From Gammaproteobacteria bacterium (lineage in GTDB: Bacteria > Pseudomonadota > Gammaproteobacteria > Acidiferrobacterales > Sulfurifustaceae), in contig JACQFZ010000042.1 in assembly GCA_016199745.1 (NCBI GenBank), positions 1 through 64,000 of the forward strand: a DNA stretch of 64,000 nt, in the 5' to 3' direction. The position numbers were made by a program, and so were the translations under genes. Positions 1-64,000 of the stretch are shown here, in pieces. The notes below the pieces were generated by a model that saw only the letters and a program-made list of their open reading frames with translations, was not told the origin of the DNA and did no database searches. Positions within the stretch are counted from its first letter, which is position 1. Each line of letters starts with the position of its first letter.

Positions 1-123
1 CTCATCGAAAACTTCTTTGCCAAACTCAAACAATTCCGCGCCGTTGCCACGCGCTATGACAAACGGGCGCGTAACTTCCTGGCGGGTATTTATTGTGCGG
101 CTATTTGGGTGTGGTTGGCGTAA
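1..123 (+). mobile_element. IS5-type transposase, C-terminal end (partial)
   Basis: An open frame enters from the left edge and ends at TAA 121-123. The 40 visible residues read LIENFFAKLKQF, then RYDKRARNF, then a hydrophobic end. This is the C-terminal part of the DDE domain of IS5/IS427-type transposases, including the conserved catalytic Glu context (ENFFAKLK) and the Y-x-K-R/T-A-R-N-F block. The element probably ends near 137, where an inward-facing GGGCGTGTCACCAATT lies just behind the stop codon as a candidate terminal inverted repeat. The rest of the element lies outside the window, so neither completeness nor activity can be judged. Confidence 0.85.
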
Positions 124-2000
124 TTGGTGACACGCCCTAAGGTGCCGGCAAAAAATACGCTGCCGGGGAAACGTTTTAGCGTCTGTTCGGCGAGGCGTAC
201 GGTTTGCGCGACCGGGTCGGTACCGAAGGCGCTGTCGCTGGTGGCGGCCATGTTGTGGCGGTGGCAGAAGTCGACGTATTTTTTTAGCTGCTCCTCGACG
301 CGTTGTTTCAGTTCGGCGATCGAGTGGTCTTTGATGCGCGTGGTATCGACTTCGCCGACGCTGATAAAAACAAAATTCTTGAAGCGGCCGGGGAACAGTC
401 GTTGCGTGTTGAGCAGGGTGTGCATGCCGATGCCGCGGAAGCTGGAAACGAAAAATACCGCGGCCGGTTCGCCTTCGGTTAGGCGGGGTATGGAGACGAC
501 CGGCGGGGTCGGTAATTTTGACAGGATATCGTCGAGCTCGAGTAGTTGCCGGCGAACGTTTTGGTAGTGTCGGTGGATGACGGCGCAAAAGACGATGAGG
601 CTGCCGATCACCAGAATCGCCGCCCAGCCGCCGTCGACGAATTTCGAGACGACCATGACCAGCAAGATGCTCGCGGTCGAGAGCAGGCCCCAGAGACTTA
701 GGAACAGTCGCCACCAACCACTTCGTTCGCGCCGATGTTGCCACCAATAGACGCACAAACCGAACAGCGTTAGCGAAAACGTCAGAAACACGCTGATGCT
801 GTAAAGCACCACTAGTAACTCGACTTGGCCGCGGCTCCATAACAACACGATCAGCGCCGCCAGGCCCATGAGCATGACGCCGTTGCGGGTTACCAGGCGG
901 TCGGAGAGTTGGTCGAAGCGATGCGGCACCCAATGATCGACCGCCATGTTAGCGAGCGTCGACGGTCCGCCGAGGAAGCCGGTATTGGCGGCGATGAACA
1001 GCAGACCGGCTTCGAAGATCAGCGTGGTTACCACGACGCCGTGACCGATATCGATGTTGCCCCAATGCCAATCGTGAACGATGGCGGAGAAGGTGACGGC
1101 GTTCAGCGTTTGGCCGGGGCTCGGGTGCGCGTCCCACAGCAGGTATAGCAAGATAATGCCGCCGGCGGTAAACGCCAGCGACGTCGCCATGTAGAACATG
1201 GCCCACTTGCCGGTCCGAACGCGCGGTGGCTTGAGTAGATTAATGCTGTTCGATACCGCCTCGATGCCGGTATAGGTGCCGCCGCCCATGCCGTAGGCGC
1301 GTAAGAACAGCGCGATTGCGAACAGGATGCCGGTCTCGCTCGATAGCGCGGAAAAATGCTCGATCGATTGCGGCAGCAGCGCATCGAGTTGATCGACGCG
1401 CCGGCCGACGCCATAGAGGATTAGAAATGCATGGGTGATGACGAAGCCGAAGAAGATCGGCAGCAAAAAAGTGATCGACTCTTTCACACCGCGCAGATTC
1501 AGTACCACCAGAATCAGTAGCATGCAGGCGGCGATCTCCATCTTTAACGGTGCCCACGACGGCGGTAAAAAACTGAACAGCGCGTCGGCGCCGGCAGCAA
1601 TCGAGATAGTGATGGTGAGAACGTAGTCGACCACCAAGGCGCTGCCGGAGACGAGCCCGGCGCGTCGACCGAGCAGCCGGGTCGCGACTTTGTAACCGCC
1701 GCCGCCGCTGGGGAACAGCTCGATGACTTGGTTATAGGAAATGGCGATGACGAACACCGTCACCGCGGTCGCGATTGCCAGGAATAGCGCCAGGCTGCTA
1801 TGCGGGCCGAGTGCCTTGAATGCTTCTTCAGGGCCGTAGGTCGAGGACGACAAGCCGTCGGCGCCGAGGCCGACCCAAGCGAGAAACGCGATCAGCGTAA
1901 TGCGGCTGCGCGTTTCCGCCGACATTGGATCGCGCGGTGGACCGATGACGACACGGCGTACGCGCGTCTTTAGGTCTCGCCAATTTTTTGCGGAAGGCAT
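90..2000 (-). CDS. KimA/YdaO-like APC-superfamily potassium permease, 3' end replaced by IS sequence
   Basis: An integral membrane permease of about 636 residues. The N-terminal half carries many hydrophobic segments and the motifs GLGADGLSSSTYGPEEAF and SGGGGYKVATRLLG. These are typical of the KimA (YdaO) branch of the APC superfamily, whose characterised members import potassium with protons. A soluble C-terminal region of roughly 150 residues follows. The last native residues appear to be FFAGTL. The final 15 residues (GRVTNYANHTQIAAQ) are encoded by positions 93-137, which is IS sequence, so the normal cytoplasmic tail is lost. Start: ATG at 2000 is chosen; a TTG at 2027 is also in frame. 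It lies just downstream of phhB on the same strand and is probably cotranscribed. Function after truncation is uncertain. Substrate assignment is from the family. Confidence 0.75.
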   Translation of the reverse strand: MPSAKNWRDLKTRVRRVVIGPPRDPMSAETRSRITLIAFLAWVGLGADGLSSSTYGPEEAFKALGPHSSLALFLAIATAVTVFVIAISYNQVIELFPSGGGGYKVATRLLGRRAGLVSGSALVVDYVLTITISIAAGADALFSFLPPSWAPLKMEIAACMLLILVVLNLRGVKESITFLLPIFFGFVITHAFLILYGVGRRVDQLDALLPQSIEHFSALSSETGILFAIALFLRAYGMGGGTYTGIEAVSNSINLLKPPRVRTGKWAMFYMATSLAFTAGGIILLYLLWDAHPSPGQTLNAVTFSAIVHDWHWGNIDIGHGVVVTTLIFEAGLLFIAANTGFLGGPSTLANMAVDHWVPHRFDQLSDRLVTRNGVMLMGLAALIVLLWSRGQVELLVVLYSISVFLTFSLTLFGLCVYWWQHRRERSGWWRLFLSLWGLLSTASILLVMVVSKFVDGGWAAILVIGSLIVFCAVIHRHYQNVRRQLLELDDILSKLPTPPVVSIPRLTEGEPAAVFFVSSFRGIGMHTLLNTQRLFPGRFKNFVFISVGEVDTTRIKDHSIAELKQRVEEQLKKYVDFCHRHNMAATSDSAFGTDPVAQTVRLAEQTLKRFPGSVFFAGTLGRVTNYANHTQIAAQ

Positions 2001-2051
2001 GCGGACCAATAGACCGAGGACCGACAATGGCCCTCGGCGTTTAATTGAATG

Positions 2052-2387
2052 TCAGTCGCCGAAGAGGTCGTTAATTTTGGCGGCGCAGATGAAATCGTTT
2101 TCCGTGAGGCCATGGACGGCGTGCGTACTGTAACGCACGTGGCAACGTTTGTAGCTGATCTCTAAATCGGGATGATGATCTTCGCGATTGACAATCCAGG
2201 CGATGGCATTGGCGAACGTCATGGTTTCGTAAAAATTTTTGAAGTTGTAAGTGCGAGCGATTTCGGTTGCTTCGTTGTTCGTCGCCCAACCCTTTGCTTG
2301 GCTCAGCAGCGATTCGGCGGTATGCCGATCGACCTTGGGTGTGCCGCCGTGGCAGGGGACGCAGTGCTTTTGCTTGAGCTCGGACAT
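2052..2387 (-). CDS. phhB: Pterin-4a-carbinolamine dehydratase
   Basis: A 111-residue protein of the PCD/DCoH family, which dehydrates 4a-hydroxytetrahydrobiopterin to recycle the pterin cofactor of aromatic amino acid hydroxylases. The family's histidine signature is visible: FANAIAWIVNREDHHPDLEI near residues 58-77, followed by the YSTHAVHGLTENDF block. Length matches the family (about 95-118). The start is ATG 2387, preceded by GGAG with 8 nt spacing. A longer in-frame opening exists upstream but overlaps the protease gene. The gene lies 14 nt after the M48 protease gene and before the permease, so an operon is likely. No hydroxylase gene is visible in the window, so the pterin-recycling role is inferred from the family. 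Confidence 0.92.
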   Translation of the reverse strand: MSELKQKHCVPCHGGTPKVDRHTAESLLSQAKGWATNNEATEIARTYNFKNFYETMTFANAIAWIVNREDHHPDLEISYKRCHVRYSTHAVHGLTENDFICAAKINDLFGD

Positions 2388-2401
2388 GAGCGTATCTCCG
2401 T

Positions 2402-3643
2402 TCAGGTTTGATTCATCAGATGCGCGATGCGCGCGGTCGCCGGCGGATGCGAATCGTAAAACACCGAATACAGCGGATCGGGTGTCAGGGTGGTCGCATT
2501 TTCGCGGTACAGCTTGACCAGCGCGCTGATCAGTTCGTTGGCATCGCTTTGTTTGGCGGCGAACGTATCGGCCTCGTATTCGTGTCGGCGCGAGCCGCGG
2601 GCAAACAGCGGGCTCAAAAAGAAGGTAAAGATCGGGCTGACCATCATGAACAACGCAAGCGCGGCGTGATTCGACGGTTGTTGCACGCCGAGTGCCTGGT
2701 AGAACCACGGTTGATTCGTCAGCCAGCCGAGCACGGCGAGCCCGGCCAAACTCAACACCGCCAGCAACACGATGCGTTTGACGATGTGATGTAGCTTGAA
2801 ATGGCCGAGCTCGTGCGCGACTACCGCTTCGATCTCGGGCTCGGCCAATTGCTCCAATAAATTATCGAAGAACACCACGCGTTTAGCGCGGCCGAAGCCG
2901 GTGAAATAGGCATTGCCGTGGCTGGTGCGGCGCGAGCTGTCGACGACGTAGATGCCTTCGCTACGAAAACCGGTACGTTCGAGCAGCGCTTGCAGGCGTT
3001 GGCGCAAGCTGTCGCGCTCGAGCGGTTTGAATTTGTTGAACAACGGCGCGATCAGCGTCGGGTACGCCCAAACCATGAACAAGCTGAAACCCATCCACAA
3101 CAGCCACAAGTACAGCCACCACAGATTGCCGGCGCTTTGCATGAACCACAACGCCGCCAGGATAAGAGGTATGCCGAATGCGAGACTCAGTAGCGTTTTT
3201 TTTATGAGATCGCCAATGAACAGGCCAAAGGTCATGCGGTTGAACCCGAAGCGGTGCTCGATGCTGAACGTGCGGTAGGCCGACAGCGGTAGCTCGAGCA
3301 CGCCGCTGATCAGCAAAACGCTGAGTAGAAACAGCGTTCCCGCCAACCATCCGGAGGTAATAGTGCCGCGCCAGGACTGGTCGAGTACGGCCAGTCCGCC
3401 GCCGAGTGTCCAGGCGAGTAACAACAGCGCACCGAAGACGTCTTGCCATTGACCGAGGCTGGCGCGGGCGACGGTGTAGTCGGCGGCTTTGCGATGCGCT
3501 GCCAACGGTACGCGCTGGGCAAACGCGGGCGGAACGCTGTCGCGATGCGCGCGTACATGACGGATATGGCGGCGCGCTAGCCAAAGTTGCGTTGCTAGTG
3601 TCGCCACCAGCAATCCAAGGAATATTAGTGTGAAGGTGTGCAT
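2402..3643 (-). CDS. M48 family metalloprotease (Ste24/CAAX-protease type)
   Basis: A membrane zinc protease of 413 residues. The catalytic zinc motif HELGH is at residues 277-281, in the context EAVVAHELGHFKLHH. A downstream glutamate in RRHEYEADTFAAKQSDA supplies the third ligand expected for M48 enzymes. Several hydrophobic segments flank it (residues 2-22, 68-90, 98-118, 150-200 and 290-330). Length and topology match Ste24-type peptidases of proteobacteria rather than the shorter HtpX. Start: ATG 3643, at the beginning of the first membrane segment. The gene is divergent from orn and heads a likely operon with phhB and the permease. Substrates in bacteria are poorly known; a role in membrane protein quality control is only an inference. 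Confidence 0.9.
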   Translation of the reverse strand: MHTFTLIFLGLLVATLATQLWLARRHIRHVRAHRDSVPPAFAQRVPLAAHRKAADYTVARASLGQWQDVFGALLLLAWTLGGGLAVLDQSWRGTITSGWLAGTLFLLSVLLISGVLELPLSAYRTFSIEHRFGFNRMTFGLFIGDLIKKTLLSLAFGIPLILAALWFMQSAGNLWWLYLWLLWMGFSLFMVWAYPTLIAPLFNKFKPLERDSLRQRLQALLERTGFRSEGIYVVDSSRRTSHGNAYFTGFGRAKRVVFFDNLLEQLAEPEIEAVVAHELGHFKLHHIVKRIVLLAVLSLAGLAVLGWLTNQPWFYQALGVQQPSNHAALALFMMVSPIFTFFLSPLFARGSRRHEYEADTFAAKQSDANELISALVKLYRENATTLTPDPLYSVFYDSHPPATARIAHLMNQT

Positions 3644-3651
3644 TCGCGGGA

Positions 3652-3660
3652 TGCTATGAT
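3652..3660 (+). promoter_or_regulatory. Candidate extended -10 promoter for orn
   Basis: TGCTATGAT forms an extended -10 (TGn plus TATGAT) 36 nt before the orn start codon, in the gap between two divergent genes. No convincing -35 box is seen, which is tolerated for extended -10 promoters. Prediction only. Confidence 0.4.
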
Positions 3661-3696
3661 TTGCAGGCACCAGTAGTTTAACCCGGGAGTTCATTA

Positions 3697-4281
3697 ATGT
3701 CGCAGCAAATGCCGCCGCCGGTATCGGCGTCGCCGGATCCAAATGCGTTGATCTGGATTGACCTTGAGATGACGGGGTTAAGCCCCGAGGCGGATCGCAT
3801 CATCGAGATTGCTACCATCGTTACCGACAGCGCCCTCAATGTCATCGCTGAAGGACCGGTGCTGGCCGTGCGTCAGAGCGATGCCGCACTCAATGGCATG
3901 GATGACTGGAACAAGCGCACGCACGGTGCCACTGGTTTGATCGAACGCGTGAAGGCATCGCTCGTTACCGAGGCCGATGCCGAGCGGCAGACGCTCGAAT
4001 TTTTGAGCCGCTATGTGCCGGCGAAGCGCTCGCCGATGTGTGGTAACAGTATTTGCCAGGATCGGCGTTTTCTTGCGCGCTATATGCCGGGCCTGGAAGC
4101 GTGGTTCCACTACCGTAACCTCGACGTCAGCACGCTGAAGGAACTGGTCACACGCTGGTGCCCGGACCTCGCCAGCGGATTTTCCAAGAAGGCGTCGCAC
4201 AAGGCGCTCGACGACATTCGCGAATCGATCGATGAGTTGCGTTATTACCGCGAGAAATTTCTGAACGTCGGTAATAAATAA
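3697..4281 (+). CDS. orn: Oligoribonuclease
   Basis: A 3'-5' exoribonuclease of the DEDDh family that degrades 2-5 nt RNA and pGpG to mononucleotides in the cytoplasm. The 194 residues show Exo I as WIDLEMTGL (residues 20-28, with the D and E ligands), Exo II around [16 protein letters not shown] (near 110-125) and Exo III as [18 protein letters not shown] near the C-terminus, with the catalytic His and Asp. It is slightly longer than the E. coli protein because of a proline-rich N-terminal stretch of about 15 residues. The start ATG is preceded by GGGAG at 7 nt. It is transcribed away from the protease gene and converges on queG across a palindromic repeat. Confidence 0.96.
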
Positions 4282-4290
4282 AAAAGATGG

Positions 4291-4368
4291 GTAGGGTGGG
4301 CAGCGCTTTTCTGCGCACGAGTATTTTTTAAATATCCGGCGTGGGCAGAAAAGCGCTGCCCACCCTAC
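4291..4368. repeat. Palindromic REP-like repeat, copy 1 (orn/queG junction)
   Basis: Perfect 24-nt inverted arms at 4291-4314 and 4345-4368 start GTAGGGTGGGCAGCGC and enclose an AT-rich centre. Pairing continues inward for about five more bases with one mismatch. Related sequences recur at 26731-26802 and 50321-50390, so this is a dispersed family. It lies between the convergent ends of orn and queG and could act as a transcription stop for both strands. The right arm contains the queG stop codon (complement of 4365-4367). Confidence 0.85.
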
Positions 4369-5426
4369 ATGGCATGACGGGCCAGCGCCCAGACCACGTG
4401 TTCGCGCACCAGTGCCGATGGGTGTACCGCGCGTGCGTTGAGCGCATCGATCACCGCCGCGGTTGTCGGCGCGTTTCCCAGGGCCACGGCGACATTCCGC
4501 AACCACTGTTCGTAACCGATGCGGCGCATCGCCGATCCTTCGGTCCGCTTTAGAAATTCCGCTTCGCTCCAGCCGAACAACTCGATGAGTTGCGGCGCAT
4601 CGAGACCATGGCGCTTGGCGAAATCAGGTTCGCTCGTGAGACGGGCGAATCGATTCCATGGGCAAACCAACTGGCAATCGTCACAACCATAAATGCGATT
4701 GCCGAGCAGCGGTCGTAGTTCTTCCGGAATCGATCCTTTCAGCTCGATGGTTAAATAGGAGATACAACGGCGCGCGTCGAGTTGGTAAGGACCGATAAAC
4801 GCCTGCGTCGGACAAATATCGAGGCAGGCGCGGCAGCTGCCGCAGTGTTCGGTGGCCGGTGTATCGATCGGCAGCGGTAGATCGGTGTACATCTCGCCGA
4901 GAAAAAACCACGAGCCGGCATCGCGCGCTAAGAGATTCGTGTGCTTGCCGATCCAGCCGAGGCCGGCCTTTTGCGCCAGCGGTTTCTCCAGCACCGGGGC
5001 GCTGTCGCTGAACACGCGGTAACCGAATGGACCTGTTACCGCGGCGATGCGATCGGCCAGCTTCTGCAGACGGCTACGCATGACTTTGTGGTAATCGCGG
5101 CCGAGCGCGTAACGCGAGATGTAACCGAGCGCGTGGTCGTCGAGCACGTGCTGGGCATCGGCGGCGGATGGCAAGTAATCGAGTCGCGCGGCGATGACGC
5201 GGATGCTGCCGGGGACCAGCTCGGCTGGCCGGCTGCGGCGCGTGCCGTGCGCTGCCATGTAGGCCATCTCGCCGTGATAACCGGCGTTGAGCCAGTTCCA
5301 CAGATGCGATTCGGCTTCGCCGAGATCGGTGTCGGTAATGCCGATTTGCTGAAACCCGAGCTCGCGGCCCCATGATTTGATGTCATGGGCGAGCTGGGCG
5401 AAATCCGGGTCAGGCGTGTTGCTCAT
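4365..5426 (-). CDS. queG: Epoxyqueuosine reductase
   Basis: Cobalamin-dependent iron-sulfur enzyme for the last step of queuosine synthesis, reducing epoxyqueuosine in tRNA anticodon loops to queuosine. It has 353 residues. Two ferredoxin-type cysteine clusters are visible: CGSCRACLDICP near residues 195-206 and CDDCQLVCPWN near 251-261. The N-terminal half carries the DUF1730 region with GYISRYALGRDYHKVMR, and the C-terminus resembles the HEAT-like end of the family. It is a little shorter than E. coli QueG (379). The final codons and TAG stop run into the palindromic repeat at 4291-4368, so the C-terminus may have been trimmed by the repeat. The adjacent nnr is divergent; the same pairing occurs in other gammaproteobacteria. 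Confidence 0.95.
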   Translation of the reverse strand: MSNTPDPDFAQLAHDIKSWGRELGFQQIGITDTDLGEAESHLWNWLNAGYHGEMAYMAAHGTRRSRPAELVPGSIRVIAARLDYLPSAADAQHVLDDHALGYISRYALGRDYHKVMRSRLQKLADRIAAVTGPFGYRVFSDSAPVLEKPLAQKAGLGWIGKHTNLLARDAGSWFFLGEMYTDLPLPIDTPATEHCGSCRACLDICPTQAFIGPYQLDARRCISYLTIELKGSIPEELRPLLGNRIYGCDDCQLVCPWNRFARLTSEPDFAKRHGLDAPQLIELFGWSEAEFLKRTEGSAMRRIGYEQWLRNVAVALGNAPTTAAVIDALNARAVHPSALVREHVVWALARHAM

Positions 5427-5586
5427 AGGGTTAGACGGGAATTGTTTCAGCTCGCAGTACTCGATATTACCCCTAGCCTGGTCCTTCTCTGCAACTGCAG
5501 CGGTGGACGGATGACGGAAGCACTCGCTCGCTCAAGGATAGTTCGGGCGCGGCCGAGGGCGCGGTCGGGCTACACTACCAAGCAAG

Positions 5587-7095
5587 ATGCTACCTCCTTC
5601 TTTATATAGTGCGGCACAAGTACGCGAGCTCGATCGGCGCGCCATCGACGTCTGCGGCATTGCCGGCGCCGAGCTGATGGAGCGCGCCGGTGCCGCCGCA
5701 TTCCGTGCGTTGCGGGCAGGTTACCCGCGAGCGCGTCGGATTGCGGTGGTATGTGGTCCGGGTAATAACGGCGGCGATGGTTATATTGTCGCGTACTTGG
5801 TTCGAGCGGCGGGACTGGAGCCGCACGTCTTCGTTGTCGGCGATCGTTCCAAACCGGGCGATGCCGTCCAGGCGCGTGCGCAGTGCGAGGCGGCTGGCAT
5901 CGTTACGCGACCCTTGACCGCTGCCGCGTTCGACGATGCCGATGTTGTTGTCGATGCGTTGCTCGGCATCGGTCTGGAACGTCCAGTGGAAGGCGAGTGG
6001 CAGGCGGCGATTCAGGCGATCAATGCCAGCGGTCGCCCGATTGTCGCCATCGATATTCCGTCGGGGCTACACGCTGATACCGGTGCGGTGATGGGGCTCG
6101 CCGTGCGCGCCGATATGACGGTTTGTTTTATCGGCCTCAAGGCGGGATTGTTCACCGCCGCCGGGCGCGAGCAGGCGGGTGAAATTGTGTTCGACGATCT
6201 CGGTGTGCCGAGCGAGGTGTACACCGGTATCGTTCCGGTGGCGCGGCGCTTAGTCGAACGTTCACTGCGCGGTGCGGTCAGACAGCGAGCGCGCACAGCG
6301 CACAAGGGTAGCTTCGGTCATGTGCTGGTGATCGGTGGCGGTCATGGCATGCCGGGCGCGGCGAGATTGTGCGGCGAAGCGGCGTATCGCATCGGCGCCG
6401 GCCTCGTTACATTGGTCACCCATCCGGCGCATGCGCACGTTATTAACCAGGTGCGGCCCGAGCTATTGGCATACGGTGCGACCACGGCGGCCGATCTGGC
6501 GCCGCTGTTGGCGCGCGCCGAGGTGCTGGCGCTCGGTCCTGGGTTGTCGCAAGACAGTTGGGCGCGCAGCATTTATCAGGCGGCATTGGCCGCCGACATG
6601 CCGATGGTGGTCGATGCCGACGCGCTGAATTTGCTCGCGGCCCATCCACTGCGGCGCGCCAACTGGGTGTTGACGCCGCATCCCGGCGAGGCGGCGCGGC
6701 TGCTCGATACGACCGTCATCGCCGTTCAACGCGATCGTTTTGCCGCGGTGCGCGCACTGACCGAACGTTACGGGGGAGTCTGCGTTTTGAAAGGATCGGG
6801 CACACTGATCATGACCGCCGGGCATGCTACCGTTGCCTTGTGCGACCGCGGTAATCCTGGCATGGCCAGCGGCGGCACCGGCGATGTGCTCACCGGTACG
6901 ATCGCCGGCCTGATGGCGCAGGGCTTGGCGGCTGACGTTGCCACGCGTACTGGCGTATGGCTGCACGCGACCGCCAGCGATGATGCGGCGAGCGACGGTG
7001 AAATCGGTTTGCTCGCGTCCGATCTAATTCCGCATCTGCGCCGTCGGATTAACCAACTCGCTAGCTATGACGACACTGACACTCGAAGCCGCTAA
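5587..7095 (+). CDS. nnr: Bifunctional NAD(P)H-hydrate epimerase / ADP-dependent NAD(P)HX dehydratase
   Basis: Metabolite-repair enzyme that returns damaged, hydrated NAD(P)H to use. The N-terminal YjeF epimerase domain covers about residues 1-215, with AVVCGPGNNGGDGYIVA and DALLGIGL. The C-terminal ribokinase-like dehydratase domain (about 225-495) carries VIGGGHGMPGAA, LTPHPGEAARLL and NPGMASGGTGDVLTG, with the catalytic Asp in the last. At 502 residues the two-domain form is full length. The start ATG 5587 has no clear ribosome site. The 3' end overlaps the tsaE start by 29 nt, and nnr-tsaE-amidase form a conserved gammaproteobacterial operon. Confidence 0.95.
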   Translation: MLPPSLYSAAQVRELDRRAIDVCGIAGAELMERAGAAAFRALRAGYPRARRIAVVCGPGNNGGDGYIVAYLVRAAGLEPHVFVVGDRSKPGDAVQARAQCEAAGIVTRPLTAAAFDDADVVVDALLGIGLERPVEGEWQAAIQAINASGRPIVAIDIPSGLHADTGAVMGLAVRADMTVCFIGLKAGLFTAAGREQAGEIVFDDLGVPSEVYTGIVPVARRLVERSLRGAVRQRARTAHKGSFGHVLVIGGGHGMPGAARLCGEAAYRIGAGLVTLVTHPAHAHVINQVRPELLAYGATTAADLAPLLARAEVLALGPGLSQDSWARSIYQAALAADMPMVVDADALNLLAAHPLRRANWVLTPHPGEAARLLDTTVIAVQRDRFAAVRALTERYGGVCVLKGSGTLIMTAGHATVALCDRGNPGMASGGTGDVLTGTIAGLMAQGLAADVATRTGVWLHATASDDAASDGEIGLLASDLIPHLRRRINQLASYDDTDTRSR

Positions 7096-7528
7096 TACGG
7101 CCGAAACCGAAGCGTTCGGCATGCGCTTGTCGGCGTTGTTACCGCCGCTGCGTTTGATTTTTGTGCGTGGGCCGTTGGGCGCGGGCAAGACGACGTTCGT
7201 GCGCGGATTGTTGCGCGGGTTGGGTCATGAAGGGGTGGTCAAGAGCCCGACGTTCACATTGGTCGAGCCCTATAATTTTGGCGAAGTGTCGTTGTATCAC
7301 TTCGATTTATACCGGCTTACACAGCCACAAGAGTTGGAATTTCTTGGACTACGTGATTATCTCGCTGGCGATAACATCTGTATCGTCGAATGGCCTGAGC
7401 GCGCCGGTGGTATTTTGCCGGCGCCGGACCTAGACGTTATGATTCAACTCAACGACAAGCAGGGCCGTCTCGTGCAGTTGCAGTCTCATTCCCGGCAAGG
7501 GGAAGCCGTGCTCGGCGGGTTTCGATGA
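7067..7528 (+). CDS. tsaE: tRNA threonylcarbamoyladenosine biosynthesis ATPase TsaE
   Basis: Small P-loop ATPase that works with TsaB and TsaD to place threonylcarbamoyl on A37 of ANN-decoding tRNAs. Its 153 residues include the Walker A motif GPLGAGKTTFVRG (about residues 36-48), the SPTFTLVEPY segment and the HFDLYRL block, all diagnostic. The C-terminus is weakly conserved, as usual. The gene overlaps nnr by 29 nt and the following amidase by 4 nt (ATGA), so translational coupling is likely. TsaB and TsaD are not in this window. Confidence 0.95.
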   Translation: MTTLTLEAANTAETEAFGMRLSALLPPLRLIFVRGPLGAGKTTFVRGLLRGLGHEGVVKSPTFTLVEPYNFGEVSLYHFDLYRLTQPQELEFLGLRDYLAGDNICIVEWPERAGGILPAPDLDVMIQLNDKQGRLVQLQSHSRQGEAVLGGFR

Positions 7529-8778
7529 GCCGGCACCGAATCCGTTTATTTTTATTTTTACTCCTCAGTATTTTCTCCGTTACCCCCGTTCAGGCGGTGG
7601 TGTCGGTGCACAACGTCCGCGAGTGGCGCGCACCCGATCACACGCGTCTGGTATTCGACGTTAGCGGGCCGGTCCAGCATCGATTGTCGTTGCTGACCGA
7701 TCCGAATCGGATCGTCCTCGACTTGGAAGATGCCGAGTGGCAGGACGAGTTGTCCGAGCTCGACTTCAACGGCCCGGTGTTGGCCGGTTTGCGCACGGGT
7801 CGGGCGGACGCCAAATCGTTGCGGGTCGTGCTCGATCTGAAGATGGCGGTGCAGCCGCGTTCGTTCGTGCTGAAGCCGGCTGGACCCTACGGCCACCGTT
7901 TGGTGCTCGATCTGTACGACCCGAAGGCGCAGGTGGTCGACGACGACAAGGCCATAGCCGAGCCGGAACCGGTGATCGAATCCAAACGTGAAGCCAAACG
8001 CACCGATAAACCGAAACCCATCATCGTTGCGATCGATGCCGGTCACGGCGGCGAAGATCCCGGTGCGCTCGGCCGTCGTTATCGCACGCGTGAGAAAGAT
8101 GTGACGCTCGCCATCGCCCGTGAGGTGGCCCGCCGAATCAATCAGGCGCCCGGCATGCGCGCGGTGCTGATTCGCGACGGCGATTACTACGTCGGCTTGC
8201 GCGAGCGCTTCACCAAGGCACGTAAACATCAGGCCGATCTGTTTATCTCGATCCACGCCGACGCCGTGCCGGGACGTGCGGCACGCGGCTCGTCGGTATA
8301 TGCGTTATCGGAGAAGGGCGCGACCAGCGCCATGGCGAAGTACTTGGCCGACGGTGAAAACGCGTCCGACCTCATCGGCGGTGTCAGCCTGAACGACAAA
8401 GACGAGATTTTGGCGAAGGTGTTGCTCGACTTGTCGCACACCAAGACCATTCAAGACAGCCTGGTGTTCGCCAGCGATATGTTAGGCGAGCTTCATCGCG
8501 TCGGTCCGTTGCATGGCACACGCGTGCGCCAAGCCGGTTTCGCCGTGCTCAAGGCGCCGGATATCCCGTCGGTGTTGATCGAGACCGCATTTATTTCCAA
8601 CCCGACGGAAGAAAAAAAGCTGCGCTCGTCGAGCTTTCAGCAGGAGATGGCCGACGGTATTTACAAAGGGGTTAAGCGCTTTCTGGCGCGCACACCGCAA
8701 GGGACGGCGGCGATTGCGCGGGAGCGGGAAGACGAGCCGTCGCCGACAGCGCGGCGGCGTATCGCGCTTCACGAGTGA
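7525..8778 (+). CDS. N-acetylmuramoyl-L-alanine amidase (AMIN + Amidase_3)
   Basis: Periplasmic zinc amidase that splits septal peptidoglycan during cell separation. The 417 residues begin with a signal peptide (RIRLFLFLLLSIFSVTPVQA, cut near 25), then an AMIN domain (about 27-130) that binds peptidoglycan at the septum. A charged linker follows, then an Amidase_3 catalytic domain from about 165 with AIDAGHGGEDPGALG and FISIHADAVP, which carry zinc and catalytic residues, and a late VLIETAFISNPTEE. No LysM repeat is present, unlike many amiB products found at this locus, so it could be called amiB by position or amiC by domain content. It follows tsaE as in other gammaproteobacteria, but mutL does not come next; glnD converges 26 nt downstream. 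Confidence 0.93.
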   Translation: MSRHRIRLFLFLLLSIFSVTPVQAVVSVHNVREWRAPDHTRLVFDVSGPVQHRLSLLTDPNRIVLDLEDAEWQDELSELDFNGPVLAGLRTGRADAKSLRVVLDLKMAVQPRSFVLKPAGPYGHRLVLDLYDPKAQVVDDDKAIAEPEPVIESKREAKRTDKPKPIIVAIDAGHGGEDPGALGRRYRTREKDVTLAIAREVARRINQAPGMRAVLIRDGDYYVGLRERFTKARKHQADLFISIHADAVPGRAARGSSVYALSEKGATSAMAKYLADGENASDLIGGVSLNDKDEILAKVLLDLSHTKTIQDSLVFASDMLGELHRVGPLHGTRVRQAGFAVLKAPDIPSVLIETAFISNPTEEKKLRSSSFQQEMADGIYKGVKRFLARTPQGTAAIAREREDEPSPTARRRIALHE

Positions 8779-8804
8779 AGCGCTGTTAATCGGTTGTTCG
8801 CGGC

Positions 8805-11504
8805 TCACATCGCCGCTTGGACTTGCTCCACTGGCGGATCGAGTCGCTGCCCGATCTCGGTTGCAAGATGTTGCTGTTGCGCCGGATCGCTCACCAGTCG
8901 TCCGTCACGTGTCACGACATAAAAAATATCCTCAACACGCTCGCCGAACGTCGCGACCTTCGCGGTGACCAATCGCACGTTGCAGGCGGCGAGGGCGAGC
9001 GCCACCTGATACAGCAGACCGGGACGATCTTGCGCCGTGACCTCCATTACGGTCGTTTGGCCATTGACCGATACATCGAAGGCCACGTGGGTGCGAATCG
9101 GGAAATGCTTGAGCGCTCGCGATAGATGGGCGTGATGCAGGTCACGGCCGGGGCGCGGATTTAACAATTGCTCGCGCATCGCCGTTTGAATACGCGCGAG
9201 TTGTGCCGGTTCGGCGATCGGCTGATTGGCATGATCGAGTACGACGAAGGTATCGAGGGCGAAACCGAAGCGCGTGGTGTGGATGCGCGCATCCCAGATC
9301 GACAAGTTCAGCCGGTCGATACCGGCAGTGAGATCGACGAACAAACCATCGCGGTCGGGTCCGTATACCAAAATTTCTGTACCGCCGGCTTCTGGGTGAT
9401 GGCGCACGGCGACTAACGGCAATTCCGACGCTGACGCACGCGTGATCATCTCCGTATGCCATGCCAAGCTGTCGGCCTCGTGGCGTAAGAAATAATCGAT
9501 GTCCATGCGTTGCCAATGTTCCTCGACGAGGTTGGCGGCGATTTTTTTGTCTGTCAGTCGTCGCATGACGTCGGCGCGCAAGTCGTTGACGCGCGCCTCA
9601 TGGTCGAGCGGTTGACCGACGCCGCGGTGTAGCTCGTGCAGCGTCGCGTGGTAGAGCATGGATAGCAGACGACCCTTCCAAACATTCCAAACCTTGGGAC
9701 TGGTGCCGCGCATATCGGCGACGGTCAGCAGATAAAGATTATCGAGGTGCTCTTTGTCGCCGACACGTTCGGCGAAACGACGCACGACCTCGGGATCCAT
9801 GATGTCTTGCCGTTGCGCCGTGTCCGACATGATCAAGTGATGGCGCACCAGCCACATGACGAAGTGCGTATCGTACTCGCTCATTCCGTGTTGCTGGCAA
9901 AAGTGCTCGGCCTCTTGCTCACCGAGCACCGAATGGTCGCCACCGCGGCCTTTGGCGATATCGTGAAACAAGCCACCGAGATAGAGCCGTTCCGGTTTCG
10001 TCAGCGTTTGGATGATGCTGCTGGCGAGCGGAAATTCGTGCTGATGCTGGGCGATGGTGAATCGCCGCAGATTGCGCACGACGAATAGCGAATGTTGATC
10101 GACGGTATATACATGAAACAGATCATGTTGCATCTGCCCGACGACCCGACCGAACGCCGGAATGTAGCGACCGAGCACGCCGTAGGCATTCATGCGCCGC
10201 AGCTCGTGCGTGATGCCGGCCGGTTGGCGCAAGATCTCCATGAACAAGCTGCGACAGGCGATGTCGCGCCGGAACGACGCGTTGATGCGATGCAGGTTGG
10301 TGCGTACCAGCCGAATGGTGTTGGCACGTACGCCTTTCAACTGCGGATGCAGCTGCATCAAATGAAACAGCTCGAGCAAGGCGTACGGCGAATATTGGAA
10401 GACGCGCGTATTGCGTACTTCGAGAAAGCCGTTGTGCGATTGGAACCGACGATTGATTGGTTCGATTTTGGCGCGACCACGCGTGAGAATCGCTTCTTCG
10501 AAATGTTGTAGCAGGATGACGTTCAGTAGCGACAGTTCTTTGATCGCGCGGTAATAGCGCTTCATGAACTGCTCGACCGCGAGCGCGCCGTCTTGATCGA
10601 CGTAGCCGAACAGTTTGGCGAGCGCGCGCTGATGATCGAACAACAGGCGTTCTTCGCGCCGGCCGGCCAGATAATGCAAGCCGCAGCGCACCTGCCACAG
10701 AAAATCACGGCCGCGTACGAGCGCGCGATACTCCGGTTCGTGTAGGAAGCCGTGTTCAACCAGCTCGTGTAACGATTGCGTGTCGAAGTGGCGTTGCGTC
10801 ACCCACGAGATCATTTGGATATCGCGTAGTCCGCCCGGGCCTTCCTTGATGTTCGGCTCCAGGTTGTATGCAGTGTCGTCGAAACGTAAATGACGTTCGC
10901 GTTGTTCCTCGCGCTTGGCGGCGAAGAATTTATTGCTCGGCCAAATTTTTTTCGGATGAGTGGCAACCCGCAATTGCTGGAATAGTGCGGCATCGCCGAC
11001 GAGCAGGCGCGTCTCCATCAAATTAGTGGCGATGGTGACGTCGCCTTTAGCTTGCTGTGTACATTCCTTCAGGGTGCGCACGCTGTGGCCGATCTCGAGA
11101 CCGATATCCCAGAGGAAACGCACGAACGTCTCGGCGAACATGAGCACGTCGTTGGCGCCGGCTTTTTTCAACAACAGCAGAATGTCGACGTCCGATCCCG
11201 GATGCAGCTCGCCGCGTCCATAGCCGCCAACGGCGATTAGCGATAGCGCGGCATGGGCAGGGAGGAGGCTTTGATGATGTTGCCAGGCGCGGATCAGCAA
11301 CTCGTCGACCAGCGAGGCGTGCAGGGCGATGATGTGCGTGGCCTGTCGTGGGTGCGAGAGATAGTGCCGTTTCAGCGCTTCGCGGCCGTCGCGTAGCGTT
11401 GTGCGGAAGGCGGCCAGTGTGCTCGGCACATCGGCGGTTTCGCGCAGAGCGTGTTCGAATTTGGCGGCGTTGAAGACTTCGTCTTTACCGACGCGTGTGG
11501 TCAC
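8805..11504 (-). CDS. glnD: [Protein-PII] uridylyltransferase / uridylyl-removing enzyme
   Basis: Bifunctional nitrogen sensor that adds or removes UMP on PII proteins in response to glutamine. The 899 residues contain the nucleotidyltransferase core VGGYGRGELHPGSDVD (about 92-107), the adjacent GlnD helical region, and an HD hydrolase domain with FHDIAKGRGGDHS near 510. Two C-terminal ACT domains (about 710-790 and 825-895) bind glutamine. Length matches E. coli GlnD (890). The start is GTG 11504, overlapping the map stop codon (GTGA), so glnD is translated downstream of map. PII genes are not in the window. Confidence 0.97.
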   Translation of the reverse strand: MTTRVGKDEVFNAAKFEHALRETADVPSTLAAFRTTLRDGREALKRHYLSHPRQATHIIALHASLVDELLIRAWQHHQSLLPAHAALSLIAVGGYGRGELHPGSDVDILLLLKKAGANDVLMFAETFVRFLWDIGLEIGHSVRTLKECTQQAKGDVTIATNLMETRLLVGDAALFQQLRVATHPKKIWPSNKFFAAKREEQRERHLRFDDTAYNLEPNIKEGPGGLRDIQMISWVTQRHFDTQSLHELVEHGFLHEPEYRALVRGRDFLWQVRCGLHYLAGRREERLLFDHQRALAKLFGYVDQDGALAVEQFMKRYYRAIKELSLLNVILLQHFEEAILTRGRAKIEPINRRFQSHNGFLEVRNTRVFQYSPYALLELFHLMQLHPQLKGVRANTIRLVRTNLHRINASFRRDIACRSLFMEILRQPAGITHELRRMNAYGVLGRYIPAFGRVVGQMQHDLFHVYTVDQHSLFVVRNLRRFTIAQHQHEFPLASSIIQTLTKPERLYLGGLFHDIAKGRGGDHSVLGEQEAEHFCQQHGMSEYDTHFVMWLVRHHLIMSDTAQRQDIMDPEVVRRFAERVGDKEHLDNLYLLTVADMRGTSPKVWNVWKGRLLSMLYHATLHELHRGVGQPLDHEARVNDLRADVMRRLTDKKIAANLVEEHWQRMDIDYFLRHEADSLAWHTEMITRASASELPLVAVRHHPEAGGTEILVYGPDRDGLFVDLTAGIDRLNLSIWDARIHTTRFGFALDTFVVLDHANQPIAEPAQLARIQTAMREQLLNPRPGRDLHHAHLSRALKHFPIRTHVAFDVSVNGQTTVMEVTAQDRPGLLYQVALALAACNVRLVTAKVATFGERVEDIFYVVTRDGRLVSDPAQQQHLATEIGQRLDPPVEQVQAAM

Positions 11505-12268
11505 GAGGGCGTGGCAGACGAGCGCGTAAGGATTTCATAACCGTTGTCGGTTACGAGCACGGTGTGCTCCCATTGCGCCGATAACGAGTGATCGCGTGTG
11601 ACCACGGTCCATTGATCCGGTAGCAACTTCACTTCCGGCCGGCCGGCATTGATCATCGGTTCGATGGTGAAGGTCATGCCGGCGGCGAGCGTCATGCCGG
11701 TTCCGGGTTGGCCGTAGTGCAGGACTTGCGGGTCTTCGTGAAACACGCGGCCAATGCCGTGGCCGCAGTATTCGCGTACGACCGAAAAACCGTGACGCTC
11801 GGCATGTGTCTGGATGGCGTGGCCGATGTCGCCGAGCCGTATGCCCGGCCGCACCTGAGCGATGCCGCGTTCCATGCACTCGCGCGTGATTTGCACCAGC
11901 CGGCGTGCCTGCACCGAGGGTTCGCCGACGAAGTACATCCGGCTGGTATCGCCATGGAAGCCGTCTTTGATGACGGTGACGTCGATATTGACGATATCGC
12001 CTTTCTTAAGGACCTTGTCGCCCGGAATGCCGTGGCACACCTGGTGATTGACCGAGGTGCAGATGGATTTGGGGAATCCTTTGTAATTGAGCGGGGCAGG
12101 GATCGCCTTTTGCACATTGACGATGTAATCGTGGCAAATACGGTCGAGTTCGCCGGTGCTAACGCCGGGGGCGACATGCGGCCCGATCATATCGAGCACT
12201 TCCGCCGCTAGGCGACCGGAAGTGCGCATTTTTTCGATTTCTGCTGGGGTTTTTAGGGTCACAGACAT
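11501..12268 (-). CDS. map: Type I methionine aminopeptidase
   Basis: Removes the initiator methionine from nascent proteins. The 255 residues have the pita-bread fold with metal ligands visible in NIDVTVIKDGFHGDTSRM (two Asp), GHGIGRVFHEDP (His) and TIEPMI (Glu), with the last Glu in TVVTRDHSLSAQWEHT. It is divergent from rpsB, an arrangement conserved across gammaproteobacteria. The 3' end overlaps glnD by 4 nt. The start ATG 12268 is the only sensible one, given the family N-terminus SVTLKTPAEIEKMR. Confidence 0.97.
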   Translation of the reverse strand: MSVTLKTPAEIEKMRTSGRLAAEVLDMIGPHVAPGVSTGELDRICHDYIVNVQKAIPAPLNYKGFPKSICTSVNHQVCHGIPGDKVLKKGDIVNIDVTVIKDGFHGDTSRMYFVGEPSVQARRLVQITRECMERGIAQVRPGIRLGDIGHAIQTHAERHGFSVVREYCGHGIGRVFHEDPQVLHYGQPGTGMTLAAGMTFTIEPMINAGRPEVKLLPDQWTVVTRDHSLSAQWEHTVLVTDNGYEILTRSSATPS

Positions 12269-12381
12269 GGTAAATCCAAAAAAAGCGATGGTGTTCGCGA
12301 GCGGCGCCTATTCTGGGCGATCTTGGCTTATTTAAAAAGGCCTTGCTTGGCCGAATTTGCCGGCAAAGCCCTTGTATCTCA

Positions 12382-12410
12382 TTGTTTTACCGCGGCCGGC
12401 TGTGGTATAA
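12382..12410 (+). promoter_or_regulatory. Candidate sigma-70 promoter for rpsB-tsf
   Basis: TTGTTT (12382-12387) and GTATAA (12405-12410) are separated by 17 nt in the map-rpsB gap, about 170 nt before the rpsB start codon. This leaves a long untranslated leader, as expected for rpsB. Prediction from consensus only. Confidence 0.55.
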
Positions 12411-12417
12411 GAGCGGG

Positions 12418-12580
12418 CCTCAACACGGCCGCGTTTCAGCTTTTGAACGCGTCGTCTGAGTCCAAGAACTGTAACTTCAACCCACACATGGGTCGTCACG
12501 TGCGTCTGGGTGCTTGCCCGTTCTAAGAATGGGGCGAGTTGACGCATGGGATCCATGGCGGAATAACCCGAGGAGAAATC
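12418..12580 (+). promoter_or_regulatory. rpsB 5' leader, structured (candidate S2-binding leader)
   Basis: The 312-nt map-rpsB gap holds the promoter above and this leader. Two hairpins are visible: ACCCA/TGGGT at 12480-12493, and CTTGCCC (12513-12519) pairing with GGGCGAG (12532-12538) with an inner TTCT/AGAA. The leader ends with GAGGAG 6 nt before the rpsB ATG. In other gammaproteobacteria the rpsB leader binds S2 for autogenous control. That role is inferred from position and structure, not shown by sequence identity. The remaining upstream part (12269-12381) shows nothing else I can name. Confidence 0.5.
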
Positions 12581-13474
12581 ATGAGCTCTGTGACAATGCG
12601 CCAGATGCTGGAGGCCGGTGTTCATTTCGGCCACCAGACCCGTTTTTGGCATCCCAAGATGCGCCCGTACATTTTCGGCGAGCGCAATAAAATCCACATC
12701 ATCAATCTCGAGAAGACGCTGCCGCTGTTTCAAGATGCGATGCAGTTCCTGAAACGTCTCTCGGGTAATCGCGGCACCATTCTGTTCGTCGGCACCAAGC
12801 GTCAAGCGCAGGAAATCGTGGCGGAAGAAGCCGTCCGCGCCGGTTGCCCGTACGTCAATCATCGTTGGCTCGGCGGCATGCTGACCAACTACCGCACTGT
12901 TAAGAAGTCGATCGAGCGTTTGAAGCTGCTCGAAGCGACGCTGCAAGACGAAAAAAGCGCCGAAAAGTTGTCAAAGAAAGAACTGCTCGATATCGAACGC
13001 GAACGCGTGAAGCTTGAGCGTAGTCTCGGCGGCATCAAGGACATGGGCGGTCTGCCCGACGCGCTGTTCATTATCGACGTCGGTCATGAGTACATCGCCA
13101 TTTCCGAAGCGAACAAGCTCGGTATTCCGGTGGTCGGCGTAGTCGATTCCAACTGCAAGCCCGACGGTGTCGATTACGTGATCCCCGGCAATGACGATGC
13201 GATTCGTGCGATCCGGTTGTATGCCGGTGCTGCTGGCGACGCCATCGTTGAAGGTCGCGGTCACGTCGAAACGATGGGTGAAGGCGATGACGAAGAGTTC
13301 GTCGAGTTGAAAGACGAGCCGGCGAAAGTGAAGGTTGCCGCGAAGCGCCGTTCCACGCGCGCCGACGGTACCGACGGTGAAGCCGTCGCGGAAGAAGTCG
13401 AAGCGCCGGCCAAAGCCAAGCGTCCGGTACGTAGTAACAAAGCGCGTCCTAGCGGTAAGAAGGGCGACGAGTAA
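12581..13474 (+). CDS. rpsB: 30S ribosomal protein S2 with C-terminal basic/acidic extension
   Basis: Small-subunit protein S2, 297 residues. The start ATG 12581 gives the standard N-terminus [20 protein letters not shown] and has GAGGAG just upstream; an in-frame earlier start would add 14 non-conserved residues. Core motifs [22 protein letters not shown] and [10 protein letters not shown] match the family. Beyond the usual end (about 241 in E. coli) there is an Ala/Lys/Arg/Glu-rich tail of some 55 residues, probably disordered. The first gene of the rpsB-tsf-pyrH-frr cluster. The tail is seen directly; any RNA-binding role would be a guess. Confidence 0.97.
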
Positions 13475-13487
13475 GAGTGATGGTAAA

Positions 13488-13512
13488 CGGGCGTTGCTTC
13501 TGGCAGCGCCTG
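13488..13512 (+). promoter_or_regulatory. Intergenic hairpin between rpsB and tsf
   Basis: A stem of about 10 bp (including wobble pairs) around GGCGTTGC and GCAGCGCC, with a TTCTG loop. No U-tract follows, so it is not a standard intrinsic terminator. It may moderate read-through or protect the rpsB mRNA end. The tsf ribosome site (GAGGTAG) follows it. Confidence 0.45.
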
Positions 13513-13535
13513 TTGCCGCATTGATGAGGTAGCTC

Positions 13536-15097
<1,562 letters not shown>

Positions 15098-15101
15098 AGC
15101 G

Positions 15102-15668
15102 ATGATGCAAACGGCTGATCAAATCAAGAAAGACGCGGAAACGCGCATGGCCAAATCGCTGGACGCGCTGAAGGTGGATCTCAGCAAGATTCGCACCGGA
15201 CGCGCCCATGCCGGTTTACTCGATCAAGTCCGTGTCGACTACTACGGCACGAAGACGCCACTAAGTCAGGTAGCGAATATCTCGGTGTCGGACGCGCGCA
15301 CTTTGACCGTATCGCCCTACGACAAAGGCTCATTCGCCGCGGTCGAGAAGGCCATCCGTGAGTCCGATCTCGGGCTCAATCCGGCGGCTGCCGGCAACAT
15401 TCTGCGCGTACCGCTGCCGGCGCTGACCGAAGAGCGGCGCCGTGAGTTGACCAAGCATGTGCATAAGGAAGGCGAGAACGCCAAGATCGCCATCCGTAAC
15501 GTGCGTCGCGATAGCAATCAGCATCTCAAAGATCTGCTGAAGAAGAAGTTGATCACCGAGGACGATGACAAGCGCGCCGAAGACATCGTGCAAAAAATGA
15601 CCGACAAGTTCATCGGTGAAGTCGACAAACTCACCGCTGCCAAGGAGCAGGAGATCATGCAGGTCTAG
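15102..15668 (+). CDS. frr: Ribosome recycling factor
   Basis: Splits post-termination ribosomes together with EF-G. The 188 residues show the full family pattern: [20 protein letters not shown] in the first helix, [20 protein letters not shown], the [21 protein letters not shown] block, and the long helix [20 protein letters not shown]. The first two codons are both ATG (15102 and 15105), so the exact start is ambiguous by one residue. It lies 4 nt after pyrH in the conserved rpsB-tsf-pyrH-frr order. Confidence 0.97.
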
Positions 15669-15688
15669 CACCTGCGCGCTCTCTGCTA

Positions 15689-16450
15689 ATGACAACCCCC
15701 GCGGCCCGGTCGGCCGATCTAAAATCCGTTCCTCGCCATATCGCCGTTATCATGGACGGCAACGGCCGCTGGGCCCGCCGGCGGGCGTTGCCGCGCATCG
15801 CCGGTCACCGTAAGGGTCAAGAACGAGTACGTGAGCTGGTGGCCGCCGCCGGTGAAAGCGGTGTGCGCTATGTCACGGTGTTCGCGTTCTCTAGTGAGAA
15901 CTGGAGTCGGCCGGCACAAGAAGTAAAAATGCTGCTCGATTTGTTCTTGCATGCGCTCGACCGCGAAGTCGCCAAGCTGCACGAAAACAATGTCCGCTTC
16001 CAAGTGATCGGCGATACTGCCCGTTTCGGCGCGCAGCTGGTCGAGCGGATTCACGCTGCGGAAACTCTTACACGTGCTAATACCGGTCTGACGTTCACGG
16101 TCGCCGCCAATTACGGCGGCCGCTGGGATATCACCCAGGCGTGCGCCGAGATCGCCCGCCGTGTGTCGGCCGGCGAAATGACCGCGGAACAAGTGACGCC
16201 CGCGACCATCGAACAATTTCTAGCGACAGGCGATTTACCGGAACCGGACCTTTTCATTCGAACCAGCGGCGAGCAACGAGTGAGTAACTTTCTCCTATGG
16301 CAACTTGCTTACACCGAGCTCTATTTCACGCCGGTGTTATGGCCCGATTTCGATCGCGAGCAGTTCGACGCCGCGCTCGCTTATTACGCCAGCCGGCAAC
16401 GTCGCTTTGGTTTGACGGGCGAGCAGATCGAAGCTGCCGGTAATGCTTAA
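15689..16450 (+). CDS. uppS: Undecaprenyl diphosphate synthase
   Basis: Cis-prenyltransferase that adds eight isopentenyl units to farnesyl diphosphate, making the C55 lipid carrier for peptidoglycan and O-antigen. The 253 residues contain HIAVIMDGNGRWARRR (about 16-31, with catalytic Asp), VTVFAFSSENWSRP, and the C-terminal FIRTSGEQRVSNFLLWQLAYTE region. Length equals E. coli UppS. It lies 20 nt after frr and overlaps cdsA by 8 nt. Peripheral membrane enzyme in the cytoplasm. Confidence 0.97.
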   Translation: MTTPAARSADLKSVPRHIAVIMDGNGRWARRRALPRIAGHRKGQERVRELVAAAGESGVRYVTVFAFSSENWSRPAQEVKMLLDLFLHALDREVAKLHENNVRFQVIGDTARFGAQLVERIHAAETLTRANTGLTFTVAANYGGRWDITQACAEIARRVSAGEMTAEQVTPATIEQFLATGDLPEPDLFIRTSGEQRVSNFLLWQLAYTELYFTPVLWPDFDREQFDAALAYYASRQRRFGLTGEQIEAAGNA

Positions 16451-17258
16451 AAAACGCATCCTCACGGCACTGGTTCTAGTTCCGCCGCTAATTGCCGCGC
16501 TCTTCTATTTGCCATCGGTCGGTGTTGCCGCTTTGTTCGGCGTGTTCGTCGGTGTCGGTGCTTGGGAGTGGGCGACCCTTTCAGAATTGCGCGGCATGTG
16601 TCGGGTCGGATATGTAGCGACGGTATTGGCGATCGGCAGCGCGTTGCTGGCGCTAACGTTCCACAATTCTGACTTGGCGACCGTCGTATTTGCGGTTGCG
16701 GCGCTTTGGTGGTTGTGGGTCGTCGTCGATTTGCGTCGCGATGTGAGCAGTTTCTATCACGCGCGCGTCGGAAAAATTATTGCCGGATTTTTGGTGCTGA
16801 CGCCAGCTTGGGTTGCGGTCAGTGTGTTGCACGCGGTCGACCCGCAACGACCGTTGGCGCTGTTGTTTGTATTGGTATTGGTCGGCCTCGCCGATACTGC
16901 CGCTTACGCCGCCGGCCGCGCTTTTGGTCGCACAAAGTTGGCGCCATCGATCAGCCCGGGCAAAACCGTCGAAGGCGTGATCGGCGCGTTGCTGGTTGTG
17001 CTGTTGCTGGCATATTTTTGTGGGACAATTCTGTGGAAGTGGGACGGGTTAGATCTCGTCGTCTGGTTGGTGCTGGCATTTGTCGTCGCCCTGATTTCCG
17101 TGGTTGGCGATCTCGCCGAGAGCAAGCTCAAACGCATCGCCGGTGTTAAAGACAGCGGCAGCTTATTGCCCGGGCATGGGGGAGTACTCGATCGCATCGA
17201 TGCGATAACAGCGGCAGCGCCGGTGTTTGCTCTGGGTTGGTTGCTTTGGTTCGATTGA
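16443..17258 (+). CDS. cdsA: Phosphatidate cytidylyltransferase
   Basis: Integral membrane enzyme converting phosphatidic acid and CTP to CDP-diacylglycerol, the branch point of phospholipid synthesis. The 271 residues form about eight membrane segments. The CDS signature near the C-terminus is clear: AESKLKRIAGVKDSGSLLPG, then HGGVLDRIDAI (about 225-258). The earlier GRTKLAPSISPGKTVEG cytoplasmic loop is also conserved. The start ATG overlaps the uppS end, so translational coupling is likely. Slightly shorter than E. coli CdsA (285). Confidence 0.95.
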   Translation: MLKKRILTALVLVPPLIAALFYLPSVGVAALFGVFVGVGAWEWATLSELRGMCRVGYVATVLAIGSALLALTFHNSDLATVVFAVAALWWLWVVVDLRRDVSSFYHARVGKIIAGFLVLTPAWVAVSVLHAVDPQRPLALLFVLVLVGLADTAAYAAGRAFGRTKLAPSISPGKTVEGVIGALLVVLLLAYFCGTILWKWDGLDLVVWLVLAFVVALISVVGDLAESKLKRIAGVKDSGSLLPGHGGVLDRIDAITAAAPVFALGWLLWFD

Positions 17259-17263
17259 CGCGC

Positions 17264-18496
17264 ATGATGAAAACCACAAATCAAAATACAGAGCGCCAGG
17301 GCGTCGTCATCCTCGGTTCCACCGGTTCGATCGGCGTCAGCACGCTCGATGTATTGGCGCGCCATCCCGATCGATTTGAAATCGTCGCACTGACGGCGAA
17401 CCGCCAAGTCGATCTCATTTTCGAACAATGCCAACGTTATCGTCCGCGCATGGTCGCTATGTGCGATGTCGCGGCCGCCGAGGAGCTGGCGCGGCGCGTG
17501 CGTGCCGCCGGTCTTGCGATCGACGTGCGCACCGGCATCGATGGCCTCGAAGCGGTCGCGACGCTTAGCAATGCAGCGGTAGTCGTGGCCGCTATTGTCG
17601 GCGCCGCCGGTCTGTTGCCGACGTTGGCGGCGGTGCGCGCCGGCAAGCGCGTGTTGCTGGCGAACAAGGAGCCGCTAGTCATCGGCGGCCGGTTGTTGAT
17701 CGAGCAGGCGCGCGCCGCCGGCAGCGTGTTGTTGCCGCTCGACAGCGAGCACAACGCTATTTTTCAATGCTTGCCGGATGGATACAGCGCCGGCGATACG
17801 CCGCGCGGTGTACGCCGTATCTTTCTGACATGTTCCGGCGGTCCGTTCCGGACATGGGCGGCCGAGCGCTTAGGGCAGGTGACGCCGGAGCAGGCGTGTG
17901 CGCATCCGAAGTGGGCCATGGGTCGAAAGATCTCGGTCGATTCGGCGACGCTCATGAATAAGGGGCTCGAGTTGATCGAGGCGTGTCGATTCTTCAATGT
18001 GTCGCCGCCGCAGGTGGAAGTGGTCATTCATCCGCAAAGCGTGATTCATTCCATGGTCGAGTACACCGACGGCTCGGTGTTGGCGCAGCTCAGCAATCCC
18101 GATATGCGCATTCCGATCGCCCACGCATTAGGTTGGCCGGAACGCATCGATTCAGGGGCGCGACCGATCGATCTCTACGAGCTTGCGCGGCTTGAGTTTT
18201 CCGCACCCGATACCGAACGATTTCCCTGCCTACGTCTCGCTTATGAAGCGGCCGCCACTGGTGGTACGGCCCCGGCAATTTTGAACGCGGCCAATGAAGT
18301 GGCGGTCGCGGCATTTCTCGATCGACAAATTAGCTTCACCGATATTCCGCGCGTGATCGCGCAAGCATTGCGCGATGTGCCAACGCGCGTGGATCAATCT
18401 TTGGAATGGGTGTTGGCGGACGACGCACGGGCGCGCGCAGTCGCCACCGATTTCATCGGCGGGCTGGCACCGCGCAAACAGCAGGGGGCTCTATGA
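17264..18496 (+). CDS. dxr: 1-deoxy-D-xylulose 5-phosphate reductoisomerase
   Basis: Second enzyme of the MEP pathway: NADPH-dependent conversion of DXP to MEP. About 410 residues. VVILGSTGSIGVSTLDVL near the N-terminus is the NADPH-binding loop, LLANKEPLVIGG and LPLDSEHNAIFQCL hold substrate and metal ligands, and KISVDSATLMNKGLELIEA and VEVVIHPQSVIHSMV are the expected catalytic blocks. The start is placed at ATG 17264, just after the cdsA stop; an earlier in-frame GTG would overlap cdsA. Its stop overlaps the rseP start (ATGA). It supplies isoprenoid precursors to the neighbouring uppS. Confidence 0.96.
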   Translation: MMKTTNQNTERQGVVILGSTGSIGVSTLDVLARHPDRFEIVALTANRQVDLIFEQCQRYRPRMVAMCDVAAAEELARRVRAAGLAIDVRTGIDGLEAVATLSNAAVVVAAIVGAAGLLPTLAAVRAGKRVLLANKEPLVIGGRLLIEQARAAGSVLLPLDSEHNAIFQCLPDGYSAGDTPRGVRRIFLTCSGGPFRTWAAERLGQVTPEQACAHPKWAMGRKISVDSATLMNKGLELIEACRFFNVSPPQVEVVIHPQSVIHSMVEYTDGSVLAQLSNPDMRIPIAHALGWPERIDSGARPIDLYELARLEFSAPDTERFPCLRLAYEAAATGGTAPAILNAANEVAVAAFLDRQISFTDIPRVIAQALRDVPTRVDQSLEWVLADDARARAVATDFIGGLAPRKQQGAL

Positions 18497-19851
18497 CCGA
18501 TATCCCGTTATATATAGTCGCGTTTGTTGTCGCCCTCGGCATTCTAATCGTGGTGCACGAGTTCGGTCATTTCTGGGTAGCCAAGCGCCTCGGTGTAAAG
18601 GTGCTGCGTTTCTCCATCGGTTTCGGTAAGCCGCTGTACAAGCGGACGTTCGGCCGCGATCAAACTGAGCTGGTGATTGCGGCATTGCCGCTCGGCGGCT
18701 TCGTCAAGATGTTGGACGAGACCGAAGGACCGGTGGAACCGGCGGAGGCGGCGCGCGCATTTAATCGGCAACCGCTGTGGAAGCGAATTCCGATTGTGGC
18801 GGCCGGCCCGATTTTCAATTTCCTATTCGCCATTCTTATTTATTGGGTGGTATATCTGATCGGTATCGACGGCATTCGTCCGGTGATAGCGAAGGTCGCC
18901 GCCGGCTCGATCGCCGAACAAGCGGGCTTCCATGCCGGCGATGAAATCTTGGCGATCGATGGCAAAGAAGTGCAGAGCTGGGGTCAACGCCGGTTGGAGC
19001 TGTTGAGTCGGGCGCTGGATCGCGAGTCAGTGACCATCGACGCGAAAGACGCTGACGGCAAAGTCTATTCACGGACGCTCGATCTGCAGAAGCTGGCGGC
19101 GTCGGCGCTGGATACCGATCTGATGGAGCACGGGATCGGTTTGCAGGGTTATCCGCTAGTGTTGCCGGAGGTCGGTAGTCTGGAAGACGGCCCCGGCAAG
19201 CGTGCCGGCCTGCAAGTCGGCGATCGCGTTATCAGCATTGATGGTCAGCCGGTGCACGAGTGGCACGATGTGCTGGTGTTTTTGCGCGACCGCGCCGGCA
19301 AGCCAGTGCAGATCGCGGTAGAGCGCAACGGTAAGCCGTTGTCGTTCGCCGTGACGCCCGACGCATTCACCCGCGACGGCAAGACTATCGGCCGCATCGG
19401 CGTCGGCCCGCGGGTCGTCGAGCTGCCGCCGGATATGTATAAGAAGGTGCGCCTCGGCCCGCTGGACGCATTGGTCGAGGCAACGGCGAATACCTGGAGC
19501 ATGTCGGTGCTGACGCTCGACATCCTGTATCGCATGGTCACGCTGGAAATATCGAGCAAGAACATCAGCGGCCCGATTACGATCGCCCAATATGCCGGCC
19601 AATCGGCCAAGATTGGTTTGACGCCGTTCCTGATGTTCCTCGCCGTTATCAGCATCAGCCTCGCAGTATTGAACTTGTTGCCGGTGCCGGTGCTGGACGG
19701 CGGCCATCTATTGTTCTATGCGATGGAGGCCATCAAGGGGAGCCCGGTGTCTGAGCGCACCGTACTGATGGGTCATCGCATCGGTATTGCGCTGCTGGCG
19801 GCGCTGATGGCGCTGGCCTTCTATAACGACCTGACGCGGGTATTCCAATAA
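18493..19851 (+). CDS. rseP: RIP metalloprotease RseP (site-2 protease)
   Basis: Inner-membrane zinc protease that makes the intramembrane cut of anti-sigma factor RseA, releasing RpoE. The 452 residues have HEFGH in the first membrane segment (about 22-26), tandem PDZ domains between about 110 and 300, and the late LNLLPVPVLDGGHL motif carrying the Asp ligand. The start ATG 18493 overlaps the dxr stop; a longer in-frame opening inside dxr is discarded because it lacks the hydrophobic N-terminus. Its likely substrate, RseA, is encoded at 58279-58836. Confidence 0.96.
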   Translation: MTDIPLYIVAFVVALGILIVVHEFGHFWVAKRLGVKVLRFSIGFGKPLYKRTFGRDQTELVIAALPLGGFVKMLDETEGPVEPAEAARAFNRQPLWKRIPIVAAGPIFNFLFAILIYWVVYLIGIDGIRPVIAKVAAGSIAEQAGFHAGDEILAIDGKEVQSWGQRRLELLSRALDRESVTIDAKDADGKVYSRTLDLQKLAASALDTDLMEHGIGLQGYPLVLPEVGSLEDGPGKRAGLQVGDRVISIDGQPVHEWHDVLVFLRDRAGKPVQIAVERNGKPLSFAVTPDAFTRDGKTIGRIGVGPRVVELPPDMYKKVRLGPLDALVEATANTWSMSVLTLDILYRMVTLEISSKNISGPITIAQYAGQSAKIGLTPFLMFLAVISISLAVLNLLPVPVLDGGHLLFYAMEAIKGSPVSERTVLMGHRIGIALLAALMALAFYNDLTRVFQ

Positions 19852-19876
19852 CAATTAACGCCGACGATATATCTCA

Positions 19877-22192
19877 ATGAATCGCTTACTCGCGGCGCTA
19901 GTCGCCGCTGTTACGCCTGTGCTCGTTTACGCCATCGAGCCGTTCACCATCAAAGACATACGGGTCGAGGGCCTACAGCGCATTGCTGCCGGTACGGTAT
20001 TCAATTATTTACCGGTCAAAGTCGGCGATAAAATAACCGAGAAGAGCGCGCAAGAGGCAATACGTGCGCTTTTTAAAACCGGCTTCTTTAAAGATGTCCG
20101 ACTCGAACAGCAGGGCGATGTGTTAATCGTCTCGGTAGTCGAGCGTTCGTCGATCGCCAGCATCCATATCGAAGGGACCAAAGAATTTTCCGAAGACGAC
20201 CTGAAGAAGAGCCTGAAAGAAATCGGCTTGAGCGAAGGCCACATCTTCGATAGTTCATTGCTCGACCGAGTTGAGCAGGAATTGCGCGGGCAATACTTTA
20301 GCCGTGGTTTCTATGCCGTCAACATCAAGCCGACGGTGACACCGCTCGAACGTAACCGCGTCGGCATCGATATCGCCGTCATCGAGGGACCGCCGGCGCG
20401 TATCCGCGAAATCATTCCGGTCGGTAACAGCAAATTCGACGACGATAAATTGCTCGGCCAATTTACCCTTGGCCCGGCGCCATGGTGGGCGATCTTTTCT
20501 AGTCGTGATCAATACTCGAAGCAGAAATTGGCCGGCGATCTCGAACGCCTACGCAATTTCTACCAGGATCAGGGCTTTTTGGAGTTCAACGTCGATTCGA
20601 CCCAGGTTGCGATCACGCCGACCAAGGAAGATATTTACGTCACGGTCAATTTGACCGAGGGTGAGCGTTACAAAGTTACCGATTTCAAGTTAGTCGGCAA
20701 GTTTCCGGTCGCCGAAAGCGAGCTGCGCAAGCTAGTCAGTATCAAACCGGGCGATGTATTTTCGCGCAAAGAACTGACGGAATCGTCGAAGCGAATTTCC
20801 GACCGTCTAGCCAACGACGGTTATGCCTTCGCTAACGTCAACGCTGTACCGGATGTCGACAAAGAAAAGCGCACGGTGAGCTTCACCTTCTTCGTCGATC
20901 CGGGCAATCGTATTTATGTGCGGCGGGTAAACTTCGCCGGCAACACGGCAACGCGCGACGACGTATTGCGACGCGAGATGCGGCAACTCGAAGGCGCGTG
21001 GTACTCGGCGGAAAAAATCAAACGCTCGCGCGAGCGGCTACAGAAGACCGGATTGTTTGAAGATGTCACGGTCGAGACACCGCCGGTTGCGGGCGTATCC
21101 GACCAAGTCGATTTGCTGGTGACGGTGAAGGAACGCATGAGCGGTAACATGATGGTCGGTGTCGGTTACTCCGGCGATCAAGTGACGTTCAACGCCAGCA
21201 TCACCGAGAATAATTTGTTCGGTACCGGTAACGAGCTGACGTTTAGTTTCGATAACAGCAAATCGGTTACGAACTTTTCGTTGAAGTATACGAATCCGTA
21301 CTACACACCGGGCGGTATCAGCCGCGGCTTCAACGTATTTTCCAGCTCGGTCGATACTTCAGACTTAAACACGGCGGCATACGACAGTAAGACCGTCGGC
21401 GCCGGTGTGTTCTACGGTATTCCGTTGAGCGAGTACAACCGCTTGAAGGTCGCGCTCGACTTCGAAAGTATCGAGATCGATACCACCGACAGGAGTTCAC
21501 CGTCCGCCGTTACCTTCGTCCAAGAAGAGGGCGATCAGGTGAGCTTGGGTAAAGTGACCGTAAGCTGGTCTGGAGACAGCCTTAACGACGCCATTTTTCC
21601 GACAGCGGGCGGCATGCAGAGCATTACTACCGAAGCATCGGTGCCGGGTAGCGATACCGAATATTACAAGATCATTTATCAAGCCGCCCATTTCTGGCCG
21701 TTTTCGGCCCGAACCAGTTTTCGCTTGAAGGGTGAGATTGGCTATGGCAACGGCTATGGCGATACCGAGCGCTTGCCGTTCTTCAAAAATTTCTTCGCTG
21801 GTGGCAGCTCGACGGTACGTGGTTTTTCGTCGCGATCATTAGGTCCTGAAGAAGTCATTAGCTGGACGACCAGCGACAGCGAACGGCATACCGACACAGC
21901 GACGGTAGGCGGAAATAAGCGCTTGCTCGCCAATGCCGAATTGATGTTCCCGATGCCTGGCACTGCCACCGACGATAAGTCCATACGCATGAGCTGGTTT
22001 GTGGATGCTGGTATGGTATATGGCACCGACCAGCCTATCGATACGAGCGAATTGCGCTATTCCACGGGTTTAGCGTTTAATTGGTATTCGCCGGTCGGTC
22101 CGTTGAGCTTTAGCTACGCCGTTCCGCTCAACGACAAACCGGATGACGATCTCGAGAAGTTCCAGTTTACGCTGGGCGTTCCGTTCCGATAA
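19877..22192 (+). CDS. bamA: Outer membrane protein assembly factor BamA
   Basis: Omp85-family core of the BAM complex that inserts beta-barrel proteins into the outer membrane. The 771 residues start with a signal peptide ending near LVYA (about 20). Five POTRA repeats follow to about residue 420 (the first begins FTIKDIRVEGLQRI), then a 16-strand barrel. FFAGGSSTVRGFSS in the barrel region is the conserved lid-loop VRGF/Y motif. The C-terminus FQFTLGVPFR ends near, but not exactly on, the aromatic beta-signal pattern. It lies between rseP and skp as in other gammaproteobacteria. Confidence 0.96.
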   Translation: MNRLLAALVAAVTPVLVYAIEPFTIKDIRVEGLQRIAAGTVFNYLPVKVGDKITEKSAQEAIRALFKTGFFKDVRLEQQGDVLIVSVVERSSIASIHIEGTKEFSEDDLKKSLKEIGLSEGHIFDSSLLDRVEQELRGQYFSRGFYAVNIKPTVTPLERNRVGIDIAVIEGPPARIREIIPVGNSKFDDDKLLGQFTLGPAPWWAIFSSRDQYSKQKLAGDLERLRNFYQDQGFLEFNVDSTQVAITPTKEDIYVTVNLTEGERYKVTDFKLVGKFPVAESELRKLVSIKPGDVFSRKELTESSKRISDRLANDGYAFANVNAVPDVDKEKRTVSFTFFVDPGNRIYVRRVNFAGNTATRDDVLRREMRQLEGAWYSAEKIKRSRERLQKTGLFEDVTVETPPVAGVSDQVDLLVTVKERMSGNMMVGVGYSGDQVTFNASITENNLFGTGNELTFSFDNSKSVTNFSLKYTNPYYTPGGISRGFNVFSSSVDTSDLNTAAYDSKTVGAGVFYGIPLSEYNRLKVALDFESIEIDTTDRSSPSAVTFVQEEGDQVSLGKVTVSWSGDSLNDAIFPTAGGMQSITTEASVPGSDTEYYKIIYQAAHFWPFSARTSFRLKGEIGYGNGYGDTERLPFFKNFFAGGSSTVRGFSSRSLGPEEVISWTTSDSERHTDTATVGGNKRLLANAELMFPMPGTATDDKSIRMSWFVDAGMVYGTDQPIDTSELRYSTGLAFNWYSPVGPLSFSYAVPLNDKPDDDLEKFQFTLGVPFR

Positions 22193-22205
22193 CGAGGAGT
22201 CTGCT

Positions 22206-22727
22206 GTGAAACGCACTAGCTTCTATTACCGCGCGCTGTCTGTGCTTGTTGCCGCCGGTTTCTGGGTGTGCACCAGCACGGCCAGTGCGGTTGACTTAAA
22301 AGTCGGTTACGTGAACGCGGTTAAGGTCATCGAAGAGGCGCCGCAAGGCGAGGCCGCTAAGAAGAAACTCGAGGCCGAGTTCGGGCCGCGCGACAAAAAG
22401 CTCGTGTCGATGCAGGCTAAGATCAAGCAGCTCGAAGACGATTTAGAAAAGAACGGATTGTTGCTCAAAGACACCGACCGCCGCGCGAAAGAGCAGGAGA
22501 TCGTCGTGCTGAAGCGCGATTTGCGGCGCGCGACTCAAGAATTCCGCGAAGATTACAATTTGCGGCGCAACGAAGAATTAGCAGCGCTGCAAAAGATCGT
22601 CTACAAGGTCATCGTCGATATCGCTCAGCAGGAGAATTATGACCTGATCCTGCACGAGGGTACGATCTACGCCAGCAAAAAAGTCGACCTGACCGATAAG
22701 GTCCTCAAGAAGTTGGGCCAGAAGTAG
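22206..22727 (+). CDS. skp: Periplasmic chaperone Skp/OmpH
   Basis: Trimeric periplasmic chaperone that holds unfolded outer-membrane proteins for BamA. The 173 residues have a signal peptide (cut near TASAVD, about residue 30), a short beta strand LKVGYVNAVKVIEEAPQG, long charged helices (about 50-130) forming the tentacles, and the closing YDLILHEGTIYASKKVDLTD. The start is GTG 22206 with GAGGAG 6 nt upstream; an in-frame opening inside bamA is rejected. Directly downstream of bamA, 13 nt away. Confidence 0.94.
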   Translation: MKRTSFYYRALSVLVAAGFWVCTSTASAVDLKVGYVNAVKVIEEAPQGEAAKKKLEAEFGPRDKKLVSMQAKIKQLEDDLEKNGLLLKDTDRRAKEQEIVVLKRDLRRATQEFREDYNLRRNEELAALQKIVYKVIVDIAQQENYDLILHEGTIYASKKVDLTDKVLKKLGQK

Positions 22728-22733
22728 TCACCC

Positions 22734-23768
22734 ATGCCGGCTACGCTCGCAGAATTGGCCCGCCGTTTCGGCGGCCGTGTGCACGGCGCCGGCGAGATCG
22801 AAATCGTCGGCGTTGCGCCGCTCGATCAGGCGGGTCCGCAGCACATCGCTTATGTTAACGACCGCAAGTACCGTCCGCAGTTGACCACAACTAAGGCCGG
22901 CGCCGTGGTGTTGAGTCAGGCCGATGCGACGGGCTACAACGGCAATGCCTTAATAGTCGATTCGCCGCAGCTTTGCTTCGCCCATATCGCCGCGTTTCTG
23001 CATCCGCCGATAACGCCGCCGGTCGGTATACATGCTAGTGCCGTGATCGACCCGACCGCGCGCGTGGCGCCGACGGTGGCAATCGGGCCGAATGCTGTGA
23101 TCGACGCCGGTGTAGTTATTGCCGACGATGTAACGATCGGCGCCGGTTGTTACGTGGGCCGCGATGTTGTCATCGGCTCGGGCACGCAGCTGATCGGTCA
23201 TGTTTGGATCGGCGAGCGTTGCCTAATCGGGCGTGATTGCATTTTTCAGCCAGGCGCAGTCATCGGCGGCGACGGTTTTGGTTATGCCAAAGACGGCGAG
23301 CGTTGGGTCAAAGTGCCGCAGCTTGGACGAGTCGTCGTCGGCGACGCCGTCGAAATTGGCGCTAACACCACGGTCGATCGCGGTGCGCTCGGCGACACCC
23401 TGATCGGCGACGGTGTGAAGCTCGACAATCTGATTCAGATCGCCCACAACGTTCGTATCGGTGAGCACACCATCATGGCAGCTTGTGTCGGTATCGCCGG
23501 CAGCGTCACGATCGGCCGCCGTTGCGCGTTCGGCGGTCAAGTCGGTGTCGCCGGCCACCTAGAGATCGCTGACGACGTGCAGATATTGGGCACATCGTTA
23601 GTCGCCGGTCCGATCCGCAATGCTGGCACTTACTCATCGGCACTTCCGATCGATGAAGCGAAACAGTGGCGCCGCAATGCCGCGCGCTTGCGACAGCTCG
23701 ACGAGATGGCGCAACGCTTGCGGCAGCTTGAGCAAGACATTGAAAAATTGAGAGGTGAGTCGCCTTGA
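22734..23768 (+). CDS. lpxD: UDP-3-O-(3-hydroxyacyl)glucosamine N-acyltransferase
   Basis: Third step of lipid A synthesis, N-acylating the UDP-GlcN backbone with a hydroxyacyl-ACP. The 344 residues have an N-terminal uridine-binding domain (about 1-95, [17 protein letters not shown]) and a left-handed beta helix of hexapeptide repeats (about 100-310) with [19 protein letters not shown], which holds the catalytic His. A C-terminal helix ([20 protein letters not shown]) completes the trimer. It lies between skp and fabZ; the stop overlaps the fabZ start. Confidence 0.96.
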
Positions 23769-24226
23769 ACTCGATGGATATACACGAGTTGCGTAAGTAC
23801 CTACCGCACCGTTTCCCGTTTCTGTTGCTCGATCGTGTCCTCGACTACAAGGTCGATGCGACGTTAACGGCGCTCAAGAACGTCACCATCAATGAACCAT
23901 TTTTCCCCGGCCACTTTCCGCAGCAGCCGGTGATGCCGGGTGTACTGATTCTTGAGTCGATGGCGCAGGCGTGCGCCATCCTGTCGATGAAAACGTTGGA
24001 TCAGATTCCGAACGATGGATCGCTCTACTACTTCGCCGGTATCGACAAGGCACGCTTTCGCCGGCCAGTCGAGCCGGGTGATCAGTTGCACATTAACGTA
24101 TCGATCAAGCGCAAGATGCGCGGCATTTGGGTGTTTGAAGTGACTGCTACGGTTGATGGCGAAGAGTGCTGCAGCGCCGAGCTCATGTGCGCCTATAAAA
24201 AAGGAACCGCAGGGGCAACGGTATGA
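23765..24226 (+). CDS. fabZ: 3-hydroxyacyl-ACP dehydratase FabZ
   Basis: Hot-dog-fold dehydratase of fatty acid elongation, competing with LpxA/LpxD for hydroxyacyl-ACP. The 153 residues show [15 protein letters not shown] (catalytic His), [20 protein letters not shown] and [11 protein letters not shown] (catalytic Glu). The start is probably TTG 23765 (overlapping the lpxD stop, TTGA), because GAGGTGAG lies 6 nt upstream; ATG 23774 is 15 nt from that site and less well placed. Embedded in the lpxD-fabZ-lpxA operon. Confidence 0.96.
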
Positions 24227-24993
24227 TTCATGCGACCGCTGTCGTCGATCCGCGCGCTACGTTGGCAACAGGTGTTGAAGTGGGCGCCTATTCGATTATC
24301 GGTGCTGATGTCGAAATCGGTGATGGCACCTGGATCGGGCCGCATGTCGTCATCCAAGGGCCGACACGCATCGGCAAGAGCAACCGTATCTATCAATTTT
24401 GCTCTATCGGCGACGCGCCGCAGCACCTGGCTTACAAAAATGAGCCGACGCGGGTGGAGATCGGCGATCGCAACGTTTTACGCGAATACTGCACCGTCAA
24501 CCGCGGGACTGTACAAGGCGATAGTCTGACGTCCATCGGTAACGATAATTTCATCATGGCGTATTGCCACGTGGCGCACGACTGCCATCTCGGCAACAAC
24601 ACCATTTTTGCCAACGGCTCCAGCCTGGCAGGACACGTCCATATCGGCGATCGTGCCGTGCTCGGCGGTTTCACGTTAGTGCATCAACATTGTCGCATCG
24701 GCGAATCGTGCATGACGGCGGCGAACACGGTCCTCTTCAAGGACGTGCCGCCGTTCGTGATGGCGTCCGGCTTTGGCGGCAGCCCGTACGGTTTGAATCT
24801 GCGTGGGCTCAAGCGTCGTGGCTTCGATGAAACGACGATCAATTCCATCAAGCATGCGTACAAGCTGCTTTATCGCTCCGGCCTGCGGTTGGAAGAGGCG
24901 ATCGAACAAATCGAGCGCGACGCACACGATCAACCGCAGATTCTGCAGTTCGCCGAGTTCGTAAAAAATTCCAGTCGCGGTATCGTTCGATAA
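24223..24993 (+). CDS. lpxA: Acyl-ACP--UDP-N-acetylglucosamine O-acyltransferase
   Basis: First step of lipid A synthesis, moving a hydroxyacyl chain to UDP-GlcNAc. The 256 residues form a hexapeptide-repeat beta helix (about 1-190) with [19 protein letters not shown] carrying the catalytic His, and a helical C-terminus with [19 protein letters not shown]. The start ATG overlaps the fabZ stop (ATGA). It is followed by a 150-nt stretch with a hairpin repeat before lpxB, whereas lpxA-lpxB are often tightly packed. Confidence 0.97.
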
Positions 24994-25000
24994 TACGAAA

Positions 25001-25038
25001 GCTCCTCTCCCTTCGGGAGAGGGATAGGGGTGAGGGGA
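25001..25038. repeat. Short G/C-arm hairpin repeat between lpxA and lpxB
   Basis: CTCTCCC and GGGAGAG pair around a TTC loop, followed by GGATAGGGGTGAGGGG. This is the generic CCCTCTCCC...GGGAGAGGG type of repeat common in proteobacterial intergenic space. It resembles, but is not identical to, the G-rich hairpins in the two islands. It begins 8 nt after the lpxA stop and may act as an mRNA-end stem. Confidence 0.6.
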
Positions 25039-25142
25039 TCCTTTGTCTTGACGTCAAAAAATATCGAACAAGACTCCGGCTCCCCCTTTCCTCAACCCAT
25101 TCCTACCTGGGTGTGCGGACCATGTATGTACCCGTTTGGCGA

Positions 25143-25167
25143 CGCGAATGTTCACTGAACATTCGCG
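25143..25167. promoter_or_regulatory. 25-bp perfect palindrome upstream of, or inside, the lpxB start region
   Basis: CGCGAATGTTCA and TGAACATTCGCG are exact inverted arms of 12 nt around a single C at 25155. An in-frame ATG (25148) for lpxB lies inside it. It could be an operator for a dimeric regulator, or an RNA hairpin hiding the ATG. No known operator consensus was matched. Confidence 0.55.
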
Positions 25168-26356
25168 CCAGCCCGGCCTTGTTTCCCACGAGGAGCGAGG
25201 GGCTCCTGTAAGGTTGGGCATTGTCGCCGGTGAAACGTCGGGTGATTTGATCGGCGCCGGCCTAATCCGCGAACTCAAGAAGCGGTTGCCGAACGTGATC
25301 GTCGAAGGTATCGGCGGTCCGCGCATGCAGGCCGAGGGCTGTGTCTCACACCATGAGATGGAGCGCCTGTCGGTCATGGGCCTCGATGGCATCGCCAAGA
25401 TCCCGGAGATTCTTCGCATTCGTCGGCAATTGGCCGAACGTTTCCTGAAGACGCCGCCGGATCTTTTTATCGGTATCGATGTCCCGGACTTCAATCTCAC
25501 GCTGGAACAACGCTTGCGATCTGCCGGTATTACCACGGTGCATTACGTCAGCCCAACAGTATGGGCGTGGCGTCGTTATCGACTGCGCAAGATCAAACGC
25601 GCGGTAGATCACATGCTGACGATATTCCCGTTCGAAGCGCGTTATTACGAGGAGCATCACGTCCCGGTGACGTTCGTCGGTCATCCACTGGCTGATGAAA
25701 TTCCCGAAGACTATGATCCGCGGGAGATGCGCCAGCGCCTCGGCTTACCGCTCGCCGGCACTCTCGTTGCATTGCTGCCCGGTAGTCGACGCGGTGAGTT
25801 GCGCTGGCATGCGGCCTTATTTGTGCGCAGCGCCCAGTGGCTATATGCGCGTCATCCAGAGCTCCATTTCGTCGCGCCGTTTGCCAGCGCCGATACACAA
25901 ATGTTGTTCGAACAGGCGCTGATAGAAGAGGGTGCGACTAATTTGCCGATCACGCGCTTGCTGCATCGCTCACGCGAAGCATTGGCAGCGAGCGACGTGG
26001 TGCTGGCAAAATCCGGCACGTCGACGCTGGAAGCGGCGTTGCTCAGGAAACCGATGGTAGTGACGTATCGGGTGTCGGCGCTGACGTATGGATTCGCGCG
26101 CCTTTTTGTGCGCGTGCGCCACTATGCGTTGCCGAATCTCCTTGCTGGCCGACAGCTTGTGCCCGAGCTGATACAAAGTGATGCGGTACCGGAGAAACTG
26201 GGACGCGCCATCGAACAATATTTAGAACATCCGGAGCAAGCGCAGTCAGTACAGATCGCGTTAGCGGAGATGCATGCATCGCTCAAGCAGAATGCGGATG
26301 TGCGGGCGGCGGAGGCGGTGGTGCGGATTTTGGCGGTACGGTTGGGGGGTAGTTGA
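25148..26356 (+). CDS. lpxB: Lipid-A-disaccharide synthase
   Basis: Inverting glycosyltransferase (GT19) that joins UDP-diacylglucosamine and lipid X into the lipid A disaccharide. The core starts GIVAGETSGDLIGAGLI and continues with EGIGGPRMQAEG, YVSPTVWAWRRYR, LLPGSRRGELRWH and AKSGTSTLEAALLRKPMVVTYR, all diagnostic. The start is uncertain. ATG 25148 gives 402 residues but sits inside a palindrome without a ribosome site. TTG 25214 gives 380 residues, like E. coli (382), with GAGGGG 11 nt upstream. The stop codon touches repeat element A. In many relatives rnhB and dnaE follow; here a repeat island and the T2SS genes do. Confidence 0.94.
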   Translation: MFTEHSRQPGLVSHEERGAPVRLGIVAGETSGDLIGAGLIRELKKRLPNVIVEGIGGPRMQAEGCVSHHEMERLSVMGLDGIAKIPEILRIRRQLAERFLKTPPDLFIGIDVPDFNLTLEQRLRSAGITTVHYVSPTVWAWRRYRLRKIKRAVDHMLTIFPFEARYYEEHHVPVTFVGHPLADEIPEDYDPREMRQRLGLPLAGTLVALLPGSRRGELRWHAALFVRSAQWLYARHPELHFVAPFASADTQMLFEQALIEEGATNLPITRLLHRSREALAASDVVLAKSGTSTLEAALLRKPMVVTYRVSALTYGFARLFVRVRHYALPNLLAGRQLVPELIQSDAVPEKLGRAIEQYLEHPEQAQSVQIALAEMHASLKQNADVRAAEAVVRILAVRLGGS

Positions 26357-26642
26357 ATCGCCCTCTTACGAGGGCGATGCTGGTCGAGGTAATAAATGTA
26401 AACAGCGGGATGCTCCGCCCCGCAACCCAGGGTTACTTTTCTTTGCTTGTGCAAAGAAAAGTAACCAAAAGAAAGTACCCCCCCCGGTGGCGCAGACATG
26501 CCACTGCGCTTCTCGGGATTAGGCCGGCGCACTCGCACACGCCATCCCTGGCGTGAGCGAGAGGAACCGGCTCCTGCCGGTTCCCCTTCGGGCTTCTGCC
26601 TAAACCCTGCGAGGCTCGGGCATGCGCCACAGGGGGATTAAC
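26355..26642 (+). repeat. Large structured repeat, copy A
   Basis: One of three related elements (B and C on the opposite strand). Paired parts in order: TCGCCCTC/GAGGGCGA (26358-26377); GCGGG/CCCGC (26405-26423); a 16-bp stem 26431-26466 with loop TTGT; GCGCAG/CTGCGC; then an outer stem TTAGGC (26519-26524) with GCCTAA (26598-26603) enclosing two hairpins. H1, 26532-26561, is CTCGC, A, CACGCCA, loop TCCC, TGGCGTG, A, GCGAG. H2, 26563-26584, is a 9-bp stem with loop TCCT. It ends GGGGGATTAAC. It starts at the last bases of the lpxB stop codon. No protein is credible here. Confidence 0.8.
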
Positions 26643-26699
26643 GGCAACCGCAACGACAACGACAACGGCAACCACAACAACAACCGCCCTCACCCTAAT

Positions 26700-26722
26700 C
26701 CTCCCCCGCTGCGCAGGGGAGG
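26700..26722. repeat. G/C-arm hairpin, island 1 left
   Basis: CCTCCCC and GGGGAGG pair across a 9-nt loop. It lies between the CAACAACAAC tract that follows element A and the REP-like copy 2. The counterpart in island 2 is at 50258-50283. Confidence 0.6.
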
Positions 26723-26730
26723 GGATAAAT

Positions 26731-26802
26731 GTCGGGTGGGCAGCATTGCTGCCCACCCGTTATTAGAATCCGCGTGGGCAAAAAAGCGTTGCCCACCCTA
26801 CA
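26731..26802. repeat. Palindromic REP-like repeat, copy 2
   Basis: Begins GTCGGGTGGGCAGC and ends GCGTTGCCCACCCTAC around ATTAGAATCCGC. It is the same family as 4291-4368, and nearly identical in its right half to 50321-50390. It is placed between the two G/C-arm hairpins, at the centre of the lpxB-gspN island. Confidence 0.8.
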
Positions 26803-26806
26803 ACAG

Positions 26807-26850
26807 CCACCCTAACCCTCCCCCGCTCTAGCGGGGGAGGGTTAGGGTGG
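26807..26850. repeat. 20-bp perfect hairpin, island 1 right
   Basis: CCACCCTAACCCTCCCCCGC (26807-26826) pairs exactly with 26831-26850 around loop TCTA. It is followed by GGGGTG and a GTTGTTGTTG tract that leads to element B. The counterpart in island 2 is at 50403-50428. Strong enough to stop or pause polymerase, but without a U-tract. Confidence 0.75.
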
Positions 26851-26887
26851 GGGGTGTGTGATATGGGTTTTTGCAGTTGTTGTTGCT

Positions 26888-27170
26888 GTTAATCCCCGTG
26901 TGGCGCATTCCGAGCATCGGAGCTTTTGGCCTCGACGCGCGCAGGAGGCGCGCGGTCTGGCTCAGTACAGGGATGTACTGTGCCAGACATAGTTAGTGAG
27001 CCAAAAGTGAGAAGCGCAGGAAGGTTTTGCGCCACCCCGGGGGGTGCTTCTCTTTGGTTACTTTCTCTTGCACAAGCAAGAGAAAGTAACCCTGGGTTGC
27101 GGGGCGGAGCATCCCGCTGATTAGAATTTATTACCTCGACCATCATCGCCCTCGTAAGAGGGCGATTCCT
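26888..27170 (-). repeat. Large structured repeat, copy B
   Basis: An inverted relative of A and close relative of C. Given on the plus strand: outer stem CTTTTGGC (26923-26930) with GCCAAAAG (27000-27007); H2 at 26936-26954 (CGCGCGC, loop AGGAG, GCGCGCG); H1 at 26955-26988 (GTCTGGC, T, CAGTACA, loop GGGA, TGTACTG, T, GCCAGAC). Then come GCGCA/TGCGC-type pairing near 27014-27032, a 16-bp stem 27056-27091 with loop ACAA, and the terminal TCGCCCTC/GAGGGCGA hairpin 27146-27165. It ends 3 nt before the gspN stop codon. Confidence 0.8.
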
Positions 27171-27172
27171 AT

Positions 27173-27982
27173 TCAAAGCCCCAACTGCTTCACCAACGGC
27201 AATCGACTATTAAAGCGCAGCTCACGTCGACCACCACCGAGATCGCGTCCGAGTACGCGCAGCGCCGGTTCGAGCTTCGCGCCGCTATCGCTGGCGGGTG
27301 TCGCGCTACCGGTAAAACGAATTTCGCCGTCGCCGGTGACGTGCCATTGACCTTGACCACTGAGTTGTAGATCGCCCCGTTCGGTACTCAACTGAATGGC
27401 GGCGTTTTCGCCGGCGCCATTGATATGCAAACGATAGTCACCGAGGCCCGCGGGGCCGACGAAACGGCCGCCGGCCCCGCGCCAGACAGCTTCGGCTTGG
27501 CCTGTTAGTCCAGTGGCGTTGAGGTCGAGACTGTTCGATTGCAGCTCGATGGTGCCGGTCGGCTCGAAGAACGAGGCAGGTGCATAAAGTAGCGCGGCGA
27601 GGTGTACCGGCAAGGTCGCTTTGAGCTCGCGTACCGCCCACGCTTTGCGGGCGAGACGTAATTGTGCCTCGCCACGCATGGCGGCGCCGTCCAGCTTCAA
27701 GGACAGCTCGGCCTGACCGATGAACAACCGCAGCGGATTGATGTGCCAATGGAGCCTGCCCAGATGCTGCACGCTCGCGGCCGGCGTGCCAGCGTAGATC
27801 TCGCCTTCGCCGTGCCAGATGGTGCCGCTGGCGCCATTGAGCGTGACCACGCCGTCACTGAAACGTTGGGCGACGGTAGCTAGTAACGTCGCCGGCAACG
27901 TAACCACCAAAAATAGTAAATAACAAATGACGGCGAGCACGACATAGCCCGCCACGCCGGCGAGCCGGCGACTGTCGCTCAT
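27173..27982 (-). CDS. gspN: Type II secretion system protein N
   Basis: Inner-membrane T2SS accessory protein of 269 residues. One N-terminal membrane segment (about 9-33, VAGYVVLAVICYLLFLVVTL) is followed by a periplasmic beta-rich region with TLNGASGTIWHGEG and HWHINPLRLFIGQAELSL, matching the GspN family. Last gene of the gspCDEFGHIJKLMN operon; its ATG overlaps the gspM stop. GspN is absent from many T2SS and its exact role is unclear. The stop codon abuts repeat element B. Confidence 0.88.
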   Translation of the reverse strand: MSDSRRLAGVAGYVVLAVICYLLFLVVTLPATLLATVAQRFSDGVVTLNGASGTIWHGEGEIYAGTPAASVQHLGRLHWHINPLRLFIGQAELSLKLDGAAMRGEAQLRLARKAWAVRELKATLPVHLAALLYAPASFFEPTGTIELQSNSLDLNATGLTGQAEAVWRGAGGRFVGPAGLGDYRLHINGAGENAAIQLSTERGDLQLSGQGQWHVTGDGEIRFTGSATPASDSGAKLEPALRVLGRDLGGGRRELRFNSRLPLVKQLGL

Positions 27983-28482
27983 GGATTGGCGACGCGCAGT
28001 ACGAGTCGGGCGTTGACGACGCCGGGTGCCGACTGCGGTTCAAGGCTGCCGTTGTCGACGCGCACACCGCCTTGCTTGTGTAGATGCGACAACCAACTCA
28101 GCAGATTATTGAAAGTAACGCCGTCGAGGGCGACGCTGACGGCGTTCGCTCCCTGCGGCTCCATGCGCTTCATATTTTGCTGTACGCCGTAGGACTGTGC
28201 CGATTGCTCGACGAAGCTCAATAAACTGCCACCCGGTACGGCGGCGGGTGTCGCCGCTCGCAACTGTTGAATGCGGTTCGCCTGCGTGCGCATCCACGTT
28301 AACTGTTCTTGCGCGCGCGGGACTTCGACCCGTAGTCGGTTCAAGTCTTTTTGTAACGGTGCCAACAGCAGTACGTAGAACAATAGAATCACCGCGACGC
28401 CGCCGCCGATACCGACGAGCAAACGTTCGCGTGCGCTTAAGCCGCGCCAATAATTGCTGATTTGATCGAGTTGAGCCTTCAT
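27979..28482 (-). CDS. gspM: Type II secretion system protein M
   Basis: Bitopic inner-membrane component of the T2SS assembly platform that partners GspL. The 167 residues have a short cytoplasmic N-terminus (ISNYWRGLSARERLLV), one membrane segment (about 22-43, GIGGGVAVILLFYVLLLAPL), then a coiled stretch and a ferredoxin-like periplasmic domain (about 85-165). The WRGLSARER motif before the membrane segment is typical. Overlaps gspL and gspN by 4 nt each. Confidence 0.92.
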   Translation of the reverse strand: MKAQLDQISNYWRGLSARERLLVGIGGGVAVILLFYVLLLAPLQKDLNRLRVEVPRAQEQLTWMRTQANRIQQLRAATPAAVPGGSLLSFVEQSAQSYGVQQNMKRMEPQGANAVSVALDGVTFNNLLSWLSHLHKQGGVRVDNGSLEPQSAPGVVNARLVLRVANP

Positions 28483-29792
28483 GTCCGTTGCCTCGGTTTC
28501 AACCTGGCGCCGGCCGGTTGGATACGTAATCGCCCTTCGACTTCGCTGCCGCGGCTGTTGGCTGTCAGCACTTCGACTTCGAGGCTGGCGGCTTTCAGCG
28601 TATTTTTCATGGCATCGAGCGCTTCATATTTGGGGAGCGTGATGTCGAGCGTCAGGCTGCGCTCGCCGTAGCGAATGCCTTGCAGCTTGGCGGTTCCTTG
28701 CGCGGCTTGCAGCGTCGGTGCTACGCGCGCGAGCAGCGGCAACAAATCGGCGGGGCCGCCACTACGCGCTTGCAGTGCATCGATATGTTTTTGCATGGTT
28801 GCAGCTGGGTCGATAGCTGCCTTTGCCTCAGGAAAGCTGCGCTGCAGAATATCGCGCATCTCGGCGGTGATGGCGCTATGCGCTTGCCGCAACCGTACCC
28901 ATTCGATGACATCGACGGTCAACATGCCAATCAGCCAAAGACACAGCATGATGATCGCCGGCCGTAACGGCTGCACGACTTGCTGCAAATGACTGCCGCC
29001 GGGCGAGAACTCGGCCTGCATCAGGTTGAGTGCCGGTACAGTGGCCGCCGGCCAATAATCGTAACCGTCCACACCAACCGGCAGCCCAAGGGTGTTGCTC
29101 CAGGCCTCGACGTCGAGCGTCGCCGGTGCGCCGTAGATCATAAGGCTTTGCGGCGCGCGTTCTTGCGCGACCGCCTCTTTGATCGCTGCCACCAGTAACG
29201 GCGTCGGTGTGTCGCGCACGGCGAGGACGGTAAAGCCGGCGAAGGCGCCGGTTCGTACCCATAATTCAGTGCCGACGAACGCCACCGACCAAGCGTGCGA
29301 TTGCAGCGGCAATGCTAGGTGTCCTGGGCAAAGGCTGACGGGTCGTATGCCAGCACTATGTAATGTATCGAGCCAAAGCGTTAAGCGCGCGCGTCGCGTC
29401 ACGGCAACCGCCAACGTGCCGTCGGCCTCGCGGACATAAGAGAAATGAAGTTGATCGGGTTCGTCGAGCAGTTGCTCTTCCAACGCGTACGGCAACGCTT
29501 GCAGAATGCGCCCGCGCGCCTTCGTTGGGATCGTTGCCCGCGTCAGCAATGTTTCTGCTGCCGGCGTCCAGATATGCACCGGCGCAGCCCGTACGAAATT
29601 AGGCAGCTGCGTTAGATCGGCGGCGCGGCCGCTGCGCTCACTCGCATCGCGGGTCGGTGCGTGCCAATAAACCGATGCGTCGGTTTCCGGCCAACCGCGC
29701 GGCAAATGCAAGGCGATACGCCGCGGACCGACGTTCGGCGCGTTGAGTCGCGACAGTCCCTCTTTAAGTTTTGTCTTTATCTTTATCTTCAT
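28479..29792 (-). CDS. gspL: Type II secretion system protein L
   Basis: Assembly-platform protein that links the ATPase GspE to GspM. About 437 residues: a cytoplasmic actin-like domain (to about 255, including ARGRILQALPYALEEQLLDE, a family hallmark), one membrane segment near 270-290 (AIIMLCLWLIGMLTVDVIEW) and a periplasmic ferredoxin-like domain at the end. The start at ATG 29792 overlaps gspK by 29 nt; an in-frame TTG at 29804 is possible. The N-terminus is unusually rich in Lys. Confidence 0.93.
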   Translation of the reverse strand: MKIKIKTKLKEGLSRLNAPNVGPRRIALHLPRGWPETDASVYWHAPTRDASERSGRAADLTQLPNFVRAAPVHIWTPAAETLLTRATIPTKARGRILQALPYALEEQLLDEPDQLHFSYVREADGTLAVAVTRRARLTLWLDTLHSAGIRPVSLCPGHLALPLQSHAWSVAFVGTELWVRTGAFAGFTVLAVRDTPTPLLVAAIKEAVAQERAPQSLMIYGAPATLDVEAWSNTLGLPVGVDGYDYWPAATVPALNLMQAEFSPGGSHLQQVVQPLRPAIIMLCLWLIGMLTVDVIEWVRLRQAHSAITAEMRDILQRSFPEAKAAIDPAATMQKHIDALQARSGGPADLLPLLARVAPTLQAAQGTAKLQGIRYGERSLTLDITLPKYEALDAMKNTLKAASLEVEVLTANSRGSEVEGRLRIQPAGARLKPRQRT

Positions 29793-30732
29793 CGGGAATC
29801 TCAAGCGGTGGTTGGCGGTACCACAAAACTTTTGTGCTGCTGCTACCGCCGGTAGTGCGTTCGATCAGGCTTTCGGTGGTTTGTTTCATGTTCCCGATGC
29901 TCACCTTGACCGTCACTATAAAATAGCTGGTCGTTACATCATAGGCAGCGGTTTTTGCATCGGGCGCTAATTTTAAAAGGGCGTCCAACTCGCCTTTATT
30001 TTTGAAAGGCTGGGTTTTCGCTAATTGCACGATTTGCTCAGCCTGCGGCACCGGTATATTGGCGAGTGCGGCGATGACCTCGCGTGACGCGGTATTGACG
30101 TTGACCGGCGTCTTTTTCGGCAGCGCGATGACATGTTGCAACAACCGGTTGAGCGCTTCTTTGTCTTTATTGAAGCCTTTGATCATGCGCAATTCACTGG
30201 CGCTCGTCAGCGGTCGATTGGCGGCGCGGCGTGGCGGGTTCTCGTTTTGATATTCGAGATCTTCGGCGCCGCCGGCGGACAAATCCGGGTTCGGATCTAT
30301 CCAGTCGATCAATGCTTCGGTCAGCGCCGGATCTAGACCGTCGGCGGTAAGCAGATTGCGAAAGACCGCCGCTTCCTCTTTATTGACCTGCCGGGTTTTA
30401 TCGTCAACGACATTATTAAGGTTAAAGCGCGCCTGAGCGTCGCTGATCTTGGCAACGCCGCCGCTAACAGCCAACGTCGCTTTCGCCCAGTCTTCGGTCA
30501 GATTGTCGGTTTGCGGGGCGTCTTTGCCGTCTTTCTTCAACATGACGCCGGCCGCCGCTTGCATACCGCGACGGAATGCTTCTGCTTGCGTTAGTTGAGT
30601 GAGATTCTCGGTTTGCCGCAACCAAACTTGCTGACCGAGGCCGACGGATGTCGCCACAGCGGCGATGATGGCAACGATCAGCAACGCCGTTACCAACGCG
30701 ATGCCCTGTTGGCGCTGGCGGTAGGCGCTCAA
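29764..30732 (-). CDS. gspK: Type II secretion system minor pseudopilin K
   Basis: The largest minor pseudopilin, placed at the pilus tip with GspI and GspJ. The 322 residues start with a short leader and prepilin site after RQRQQG, then IALVTALLIVAIIAAVATSV as the hydrophobic helix. GspK characteristically lacks the usual Glu at +5, as seen here. The large domain contains NLNNVVDDKTRQVNKEE and DWIDPNPDLSAGGAEDLEYQ, both family features with calcium-binding acidic residues. The ATG overlaps the gspJ stop. Confidence 0.94.
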   Translation of the reverse strand: MSAYRQRQQGIALVTALLIVAIIAAVATSVGLGQQVWLRQTENLTQLTQAEAFRRGMQAAAGVMLKKDGKDAPQTDNLTEDWAKATLAVSGGVAKISDAQARFNLNNVVDDKTRQVNKEEAAVFRNLLTADGLDPALTEALIDWIDPNPDLSAGGAEDLEYQNENPPRRAANRPLTSASELRMIKGFNKDKEALNRLLQHVIALPKKTPVNVNTASREVIAALANIPVPQAEQIVQLAKTQPFKNKGELDALLKLAPDAKTAAYDVTTSYFIVTVKVSIGNMKQTTESLIERTTGGSSSTKVLWYRQPPLEIPDEDKDKDKT

Positions 30733-31355
30733 TTTTGGGCTCCGACGACGAACGTGCGCGTGAATTTGCCGTGGTCTTTGATGACTACAGTCACCTCCAC
30801 TCCGTCGGGAAAGTCGGAGGGGGTGTTATTGCCGGTGGTGGTTTGTGGCGGCGGCGGCCAATCGGAGTAGGTCGAGCCCTCGTCCAGGAAGCGCACTGCG
30901 AATTCCTCGACGTTCTGTAGTACCGGTGTCGCGTCCGCTTTTGTCAGCGGTGCGCGGTCGACCACCGGCCACGTCAGACGCATCAGTCTTCCTTCTTGCA
31001 GGCGGTACCCGACGCGCTGGAGATCGCCGGTTGTGTCCGATAGCACCAGCAGGCCGCCGCGCGTGAACTCCATGTCCGGCGCTGCCAAGGCGCGCGGATC
31101 GGGTGCGTGGCCGAGAAAGGGTTTGAGCTCTTCGTTATTCGTGTCGCGGATCGGGCGATTGCGCACCAACGAAACATCTTGGCGAATGCGCACGAAGCAA
31201 AGCGAGATCTCGCGCCAGAATGCGCGTTCGGCGTCGACTCGATCGCGGTTCTCGAGTAGTCGCATCAAGCCGCCGTAAGCCATCGCCGAGAAAATGGCGA
31301 ACACGGCAATCGCGATTATTACTTCCAGCAGCGTGAACCCGTGTGCGCGCTTCAT
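30729..31355 (-). CDS. gspJ: Type II secretion system minor pseudopilin J
   Basis: Tip minor pseudopilin, 208 residues. Prepilin peptidase site KRAHG|FTLLEVIIAIAVFAIF (about residues 1-21), with Glu at +5, then a globular domain with VGYRLQEGRLMRLTWPVVDR, typical of GspJ. Start and stop overlap gspI and gspK by 4 nt each, so the minor pseudopilins are likely made by coupled translation. Interacts with GspI and GspK according to the family model. Confidence 0.93.
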   Translation of the reverse strand: MKRAHGFTLLEVIIAIAVFAIFSAMAYGGLMRLLENRDRVDAERAFWREISLCFVRIRQDVSLVRNRPIRDTNNEELKPFLGHAPDPRALAAPDMEFTRGGLLVLSDTTGDLQRVGYRLQEGRLMRLTWPVVDRAPLTKADATPVLQNVEEFAVRFLDEGSTYSDWPPPPQTTTGNNTPSDFPDGVEVTVVIKDHGKFTRTFVVGAQN

Positions 31356-31804
31356 GGCTTGGGTAAGGCGGCTGTAAGTTGCGCCAGCACATGCTCGGAG
31401 TCGACGGTTCGCACTTCGATATCCACCAGCCGTAGATCGGCGGTTTCGGTGCCGTACACGCGTTCATGCCAACGCCATTTTTGCCCGGCGAGGTCGAGCG
31501 TGCCGTCGGTTGTGCCGAGGCCGGGCCAGACGGATGATTCCAGCTGATGGTGTGCCGCCCGTTCTTCCGCGACCCACAGCGCAACGGTGCGCTCGCGCAT
31601 GCTGATGCTGAGGCTAATGGATTGACCCACGCTACTTAATGCGGCGGCCATGGCAATGGCGAGCACGGCGAGGGCGACGAGCACCTCGATCAGCGTAAAG
31701 CCAGCCGTTGTTGTCGCTCCTCGAAAAAGTCCGGTGCCGGACTTTTTGAGTGCGTTGTTATGCCGCGGCGGGTTCAATGGACCGGGATGCCCGTATCTGG
31801 CCAT
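31352..31804 (-). CDS. gspI: Type II secretion system minor pseudopilin I
   Basis: Minor pseudopilin of about 150 residues. A long leader precedes the processing site TTTAG|FTLIEVLVALAVLAIAMAA, followed by VGQSISLSISMRERTVALWVAEERA, diagnostic for GspI. The start is placed at ATG 31804 because AAGGG lies 7 nt upstream; an in-frame ATG at 31837 would deepen the overlap with gspH. Even so, the gene overlaps the end of gspH by about 45 nt, which is more than the 4-nt overlaps elsewhere in the operon. Confidence 0.9.
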   Translation of the reverse strand: MARYGHPGPLNPPRHNNALKKSGTGLFRGATTTAGFTLIEVLVALAVLAIAMAAALSSVGQSISLSISMRERTVALWVAEERAAHHQLESSVWPGLGTTDGTLDLAGQKWRWHERVYGTETADLRLVDIEVRTVDSEHVLAQLTAALPKP

Positions 31805-32306
31805 CGTTTTGCCCTTGGACGTACCAAACGCTGTCATGGAGCTCGAGCACGAAGGTAAATGGATCGAGTGCGCCGCTAGGATCGAAATAAACGATATCGG
31901 TGCGTTTTTTTGCGTCGCTGGTAGCGGATTTAATCGGGTTGAGTGTTATGTGATATGACAGCGCATGGGGACCGAGCGGATCGGCAGACCCGATCTTCGC
32001 CGGCTTGCCGTCGGCATCGAATTGCAGAAATCCATAGCCATCGCGCCGCAGCTCGAACGCATATAAGCGACCCTCGAGGATCGCTTGCTGTTGAGCGCCC
32101 TGCAATGCCAACACCAAGCGGCTGGCTTCGTCGTGCACCATATCGTTGTCGTCACGCTCGAGCCGGACACCGACAAAGCCAAGCACGATCACCATCAACA
32201 GCAGCACAACGGCGATTTCTATTAACGTAAACCCGCGCGCGGCCAATGCCGTTCGGGCTGGGAGCCGAGCGTTTACGCTAGCTGTTCGGCACAATGGGTT
32301 AGTCAC
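31758..32306 (-). CDS. gspH: Type II secretion system minor pseudopilin H
   Basis: Minor pseudopilin of 182 residues. The processing site is ALAARG|FTLIEIAVVLLLMVIVLGFV near residue 25, and the downstream VHDEASRLVLALQGAQQQAILEGR block is the family signature. The start is GTG 32306, the first start in this frame, with GGGAG 10 nt upstream. It sits between gspG and gspI in the standard order. Confidence 0.92.
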   Translation of the reverse strand: MTNPLCRTASVNARLPARTALAARGFTLIEIAVVLLLMVIVLGFVGVRLERDDNDMVHDEASRLVLALQGAQQQAILEGRLYAFELRRDGYGFLQFDADGKPAKIGSADPLGPHALSYHITLNPIKSATSDAKKRTDIVYFDPSGALDPFTFVLELHDSVWYVQGQNDGQIRASRSIEPAAA

Positions 32307-32348
32307 CGCGGCCGCTCTCCCGAGATGAGGTGTCAGACCGGAATCGCG

Positions 32349-32798
32349 CTACTGCGCGTTCTCGGAGCTGACGTCGGCGTTGTAACCTTCGCCGCCCGGT
32401 TGACCGTCGGCACCAAGACTGATCACTTGGATCGACCCGCCGACGTTCTCGTAAAGGTAATCATTGTTCCAGGGATCCTTCAGCTGCGCGGCGTTGTCGA
32501 GATAGCCGCCGCTCTTCCAGTTGCGCGGAACGTCGCCGGTCTCGGGACGGCGTACCAGCGCCGTCAAACCCTGTTCGCTGGTCGGATAACCGCCGTTATC
32601 GAGGCGATACATCTTGAGCGCATTGATAACGACGTTGACGTTGTTCTTTGCCGCTACCACGCGCGCCTGATCGGGCCGGTCCATGACGCGTGGCGCCAGC
32701 AGGCCGACGAGAATACCGAGGATGACTAACACCACGAGGATCTCGATCAGGGTAAAACCGCGAGCGCGTGTACGGCGAATCGTTTTTGTGGGTGACAT
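32349..32798 (-). CDS. gspG: Type II secretion system major pseudopilin G
   Basis: Main building block of the T2SS pseudopilus, 149 residues. Processing site RARG|FTLIEILVVLVILGILVGLL, then RPDQARVVAAKNNVNVVINALKMYRLDNGGYPTSEQGL, and the C-terminal NDYLYENVG and SLGADGQPGGEGYNAD, which carries the calcium-site aspartates. All are diagnostic. The start is ATG 32798 with GAGG 6 nt upstream; an ATG at 32810 overlapping the gspF stop is a less likely alternative. Confidence 0.96.
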   Translation of the reverse strand: MSPTKTIRRTRARGFTLIEILVVLVILGILVGLLAPRVMDRPDQARVVAAKNNVNVVINALKMYRLDNGGYPTSEQGLTALVRRPETGDVPRNWKSGGYLDNAAQLKDPWNNDYLYENVGGSIQVISLGADGQPGGEGYNADVSSENAQ

Positions 32799-32806
32799 GA
32801 CAAACC

Positions 32807-34033
32807 TCATTTGACTAACTGATTCATTTCGAAAATCGGCAACAGAATAGCAATAACGATAAACAGCACGAGCCCACCCATTACCAAAATCATCACCGGC
32901 TCGAGCAATGCGGTCAGCGCTTTCACCCAGTTCTCGAGCTCGCGCGCTTGGGCCTCGGCGGCGCGTTGCAGCATGACGTCGAGCCTGCCGCTGGTTTCGC
33001 CACTCGCGACTAAATGGACCACGAGCGGTGGGAATAGTTTGCTCTTAGCGAGCGCACGCGACAGGCTGCCGCCTTCGCGCACTTGTTTGAGCGCGTCTTC
33101 GACACCGCGGCGCATCGGCAGGTTATTAACCACCGGCACCGCCGATTGCAGGGCTTGCAGCAGGGGAATGCCGCTGGCCGTAAGGATGCCAAGCGTATCG
33201 GCGAACCGGGCGGCGTTAATGCCGCGCGCCATGCGGCCGACGACCGGCAGCTTTAACATCGCCAGATGCCAGCGTTCCTTGAGCACCGGATTACGCAAGG
33301 CGAGGACAAAAGCGATCACGCTGCCGATAACGCCCAACAGAATAAACGATCCACCGGCGCGCACACCGTCGCTGACGCTGATTAGCAAGCGGGTGGCGAG
33401 GGGTAATACTTGACCGGTGTTTTGGAATACGCGTGTCACTTGCGGTACTACGTAGACCAGCAACAGCGAAACGACGGAAATCGCGACAAAGACAAGAATG
33501 ACCGGATAAATAAACGCCAGCATCACTTTTTGCCGTAATGCCTGGCGGTTTTCGGTGTAATCCGCCAGTCGTTCGAGGACTTCGACCAACTTGCCCGATT
33601 GTTCGCCGGCGTCGACCATCACGCGATAGATATCGGGGAACGCCTGTGGGAATGCACCCATGCTGCGGGCGAGCGATTGGCCTTCGAGCATACGGCCGCG
33701 GACACCGGCCAGTACGTTACGCGTGCGCGCTTTCTCTGACTGTTCGATGAGCGCGTTCAAGCATTCTTCCAACGTCATACCGGCGCGCACCAAGGTGGCG
33801 AACTGCCGGGTGAGTAGGGCGAGCTCGCTGCCGGAAATGCCGCGGCGCGAGAACGAGCGCGTGCGTGTACCACTGGCGGTGGTGTTTGGTTGATCGCGGA
33901 TGGCAGCGACCGACAGCGGCGTTAAACCGCGTTCGCGCAGCAACCCACGGACCTGCCGTTCGGCATCGCCGTCGATGACGCCGCGCACAGCGCGGCCATG
34001 GGAATCTAATGCTTGGTATTCGAAGCCAGCCAA
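32807..34033 (-). CDS. gspF: Type II secretion system inner membrane protein F
   Basis: Polytopic inner-membrane core of the assembly platform. The 408 residues contain two T2SSF domains (about 75-195 and 275-400), with GISGSELALLTRQFATLVRAGM and SGIPLLQALQSA, and three main membrane segments (about 170, 225 and 380). The start is TTG 34033: it gives the family N-terminus AGFEYQALDSHGR, has GGAG 9 nt upstream, and the nearby ATG is immediately followed by a stop. It is separated from gspE by 129 nt with a small hairpin repeat. Confidence 0.95.
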   Translation of the reverse strand: MAGFEYQALDSHGRAVRGVIDGDAERQVRGLLRERGLTPLSVAAIRDQPNTTASGTRTRSFSRRGISGSELALLTRQFATLVRAGMTLEECLNALIEQSEKARTRNVLAGVRGRMLEGQSLARSMGAFPQAFPDIYRVMVDAGEQSGKLVEVLERLADYTENRQALRQKVMLAFIYPVILVFVAISVVSLLLVYVVPQVTRVFQNTGQVLPLATRLLISVSDGVRAGGSFILLGVIGSVIAFVLALRNPVLKERWHLAMLKLPVVGRMARGINAARFADTLGILTASGIPLLQALQSAVPVVNNLPMRRGVEDALKQVREGGSLSRALAKSKLFPPLVVHLVASGETSGRLDVMLQRAAEAQARELENWVKALTALLEPVMILVMGGLVLFIVIAILLPIFEMNQLVK

Positions 34034-34060
34034 TCTACATGACTCCTTTATTCGCCCGGT

Positions 34061-34099
34061 CCCACTCTCCGCGCGAGAAAGGGGTGGGGAGAGGGGGAG
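34061..34099. repeat. Short G/C-arm hairpin repeat between gspE and gspF
   Basis: CTCTCC and GGAGAG arms with a loop containing GAGAAAGGGGTGG, followed by a G-run. Similar in kind to 25001-25038. Within the T2SS operon it may reduce expression of genes after gspE. Weakly supported as a family member. Confidence 0.4.
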
Positions 34100-34162
34100 T
34101 CAATCGGAGCGCATCGCCAGCGCTATATTTTTTTAATTGCATCGTCCTGCTCGGAGCGACGC

Positions 34163-35668
34163 TTACTCGCGCGACACACGCAATACTTCGTCAAGACTGG
34201 TTTCGCCAGCGAGCACCCAACGCAAACCGTCTTCACGAATCGAGCGTAAGCCGCGCGCACGCGCGTTCTCGCGGATACGTTCTTCTGAGGCGCCATCGTG
34301 GACCAGGGAACGCATGGCGTCGTCGACCGTGAGGAGCTCGAACACACCAGTACGGCCCTGATAGCCGCTATTGGAGCAGGCCGGGCAACCGACGGGCAGG
34401 TAGATGCGCACGTTTTTAGCGGCGTCATTCACTTGTAGTAACTGGCGTTCGGCGGCATCAGGAATGTGCTCGCGTTTGCATTGCGGGCAGAGCTTGCGCA
34501 CCAATCGTTGCGCCAGTACGCCGATCAAGCTCGATGCGACCAAGAACGGTTCGATACCCATGTCGACCAGGCGCGTGACTGCACCGGCAGCATCGTTCGT
34601 ATGCAACGTCGCCAGCACTAAGTGGCCGGTGAGCGACGCTTGCACTGCAATCTGCGCGGTTTCGAGATCGCGAATTTCGCCGATCATGATGATGTCTGGA
34701 TCTTGCCGCAGGATCGCGCGCAACGCGCGCGCGAATGACAGCTCGATCTTCATATTAACTTGCGTCTGACCGATGCCGTCGAGGTCGTACTCGATCGGAT
34801 CTTCCACCGTCATGATGTTGTGCGTCGTCGTGTCGAGTTGCGACAGCCCGGCGTACAGCGTCGTCGTCTTACCGGAACCGGTCGGGCCGGTGACGAGCAA
34901 GATGCCATGCGGTTGGTGGATCAGGCCATCCAAAATGTTCAAGGTCTCGGCCGGCATGCCGATGGCGGTGAGTGTCAGTTTGCCCGCTTGTTTATCGAGC
35001 AAGCGCATGACCACGCGCTCGCCGTGCGCCGTCGGCAGCGTCGATACGCGTACGTCTACCGGTCGACCGGCAAGACGCAAGGTAATGCGACCGTCCTGCG
35101 GCATACGCTTTTCGGCGATGTCGAGCTTGGCCATGATCTTCACGCGCGACACGACCAGGCCATGTGCCGCTTGCGGCGGTTCGATGACATCGCGCAACAC
35201 GCCGTCGATACGGTAACGCACGACCGAGCGCGATTCGAACGGCTCGATGTGAATATCGGACGCACCTTCGCGCACGGCCTGCGACAGCAATGCGTTGATG
35301 AGGCGCACGATCGGCGCGTCGTCCTCGCTCTCGAGCAGGTCAGCGACTTTCGGAAGGGTGATGTCGGACAGATTGGGATCGGTGTCGAGACCGTCGACGA
35401 TCTCCATCGCATGATGCGTGCCGCGCTCGTAGGCGCGGTTGAGCGCCAGGTCGAAGGCTTCGGGGCTCAACTCCAGCAGATGGATCGGCTGGCCGAGGGC
35501 GCGTTGCAACTCGGCTAACACCGAGCTCGACACGCCCGGTCGCACCCATACTTCAAGGCCAGCATCGACTTGGCGCGCGGCGATGACACCGTGGCGTTTA
35601 GCGAAGTGATAAGGCAGTCGATCCGTCCATTGCGGATCGAGCGTTGGCGATTCAGCCTGGGTTTGCAT
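34163..35668 (-). CDS. gspE: Type II secretion system ATPase E
   Basis: Cytoplasmic hexameric ATPase powering pseudopilus assembly. The 501 residues have an N-terminal GspE domain, then the RecA-like core with Walker [16 protein letters not shown] (about 268-282), the Asp box [18 protein letters not shown], Walker [13 protein letters not shown] and His box [19 protein letters not shown] four-cysteine zinc module is present (CPQC near 403 and CPAC near 435). The ATG start is 5 nt after the gspD stop region in operon order. Length is standard. Confidence 0.97.
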
Positions 35669-35672
35669 GGGC

Positions 35673-37916
35673 TTAATTCGACGGTGCGGTACTTTGCGGC
35701 ACGTCTTGCTCTTTTTTCGGCAAGGACGATGTGTTCGGCACGTCGTCCTTCTTTTCGTCCTTTTCTTCCGGTTTCTTTTCTTCCGGCGGTTTTGGTCGTG
35801 TCGGTTCGAAACGATCGAGCAACTCGGCCGGTCCGTTGTTGTTCTTGTCGCTCTGCGCGCGGATGGCGTTGTATCGGTCGGTCGTCAGGCGATAACCGTC
35901 TTCAGCGGTGCGAATAATGCTGGGTCGCAGGAACACCATTAAATTGGTTTTGGTTTTGTCGGTGGTCTTCGACCGGAAGAGTGCGCCAAGGAGTGGAATA
36001 CGTCCCAATAGCGGCACTTCCTGGCGCGCGTCGTTCGATTTTTCTTCGAGTAGGCCACCGAGGACAACGGTATTGCCGTCATCGACCAGCACCTTCGTTT
36101 CCACCTTGCGCACGCTGACGATGAGATCGGCCGCGCCGACCGATCTGCCGGTGGCGGTAACGGCGGAAATCTCTTGCGCGATATCCATTCTGACGCCGCC
36201 GCCTTCGGAAATTTGCGGTTTGATCTTGAGCTTGATACCGACGTCTTTACGCTCGACCGTTTGGAACGGATTGGTCGTGCCACCGGTGGTCGACGTGGTC
36301 GAGCCGGTGATGAAGGGCACATTGTCGCCGACGGTGATGGTGGCTTCAGCGTTGTCCAACGTCATCAAGTGCGGCGTTGATAGGACGTTGGCCAGGCTGC
36401 GGGTTTCGAGCGCGCGGGCGAGGGCGCCGAGCGACCGGATTTCGGTGCCATCGGCAAGCGTGATCTTTTTCCCGAGGAAAGCGAGCGTGAAACCCGCGGC
36501 GCTGCCGAGCGAGGACTTGGGGTCGATGACAGTGCCGAAAAGACTGGCTCCATTCGTGTAGTTGGTCGCGCCGACGACGGCACCTTCACCGGCTTTACCG
36601 CCGCTGGCCCACTGAATGCCGAGCTCGGATGAGTTCGTGTTTTTCACCTCGGCGACCAACGCTTCGACCAGCACTTGTGCGCGGCGCACGTCGAGCTTTT
36701 CGATAACAGCGCGCAAATTGTTATAAACCGCGTCGGAGGCATTGATGATGAGTGCATTGGTCGACTCATCCGCTTGAATCAACGACGACTCGGCGGTGCG
36801 ATTCGCCGGACGCGCGACGCCGACGCCGGGCGTGGCGGCCACGGCGGTAGCCGCAGCTTGTTGCGAGCGCGCCTCGCCGGCGAGCAAGCCGCGTAGGACT
36901 TCAACGAGCTTGATTGCTTCGGCATTGCGCAGATAGATCACGCGCGTTTGCCCGCCGGTCGTCGCCGGCACATCGAGCTTGGTGATCAGCGTACGCAGCT
37001 GTTCCAGCCGCCCCGGATTGTCGGTGCGAATCAGCAAGCTGTTGGTGCGCAGGTCGGGGATGATGGTGAAGCGATCGCCACCACCGCCACCCGGCATGCC
37101 CGGTTGGCCGGGGATGTTGGCGCCGGGCGCCGCCGCCAAACGTGCGATCAAGTCGGCGAGGTCGAGCGCTGACGCATGTTGTACCGGCACGACCGTGACA
37201 TCGCTCGACGTCGGTTGATCGATGCGCTCGATGATTTTCAGCATGCGCCGAATGTTGTCGGCGTAATCGGTGAGGATGAGCGCATTGGCGCCTTCATAAG
37301 CGGAAAGCTGACTGGTCGGCGCCATCAGCGGCCGTAGCAGTGGCACCATTTGCGTGGCCGAGACGTTCTGCAATACCGCTACGTGCGTCGTGATTTGTTC
37401 GCCGCCTTTCGGCGCATCTTTGAAGACGTCGGCGCTCATCTTGGCTTCGCCGGTCGGAATAATCTTCACCAGCCCCGAACCTTCGACCGCGGTAAAGCCT
37501 TGCGCTTTTAGCGCTGACAGAAAAATTTGGTAAGCCGACGACCGTGATACCGGCTTGGCGGAGATGATGGTGATCTGACCCTTCACCCGCGGATCGAGTA
37601 GGAAGTTGCGCCCCGTCATCTGCGAGACCGCTTTCACCACTGCCTGGATGTCGGCCCCCTGAAAGTTCAGCAAGATCTGATTGCCGTTTATCGGTACCGT
37701 GCCGGCCGGTGCCCCAGGTTGCGCACCGGGTTGTGCCGATGGTGTCGCGCTGCGGTTATTGACCGGCGGTGGCGCAGGCACGGACGGAGGCGGTGCCATT
37801 GATGGTGCTTCATCAACGATTTCGCCGTCTTGCGATTCCGCTTGAACAAGACTTGAAACTACCAGCGCTGACGCGAAGAACGCGCGGCGCCATCCAGCGT
37901 GCCTGAATCTGATCAT
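35673..37916 (-). CDS. gspD: Type II secretion system secretin D
   Basis: Outer-membrane secretin channel, 747 residues. Signal peptide ending SSLVQA (about 26), a Pro/Ala/Gln-rich linker, then N0 ([21 protein letters not shown]), N1-N3 repeats and the C-terminal secretin domain with [19 protein letters not shown] near 655-675. After the barrel there is an unusual tail of about 60 residues rich in Glu, Lys and Pro ([15 protein letters not shown]), where a pilotin-binding S-domain is sometimes found. No pilotin gene is seen nearby. Confidence 0.96.
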
Positions 37917-37943
37917 TGTTATATTAAAAATGTACGCTCTTAG

Positions 37944-38873
37944 TTATTGAAGGTTGTATTGAAGCGTTTCCGTTCTACCACCTCGGCGTATCTGCAGGCT
38001 CACCTGTGCGGCACCGCCGCTGCTGCCGAGTTGTTGGTAAAGCTTCATGACGTCTTCGACCGTGTTCACCGGTTGCCCGTTGACCGTGTTGATGACATCG
38101 CCTACACGCAAGCCTAGTTTTTCGTACATACTGCCCGGTTGAATCTCCCGTACCAGGAACCCGCCGCTCGCATGCGGCACCATCAGCGCTTGGCTGAGGA
38201 ATTCAGGTTTTTGCATTTGTTGATTCATCGACTGACGATCGACCGTAAAGTTTCGCTGGTCGATACGTTGCACGGCGTTGTCGGCGTTCGATGGGCCGGC
38301 GGCGACGATCGAGCCGTCGGCTAACGCCGGTCCAATATCCTTAAGCATCAGGCTTTCGGTCCTGGCGCCGCGTTGAATCAGCACGCGGTCGGAATAGACC
38401 GCATATAGCGTTGCGCCGGGAATAATGTCTTGGCCGACTGCAAACGGGGTTTCCGGTCCGCCATCGGCGCTAATGAGGGCAACGCTGCCGTTCGGTGTCG
38501 CGAGAACGCCGCTTAAGACGAGGTTCAAGCTGCTCAACGGAATGTTCTCCAGCGACACCTTGCCGTTGTTCACAGGCGCTGCCTGACCAAAGATATTAGT
38601 GGATAACAGAGCGGTGAGATCGTAGTCGGCGGTGATGTCATTTGCCGTTGCCAACGACTCGGCGGGTGTTGCCATCGGCGGGGCCAATAGGCGCCAGGTC
38701 CATTGCGCGGCGCTATACGCTAGCAACGCGAGCAGCAGGATATTGAGTGTGACGATTACCCAGCGCCGAGCAAGCCAATGCTCCAGCTGCTCGAGAAAAT
38801 GCGGCACAGCAGCATCAGACGTTGGCGACATGGGTTGAGCCGATAAATCCATGGTCGGAAGTATACTACGCAT
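37944..38873 (-). CDS. gspC: Type II secretion system protein C
   Basis: Inner-membrane protein that connects the platform to the secretin. About 309 residues from the longest start: a cytoplasmic tail, one membrane segment (about 38-58, WVIVTLNILLLALLAYSAAQ), a homology region that contacts GspD (about 95-165, NGKVSLENIPLSSLNLVLSG) and a C-terminal PDZ domain (about 230-305, LGLRVGDVINTVNGQPVN). In-frame ATGs at 38852 and 38831 are alternative starts and none has a clear ribosome site. First gene of the operon. Confidence 0.93.
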   Translation of the reverse strand: MRSILPTMDLSAQPMSPTSDAAVPHFLEQLEHWLARRWVIVTLNILLLALLAYSAAQWTWRLLAPPMATPAESLATANDITADYDLTALLSTNIFGQAAPVNNGKVSLENIPLSSLNLVLSGVLATPNGSVALISADGGPETPFAVGQDIIPGATLYAVYSDRVLIQRGARTESLMLKDIGPALADGSIVAAGPSNADNAVQRIDQRNFTVDRQSMNQQMQKPEFLSQALMVPHASGGFLVREIQPGSMYEKLGLRVGDVINTVNGQPVNTVEDVMKLYQQLGSSGGAAQVSLQIRRGGRTETLQYNLQ

Positions 38874-39030
38874 CCCTTTGAAAACCCTTACAGAATACTT
38901 TTCACTTTTTCCGTCTTATCTGGTCATCGCTACCGTCCGTGAGGATAGTTGCGATCCGGAGTGGCGCCTAGCTGATAAGGCGACAAAACCTGCACAGTAA
39001 ACGGGCTTAAAGAAGGGTCACTTTGCCCGC

Positions 39031-40011
39031 TCAAAAGCCGGCACGCATGTTGAGTAAGATGCTAATGTCCGGCGCGGTATAGACCCGTATATCTTCCGAA
39101 AAACCGAGATCCACCGTTACATCCTTAGACGCGGTCCAAGAGCCGCCAAAGATCAGCTGTACGGTCGATAGACCCAAGGGCCGCATTTCCGTGTCGTCGT
39201 AAAACGGGGTATGGGCATACAGCGCGGCTTTAAAGGTGACGGGCTCCCATACAGTCAAGCCAACACCGGTACCCAAAAAGGCGACAACCCGGCGCTGCAA
39301 CGACGACAAAACTTCACCGTCGCCAAGCCAAAGTAGGCCGCCGTTCGCATGGCCGCTCCAACGGCCGGTGCAGACGCCGCAGCCAGCGGCGAACCAGATG
39401 GCCGCATCAGCGGCGCCGCTGCCGAGCAACTTGTCGGCATTGCCGGTGGGTAGCTTGAGGCTAGTATGCAGCGCGACATCGACACTGCCGCCACTGGCTA
39501 GCGCCCAGGCGCCGGTTAAGCGCACATCGCCGACGCCGTCGGTTGCGTTGCGGAAATTCAGCAGGTCGACGCCGTCACGACGATAGCTGTAGATCAGTTG
39601 ATTGTCCTCGACCTGGGGGCGCCCACCTTGCTTTTGGTTGAAGGTGTCATGCCACGACTCGATGAAGCTATCGAGCGAGCCGCCGCTGTGCGATAAGTGC
39701 GGAATCTCGATGCCGAATTCGCCATAGGCGGTACCAATGGAAAAGTTGACGTTCGTGCGATGGGTCTCACCGTCGATAATGAGTTGTTCGTTACCACGTT
39801 GCTCGTGCACGAAATAGTTGGCGACCTCGTAGCCAACGCCGGCGGTGCGCTTGTCGCGGGCTAAGACACGCGCGGCGCCGAGCGCGGGTAAGCCGAAAAT
39901 TTGCGCGAACGGTGTTTGGTTGTACATCGGCAGCGGATCGGTGTCGCGCGCGTGCGCGGCGATAGGTAGTGCCGTGGTAATAAGTAGGAAGAGTCGTATT
40001 AGTCGTCGCAT
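39031..40011 (-). CDS. DUF3187 family outer-membrane-like protein
   Basis: A 326-residue protein with a signal peptide (RRLIRLFLLITTALPIAAHA, cut near 21). Alternating hydrophobic beta-type segments fill the rest, and the protein ends in an aromatic residue (NMRAGF), as in beta-barrel outer-membrane proteins. PMYNQTPFAQIFGLPALGAA near the N-terminus and LKLPTGN in the middle fit the DUF3187 family, which has no established function. It is on the same strand as the gsp genes, 157 nt upstream of gspC, so a link to secretion is possible but unproven. Confidence 0.8.
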   Translation of the reverse strand: MRRLIRLFLLITTALPIAAHARDTDPLPMYNQTPFAQIFGLPALGAARVLARDKRTAGVGYEVANYFVHEQRGNEQLIIDGETHRTNVNFSIGTAYGEFGIEIPHLSHSGGSLDSFIESWHDTFNQKQGGRPQVEDNQLIYSYRRDGVDLLNFRNATDGVGDVRLTGAWALASGGSVDVALHTSLKLPTGNADKLLGSGAADAAIWFAAGCGVCTGRWSGHANGGLLWLGDGEVLSSLQRRVVAFLGTGVGLTVWEPVTFKAALYAHTPFYDDTEMRPLGLSTVQLIFGGSWTASKDVTVDLGFSEDIRVYTAPDISILLNMRAGF

Positions 40012-40118
40012 TTATTTTTACTCGCAACCTCGCCAGTATAGAGTGCGGCGATGTGCGGTGCCGACCGGTAGACGATTTTGCATTGCGGACCACAACGCTT
40101 TTGGGGTGAAATAGCCAA

Positions 40119-43100
40119 GTGACCTCACCGTTTGTTCATTTGCGTGTTCATTCCGAGTTTTCCTTAGCCGACGGCATTGTCCGCACACCGGATCTTGCTG
40201 CTGCCGCGGCTACGGCAGGCATGCCTGCGGTCGCGCTGACCGATCTCGCCAATGTTTTCGGTGCCGCCAAGTTTTATCAAGACGCGGTCGCCGCCGGCGT
40301 AAAGCCGATCATCGGCGCCGATCTTTGGCTCACGCATACCGATCCGCACAAGCCGCATCGGCTGACCTTGCTGTGCCAGAACCTCGACGGCTATCGCAAC
40401 TTATCCCGATTAATCACCCGCAGCTACCGCGAAGGCCAACAAACCGGCCGCGCCTGCGTCGCCCGCGAATGGCTGGACGATGCGACCGACGGATTGATCG
40501 CGCTCTCCGGCGCGCACGAGGGCGAACTCGGCATTGCCTTGCTCGGCGCGAATCGCGCTACCGTCGGTGACTTGGCGGTCGCGTATCAGCGCTGGTTCCC
40601 GAATCGTTTTTACATTGAGCTGCAGCGTACCGCACAGTCGCGCCAAGAAGAATACAACCACGCCGCCGTTGCCTTCGCCGCTGACGCCGGATTGCCGGTG
40701 GTGGCGACCAATCCAGTGATGTTTCTGAAGCGTGAAGAGTTCGAGGCGCACGAAGTCCGTGTCTGCATTCAAGAGGGGCGGGTGCTGTCGGACAGCCGCC
40801 GGCCGCGGCGGTTTACGCCCAATCAATATTTCAAATCGGCGGCGGAAATGCAGCAGTTGTTCGCCGATGTGCCGGAAGCGCTGGCGAACACCGTCGAAAT
40901 CGCCCGCCGCTGCAACTACCGCCTGGAGTTCGGTAAGTATTACCTGCCGAAGTTCGAAGCCGCCGGCAGCAGCGGCGGTGAAGACGTCAACGATGTGTTG
41001 CGCCGCAATAGTTATGAAGGGTTGGCGCAGCGCATGGCGAGCATGGCCGACGCCGAACGCGCGGCGAAATTATCGAGCTATCAAGAACGGCTAGATCTCG
41101 AGATCGGCGTGATCGCGAAAATGGGCTTCGCCGGTTACTTCTTGATCGTCGCCGACTTTATTCAATGGGCGAAAAGTAACGGCATTCCCGTCGGTCCCGG
41201 CCGCGGTTCCGGCGCCGGCTCGTTGGTGGCGTACGCCATCGGCATCACCGAGCTTGATCCGATCCAGTACGAGCTGCTGTTCGAGCGCTTCCTGAATCCG
41301 GAACGCGTGTCGTTGCCGGACTTCGACATCGACTTCTGCGTGGAGCGGCGCGACGAGGTGATCGAGTACGTCAAACAACGCTACGGCGCCGATAAAGTCG
41401 CGCAAATTATTACCCACGGCACGATGGCGGCGCGCGCGGTTGTACGCGACGTCGGCCGCGTGCTCAGCCAGTCGTATGGATTCTGCGACAAGTTGGCGAA
41501 ACTGATTCCGTTCGAGATCGGCATGACGCTCGATCGTGCGCTCGAAGTCGAGCCGCTGCTAAAAGAGCGTTACGACAAAGAAGAAGACGTGCAGTCGCTG
41601 CTCGACACCGCGCGCATGCTCGAAGGCCTCGCGCGTAACGCCGGCAAGCATGCCGGTGGTGTCGTTATCGCGCCGAGCCCGCTGACCGATTTCATGCCGC
41701 TCTACTGTGAGCAGGGTGGACACGAAGCGGTCACGCAGTTCGACATGGAAGACCTCGAGAAGCTCGGGCTGGTGAAGTTCGACTTTTTGGGCTTGCGCAC
41801 GCTGACGATCATCGATAAAGCGGTAAAGCTGATCAACCGCGAGCGCGCCAAGATTGGCGAGGCGCCGGTCGTAATAGATCAGTTGCCGATTGATGATCCG
41901 GCGACCTACGCGTTGTTGAAGTCGTGTAAGACGACGGCGACGTTCCAGCTCGAATCGCGCGGCATGAAGGACCTGATCAACCGGCTGAAGCCGGATCAGT
42001 TCGAAGAGATCGTGGCGTTGGTGGCGCTGTTCCGCCCCGGTCCGTTGCAGTCGGGTATGGTCGACGATTACATCAATCGCAAGCACAAGCGTGTCGCTGT
42101 CAAATATCCGCACCCGAGTCTCGAGCCGATCCTGAAGCCGACCTACGGTGTCATTCTGTATCAAGAACAGGTAATGCAGATCGCGCAGGTGCTGTCGGGC
42201 TACTCGCTTGGCGGCGCCGACCTGTTGCGGCGCGCCATGGGCAAGAAGAAGCCGGAAGAGATGGCGATGCAGCGCGAGAGCTTCGTCGACGGCGCCCGTG
42301 ATCGCGGCGTCGATCCGAAGCTCGCCGCCGAAATTTTCGATTTGATCGAGAAGTTCGCCGGCTACGGTTTCAACCGCTCGCACTCGGCGGCGTATGCGTT
42401 GATCGCCTATCAAACGGCGTGGCTCAAGGCGCATTACCCGGCGGCATTCATGGCGGCGGTGTTGTCGTCCGATATGGACAAGACCGACAAAGTTGTGACC
42501 ATGACGGCCGAGTGCCGCGACATGAAGTTGAAGGTGTTGCCGCCCGATATCAATCGCTGCGAATTCGAGTTCGTGCCGATCGACGACAAGACCGTGCTCT
42601 ACGGCCTTGGGGCGATCAAAGGTCTTGGTGAATCGGCCATCGATTCGATCCTGCACGTGCGCAATAGCAACGGTCCGTTCCGCGATCTATTCGATTTTTG
42701 TCAGCGCATCGACTCGCGCAAGGTGAATCGGCGTGTGCTCGAATCGCTGATCAATGCCGGCGCGCTCGACGGCCTTGGTACCCACCGCGCCGCGTTAATA
42801 GCGTCGTTGACCAAGGCGTTGGCCGAAGCCGACCAACACGGCCGTAATCGCGAGGCCGGGCAGGTCGACATTTTCGGCGGCGATGCGCCGCCGCTTGAAT
42901 CGCCGACCTATGAGGTCGTGCCGGAATGGACCGAAGAGCAGCGCCTCGACGGCGAGAAGGAAACGCTCGGGCTGTACTTGACCGGCCACCCGATCGCCCG
43001 CTACAGCGACGAGCTGAAACACTTCACCAGCGCCACCATCGCCGAGCTCAAACCGACCGCGGACCGGGCGGTGGTCGTCGCCGGCCTGGTCGTCGCCATG

Positions 43101-43571
43101 CGTGCCATGCAAACGAAGCGCGGCGACCGTATGGCCTTTATTACCCTGGACGATCGCACAGGGCGCCTGGAGCTGGCGGTTTTCTCCGAGCTATTCGAGC
43201 GGTATCGTGCGTTGCTGGTCAAGGACACGCTGTTGGTGGTTGAGGGGCATGTCTCGGTCGACGAGTACACCGGCGGATTCAAAATGTCCGCGGAGAAGAT
43301 CTATAATATCGACCAGGCGCGCGCCGCTTTTGGTTCTCGACTCGTTATCCACGTCGATGCCGCCAAGGCGGCAAATGGTTTTATGGATGAGCTGAAAGAA
43401 ATCCTCGCGCCGAGCCAGGGACCGTGTCCGGTGTGGTTACGCTATCGCAGTGACATTGCCGAAGCGGATATCGTTTTGGGCGAAGAGTGGAGGATCAATC
43501 CTAACGCTGCGGTACTCGAGCGACTGACTCGCTTAGCGGGTAATAACAACGTTCGTCTCGAGTACCGCTGA
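40119..43571 (+). CDS. dnaE: DNA polymerase III subunit alpha
   Basis: Replicative polymerase, 1150 residues (E. coli 1160). The PHP domain opens with [15 protein letters not shown]. The family C palm carries [18 protein letters not shown] and LPDFDIDFC (about 403-411), which hold the catalytic aspartates. [23 protein letters not shown] lies in the fingers region, and an OB domain near 985-1060 is followed by the C-terminal tau-binding part. The start is GTG 40119. It heads the conserved dnaE-accA block, but lpxB-rnhB does not lie directly upstream as in many relatives; a divergently oriented DUF3187 gene does. Confidence 0.97.
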
Positions 43572-43657
43572 AGGTCGCCCGCTGGCGGCCGCGACAATGC
43601 GGGCTCCCAACCAACAATTTCAACGGCGCGTGCGCAGCACGGCGCCTGAGTCTGAGA

Positions 43658-44614
43658 ATGAACCATAATTATTTGGACTTTGAACAGTCCATCGCCGAAC
43701 TGGAAGCGAAGATCGAAGCGCTGTCTTCAAGCTCCGACGGCAAAGATTTGAATATCAGCGAGGAGGTTAAAAAGCTGCGGCAAAAAAGCCGACGGCTGAC
43801 CGAATCGATTTTTACCTCGTTGACGCCGTGGCAGATCTCGCAGCTCGCGCGTCATCCGCTTCGACCCTACACGCTCGATTACATCGGCCGTATGTTCACC
43901 GACTTCGAAGAGCTGCATGGCGACCGCGGCTACGCCGATGATCCGGCAATCGTCGGCGGTCTCGCCCGGCTCGAGGGCCGGCCGGTGGTCGTGATCGGTC
44001 ATCAGAAAGGCCGCGATACGCGCGAGAAGGTGCGGCGCAACTTCGGTATGCCGCGGCCCGAAGGTTATCGCAAGGCGTTGCGTCTGCTGCGCATGGCCGA
44101 GACGTTTCGGTTGCCGGTGATCACGTTCATCGACACGCCGGGCGCGTATCCGGGCGTCGGCGCCGAAGAGCGCGGACAGAGTGAAGCAATCGCGCGTAAC
44201 TTGTACGAGATGGCGCGGCTGGAGACACCGATTATTAGCGTCGTCATTGGCGAGGGCGGCTCCGGCGGCGCACTGGCGATCGGCGTCTGCGATCGATTGC
44301 TGATGTTGCAGTACGCGACTTACTCAGTGATCTCGCCGGAAGGTTGTGCATCGATTCTGTGGCGCGCGGCCGATAAGGCGACGTTGGCGGCCGAAGCGAT
44401 GGGCATTACCGCCGAGCGCTTGTCACAGCTCGGGCTAATCGACACGATCGTGCCGGAGCCGCTCGGCGGCGCGCATCGCGACATCGACGACATGACCCGC
44501 CGCTTGAAGACGACGTTGCACGACACGCTGCGCGATCTATCGACGATCGCGCCCGATCAGCTGCTTGATGGTCGCTACGCCAGGCTGATGCAGTATGGAG
44601 AATTCCAAGAATAG
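43658..44614 (+). CDS. accA: Acetyl-CoA carboxylase carboxyltransferase subunit alpha
   Basis: With AccD, moves the carboxyl from biotin to acetyl-CoA in the first step of fatty acid synthesis. The 318 residues start [19 protein letters not shown] (N-terminal helix), followed by the crotonase-like domain with [35 protein letters not shown] and the oxyanion region [13 protein letters not shown]. Length equals E. coli AccA (319). It lies 86 nt after dnaE and overlaps tilS by 20 nt. Confidence 0.97.
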
Positions 44615-45968
44615 CGAGACACCGGTATCGAGTGAGCGCCGTTTTTCCATCGACGCGCTCGCGGCGGTGCTCACGGTCGATCTCGCGCTGACCCCCGATG
44701 TGCCTCTGTACGTCGCTTACAGCGGCGGCCTCGACTCGCATGTGTTGCTGCATGCGTTGGCGGCGTGGCGCGCACAGGCGCCGTGGCGTGTGCACGCGTT
44801 GCATGTCGATCATGGGTTGCAGCCGATGTCGATTGCGTGGGCGCGCCACTGTGCCGCTGTCTGCGCCGCGTTGGGTGTGCCGTATCAGTCGGATCGGGTA
44901 CAGGTGCAGCGCATCGACGAGCTCGGTCTGGAAGACGCTGCGCGCCGCGCTCGTTACACGGTGTTGGCCGATCGATTACCGGCGGGCGCTGTTTTGCTGA
45001 CGGCGCATCATCAAGACGATCAGGCCGAGACGGTGTTGTTGCAATTGTTGCGCGGTGCCGGTGTCCACGGGCTCGCCGCCATGCCGGTGAGTGTTGCGTT
45101 CGCCGGCGGTCGTTTGCTGCGACCACTACTTGGATTTCGGCGCGCGGCATTGGCCGAGTATGCCGCTGCTCATGGGCTACACTGGGTCGAAGATATGAGC
45201 AACGTCGATACCCGGTTCGCGCGTAATTTCGTGCGTCAGCGTTTGTCGCCGGTGTTGACCGAACGTTGGCCGCAGAGTGTCGAGCGTATCGCTCGGTCCG
45301 CGCGGTATCACGCTGAGGCGGCGGAGTTGCTCGACGAGTTGGCATGCGCCGATCTCGATCACGCCAGCGACAACGCCGGCGAGTTGAAAATTAGCGCTGT
45401 GCAATCGCTTTCCGCCGCGCGTCAGTCGAATTTGTTGCGGTATTGGATCCGCGCGCAACAACTGGACGTGCCGTCCGAGCCGGTGCTCCAACAAATTTTG
45501 CGACATGTGCGCCATTGTCCGGAAACGCGGCACGCCATCGTGTGTTGGCGCGGTGCCGAAGTGCGGCGTTATCGTGATCGTTTGGTATTGATGGCGCCGA
45601 CATCTGCGCCGCCGGCGGATTGGCAAGCGTTGTGGCAACCGAGTGAGCCGCTCGCCATTGCCGACACCGGTTGGTATTTACGTGCCCGGTCGACCGTCGG
45701 TGAGGGCCTGGCGCGCGCCTGCCTCGCCGGCAAGACCGTACGCGTGCAGTTGCGGCGCGGCGGCGAGCATTGTCAGTTGCGCGGCCACCGGCATGAGCTG
45801 CGGAAATTGTTGCAAGAAGCGGGTGTGCCGCCGTGGGAGCGGGCGCGGTTGCCGCTCATTTATCTTGGTGATGATCTCGCGGCTATCGGTGATCGCTGGA
45901 TATGCGAGCCGTTCAACGCGCGTGCTGGCGAGCCGGGATTCGCGTTAGTGCTTGAACAGATTGTCTGA
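44595..45968 (+). CDS. tilS: tRNA(Ile)-lysidine synthase
   Basis: Converts C34 of the minor tRNA-Ile to lysidine so that it reads AUA. The 457 residues have the N-type ATP-pyrophosphatase loop [17 protein letters not shown] (about 36-52), [20 protein letters not shown], and [18 protein letters not shown] in the catalytic domain. TilS substrate-binding and C-terminal domains follow ([20 protein letters not shown] near 395). The N-terminus carries about 20 extra residues compared with E. coli (432). It overlaps the accA end. Confidence 0.95.
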
Positions 45969-46042
45969 AATCGCTGTTGTTGCGTCTGAGAAACAAAGAA
46001 TGCCTTCAATTTCTGATTGTGTGCCCCAGTGCCATCTGGTAG

Positions 46043-49903
<3,861 letters not shown>

Positions 49904-49911
49904 TTCTGACC

Positions 49912-50223
49912 GTGCTTAGCGTGCGACCCCTGCGGCTGGTGATCGTGGTGCTGGCCGCACTGTTTGTCATGTTGCAGTACGCGCTGTGGTTTAGCGACGG
50001 CGGCGTGTTCGTGACCTGGAAGCTGCAACGCGAGATCGCCGCGCAGGTCCAGGAAAACGCGCGCTTGAACGATCGCAATCAGACCTTGGCAGCGGAAGTC
50101 GTCGATTTGAAGCAAGGTCTGGCGGCGATCGAAGAGCGGGCGCGTGCTGAGCTCGGCATGGTGAAGAAGGGCGAGACGTTCTATCAGGTGGTGGATCCGG
50201 CGGTTAGTCCGGATAAGAAGTGA
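49912..50223 (+). CDS. ftsB: Cell division protein FtsB
   Basis: Small bitopic inner-membrane divisome protein that forms a complex with FtsL and FtsQ. The 103 residues have one N-terminal membrane segment (about 5-26, RPLRLVIVVLAALFVMLQYAL), then a periplasmic coiled coil (about 38-75, with QENARLNDRNQTLAAEVVDL) and the ARAELGMVKKGETFYQ motif. The start is GTG 49912, 8 nt after eno, the usual gene pair. The stop codon is directly followed by the second repeat island. Confidence 0.95.
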   Translation: MLSVRPLRLVIVVLAALFVMLQYALWFSDGGVFVTWKLQREIAAQVQENARLNDRNQTLAAEVVDLKQGLAAIEERARAELGMVKKGETFYQVVDPAVSPDKK

Positions 50224-50257
50224 ATAGCAACCACAACAACAACCGCCCCCACCCTAA

Positions 50258-50283
50258 CCCTCCCCCGCAAAGGCGGGGGAGGG
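50258..50283. repeat. G/C-arm hairpin, island 2 left
   Basis: CCCTCCCCCGC pairs exactly with GCGGGGGAGGG around loop AAAG. It follows a CAACAACAACCGCC tract that starts right after the ftsB stop. Counterpart of 26700-26722. Confidence 0.7.
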
Positions 50284-50320
50284 AATAAAAAAGCAAAACC
50301 AAAAACCTGCCCGCCGTGAT

Positions 50321-50390
50321 GTCGGGTGGCAGCTTTGCTGTTCACGCTGTATTCGAATCCGCGTGGGCAAAAAAGCGTTGCCCACCCTAC
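50321..50390. repeat. Palindromic REP-like repeat, copy 3
   Basis: Begins GTCGGGTGGCAGC and ends GCGTTGCCCACCCTAC around ATTCGAATCCGC. The right half is nearly identical to copy 2 (26731-26802); the left arm has lost one G and diverged, so its hairpin is weaker. Confidence 0.75.
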
Positions 50391-50402
50391 AACAGCCACA
50401 TT

Positions 50403-50428
50403 CCCTCCCCCGCAACAGCGGGGGAGGG
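50403..50428. repeat. G/C-arm hairpin, island 2 right
   Basis: CCCTCCCCCGC pairs exactly with GCGGGGGAGGG around loop AACA. TTAGGGTGGGGGGTG and a GTTGTTGTTG tract follow, leading to element C, in the same order as in island 1. Confidence 0.7.
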
Positions 50429-50474
50429 TTAGGGTGGGGGGTGAGTGAAATGGGTAGTTGTTGTTGCAGTTGCG

Positions 50475-50749
50475 GTTAATCCCCGTGTCGCGCATTCCGA
50501 GCATCGGCGCTTTTGGCCTCGAGCGCGCAGGAAGCGCGCGTCTGGCTCAACCCAGGGATGGGTTGTGCCAGACATAGTTAGTGAGCCAAAAGTGAGAAGC
50601 GCAGGATGCTTTGCGCCACCCCGGGGGGTGCTTCTCTTTGGTGACTTTCTCTTGCACCAGCAAGAGAAAGTCACCCTGGGTTGCGGGGCGGAGCATCCCG
50701 CTGATTACATTTATTACATCGACAGACATCGCCCCAACGGGGCGATTCA
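50475..50749 (-). repeat. Large structured repeat, copy C
   Basis: Closest to copy B. Given on the plus strand: outer stem CTTTTGGC (50510-50517) with GCCAAAAG (50585-50592); H2 50523-50539 (GCGCGC, loop AGGAA, GCGCGC); H1 50540-50573 (GTCTGGC, T, CAACCCA, loop GGGA, TGGGTTG, T, GCCAGAC). Then come GCGCA/TGCGC-type pairing, a 16-bp stem 50640-50675 with loop ACCA, and a terminal TCGCCCC/GGGGCGA hairpin. It ends 1 nt before the ygfZ stop codon. No credible protein. Confidence 0.8.
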
Positions 50750-50750
50750 A

Positions 50751-51788
50751 TCACTGAACCGAATAAGGCAACGCCCGCAATTCCAATCGCGGCCCATCCG
50801 CTTGCCGCAGATGCAATTCCCCAGTTTGCACGCTGCTCAATTGAATCACCGCCAATAAATCGTAACCACCGTTCCCGCCGGGCTGCGCGCTGACCACCGT
50901 CCCAGCAGCCTGCCCGGGAAGATCAGGCGCATAAATCGGATCGCCCGGACGCGGCGCATCGGCGACGGCGACATGGGCCCGGAACATCCGCTCCTTCAAA
51001 CGCCCGCGATAGTGCACACGCGCAACGATCTCCTGACCCGGGTAGCAGCCCTTGGTAAAACTAACGCCGCCGATCAATTCGAGATTCACGGTTTGCGGAA
51101 CGAATGCCTCATTCGTTTCCGGCACCACGGTCGGTATGCCCGCCATAACGTCGTGCCAGGCCCATGCACCACGTCCTGCCGGCACAGCGCCTGCTTTCAA
51201 TTTCGCCCACAACGACGGCGCCTCTGCCGGCGAGCAAATGATTTCGAGACGCGGTTGAATACCCGGCAATCGCAGTACCACGAATGTTTCGCTGGCGACG
51301 CTGCTATCGATGTCGTCGGCAACCACGCCGGTCGCGTTCTTTACCACCGTTACGGCGTCGGCCCCAGCGACGCCGATACGTACGAACGATTGGTCCGCGT
51401 TCTCGATCTTAACTTTCGCGCGCAACACATAAATTCGCAGGCGCTTGATGATGTCGTCACGCAGCGTAGACGGAAACTGCAAGAGATAGTCATCAGCGAT
51501 TTGAAAGACGCGGAGTAGAACGAGCAGCCGCCCCTTTGGACTGCACCAGCCGGCAAGTTGGCTACGACCCGCGTCGACTAGAGCGACGTCGTTCGTGAGT
51601 TGCGCGTTGAGAAAATTTTTGGCGTCCGGTCCGCTGACGCGAATAAGCGAAAGATGCGACAAATCGACCAGCACGTTGCTGTCGATCGCTGCACGTCGTT
51701 CGTGATCGGCGTCGCCGAAGTCGCGCACACCGCCATCATCGAATATGGCACCATGCTCCCGCAGAAATTGGATCCAACTCTCGCTCAT
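50751..51788 (-). CDS. ygfZ: Folate-binding protein YgfZ (Fe-S cluster maintenance)
   Basis: Folate-dependent protein related to glycine cleavage T protein (GcvT fold) that supports synthesis or repair of certain Fe-S enzymes. The 345 residues carry the family signature KGCYPGQEIVARVHYRG (about 247-263), with the conserved Cys, and earlier LSLIRVSGPDAKNFLNAQLT. It is divergent from the sdh operon, whose SdhB is an Fe-S protein. Adjacency of ygfZ, sdhE and ygfX with sdh genes is a recurring theme. The stop codon abuts repeat element C. Confidence 0.93.
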   Translation of the reverse strand: MSESWIQFLREHGAIFDDGGVRDFGDADHERRAAIDSNVLVDLSHLSLIRVSGPDAKNFLNAQLTNDVALVDAGRSQLAGWCSPKGRLLVLLRVFQIADDYLLQFPSTLRDDIIKRLRIYVLRAKVKIENADQSFVRIGVAGADAVTVVKNATGVVADDIDSSVASETFVVLRLPGIQPRLEIICSPAEAPSLWAKLKAGAVPAGRGAWAWHDVMAGIPTVVPETNEAFVPQTVNLELIGGVSFTKGCYPGQEIVARVHYRGRLKERMFRAHVAVADAPRPGDPIYAPDLPGQAAGTVVSAQPGGNGGYDLLAVIQLSSVQTGELHLRQADGPRLELRALPYSVQ

Positions 51789-51806
51789 CTCAGTCGCTCC
51801 GGCGTC

Positions 51807-51834
51807 TTCACACCTAGTTGTTTTCCTCTATAAT
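51807..51834 (+). promoter_or_regulatory. Sigma-70 promoter for sdhCDAB
   Basis: TTCACA (51807-51812) and the perfect -10 TATAAT (51829-51834) are 16 nt apart, in the ygfZ-sdhC gap and about 128 nt before the sdhC ATG. The resulting leader is long. No regulator site was recognised in it. Confidence 0.65.
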
Positions 51835-51961
51835 ACTCAGCCCGCGCTTCTTGCGTTCGGGGTACGGGTGCGGGTCGGGGCAGACGCCGCCGCGTAGCGA
51901 TCGGAAAAAATTTCATGGATGGGATTTTTTCGGCTCTCAAACTACACACAACTATACATTC

Positions 51962-52339
51962 ATGCGGAAAAACGCGAAGCGTCCTGTTTATTTAAATTTA
52001 TTACAAATTCGGTTGCCGATCGGCGGCGTTGTGTCGATCATTCACCGAATTACCGGCGCTGTCATGGCGTTATTGATCCCCTTCGCGTTGTGCGCCTTAC
52101 AGGCGTCACTCGAAAGTCCCGAGCGCTTCGAACAGGTGCGAACGAGCTTGAGCGCGGGCATCGGCCGTGCGGCGATGTTGCTGATGTTGTGGGTGTTGAT
52201 CCAGCATCTTTACTCCGGCATTCGTCATCTGTTGATGGACGTCGATGTCGGCGTCGAATTGGCTCCCGCCAGGCGTAGCGCATGGTTGACGCTCGCTGCT
52301 TCCGTGACCACTGTTGTCCTGCTCGGAGTATTTCTGTGA
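51962..52339 (+). CDS. sdhC: Succinate dehydrogenase cytochrome b556 subunit
   Basis: Membrane anchor of complex II that binds heme b and quinone. The 125 residues start with the conserved RPVYLNLLQIRLPIGGVVSIIHRITG (quinone-site Ser and Arg region), followed by three membrane segments, with LYSGIRHLLMDVDVG carrying the heme-ligand His. The start is ATG 51962; a longer opening exists but lies outside the conserved part. No clear ribosome site precedes the ATG. It overlaps sdhD. Confidence 0.94.
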   Translation: MRKNAKRPVYLNLLQIRLPIGGVVSIIHRITGAVMALLIPFALCALQASLESPERFEQVRTSLSAGIGRAAMLLMLWVLIQHLYSGIRHLLMDVDVGVELAPARRSAWLTLAASVTTVVLLGVFL

Positions 52340-52692
52340 CTCGTTCGCGTCCGCTCGGAAGTGCGCACCGCGGCTTGACCGCATTCTTGGTGCAGCGCGT
52401 GACGTCGCTTTATCTCGGCGGTTTCACGATTTATCTGATCGTTTACCTGTTGCTGAATCCTATCAAGGACTACGCTGCCTGGACCGGTTATTTCTCCGCC
52501 GGCGCAGTGCGCTTGGCGTGGGCGATCTTTATCGTCAGCCTATTGGCGCATACTTGGGTCGGGCTGCGCAGCATCTACATGGATTATCTCAAGCTAACGT
52601 GGGTGCGTTTCACCGTTAGCTTGTTGACCGCGCTCGCGTTGATCGCGATGTCGTTGTGGGCCGCGCAGATTTTGATTCGAGGGGTGGTATGA
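52336..52692 (+). CDS. sdhD: Succinate dehydrogenase membrane anchor subunit D
   Basis: Second membrane anchor of complex II, 118 residues with three membrane segments. RGLTAFLVQRVTSLYLGGFT near the N-terminus and AHTWVGLRSIYMDYLK, with heme-ligand His and quinone-site Asp-Tyr, are typical. The start is GTG 52336, overlapping the sdhC stop (GTGA); a longer opening overlapping sdhC is discarded. The stop overlaps the sdhA start. Confidence 0.93.
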   Translation: MTRSRPLGSAHRGLTAFLVQRVTSLYLGGFTIYLIVYLLLNPIKDYAAWTGYFSAGAVRLAWAIFIVSLLAHTWVGLRSIYMDYLKLTWVRFTVSLLTALALIAMSLWAAQILIRGVV

Positions 52693-54452
52693 AACTTCCT
52701 GTTCGTCGTTTCGACGCCATCGTCGTTGGTGCCGGTGGCGCCGGTTTGCGCGCGGCGTTGCAATTGTCCGAGGCTGGTCTCAAGACCGCGGTATTGTCTA
52801 AGGTGTTTCCGACGCGCTCGCACACGGTGGCGGCGCAGGGTGGTATCGGCGCCGCGCTCGGCAATATGGGCGAAGACAATTGGCTGTGGCACATGTATGA
52901 CACCGTCAAGGGTTCGGATTATCTCGGCGACCAAGACGCGATTGAATTTTTGTGCCGGACCGCGCCCGAGGTTGTGATCGAGCTCGAGCATTTCGGCATG
53001 CCGTTCGATCGCAATGACAACGGCACGATCTATCAGCGGCCGTTCGGCGGTCATTCGCAAAACTTCGGCGAGAAGCCGGTGCAGCGCAGTTGCTGTGCCG
53101 CCGACCGTACCGGTCACGCGATGCTGCACACGCTCTATCAACGTAACGTGCGCGCCAACACGCAGTTCTTCGTCGAATGGATGGCGCTGGATTTGATTCG
53201 CGATGCTAGCGGCCAAGTGCTCGGCGTCACGGCGCTCGAAATGGAAACTGGCGATGTTTCGATTCTGCATGCGCGCGCGACCATCTTCGCTACCGGCGGA
53301 GCGGGGCGCATCTTCGCCACCAGTACTAACGCTTTTATTAACACCGGCGACGGTCTCGGCATGGCGGCGCGTGCGGGTATCGCGCTCGAAGACATGGAGT
53401 TCTGGCAGTTTCATCCGACCGGTGTTGCCGGCGCCGGCGTGCTGATTACCGAAGGTGTACGCGGCGAGGGTGGGTTTCTGCTGAACAAAAACGGCGAGCG
53501 TTTCATGGAGCGTTACGCGCCGAACATGAAGGATCTTGCCAGCCGCGATGTCGTCTCACGAGCGATGGCAACGGAAATCAAAGAAGGCCGCGGCTGCGGT
53601 AAAGACGCCGACTATGTGTTGCTCAAACTCGATCATCTCGGTGAAGAAAAGATCGAGAAGCGCCTGCCGGGTATCCGCGAGATCGCCAAGAAGTTCGCCA
53701 ACGTCGACCCGGTGGTCGATCCGATCCCGGTGGTGCCGACCGCGCATTATCAAATGGGCGGTATTCCGACCAACTATCGCGGCGAAGTGGTGTTACCGAA
53801 GGGTGGTAGCCCGGCGGTACCGGTGCCGGGCTTCTATGCCGCCGGCGAATGCGCTTGTGCATCGGTGCACGGTGCCAATCGCCTCGGTACCAATTCGCTG
53901 ACCGATCTCGTCGTATTCGGTCGTGAAGCCGGTAACTCGGTCATCCGTTTCCTCAAAGAAAATCCCGGTCTCAAGGACCTTCCGCAAGACGCGGCCGATC
54001 GGACGCTGGCGCGGTTGGCGCGGCTCGATGGTCAGCAGAATGGCGAACGCGTCGCCGATGTCGCCGCCGAGATGCGCAAGACCATGCAGGCGCACTGCGG
54101 CGTGTTTCGTTTTCCGGAGTTGCTGGTCGACGGTGTGCAGAAGATCAAGCAAGTGGCGGAACGTGTTGGCCATACCGAGATCAAAGACAAGTCGAAGGTA
54201 TTCAACACCGCGCGTGTCGAGGCGCTCGAACTCGACAATTTGATCGAGGTGGCGGTGGCGACGCTGGTGTCGGCCGAGGCGCGCAAAGAAAGCCGCGGCG
54301 CCCATGATCGCGCCGATTTCCATAAGCGCGACGACATCAATTGGTTGAAGCACACGCTGTACTTCAAGGCTGGCCACAAGCTCGATTACAAACCAGTGCA
54401 CCTAAAGCCGTTGAGCGTTGACGGTTTCGAGCCGAAAGCGCGCACGTACTGA
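52689..54452 (+). CDS. sdhA: Succinate dehydrogenase flavoprotein subunit
   Basis: Catalytic subunit of complex II that oxidises succinate to fumarate. The 587 residues begin with the FAD dinucleotide fold AIVVGAGGAGLRAALQLSEAG. SHTVAAQGGIGAALGN contains the His that is covalently flavinylated; FHPTGVAG and VHGANRLGTNSL line the active and FAD sites. Flavinylation depends on SdhE, encoded two genes downstream. The start is ATG 52689, overlapping the sdhD stop. Length matches E. coli (588). Confidence 0.97.
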   Translation: MKLPVRRFDAIVVGAGGAGLRAALQLSEAGLKTAVLSKVFPTRSHTVAAQGGIGAALGNMGEDNWLWHMYDTVKGSDYLGDQDAIEFLCRTAPEVVIELEHFGMPFDRNDNGTIYQRPFGGHSQNFGEKPVQRSCCAADRTGHAMLHTLYQRNVRANTQFFVEWMALDLIRDASGQVLGVTALEMETGDVSILHARATIFATGGAGRIFATSTNAFINTGDGLGMAARAGIALEDMEFWQFHPTGVAGAGVLITEGVRGEGGFLLNKNGERFMERYAPNMKDLASRDVVSRAMATEIKEGRGCGKDADYVLLKLDHLGEEKIEKRLPGIREIAKKFANVDPVVDPIPVVPTAHYQMGGIPTNYRGEVVLPKGGSPAVPVPGFYAAGECACASVHGANRLGTNSLTDLVVFGREAGNSVIRFLKENPGLKDLPQDAADRTLARLARLDGQQNGERVADVAAEMRKTMQAHCGVFRFPELLVDGVQKIKQVAERVGHTEIKDKSKVFNTARVEALELDNLIEVAVATLVSAEARKESRGAHDRADFHKRDDINWLKHTLYFKAGHKLDYKPVHLKPLSVDGFEPKARTY

Positions 54453-54478
54453 TTTGCGTATTACGAGGAAAACGAACC

Positions 54479-55174
54479 ATGCGTTTCTCCGTTTACCGGT
54501 ATAACCCGGAGACCGACTCCAAGCCGTACATGCAGGACTATGACATCGAGTTGCAGCCGTCCGATCGGATGCTGCTCGACGCCATTGTCCGGTTGAAGGA
54601 GGCGGACGATTCGCTCACCTTCCGCCGTTCATGCCGCGAAGGTATTTGCGGCTCGGACGCGATGAACATCAACGGCAAGAACGGTCTAGCCTGCGTAACG
54701 CGTATCGCCGACTTGAAGGAGCCGGTGGTGCTGAAACCGTTGCCGGGTCAGCCGGTGATTCGTGACTTGATCGTCGACATGACGCAGTTCTTCAAGCAGT
54801 ACCACTCGGTCAAGCCGTATGTGATCAACAAGGAGCCGGTGCCGGAGAAGGAGCGGCTGCAGTCGCCCGAGGAGCGCGAAAAGTTGAACGGGCTGTACGA
54901 GTGTATTTTGTGCGCCTGTTGTTCGACAGCGTGCCCGTCGTTTTGGTGGAATCCGGACAAATTCCTCGGTCCGGCGGCGTTGTTACAGTCGTATCGCTTC
55001 ATCGCCGACTCGCGCGATCAAGCGACCGGCGAGCGCCTCGATGATATGGAAGATCCGTACAAGCTGTTCCGTTGCCATACCATCATGAACTGTACCGAGG
55101 TGTGTCCGAAGGGGTTGAACCCGACCAAGGCCATCGGTCACATCAAAGAACTGCTGGTCAAGCGCGTTACATGA
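54479..55174 (+). CDS. sdhB: Succinate dehydrogenase iron-sulfur subunit
   Basis: Carries electrons from SdhA to quinone through three Fe-S clusters. The 231 residues show the [2Fe-2S] ligands in CREGICGSDAMNINGKNGLAC-type spacing (about 56-77), the [4Fe-4S] motif CILCACCSTACP (about 142-153) and the third-cluster region CHTIMNCTEVCPKGLNP (about 198-214). GAGGAAAACG precedes the ATG. The stop overlaps the sdhE start. Confidence 0.97.
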   Translation: MRFSVYRYNPETDSKPYMQDYDIELQPSDRMLLDAIVRLKEADDSLTFRRSCREGICGSDAMNINGKNGLACVTRIADLKEPVVLKPLPGQPVIRDLIVDMTQFFKQYHSVKPYVINKEPVPEKERLQSPEEREKLNGLYECILCACCSTACPSFWWNPDKFLGPAALLQSYRFIADSRDQATGERLDDMEDPYKLFRCHTIMNCTEVCPKGLNPTKAIGHIKELLVKRVT

Positions 55175-55422
55175 TGACGGCGGTGAGTGACGACCGCCGC
55201 GAGGCACGCGTGCGCTGGCACTGCCGGCGCGGTTTGCTCGAGCTCGATGTGTTGTTGGCGAGGTTTCTCGAGCGCGACTATCCGCAGCTGACGGCAGACG
55301 AGCACACCGCACTCGATCGGTTGTTGGAATTACCGGACAACGAGTTGCTCGATGGTTGTTTCGGTATCGTAACTTTAGACGACCCGGCGCTGCAGGCGCT
55401 TGTACAAAAAATCGCCCGATAA
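55171..55422 (+). CDS. sdhE: FAD assembly factor SdhE
   Basis: Small cytoplasmic helical protein needed for covalent FAD attachment to SdhA. The 83 residues contain the family motif RRGLLELDVLLARFLERDY (about 19-37), which includes the RGxxELD pattern, and LLELPDNELLDGCFG. The start at ATG 55171 overlaps the sdhB stop; ATG 55174 is one codon later. Placed at the end of sdhCDAB, so assembly factor and substrate are coexpressed. Confidence 0.93.
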   Translation: MMTAVSDDRREARVRWHCRRGLLELDVLLARFLERDYPQLTADEHTALDRLLELPDNELLDGCFGIVTLDDPALQALVQKIAR

Positions 55423-55849
55423 TATTTCCCTCGAACTGCGCGCGTCGCCGCTGCTCGCGCTCGTTTTTGTCTTAACGCATACCGGTGCGTTGATATTCGC
55501 GCTGTTGTTACCGCTGCCGGTTGCCGTTCGTGTTGCGCTGTCATTCACGCTTTTGATCAGCCTTTACCGCACGTTACGCCAACATGTCTGGCGACGCGGG
55601 CCTAACGCTGTGGTGGGCATTGCCTCGGCGAGCGTGCCGGGGGAGTACACCATTCGTTTTGCCGGTTCTAATGCACACTATGCCGGCAAGCTGATGAGCC
55701 GTTGGCTACAGCCGTGGCTGACGATACTCGTGGTGCGGTTGGCCGATCGCCGTTGGCCGGTGAGCGTCATTATTCCCGCCGACGCGGTGACGGCGGAAAA
55801 CTTCAGACGCTTGCGGGTACAGTTGCGTTTGAATAGCGCGGCGGAGTGA
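55400..55849 (+). CDS. ygfX: YgfX-like membrane protein
   Basis: A 149-residue protein with two adjacent membrane segments (about 18-57, [20 protein letters not shown] and [20 protein letters not shown]), then a soluble beta-rich domain ending in a short helix ([13 protein letters not shown]). This is the layout of YgfX (CptA), which is usually encoded beside sdhE. In E. coli it has been described as a toxin partner or cytoskeleton-affecting protein, but its role is debated. The start is a non-ATG codon overlapping sdhE. Its 3' end overlaps nadB by 47 nt on the other strand. Confidence 0.8.
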
Positions 55850-57476
55850 GCACCGTTTCCTGATTGGCGTAACGCGGATCCGGCGTCGGATAATCGCGCG
55901 TGTAGTGCAAGCCACGGCTTTCCTTGCGCGATAGCGCCGAACGGATGATCAGCTCGGCCACCAGCACGAGATTACGCAACTCGATCAGATCGTTGGTCAC
56001 ACGGAAGTTTCGGTAGTACTCGCGGATTTCTTCGCTCAGCAATTCGATCCGTCGGTGGGCACGTTCTAAACGTTTAGTCGTGCGGACGATGCCGACGTAG
56101 TCCCACATGAAGCGCCGCAGCTCGTCCCAGTTGTGCGACACCACGACTTGTTCGTCGGCGTCGGTCACGCGGCTTTCATCCCAACGTGGTAAGCGTGTTA
56201 GGGCGACGGCGCTTAACTCCCCAGCAGTTAAACGAGCGTTGATATCTTCAGCGGCGGCGGCACCATACACCAGGCACTCCAGCATCGAGTTGCTCGCCAG
56301 CCGGTTGGCGCCGTGCAGGCCGGTATAGGAACATTCACCGATCGCGTAGAGCCGGTCGATGTCGGTGCGACCGCGCAGATCGGTAGCGATACCGCCGCAG
56401 GTGTAGTGCGCCGCCGGCACGACCGGAATCGGCTCGCGTGTCATGTCGTAGCCGAACTGCAGGCAGCGTTGGTAGATCGTCGGGAAATGTTCTTTGATGA
56501 AATCCGCCGGTTGATGACTGATGTCGAGATGCACGAAGTCGAGGCCGCGGCGTTTCATCTCGTAGTCGATCGCGCGCGCGACGATGTCGCGCGACGCCAG
56601 CTCGCCGCGTGGGTCATGCGCTTGCATGAACGGTTCGCCGTCCGGCAACAGCAAACGACCGCCTTCACCGCGCACCGCTTCGCTGATAAGGAACGACTTC
56701 GCGCGCGGGTGATAAAGGCACGTCGGGTGGAACTGCATGAACTCCATGTTTGCCACCCGGCAGCCGGCGCGCCAAGCCATGGCAATGCCGTCGCCGGTAG
56801 AGGTGTCGGGGTTGCTGGTATAGAGATACACCTTCGAAGCGCCGCCGGTAGCGAAGACGACGCAACCGGCGCTTAGCGCGCGCACTTCGCCGCTTTGCTT
56901 ATGCAGCGCATACAAACCCACGCAGCGGTTGGGGCCGGACTGACTGAGCTTGTTGCTCGTGATCAAATCGATCGCGAGCCAATGTTCGAGAAAATGAATA
57001 TTCGGATGCTGCCGGGCGCGGGCAATCAGCGCGGTTTCGACGGCATGGCCGGTGGCATCGGCGGCATGTACGACGCGCCGGTGGCTGTGGCCGCCCTCGC
57101 GAGTGAGATGGAATTCAGGAGCGCCATCGTCAATGTGCTCGGCTGTCGATCGCTGCGGATCGGTGGTAAACGGCACGCCTTGTTGCAACAGCCAGTTCAC
57201 GACCTCCGGTCCGCGACGCACGGTATATTCAACTGCGTCGCGCCGGCACAGTCCGGCGCCGGCCACCAAGGTATCCTGCACATGAGCGTCAAACGAGTCG
57301 GCCCGTGTATCGAGGACGGCGGCAACGCCGCCTTGGGCGTATAGGCTCGAGCCCTCGGTTGCCATTTCCTTGGAAAGAACCGTGACCTGCGTGCGCTCGG
57401 CCAAACGCAGGGCCAGGCTTAGGCCTGCCAGGCCGCTACCGACGACGAGTACATCTGCATGCGCGGGTGAGGACAT
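55803..57476 (-). CDS. nadB: L-aspartate oxidase
   Basis: FAD enzyme making iminoaspartate for quinolinate and NAD synthesis. The 557 residues start with the FAD fold [19 protein letters not shown], followed by [12 protein letters not shown], and FHPTCLYHP and [20 protein letters not shown] near the active site. It is related to SdhA but lacks the covalent-FAD His motif (SHTVAAQGG). A C-terminal helical domain from about 430 completes it. The gene is convergent with ygfX, overlapping 47 nt, and divergent from rpoE, a common arrangement in gammaproteobacteria. Confidence 0.96.
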
Positions 57477-57538
57477 GGGTGAATTGATTTAGAGGCGACG
57501 CGTAGTAGTTGTTACAGGCGCGTTATCCTATCATAGCG

Positions 57539-57569
57539 CCCGGTTTAGCTTGATGAGACAAGCGCCGGG
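57539..57569. promoter_or_regulatory. Hairpin in the nadB-rpoE divergent gap
   Basis: A two-part stem: CCCGG/CCGGG outside and GCTTG/CAAGC inside, loop ATGAGA. The 212-nt gap also holds the sigma-E-type promoter at 57613-57640. Role unknown. Confidence 0.3.
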
Positions 57570-57612
57570 TGGGGATTGCGCAACAACAATTGTAAATGCC
57601 GGTCAAACACGC

Positions 57613-57640
57613 GAACTTTATTGACTAGTAACGGTCTGTT
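57613..57640 (+). promoter_or_regulatory. Sigma-E (RpoE/AlgU)-type promoter for rpoE operon
   Basis: GAACTT (57613-57618) and TCTGTT (57635-57640) are separated by 16 nt, fitting the known RpoE/AlgU consensus GAACTT-N16/17-TCTGA except for the last base of the -10. It lies 48 nt before the rpoE ATG, so RpoE probably activates its own operon. Confidence 0.7.
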
Positions 57641-57688
57641 ACTGGCAGCGAGTCGCTGCACGTGTCCGACACAAGGTCAGCACTACTG

Positions 57689-58267
57689 ATGTCGGAACGC
57701 AGCATTGATCAGAAATTAGTCGCCCGGGTGCAGCGTGGCGAGAAAGCGGCTTTTGATCTGCTGGTACGGAAGTACCAGCACAAGGTGATCAAGCTGGTGG
57801 CGCGCTATGTGCGCGATCGGGCCGAGGTCGAAGATGTCGCTCAAGAGGCCTTTATTAAGGCCTACCGTGCCATCGGCGGTTTCCGTGGCGAGAGTGCGTT
57901 CTATACTTGGTTATATCGGATCGCCGTGAACACCGCTAAAAACTATCTCGATTCCCAGGGGCGCAGGCCGCCTAACACGGATATGGAAGTGGAAGGCGCC
58001 GAGCTGATTGAAAGCGGGGAGCATCTTCGCGACCAGGCGACGCCCGAGCGTAGTCTCCTGACCGATGAGATTGCTAGGACCGTCAGTCGTGCTATTGAAT
58101 CGCTGCCGGAAGATTTGCGTACTGCCATCATGTTGCGCGAAATCGAAGGGTTGAGCTACGAGGAAATTGCTCAAGTCATGGAGTGTCCTATCGGTACCGT
58201 GCGTTCCCGCATCTTCCGGGCACGCGAGGCGATCGATAACCAATTGCGACCGTTGTTAGAGAAGTGA
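57689..58267 (+). CDS. rpoE: RNA polymerase sigma-E factor (RpoE/AlgU)
   Basis: ECF sigma factor of the envelope stress response. From ATG 57689 it has 192 residues with the N-terminus SERSIDQKLVARVQRGEKAAF. Region 2 is DLLVRKYQHKVIKLVARYVRDRAEVEDVAQEAFIKAYRAI (split: the -10 binding part is VEDVAQEAFIKAYRAI, about 46-61), and region 4 has LREIEGLSYEEIAQVMECPIGTV. An in-frame GTG 27 nt upstream is possible. Nearly the same length as E. coli RpoE (191). Directly followed by its anti-sigma gene. Confidence 0.97.
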   Translation: MSERSIDQKLVARVQRGEKAAFDLLVRKYQHKVIKLVARYVRDRAEVEDVAQEAFIKAYRAIGGFRGESAFYTWLYRIAVNTAKNYLDSQGRRPPNTDMEVEGAELIESGEHLRDQATPERSLLTDEIARTVSRAIESLPEDLRTAIMLREIEGLSYEEIAQVMECPIGTVRSRIFRAREAIDNQLRPLLEK

Positions 58268-58278
58268 GCCGAGCCTGT

Positions 58279-58836
58279 ATGAGCGAAAAGTTGTCTGCTT
58301 TTATCGACGCGGAATTGAGTGAGCACGAAGAGCACCAGGTGCTGCAAACGCTGCAGCGTGATGACAAGCTGCGGGGTACCTGGGAAAGGTATCATTTGAT
58401 TCGCGCAGCAATGACGCGACAGCTGGAGGCGGTGGCGCCTGCCGGTTTCGTCGATGGTGTGCTCGCCCAGCTAGACGAGCCGGAAGAGACCAACCGCCGG
58501 TTGCGTTTCGGCCCATTGGCCGCCGGTTTTGCCTTGGCAGCATCGGTCGCCACCGTATCTATCGTTTCTCTGCAGAGCTTTCTGAATACGGCGACACCGG
58601 TGGTAGCCGTTAATAATGTTAAGAATACGGAAACGCAAACGGTCGCTACTGTCTCTGCGCCGACGGTAACCGCTATTGCGCCGACAGCAACATCGGTAGT
58701 GCCGTCTGACGGCGAGCGCTTCAATGCTTATATCGTCGGTCACAGCGAGTTTGTTTCGACCGAGGGCATGGGTGGCATTTGGCCGTATGCCCGCGTTGTG
58801 ACGCATGACGTTGATGGGAATCTTCCGGATAAATGA
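58279..58836 (+). CDS. rseA: Sigma-E anti-sigma factor RseA (MucA type)
   Basis: Inner-membrane anti-sigma factor of 185 residues. The N-terminal zinc-less RseA domain starts SEKLSAFIDAELSEHEEHQVLQTL (about 2-25). One membrane segment follows (about 79-99, FGPLAAGFALAASVATVSIV), then a Thr/Val/Ala-rich periplasmic tail that ends with a conserved YIVGHSEF. Start ATG 58279 gives the typical N-terminus; a GTG at 58264 overlapping the rpoE stop is the alternative. It is a substrate for site-1 cleavage, then RseP (18493-19851). Confidence 0.93.
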   Translation: MSEKLSAFIDAELSEHEEHQVLQTLQRDDKLRGTWERYHLIRAAMTRQLEAVAPAGFVDGVLAQLDEPEETNRRLRFGPLAAGFALAASVATVSIVSLQSFLNTATPVVAVNNVKNTETQTVATVSAPTVTAIAPTATSVVPSDGERFNAYIVGHSEFVSTEGMGGIWPYARVVTHDVDGNLPDK

Positions 58837-59807
58837 GTCCGCTCGGTCTTCCTGCGCCTGTTTCCGCGATTTGTCTGCTCTTAATAAGTATTCCAGTTTA
58901 TGCCGCTGCCGAGGCGCAAGACTGGTTGATACGGATCAATCGGGCAGCACGTGAGCTGAATTACGATGGCGTGTTCGTTTATCAGCACGGTGCTCAGCTC
59001 GAGACCATGCGTATCCTTCATCGCGTCGTTGATGGCGGAGTTGAAGAGCGGTTGGTTTCGCTGACCGGGCCGGCGCGTGAGGTCATCCGTACCGAACGCG
59101 AGGTCCGTTGCTATTTGCCGGATCAAAAATCAGTTGTCGTCGAGCCACGTCGGCTCAACCATAAAAACTTTCCCGCCATCCTGCCCGATCAGTTGCCTGG
59201 GATTGGTGAGAATTATGTCATCGAGCTCGGCCGGCCGGCGCGCGTCGTCGGTCGCAACGTGCAACGCGTGTTAATCCGGCCGCGTGACGATTACCGTTAC
59301 GGTTATCAGTTGTGGGCGGACGACGAAACCGGGTTGCTGCTCAAGGCGGACATCACCGACAGCAAAGGTGCGGTGCTTGAGCAGTTCATGTTCACCCAGG
59401 TCAATATCGGCGGCGATATCTCGCCCGCATCGCTGTTGCCGCAAACACCGACGACCGAGCTCAAGTGGCACCGCGATACTGAGGTACCGACGCCGTCGAC
59501 CGAGAGCTGGCGGGCGATGCGGTTGCCCAAGGGCTTCAAACTTTCGCGCACCGTTATTCGCAAGATGGCGCTTGGCGGACGCTTGGTGCAGCAGTTGGTG
59601 TATACCGACGGCTTGGCAGCGGTGTCGGTATTCGTGGAGAAGCGCAGCGAGCATGCTGAGCCGATCAGAGAATTGCCGACGCGTGTGGGCGCGTTGTCGG
59701 CGCATAGCCGACCGGTCGACGACCACTATGCGACCGTCGTCGGTGCAGTACCTGCTAAGACGATTACCATGATCAGCAATTCGCTTGTTCCCGCCCCGGG
59801 ACCGTAG
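58833..59807 (+). CDS. rseB: Periplasmic regulator RseB (MucB type)
   Basis: Periplasmic sensor that binds the RseA tail and protects it from cleavage until lipoprotein or LPS signals arrive. The 324 residues have a signal peptide (ICLLLISIPVYAAAEA), an N-terminal lipoprotein-carrier-like domain (about 25-200, INRAARELNYDGVFVYQHG) and a smaller C-terminal domain (about 215-315, HAEP and TVVGAVPAKTI). The start ATG overlaps the rseA stop. No rseC/mucC gene follows. Confidence 0.93.
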   Translation: MSPLGLPAPVSAICLLLISIPVYAAAEAQDWLIRINRAARELNYDGVFVYQHGAQLETMRILHRVVDGGVEERLVSLTGPAREVIRTEREVRCYLPDQKSVVVEPRRLNHKNFPAILPDQLPGIGENYVIELGRPARVVGRNVQRVLIRPRDDYRYGYQLWADDETGLLLKADITDSKGAVLEQFMFTQVNIGGDISPASLLPQTPTTELKWHRDTEVPTPSTESWRAMRLPKGFKLSRTVIRKMALGGRLVQQLVYTDGLAAVSVFVEKRSEHAEPIRELPTRVGALSAHSRPVDDHYATVVGAVPAKTITMISNSLVPAPGP

Positions 59808-59810
59808 GTC

Positions 59811-61202
59811 ATGCGCCAGCCCGTTCGCTGTTTTCCGTCGACTTGGCTCTGGCTCGGTATATTTTTGCTGGCGCCGGCATTAGCGAACGCGCGCGATCTG
59901 CCTGACTTCGTAACCTTGGTGCGTAAGCACGAGGTTGAGGTCGTTAACATCAGTACGGTCTACCAGCCGAAGGGTGTGCGGCCGCCGTCATTGATGCAAG
60001 AACAGGAAGAAGACAACGAAGATCCGAACGACGGATTTCGCGGCGGCCCGTCCAGCGATGGTACGTCACTCGGTTCGGGTTTCGTTATTTCCGACGATGG
60101 TTATGTCATTACCTGCGCGCACGTTGTTGAAGGAGCGAGCGAGATCATGGTTCGCCTGGCCGACCGCCGCGAGTATCGCGCGCGCTTGGTAGGCGCTGAC
60201 CGACGCAGCGATATTGCCTTGTTGAAAATCAATGCCACCAATTTGCGGTCGGTGGCAATCGGCAATCCGACGGATCTTGCGGTAGGCGATTGGGTGTTGG
60301 CGATCGGCGCGCCGTTCGGTTTCGAAAGCTCGGCGACCTCGGGCATCGTGTCAGCGAAAGGGCGCAGTTTGCCGAGCGAAAACTACGTACCGTTTTTGCA
60401 GACCGATGTCGCCATTAATCCCGGTAACTCTGGCGGACCGCTGTTCAATTTGAAAGGCGAGGTCGTCGGCGTCAATTCGCAAATCTATAGCCAGACCGGA
60501 ACCTTCATGGGGTTGTCGTTCGCCATTCCGATCGACATCGCCGTGCGTATCGCCGAGCAATTGAAGCGCGAGGGCGGCGTGCACCGCGGTTGGCTCGGCG
60601 TACGTTTACAGGAGGTGACGCATGGTTTGGCGGCGGCATATGGTCTCGATAAACCGCGTGGTGCATTGATCGCCGACATCTTGCCGGCCGGTCCGGCGGC
60701 CCATTCCGAGCTGAAAAGCGGCGACATTGTGCTCGAGTACGAGGGCCGACCGATCGCATTGTCATCTGAGTTGCCGCCGCTGGTCGGTTTGACGCCGCCC
60801 GGCACGGTAGCGCGTATGAAATTGTTCCGACGAAACCAGGGTGCGGTACAAGCGGCGGTAAGGGTCGGCGAGTTGCGGGAAGAGCAGCTGACGCGGGTGT
60901 CGGCGGTGCCACGTACTGACGGCAATAATGGCCAACATCTGGGCATCGTCTTGAGTGAACTCACGGCAACGCAGCGCAAACATCACGAGGTCCAAGCGGG
61001 TGTCAGCGTCGACGACGTACTCGACGGGCCGGCGCGCGAGGCTGGATTGCATGCCGGCGACGTTATCGTTGATATCGACGGCCGGCCGATCGCCGGTGTC
61101 GGCGGATTTTATCGATTGTTAGCCCAGGCGAAGCCCGGCGCCCCGGTGGTATTGCGGGTCCGTCGTGGGGCATCGTCGGTGTATATGGCGCTGACTCCCT
61201 AG
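59811..61202 (+). CDS. mucD: Periplasmic serine protease DegP/MucD type
   Basis: HtrA-family protease and chaperone for damaged envelope proteins. The 463 residues have a signal peptide (ending ALANA, about 28) and a trypsin-like domain with His in TCAHVVEG (about 98-105), Asp in RSDIALLKI and Ser in NPGNSGGPLFN (about 205-215). Two PDZ domains follow (about 262-350 and 370-460). It is the fourth gene of the rpoE operon, 3 nt after rseB, as in the algU-mucABCD cluster of Pseudomonas minus mucC. degQ is an alternative name. Confidence 0.94.
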   Translation: MRQPVRCFPSTWLWLGIFLLAPALANARDLPDFVTLVRKHEVEVVNISTVYQPKGVRPPSLMQEQEEDNEDPNDGFRGGPSSDGTSLGSGFVISDDGYVITCAHVVEGASEIMVRLADRREYRARLVGADRRSDIALLKINATNLRSVAIGNPTDLAVGDWVLAIGAPFGFESSATSGIVSAKGRSLPSENYVPFLQTDVAINPGNSGGPLFNLKGEVVGVNSQIYSQTGTFMGLSFAIPIDIAVRIAEQLKREGGVHRGWLGVRLQEVTHGLAAAYGLDKPRGALIADILPAGPAAHSELKSGDIVLEYEGRPIALSSELPPLVGLTPPGTVARMKLFRRNQGAVQAAVRVGELREEQLTRVSAVPRTDGNNGQHLGIVLSELTATQRKHHEVQAGVSVDDVLDGPAREAGLHAGDVIVDIDGRPIAGVGGFYRLLAQAKPGAPVVLRVRRGASSVYMALTP

Positions 61203-61275
61203 ATAACGCCGAAATCGGTTATGCTACGCGCCGCGTGGGACGGGCCGGCCGGGCCGGGCCCCGCGAAACGAAGCA

Positions 61276-61298
61276 GGGGCGCCAGCGGCGCCTTTTTT
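61276..61298 (+). terminator. Intrinsic terminator before lepA
   Basis: GGCGCC, loop AGC, GGCGCC followed by six T. It lies after a very GC-rich stretch (61239-61262), about 75 nt past the mucD stop and 36 nt before the lepA start. It separates the sigma-E operon from lepA-lepB, or could attenuate lepA. Confidence 0.75.
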
Positions 61299-61333
61299 AA
61301 TGCCCCGACCGATAAGACTTCCTATCAGACCCT

Positions 61334-63142
61334 ATGAGCGGTTGGAATCAAGAACGCATCCGGAATTTCTCCATCATCGCCCACATCGATCACGGCAAGT
61401 CGACGCTGGCCGATCGATTCATTCAGATTTGCGGTGGATTGGAAGAACGCGAGATGCAAGCGCAGGTGCTCGACTCGATGGACCTCGAGCGCGAACGCGG
61501 CATCACTATCAAAGCGCAGAGCGTAGCGCTGACCTACAAAGCGCGCGACGGCCTATTGTATCGCCTCAACATGATCGATACGCCCGGACACGTCGACTTT
61601 TCTTACGAAGTCTCGCGGTCGTTGACCGCCTGTGACGGTGCATTGCTGGTAGTCGACGCATCGCAGGGCGTGCAGGCGCAGACGGTCGCCAATTGTTATA
61701 CCGCCGCCGAGCTCAATTTAGAAATTTTGCCGGTGCTGAACAAAATCGATCTGCCGGCGGCCGATCCGCAGCGTGCGATCAGCGAGATCGAGGACATCAT
61801 CGGCATCGATGCCGGCCATGCAATACCGGTCAGTGCCAAGACCGGCGTTGGTGTACCGGAAATTCTCGAGGCCCTCATCGCTCGCATCCCGGCGCCGCGC
61901 GGCGATGCCGATGCGCCGCTCAAGGCGTTGATCATCGATTCCTGGTTCGATAATTACTTGGGCACCGTTTCGCTGGTGCGCGTCATGGAAGGACGGCTTG
62001 CGCCGCGCGACAAAATTCGCCTCATGGCTACCGGTCGCGATTATATCGCTGAGCAAATCGGTATCTTCACGCCGAAACGCAAGCCGGTTGAAGTCTTGGC
62101 GGCGGGCGAGGTCGGTTATGTGATCGCCGGTATCAAAGATGTACGCAGTGCCCGTGTCGGCGACACGATTACATTGGCGCATCGGCCGGCGGTGACGCCG
62201 TTGCCGGGTTTCAAAGAAATCAAGCCGCGCGTGTTCGCCGGCGTTTATCCGATCGAGGCGCATGACTACGACAACTTCCGCGATGCTCTCGGCAAGCTCT
62301 CGTTGAATGACGCGTCACTGAATTACGAGCCGGAGACATCGCAGGCGCTGGGTTTCGGTTTCCGTTGCGGCTTCCTCGGCATGCTGCATATGGAAATTAT
62401 CCAAGAACGGTTGGAGCGCGAATACGGGCTGAACCTCATCACGACGGCGCCGACAGTGGTGTACGAAGTGGTCACGGCCAAGGCTGAGGTGTTGCGCGTC
62501 GAGAATCCAGCAAAGTTGCCCGACCCATCGCAAATCGAAGAAATTCGCGAGCCGATCATTCGCGCCACGATCTTGGTGCCGCAGGAATATGTTGGTGGTG
62601 TTATTGGTCTGTGTGTCGAGAAGCGCGGCGTGCAGAAAGACATGCTCTACCACGGCCGCCAGGCGATGTTGACTTACGAGTTGCCGCTGAACGAAGTCGT
62701 GCTCGATTTCTTCGATCGCTTGAAATCGGTCAGCCGCGGCTACGCCTCGTTCGACTACGAGCTCATCGAATTTCGTCCGTCCGATGTTTGCAAGCTTGAC
62801 GTGCTGATCAACGGCGATAAAGTGGATGCATTGTCGGTGATTGTGCATCGGCAGCAGACCGACTATCGCGGTCGCGAGCTGGTCAAGAAGTTGCGCGAGC
62901 TCATTCCGCGGCAGATGTTCGACGTCGCCATTCAAGCGGCGATCGGTTCAAAGGTTATCGCTCGCGAGACCGTCAAAGCCTTGCGCAAGAACGTTACGGC
63001 AAAATGTTACGGCGGCGATATCTCGCGTAAACGTAAACTGCTGGAAAGACAGAAAGAAGGTAAAAAGCGCATGAAGCAATTAGGATCTGTCGAAATTCCG
63101 CAAGAAGCATTTCTCGCGGTACTGCGAGTGGACGACAAATAG
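61334..63142 (+). CDS. lepA: Elongation factor 4 (LepA)
   Basis: Translational GTPase that acts on stalled or initiating ribosomes. The 602 residues have the G1 loop [13 protein letters not shown] (about 15-27), the G2 region [13 protein letters not shown]3 DTPGHVDF and G4 NKIDLP (about 135-140). EF-G-like domains III and V follow, and then the LepA-specific C-terminal domain with [22 protein letters not shown]. Length matches E. coli (599). The usual neighbour lepB follows 2 nt later. Confidence 0.97.
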
Positions 63143-63144
63143 CT

Positions 63145-63978
63145 ATGGATTTTTCTCTCGTATTGTTCGTACTAGTGTGTGCCACCGGCTTGATCTGGGG
63201 GTTGGATCGGTTTGCGTGGGCGGGTGCACGTGCGCGTGCCGCTAAAGCCGCCGCCCAATCGGACGGCGACGATGCGGCGCGCCGAGCCGCTGCTAAAGAA
63301 CCGCTTTATGTGGAATACGCGCGCGCGTTCTTCCCGGTTATCTTGATCGTGTTTCTGCTGCGTTCGTTCGTGGTCGAACCATTTCGGATTCCATCAGGTT
63401 CAATGTTGCCGAGTCTGCACATTGGCGACTTCATCCTCGTGAATAAATTTTCCTATGGCTTGCGTCTGCCGGTTATCAATAAAAAAATTATCCCAGTTGG
63501 CGATCCACAACGCGGCGATGTGATCGTGTTTCGCTTTCCGGGCGACGAGTCGGTTAACTATATCAAGCGGGTTATCGGTTTGCCCGGTGATCGCGTTGTC
63601 TATGAAGGCAAAAAAATCTACGTTAACGGCCGTCTAATGCCGTACGAACCGATCGGCCAATATACGGTTCAACAAAATGACGAACCGCAGTACAGCGCTG
63701 TCCGGAATCTGGAAAAGTTGGATGGTGTCGAACACGAAATACTCCTATCGTCGCGGGTCGATTTGACGCCGCCGCCGTTCGTTGTTCCGGCTGGGCATTA
63801 TTTCGTGATGGGCGACAATCGCGACCACAGTAACGATAGTCGCTACTGGGGCTATGTCCCGCAGGAAAATCTCGTGGGCAAGGCGTTTCTTATCTGGTTC
63901 TCGTGTGACTACTCGCACCAGGGCGCTTGGCCTTGTCCGCGGGTTGCGTTTGACCGTATCGGCAACATCATTCACTGA
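63145..63978 (+). CDS. lepB: Signal peptidase I
   Basis: Inner-membrane serine peptidase that removes signal peptides from exported proteins, including substrates of the T2SS. The 277 residues have two N-terminal membrane segments (about 2-20 and 60-77). The nucleophile is Ser in FRIPSGSMLPSLHIGDF (about 84-100), and the general-base Lys is in YIKRVIGLPGDRV (about 140-152), with MGDNRDHSNDSRYWGYVP near 227. Shorter than E. coli LepB (324) because of smaller loops. The start is ATG 63145, 2 nt after lepA. The last 22 bases of the window hold nothing I recognise. Confidence 0.96.
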   Translation: MDFSLVLFVLVCATGLIWGLDRFAWAGARARAAKAAAQSDGDDAARRAAAKEPLYVEYARAFFPVILIVFLLRSFVVEPFRIPSGSMLPSLHIGDFILVNKFSYGLRLPVINKKIIPVGDPQRGDVIVFRFPGDESVNYIKRVIGLPGDRVVYEGKKIYVNGRLMPYEPIGQYTVQQNDEPQYSAVRNLEKLDGVEHEILLSSRVDLTPPPFVVPAGHYFVMGDNRDHSNDSRYWGYVPQENLVGKAFLIWFSCDYSHQGAWPCPRVAFDRIGNIIH

Positions 63979-64000
63979 GCTGCTACTATTGAATCAATCC

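Follow-up and report, generated by a model that had tools for sequence, protein, structure and literature searches.

The 64,000-nt stretch of DNA analysed here (the window) carries, between two different pairs of genes, intergenic islands built from the same series of repeat modules, and this raises the question of whether the modules reached each locus independently or were copied together. Island 2 fills the intergenic span 50224-50750, between the ftsB stop codon (TGA, 50221-50223) on the left and the stop codon of ygfZ (minus strand; 50751) on the right, as read from the sequence. Island 1 (26354-27172) is located between the stop codons of lpxB and gspN. The flanking genes were identified with Pfam as DivIC/FtsB and GCV_T-type YgfZ in the case of island 2, and LpxB and T2SSN in the case of island 1.

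Module layout and palindromic structure

The modules of island 2 were delimited to within a few bases. Directly at the ftsB stop codon starts a remnant of the A-side (NNCAAC)n tract (ATAGCAACCACAACAACAACC; 50224-50246, plus strand), which matches the tract of island 1. This is followed by hairpin H1 (CCCTAACCCTCCCCCGC...GCGGGGGAGGG; about 50247-50283), recognized by sequence reading, module mapping and folding, by an inverted pair of GTAG-type REPs, designated B (about 50317-50391), and by hairpin H2 (about 50400-50440), the inverted partner of H1. The C-side (GTTGNN)n tract (GTAGTTGTTGTTGCAGTTGCGGTTAAT; about 50455-50481, plus strand) is in turn the inverted partner of the CAAC tract and ends in GTTAAT. 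The remaining part, element C (about 50482-50750), is composed of three minus-strand segments: (i) C mid (50482-50595), a branched hairpin block with GTCTGGC...GCCAGAC and GCGCGC...GCGCGC enclosed within TTTTGGC...GCCAAAA, (ii) C core (50596-50727), containing hairpins P1 (GCGGGATGCTCCGCCCCGC) and P2 (GGTGACTTTCTCTTGC-TGGT-GCAAGAGAAAGTCACC) and an AATAAA-rich spacer, and (iii) the terminal hairpin T (TTGAATCGCCCCGTTGGGGCGAT; 50728-50750), a separate self-complementary end that abuts the ygfZ stop codon.

This direct reading agrees with the original prediction, both in the order of the modules, which genome BLAST recovered at many loci, and in the description of island 2 as island 1 without element A. 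In a BLAST search of the own genome, island 1 matched 50224-50750 far beyond chance (E 9.7e-156; 83% over 522 of 527 bases). Island 2 consists of the C half plus the inner portion of the A half, and nothing of the A-side T, core or mid is left.

The original prediction also took A and C to be different modules, and here it has to be corrected: A and C belong to a single palindrome, as its two inverted halves. In island 1, the A half (T, core and A mid; 26356-26650, plus strand) is the portion missing from island 2, while the C half (C mid, core and T; 26885-27170, minus strand) is its inverted homologue. Within each half the reading order is T, core hairpins, mid, ATTAAC, (NNCAAC)n, hairpin H and GTAG-type REP B. 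When compared with its own reverse complement, by genome BLAST and likewise in a self-comparison, island 1 (26356-27169) showed 71% identity over 814 bp and is therefore an imperfect palindrome; its self-complement score was 528, whereas none of 138 random stretches of the same length exceeded 99. The RNA fold of island 1, in which the strand pairs end to end, reached -580.6 kcal/mol (shuffles -313.6 +/- 6.2; z -43), and the DNA fold gave a z of -48. Island 2 folded much more weakly (z -12.5). Since island 1 is palindromic from end to end, A inverts C, the CAAC tract the GTTG tract, H1 H2, and the left REP the right REP. Both islands are copies of a single ~0.8-kb nested imperfect palindrome, whose diverged inverted halves A and C join at the pair of GTAG-type REPs in its centre.

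Copies of the islands and their modules

The sequence 50224-50750 was used as a BLASTn query against its own genome, a draft assembly of 72 contigs with breaks caused by repeats. The search returned 87 matches, and the modules were mapped on 39 fetched stretches. The copies uncut by contig ends comprised (i) five full islands with both A and C (C25, C42 [island 1], C8, C56 and C14, the last with its A core split by a 1.2-kb insert), (ii) seven A-less copies (C42 [island 2], C46, C48, C31, C27, C49 and C52), (iii) one C-less copy (C1), and (iv) three C22 loci retaining the C core only. The order of modules was identical in all of them. Further copies, on C4, C30, C50, C51, C66 and C68, are cut by contig ends. 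At L019 (C52:35337) and L025 (C49:3541), the A-less island was duplicated along with the adjoining ends of its two neighbour genes; these two copies were counted as one event, which leaves six independent A-less copies. On their left, the A-less copies begin at module borders, namely the tract start (island 2, C27 and C49/C52), B (C46 and C48) or H2 (C31), and the left edge of the three C22 loci is the core border.

An alignment of 12 halves revealed 83-90% identity between the A halves of different islands and 87-96% between C halves, the latter even at loci with different centres. The identity between A and C was 73-77% inside one island and 69-78% across all A-C pairs. Every one of the four aligned full islands carries one A and one C (none is A+A or C+C), and A mid and C mid are each side-specific. 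Since A is most like A and C most like C between islands, not within them, and full islands pair A with C, the composite appears, judging from these alignments, to have been copied as one unit. Independent assembly locus by locus would not yield this pattern.

The proposal that the modules moved or were copied together, and did not insert independently, thus holds for the arms, with their fixed order and their A-A and C-C likeness, but not for the inner modules. REP B gave 34 matches in the genome, only six of them inside islands, with about 25 places outside, and hairpin H was found alone at about 12 genomic places. In module B, a GTAG tag stands at the foot of the palindrome (GTAGGGTGGGCAACGCTTTTTTGCCCACGCG, the right copy in island 2; 50360-50391, minus strand), its length lies within the 20-40 bp of GTAG REPs, and its copies are numerous and dispersed, as in the GTAG REP superfamily. 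It is clear that H and B, the inner modules, also move or are maintained by themselves. Hairpin T was present alone at six genomic sites.

Several copies differ in internal details. The P2 types are opposite in the two arms of each full island with a plain P2 (TTTCTCTTGC versus TTTTCTTTGC; three islands only). In six copies (L018-L021, L024 and L029) the P2 loop is exchanged for an extra hairpin of 50-60 nt (GGTGGTCGCTCCTGCGCATCCTGCGCTCGCGACATTC...), in L024 on both arms. The island located between modA and modB (C14:55715-57572; L016, 2516-4373) holds the 1.2-kb insert in its A core, with ORFs of 159 and 116 aa (without Pfam match) and a 223-bp copy of the modA 3' end (95% identical). At contig ends, foreign ends (..GATCAAGAGACAG / CTGTCTCTTGATCACA..) lie inside H2 of different islands (L021, about 1-141; L035, about 1-101; perhaps L013, 1-133) and resemble insertion-sequence ends.

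Of the 41 genomes of the order, with the own genome counted, 24 contained matches to the core. Palindromes of 260-720 bp occur at other loci of relatives, with self-complementary stretches of 259-583 bp at several loci of genome G006 and of about 680 bp in a MAG, and paired inverted arms are also present in other relatives and in Rudaea sp. The P1-P2 hairpins and the box that follows them are common to relatives, while the outermost hairpin varies between genera. Among 274 genomes of the class, the strict P2 pattern was found only in the own genome and one same-family relative, and was absent in the other 272; the exact 34-base C end had no match in the genome collection. T followed by the AATAA box was absent from all six relatives examined, which makes T specific to the own genome, the outer hairpin being different elsewhere. 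Phage records gave no island match, and in plasmid records only hairpins H and P2 were matched, chiefly H in Azospirillum. The hairpin matching the H hairpins of island 1 (26687-26731 and 26806-26860) is carried by 28 Azospirillum plasmid records, where the rest of the island is absent.

Stop codons and stem covariation at the island ends

The position of T relative to stop codons was surveyed at 37 ends (27 arm ends plus 10 sides of the six T-only sites), with genes called from a simple codon score for which the window served as training set. At 29 of the 37 ends a coding frame stopped -1 to +11 nt from T, and at four more a weakly scored frame had its stop 3-6 nt from T; there was no stop beside T at the right ends of C14 and C56 or at C68 and C4. 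TAG accounted for 18 of the 29 stops beside T, compared to 30 of 121 in other genes (Fisher p 2e-4). At most ends a TAG lies <=8 nt from T, at a distance varying 0-5 nt, and it is absent at ends without a gene. In several genes the TGA inside T itself serves as the stop codon.

Without an island, the ftsB-ygfZ spacer is 43 bp long in one relative, the only one of the same genus, and the lpxB-gspN spacer 63 bp in one relative of the same family; the island-free relatives are distant (YgfZ 56% identical), so these short spacers do not reveal the exact insertion points. The ends of LpxB and YgfZ lie close to those of the proteins of relatives, and the island therefore occupies a naturally short gap; truncation of genes by the element was rejected on the same grounds. 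The flanks that were read showed no evident direct repeat indicative of target duplication.

Hairpins T, P1 and P2 were compared on 17 arm ends, with 99.4% of cells paired and eight stem pairs altered on both sides. Two-sided changes were found in 40 cells, compared to 12.5 after shuffling (0/500) and 0-10 in slid controls. Copy correction between the palindrome arms in replication could produce part of this covariation without any function. A U tract after T is missing, so that T is not a canonical intrinsic terminator, and the matches of a terminator scan stayed near the shuffled level. The placement of the hairpins right after stop codons suggests a role at the transcript ends of convergent genes: T and the core hairpins would act in RNA as two-way transcription barriers or 3'-end protectors. 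Such an end function for head-on genes would preserve one arm bearing T even as the remainder of the island decays.

Strong structure combined with covariation would also be expected of a structured non-coding RNA gene or a cis-regulatory RNA of a known family. This we regard as very unlikely, as no Rfam family scored above the gathering cut-off in either island and island 2 has no promoter-like site; a known Rfam family was accordingly rejected as the identity of the islands. The sole Rfam match in the window is t44 at 12465-12567 (64.7 bits).

Origin of the composite and comparison with known repeats

The most likely reading is a BIME-like composite that has spread in one piece. It would have been multiplied as a whole, either through recombination among its copies or by a transposase that works on the hairpins in trans, and the A-less island 2 would stem from partial copying or from loss of the outer A arm. 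With all its parts taken together, that is, a REP/BIME-like composite multiplied as a unit, with island 2 as its A-less version and the end hairpins as RNA-level barriers, we consider this interpretation probable. Eight Y1_Tnp loci are present in the genome, and neither T nor B nor the arms flank any of them (E 0.05); a RAYT-borne element (REPtron) was rejected for this reason. Three Y1-transposase genes (L053, C57:153724; L054, C17:16760; L055, C38:9304) have other GTAG repeats alongside, and at L054 an H-like hairpin is present about 96 bp from the gene.

The A-less copies invite a more specific account, in which island 2 was a full palindrome whose A arm was lost once the arms had paired into a long hairpin, which was then either cut or bypassed in replication. 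Long palindromes are unstable, A-less forms exist with both kinds of centre, as repeated loss would produce, and the opposite P2 types of the three full islands are as expected if self-pairing arms are removed. However, the deletion would have to run from the stop codon exactly to the tract start, where island 2 retains no T, core or mid, and we hold this account as possible but somewhat doubtful. The same coincidence of A-less left edges with module borders would be natural if T, core, H and B were separate REP-like families that inserted into each other stepwise, the order reflecting a preference for hairpin targets. H, B and T do occur alone, H even by itself on Azospirillum plasmids, and REPs inside other palindromes are already known (PMC3733652). 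Nevertheless, such nesting is unlikely in view of the side-specific mids, the lack of A+A or C+C islands among the full ones, and the likeness of C halves around different centres; moreover, the arm core was not found alone amid unrelated sequence, save in the three C-core-only copies.

Segmental duplication, in which islands are carried along with their flanking genes, fits the gene ends shared on both island sides by C49 and C52. At all other loci, however, the flanking genes are unrelated, and as a general explanation it is extremely improbable; for islands 1 and 2 it is refuted by their neighbours (lpxB/gspN versus ftsB/ygfZ). Going beyond the preferred reading of a BIME-like composite, giant nested heterodimeric palindromes, whose outer hairpin is genus-specific and whose inner core is common, may form a distinct mobile repeat class in this gammaproteobacterial order, inserting between convergent stops and blocking transcript ends in both directions, a proposal that we make only tentatively and judge rather unlikely.

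Bacterial chromosomes usually shed long palindromes. Here, however, gene ends carry several retained copies of a ~0.8-kb palindrome whose halves have diverged and whose stems covary. Should this palindrome be mobile as a unit, the REP/REPIN idea is widened from tens to hundreds of bases, and if its ends are transcript-end barriers, there is a testable reason for such repeats gathering between convergent genes. The A-less copies constitute a natural series for asking which arm matters. Such islands also break short-read assemblies, and several contigs of the own genome end inside them.

A search among open-licence papers found no description of this family. YPAL, ERIC and other MITE-like repeats are single intergenic palindromes of 100-170 bp located near stop codons. 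By description the islands resemble YPAL and ERIC in being palindromic, intergenic and near stop codons (a related paper is PMC2759123), but are far longer than a single palindrome of that size; full islands additionally show a MITE trait, terminal inverted repeats, with T and core at both ends. TIR repeats adjoin degenerate REPs beside RAYT/TIRYT genes (PMC3733652). Like them, the islands fuse REP-like units with unrelated stem-loops in many copies; the island arms, however, have no Y1 transposase gene between or next to them.

The main sites of GTAG REPs are spaces between genes that converge or run in one direction; where the genes converge, the REPs mostly lie <20 bp from the 3' ends, and their tag often supplies its TAG as a stop codon (Di Nocera 2013, PMC3733652). 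REPs are 20-40 bp long, with dimer spacers of 20-100 bp, and heterodimers prevail in many families (PMC3733652; REPINs, PMC3116915); some REP dimers lie inside longer palindromes (PMC3733652). As in GTAG REPs and BIMEs, the islands are inverted palindrome pairs at gene 3' ends, with a GTAG tag on B, a preference for TAG at T and heterodimeric arms, and they form a mosaic of palindromes in alternating orientation, as BIMEs do. They differ from REP systems in that no cognate transposase was found, and from both REPs and BIMEs in size, with an 814-bp palindrome, nested arms of about 290-400 bp and at least four hairpin families. The islands share the habits of REPs, at a size an order of magnitude above.
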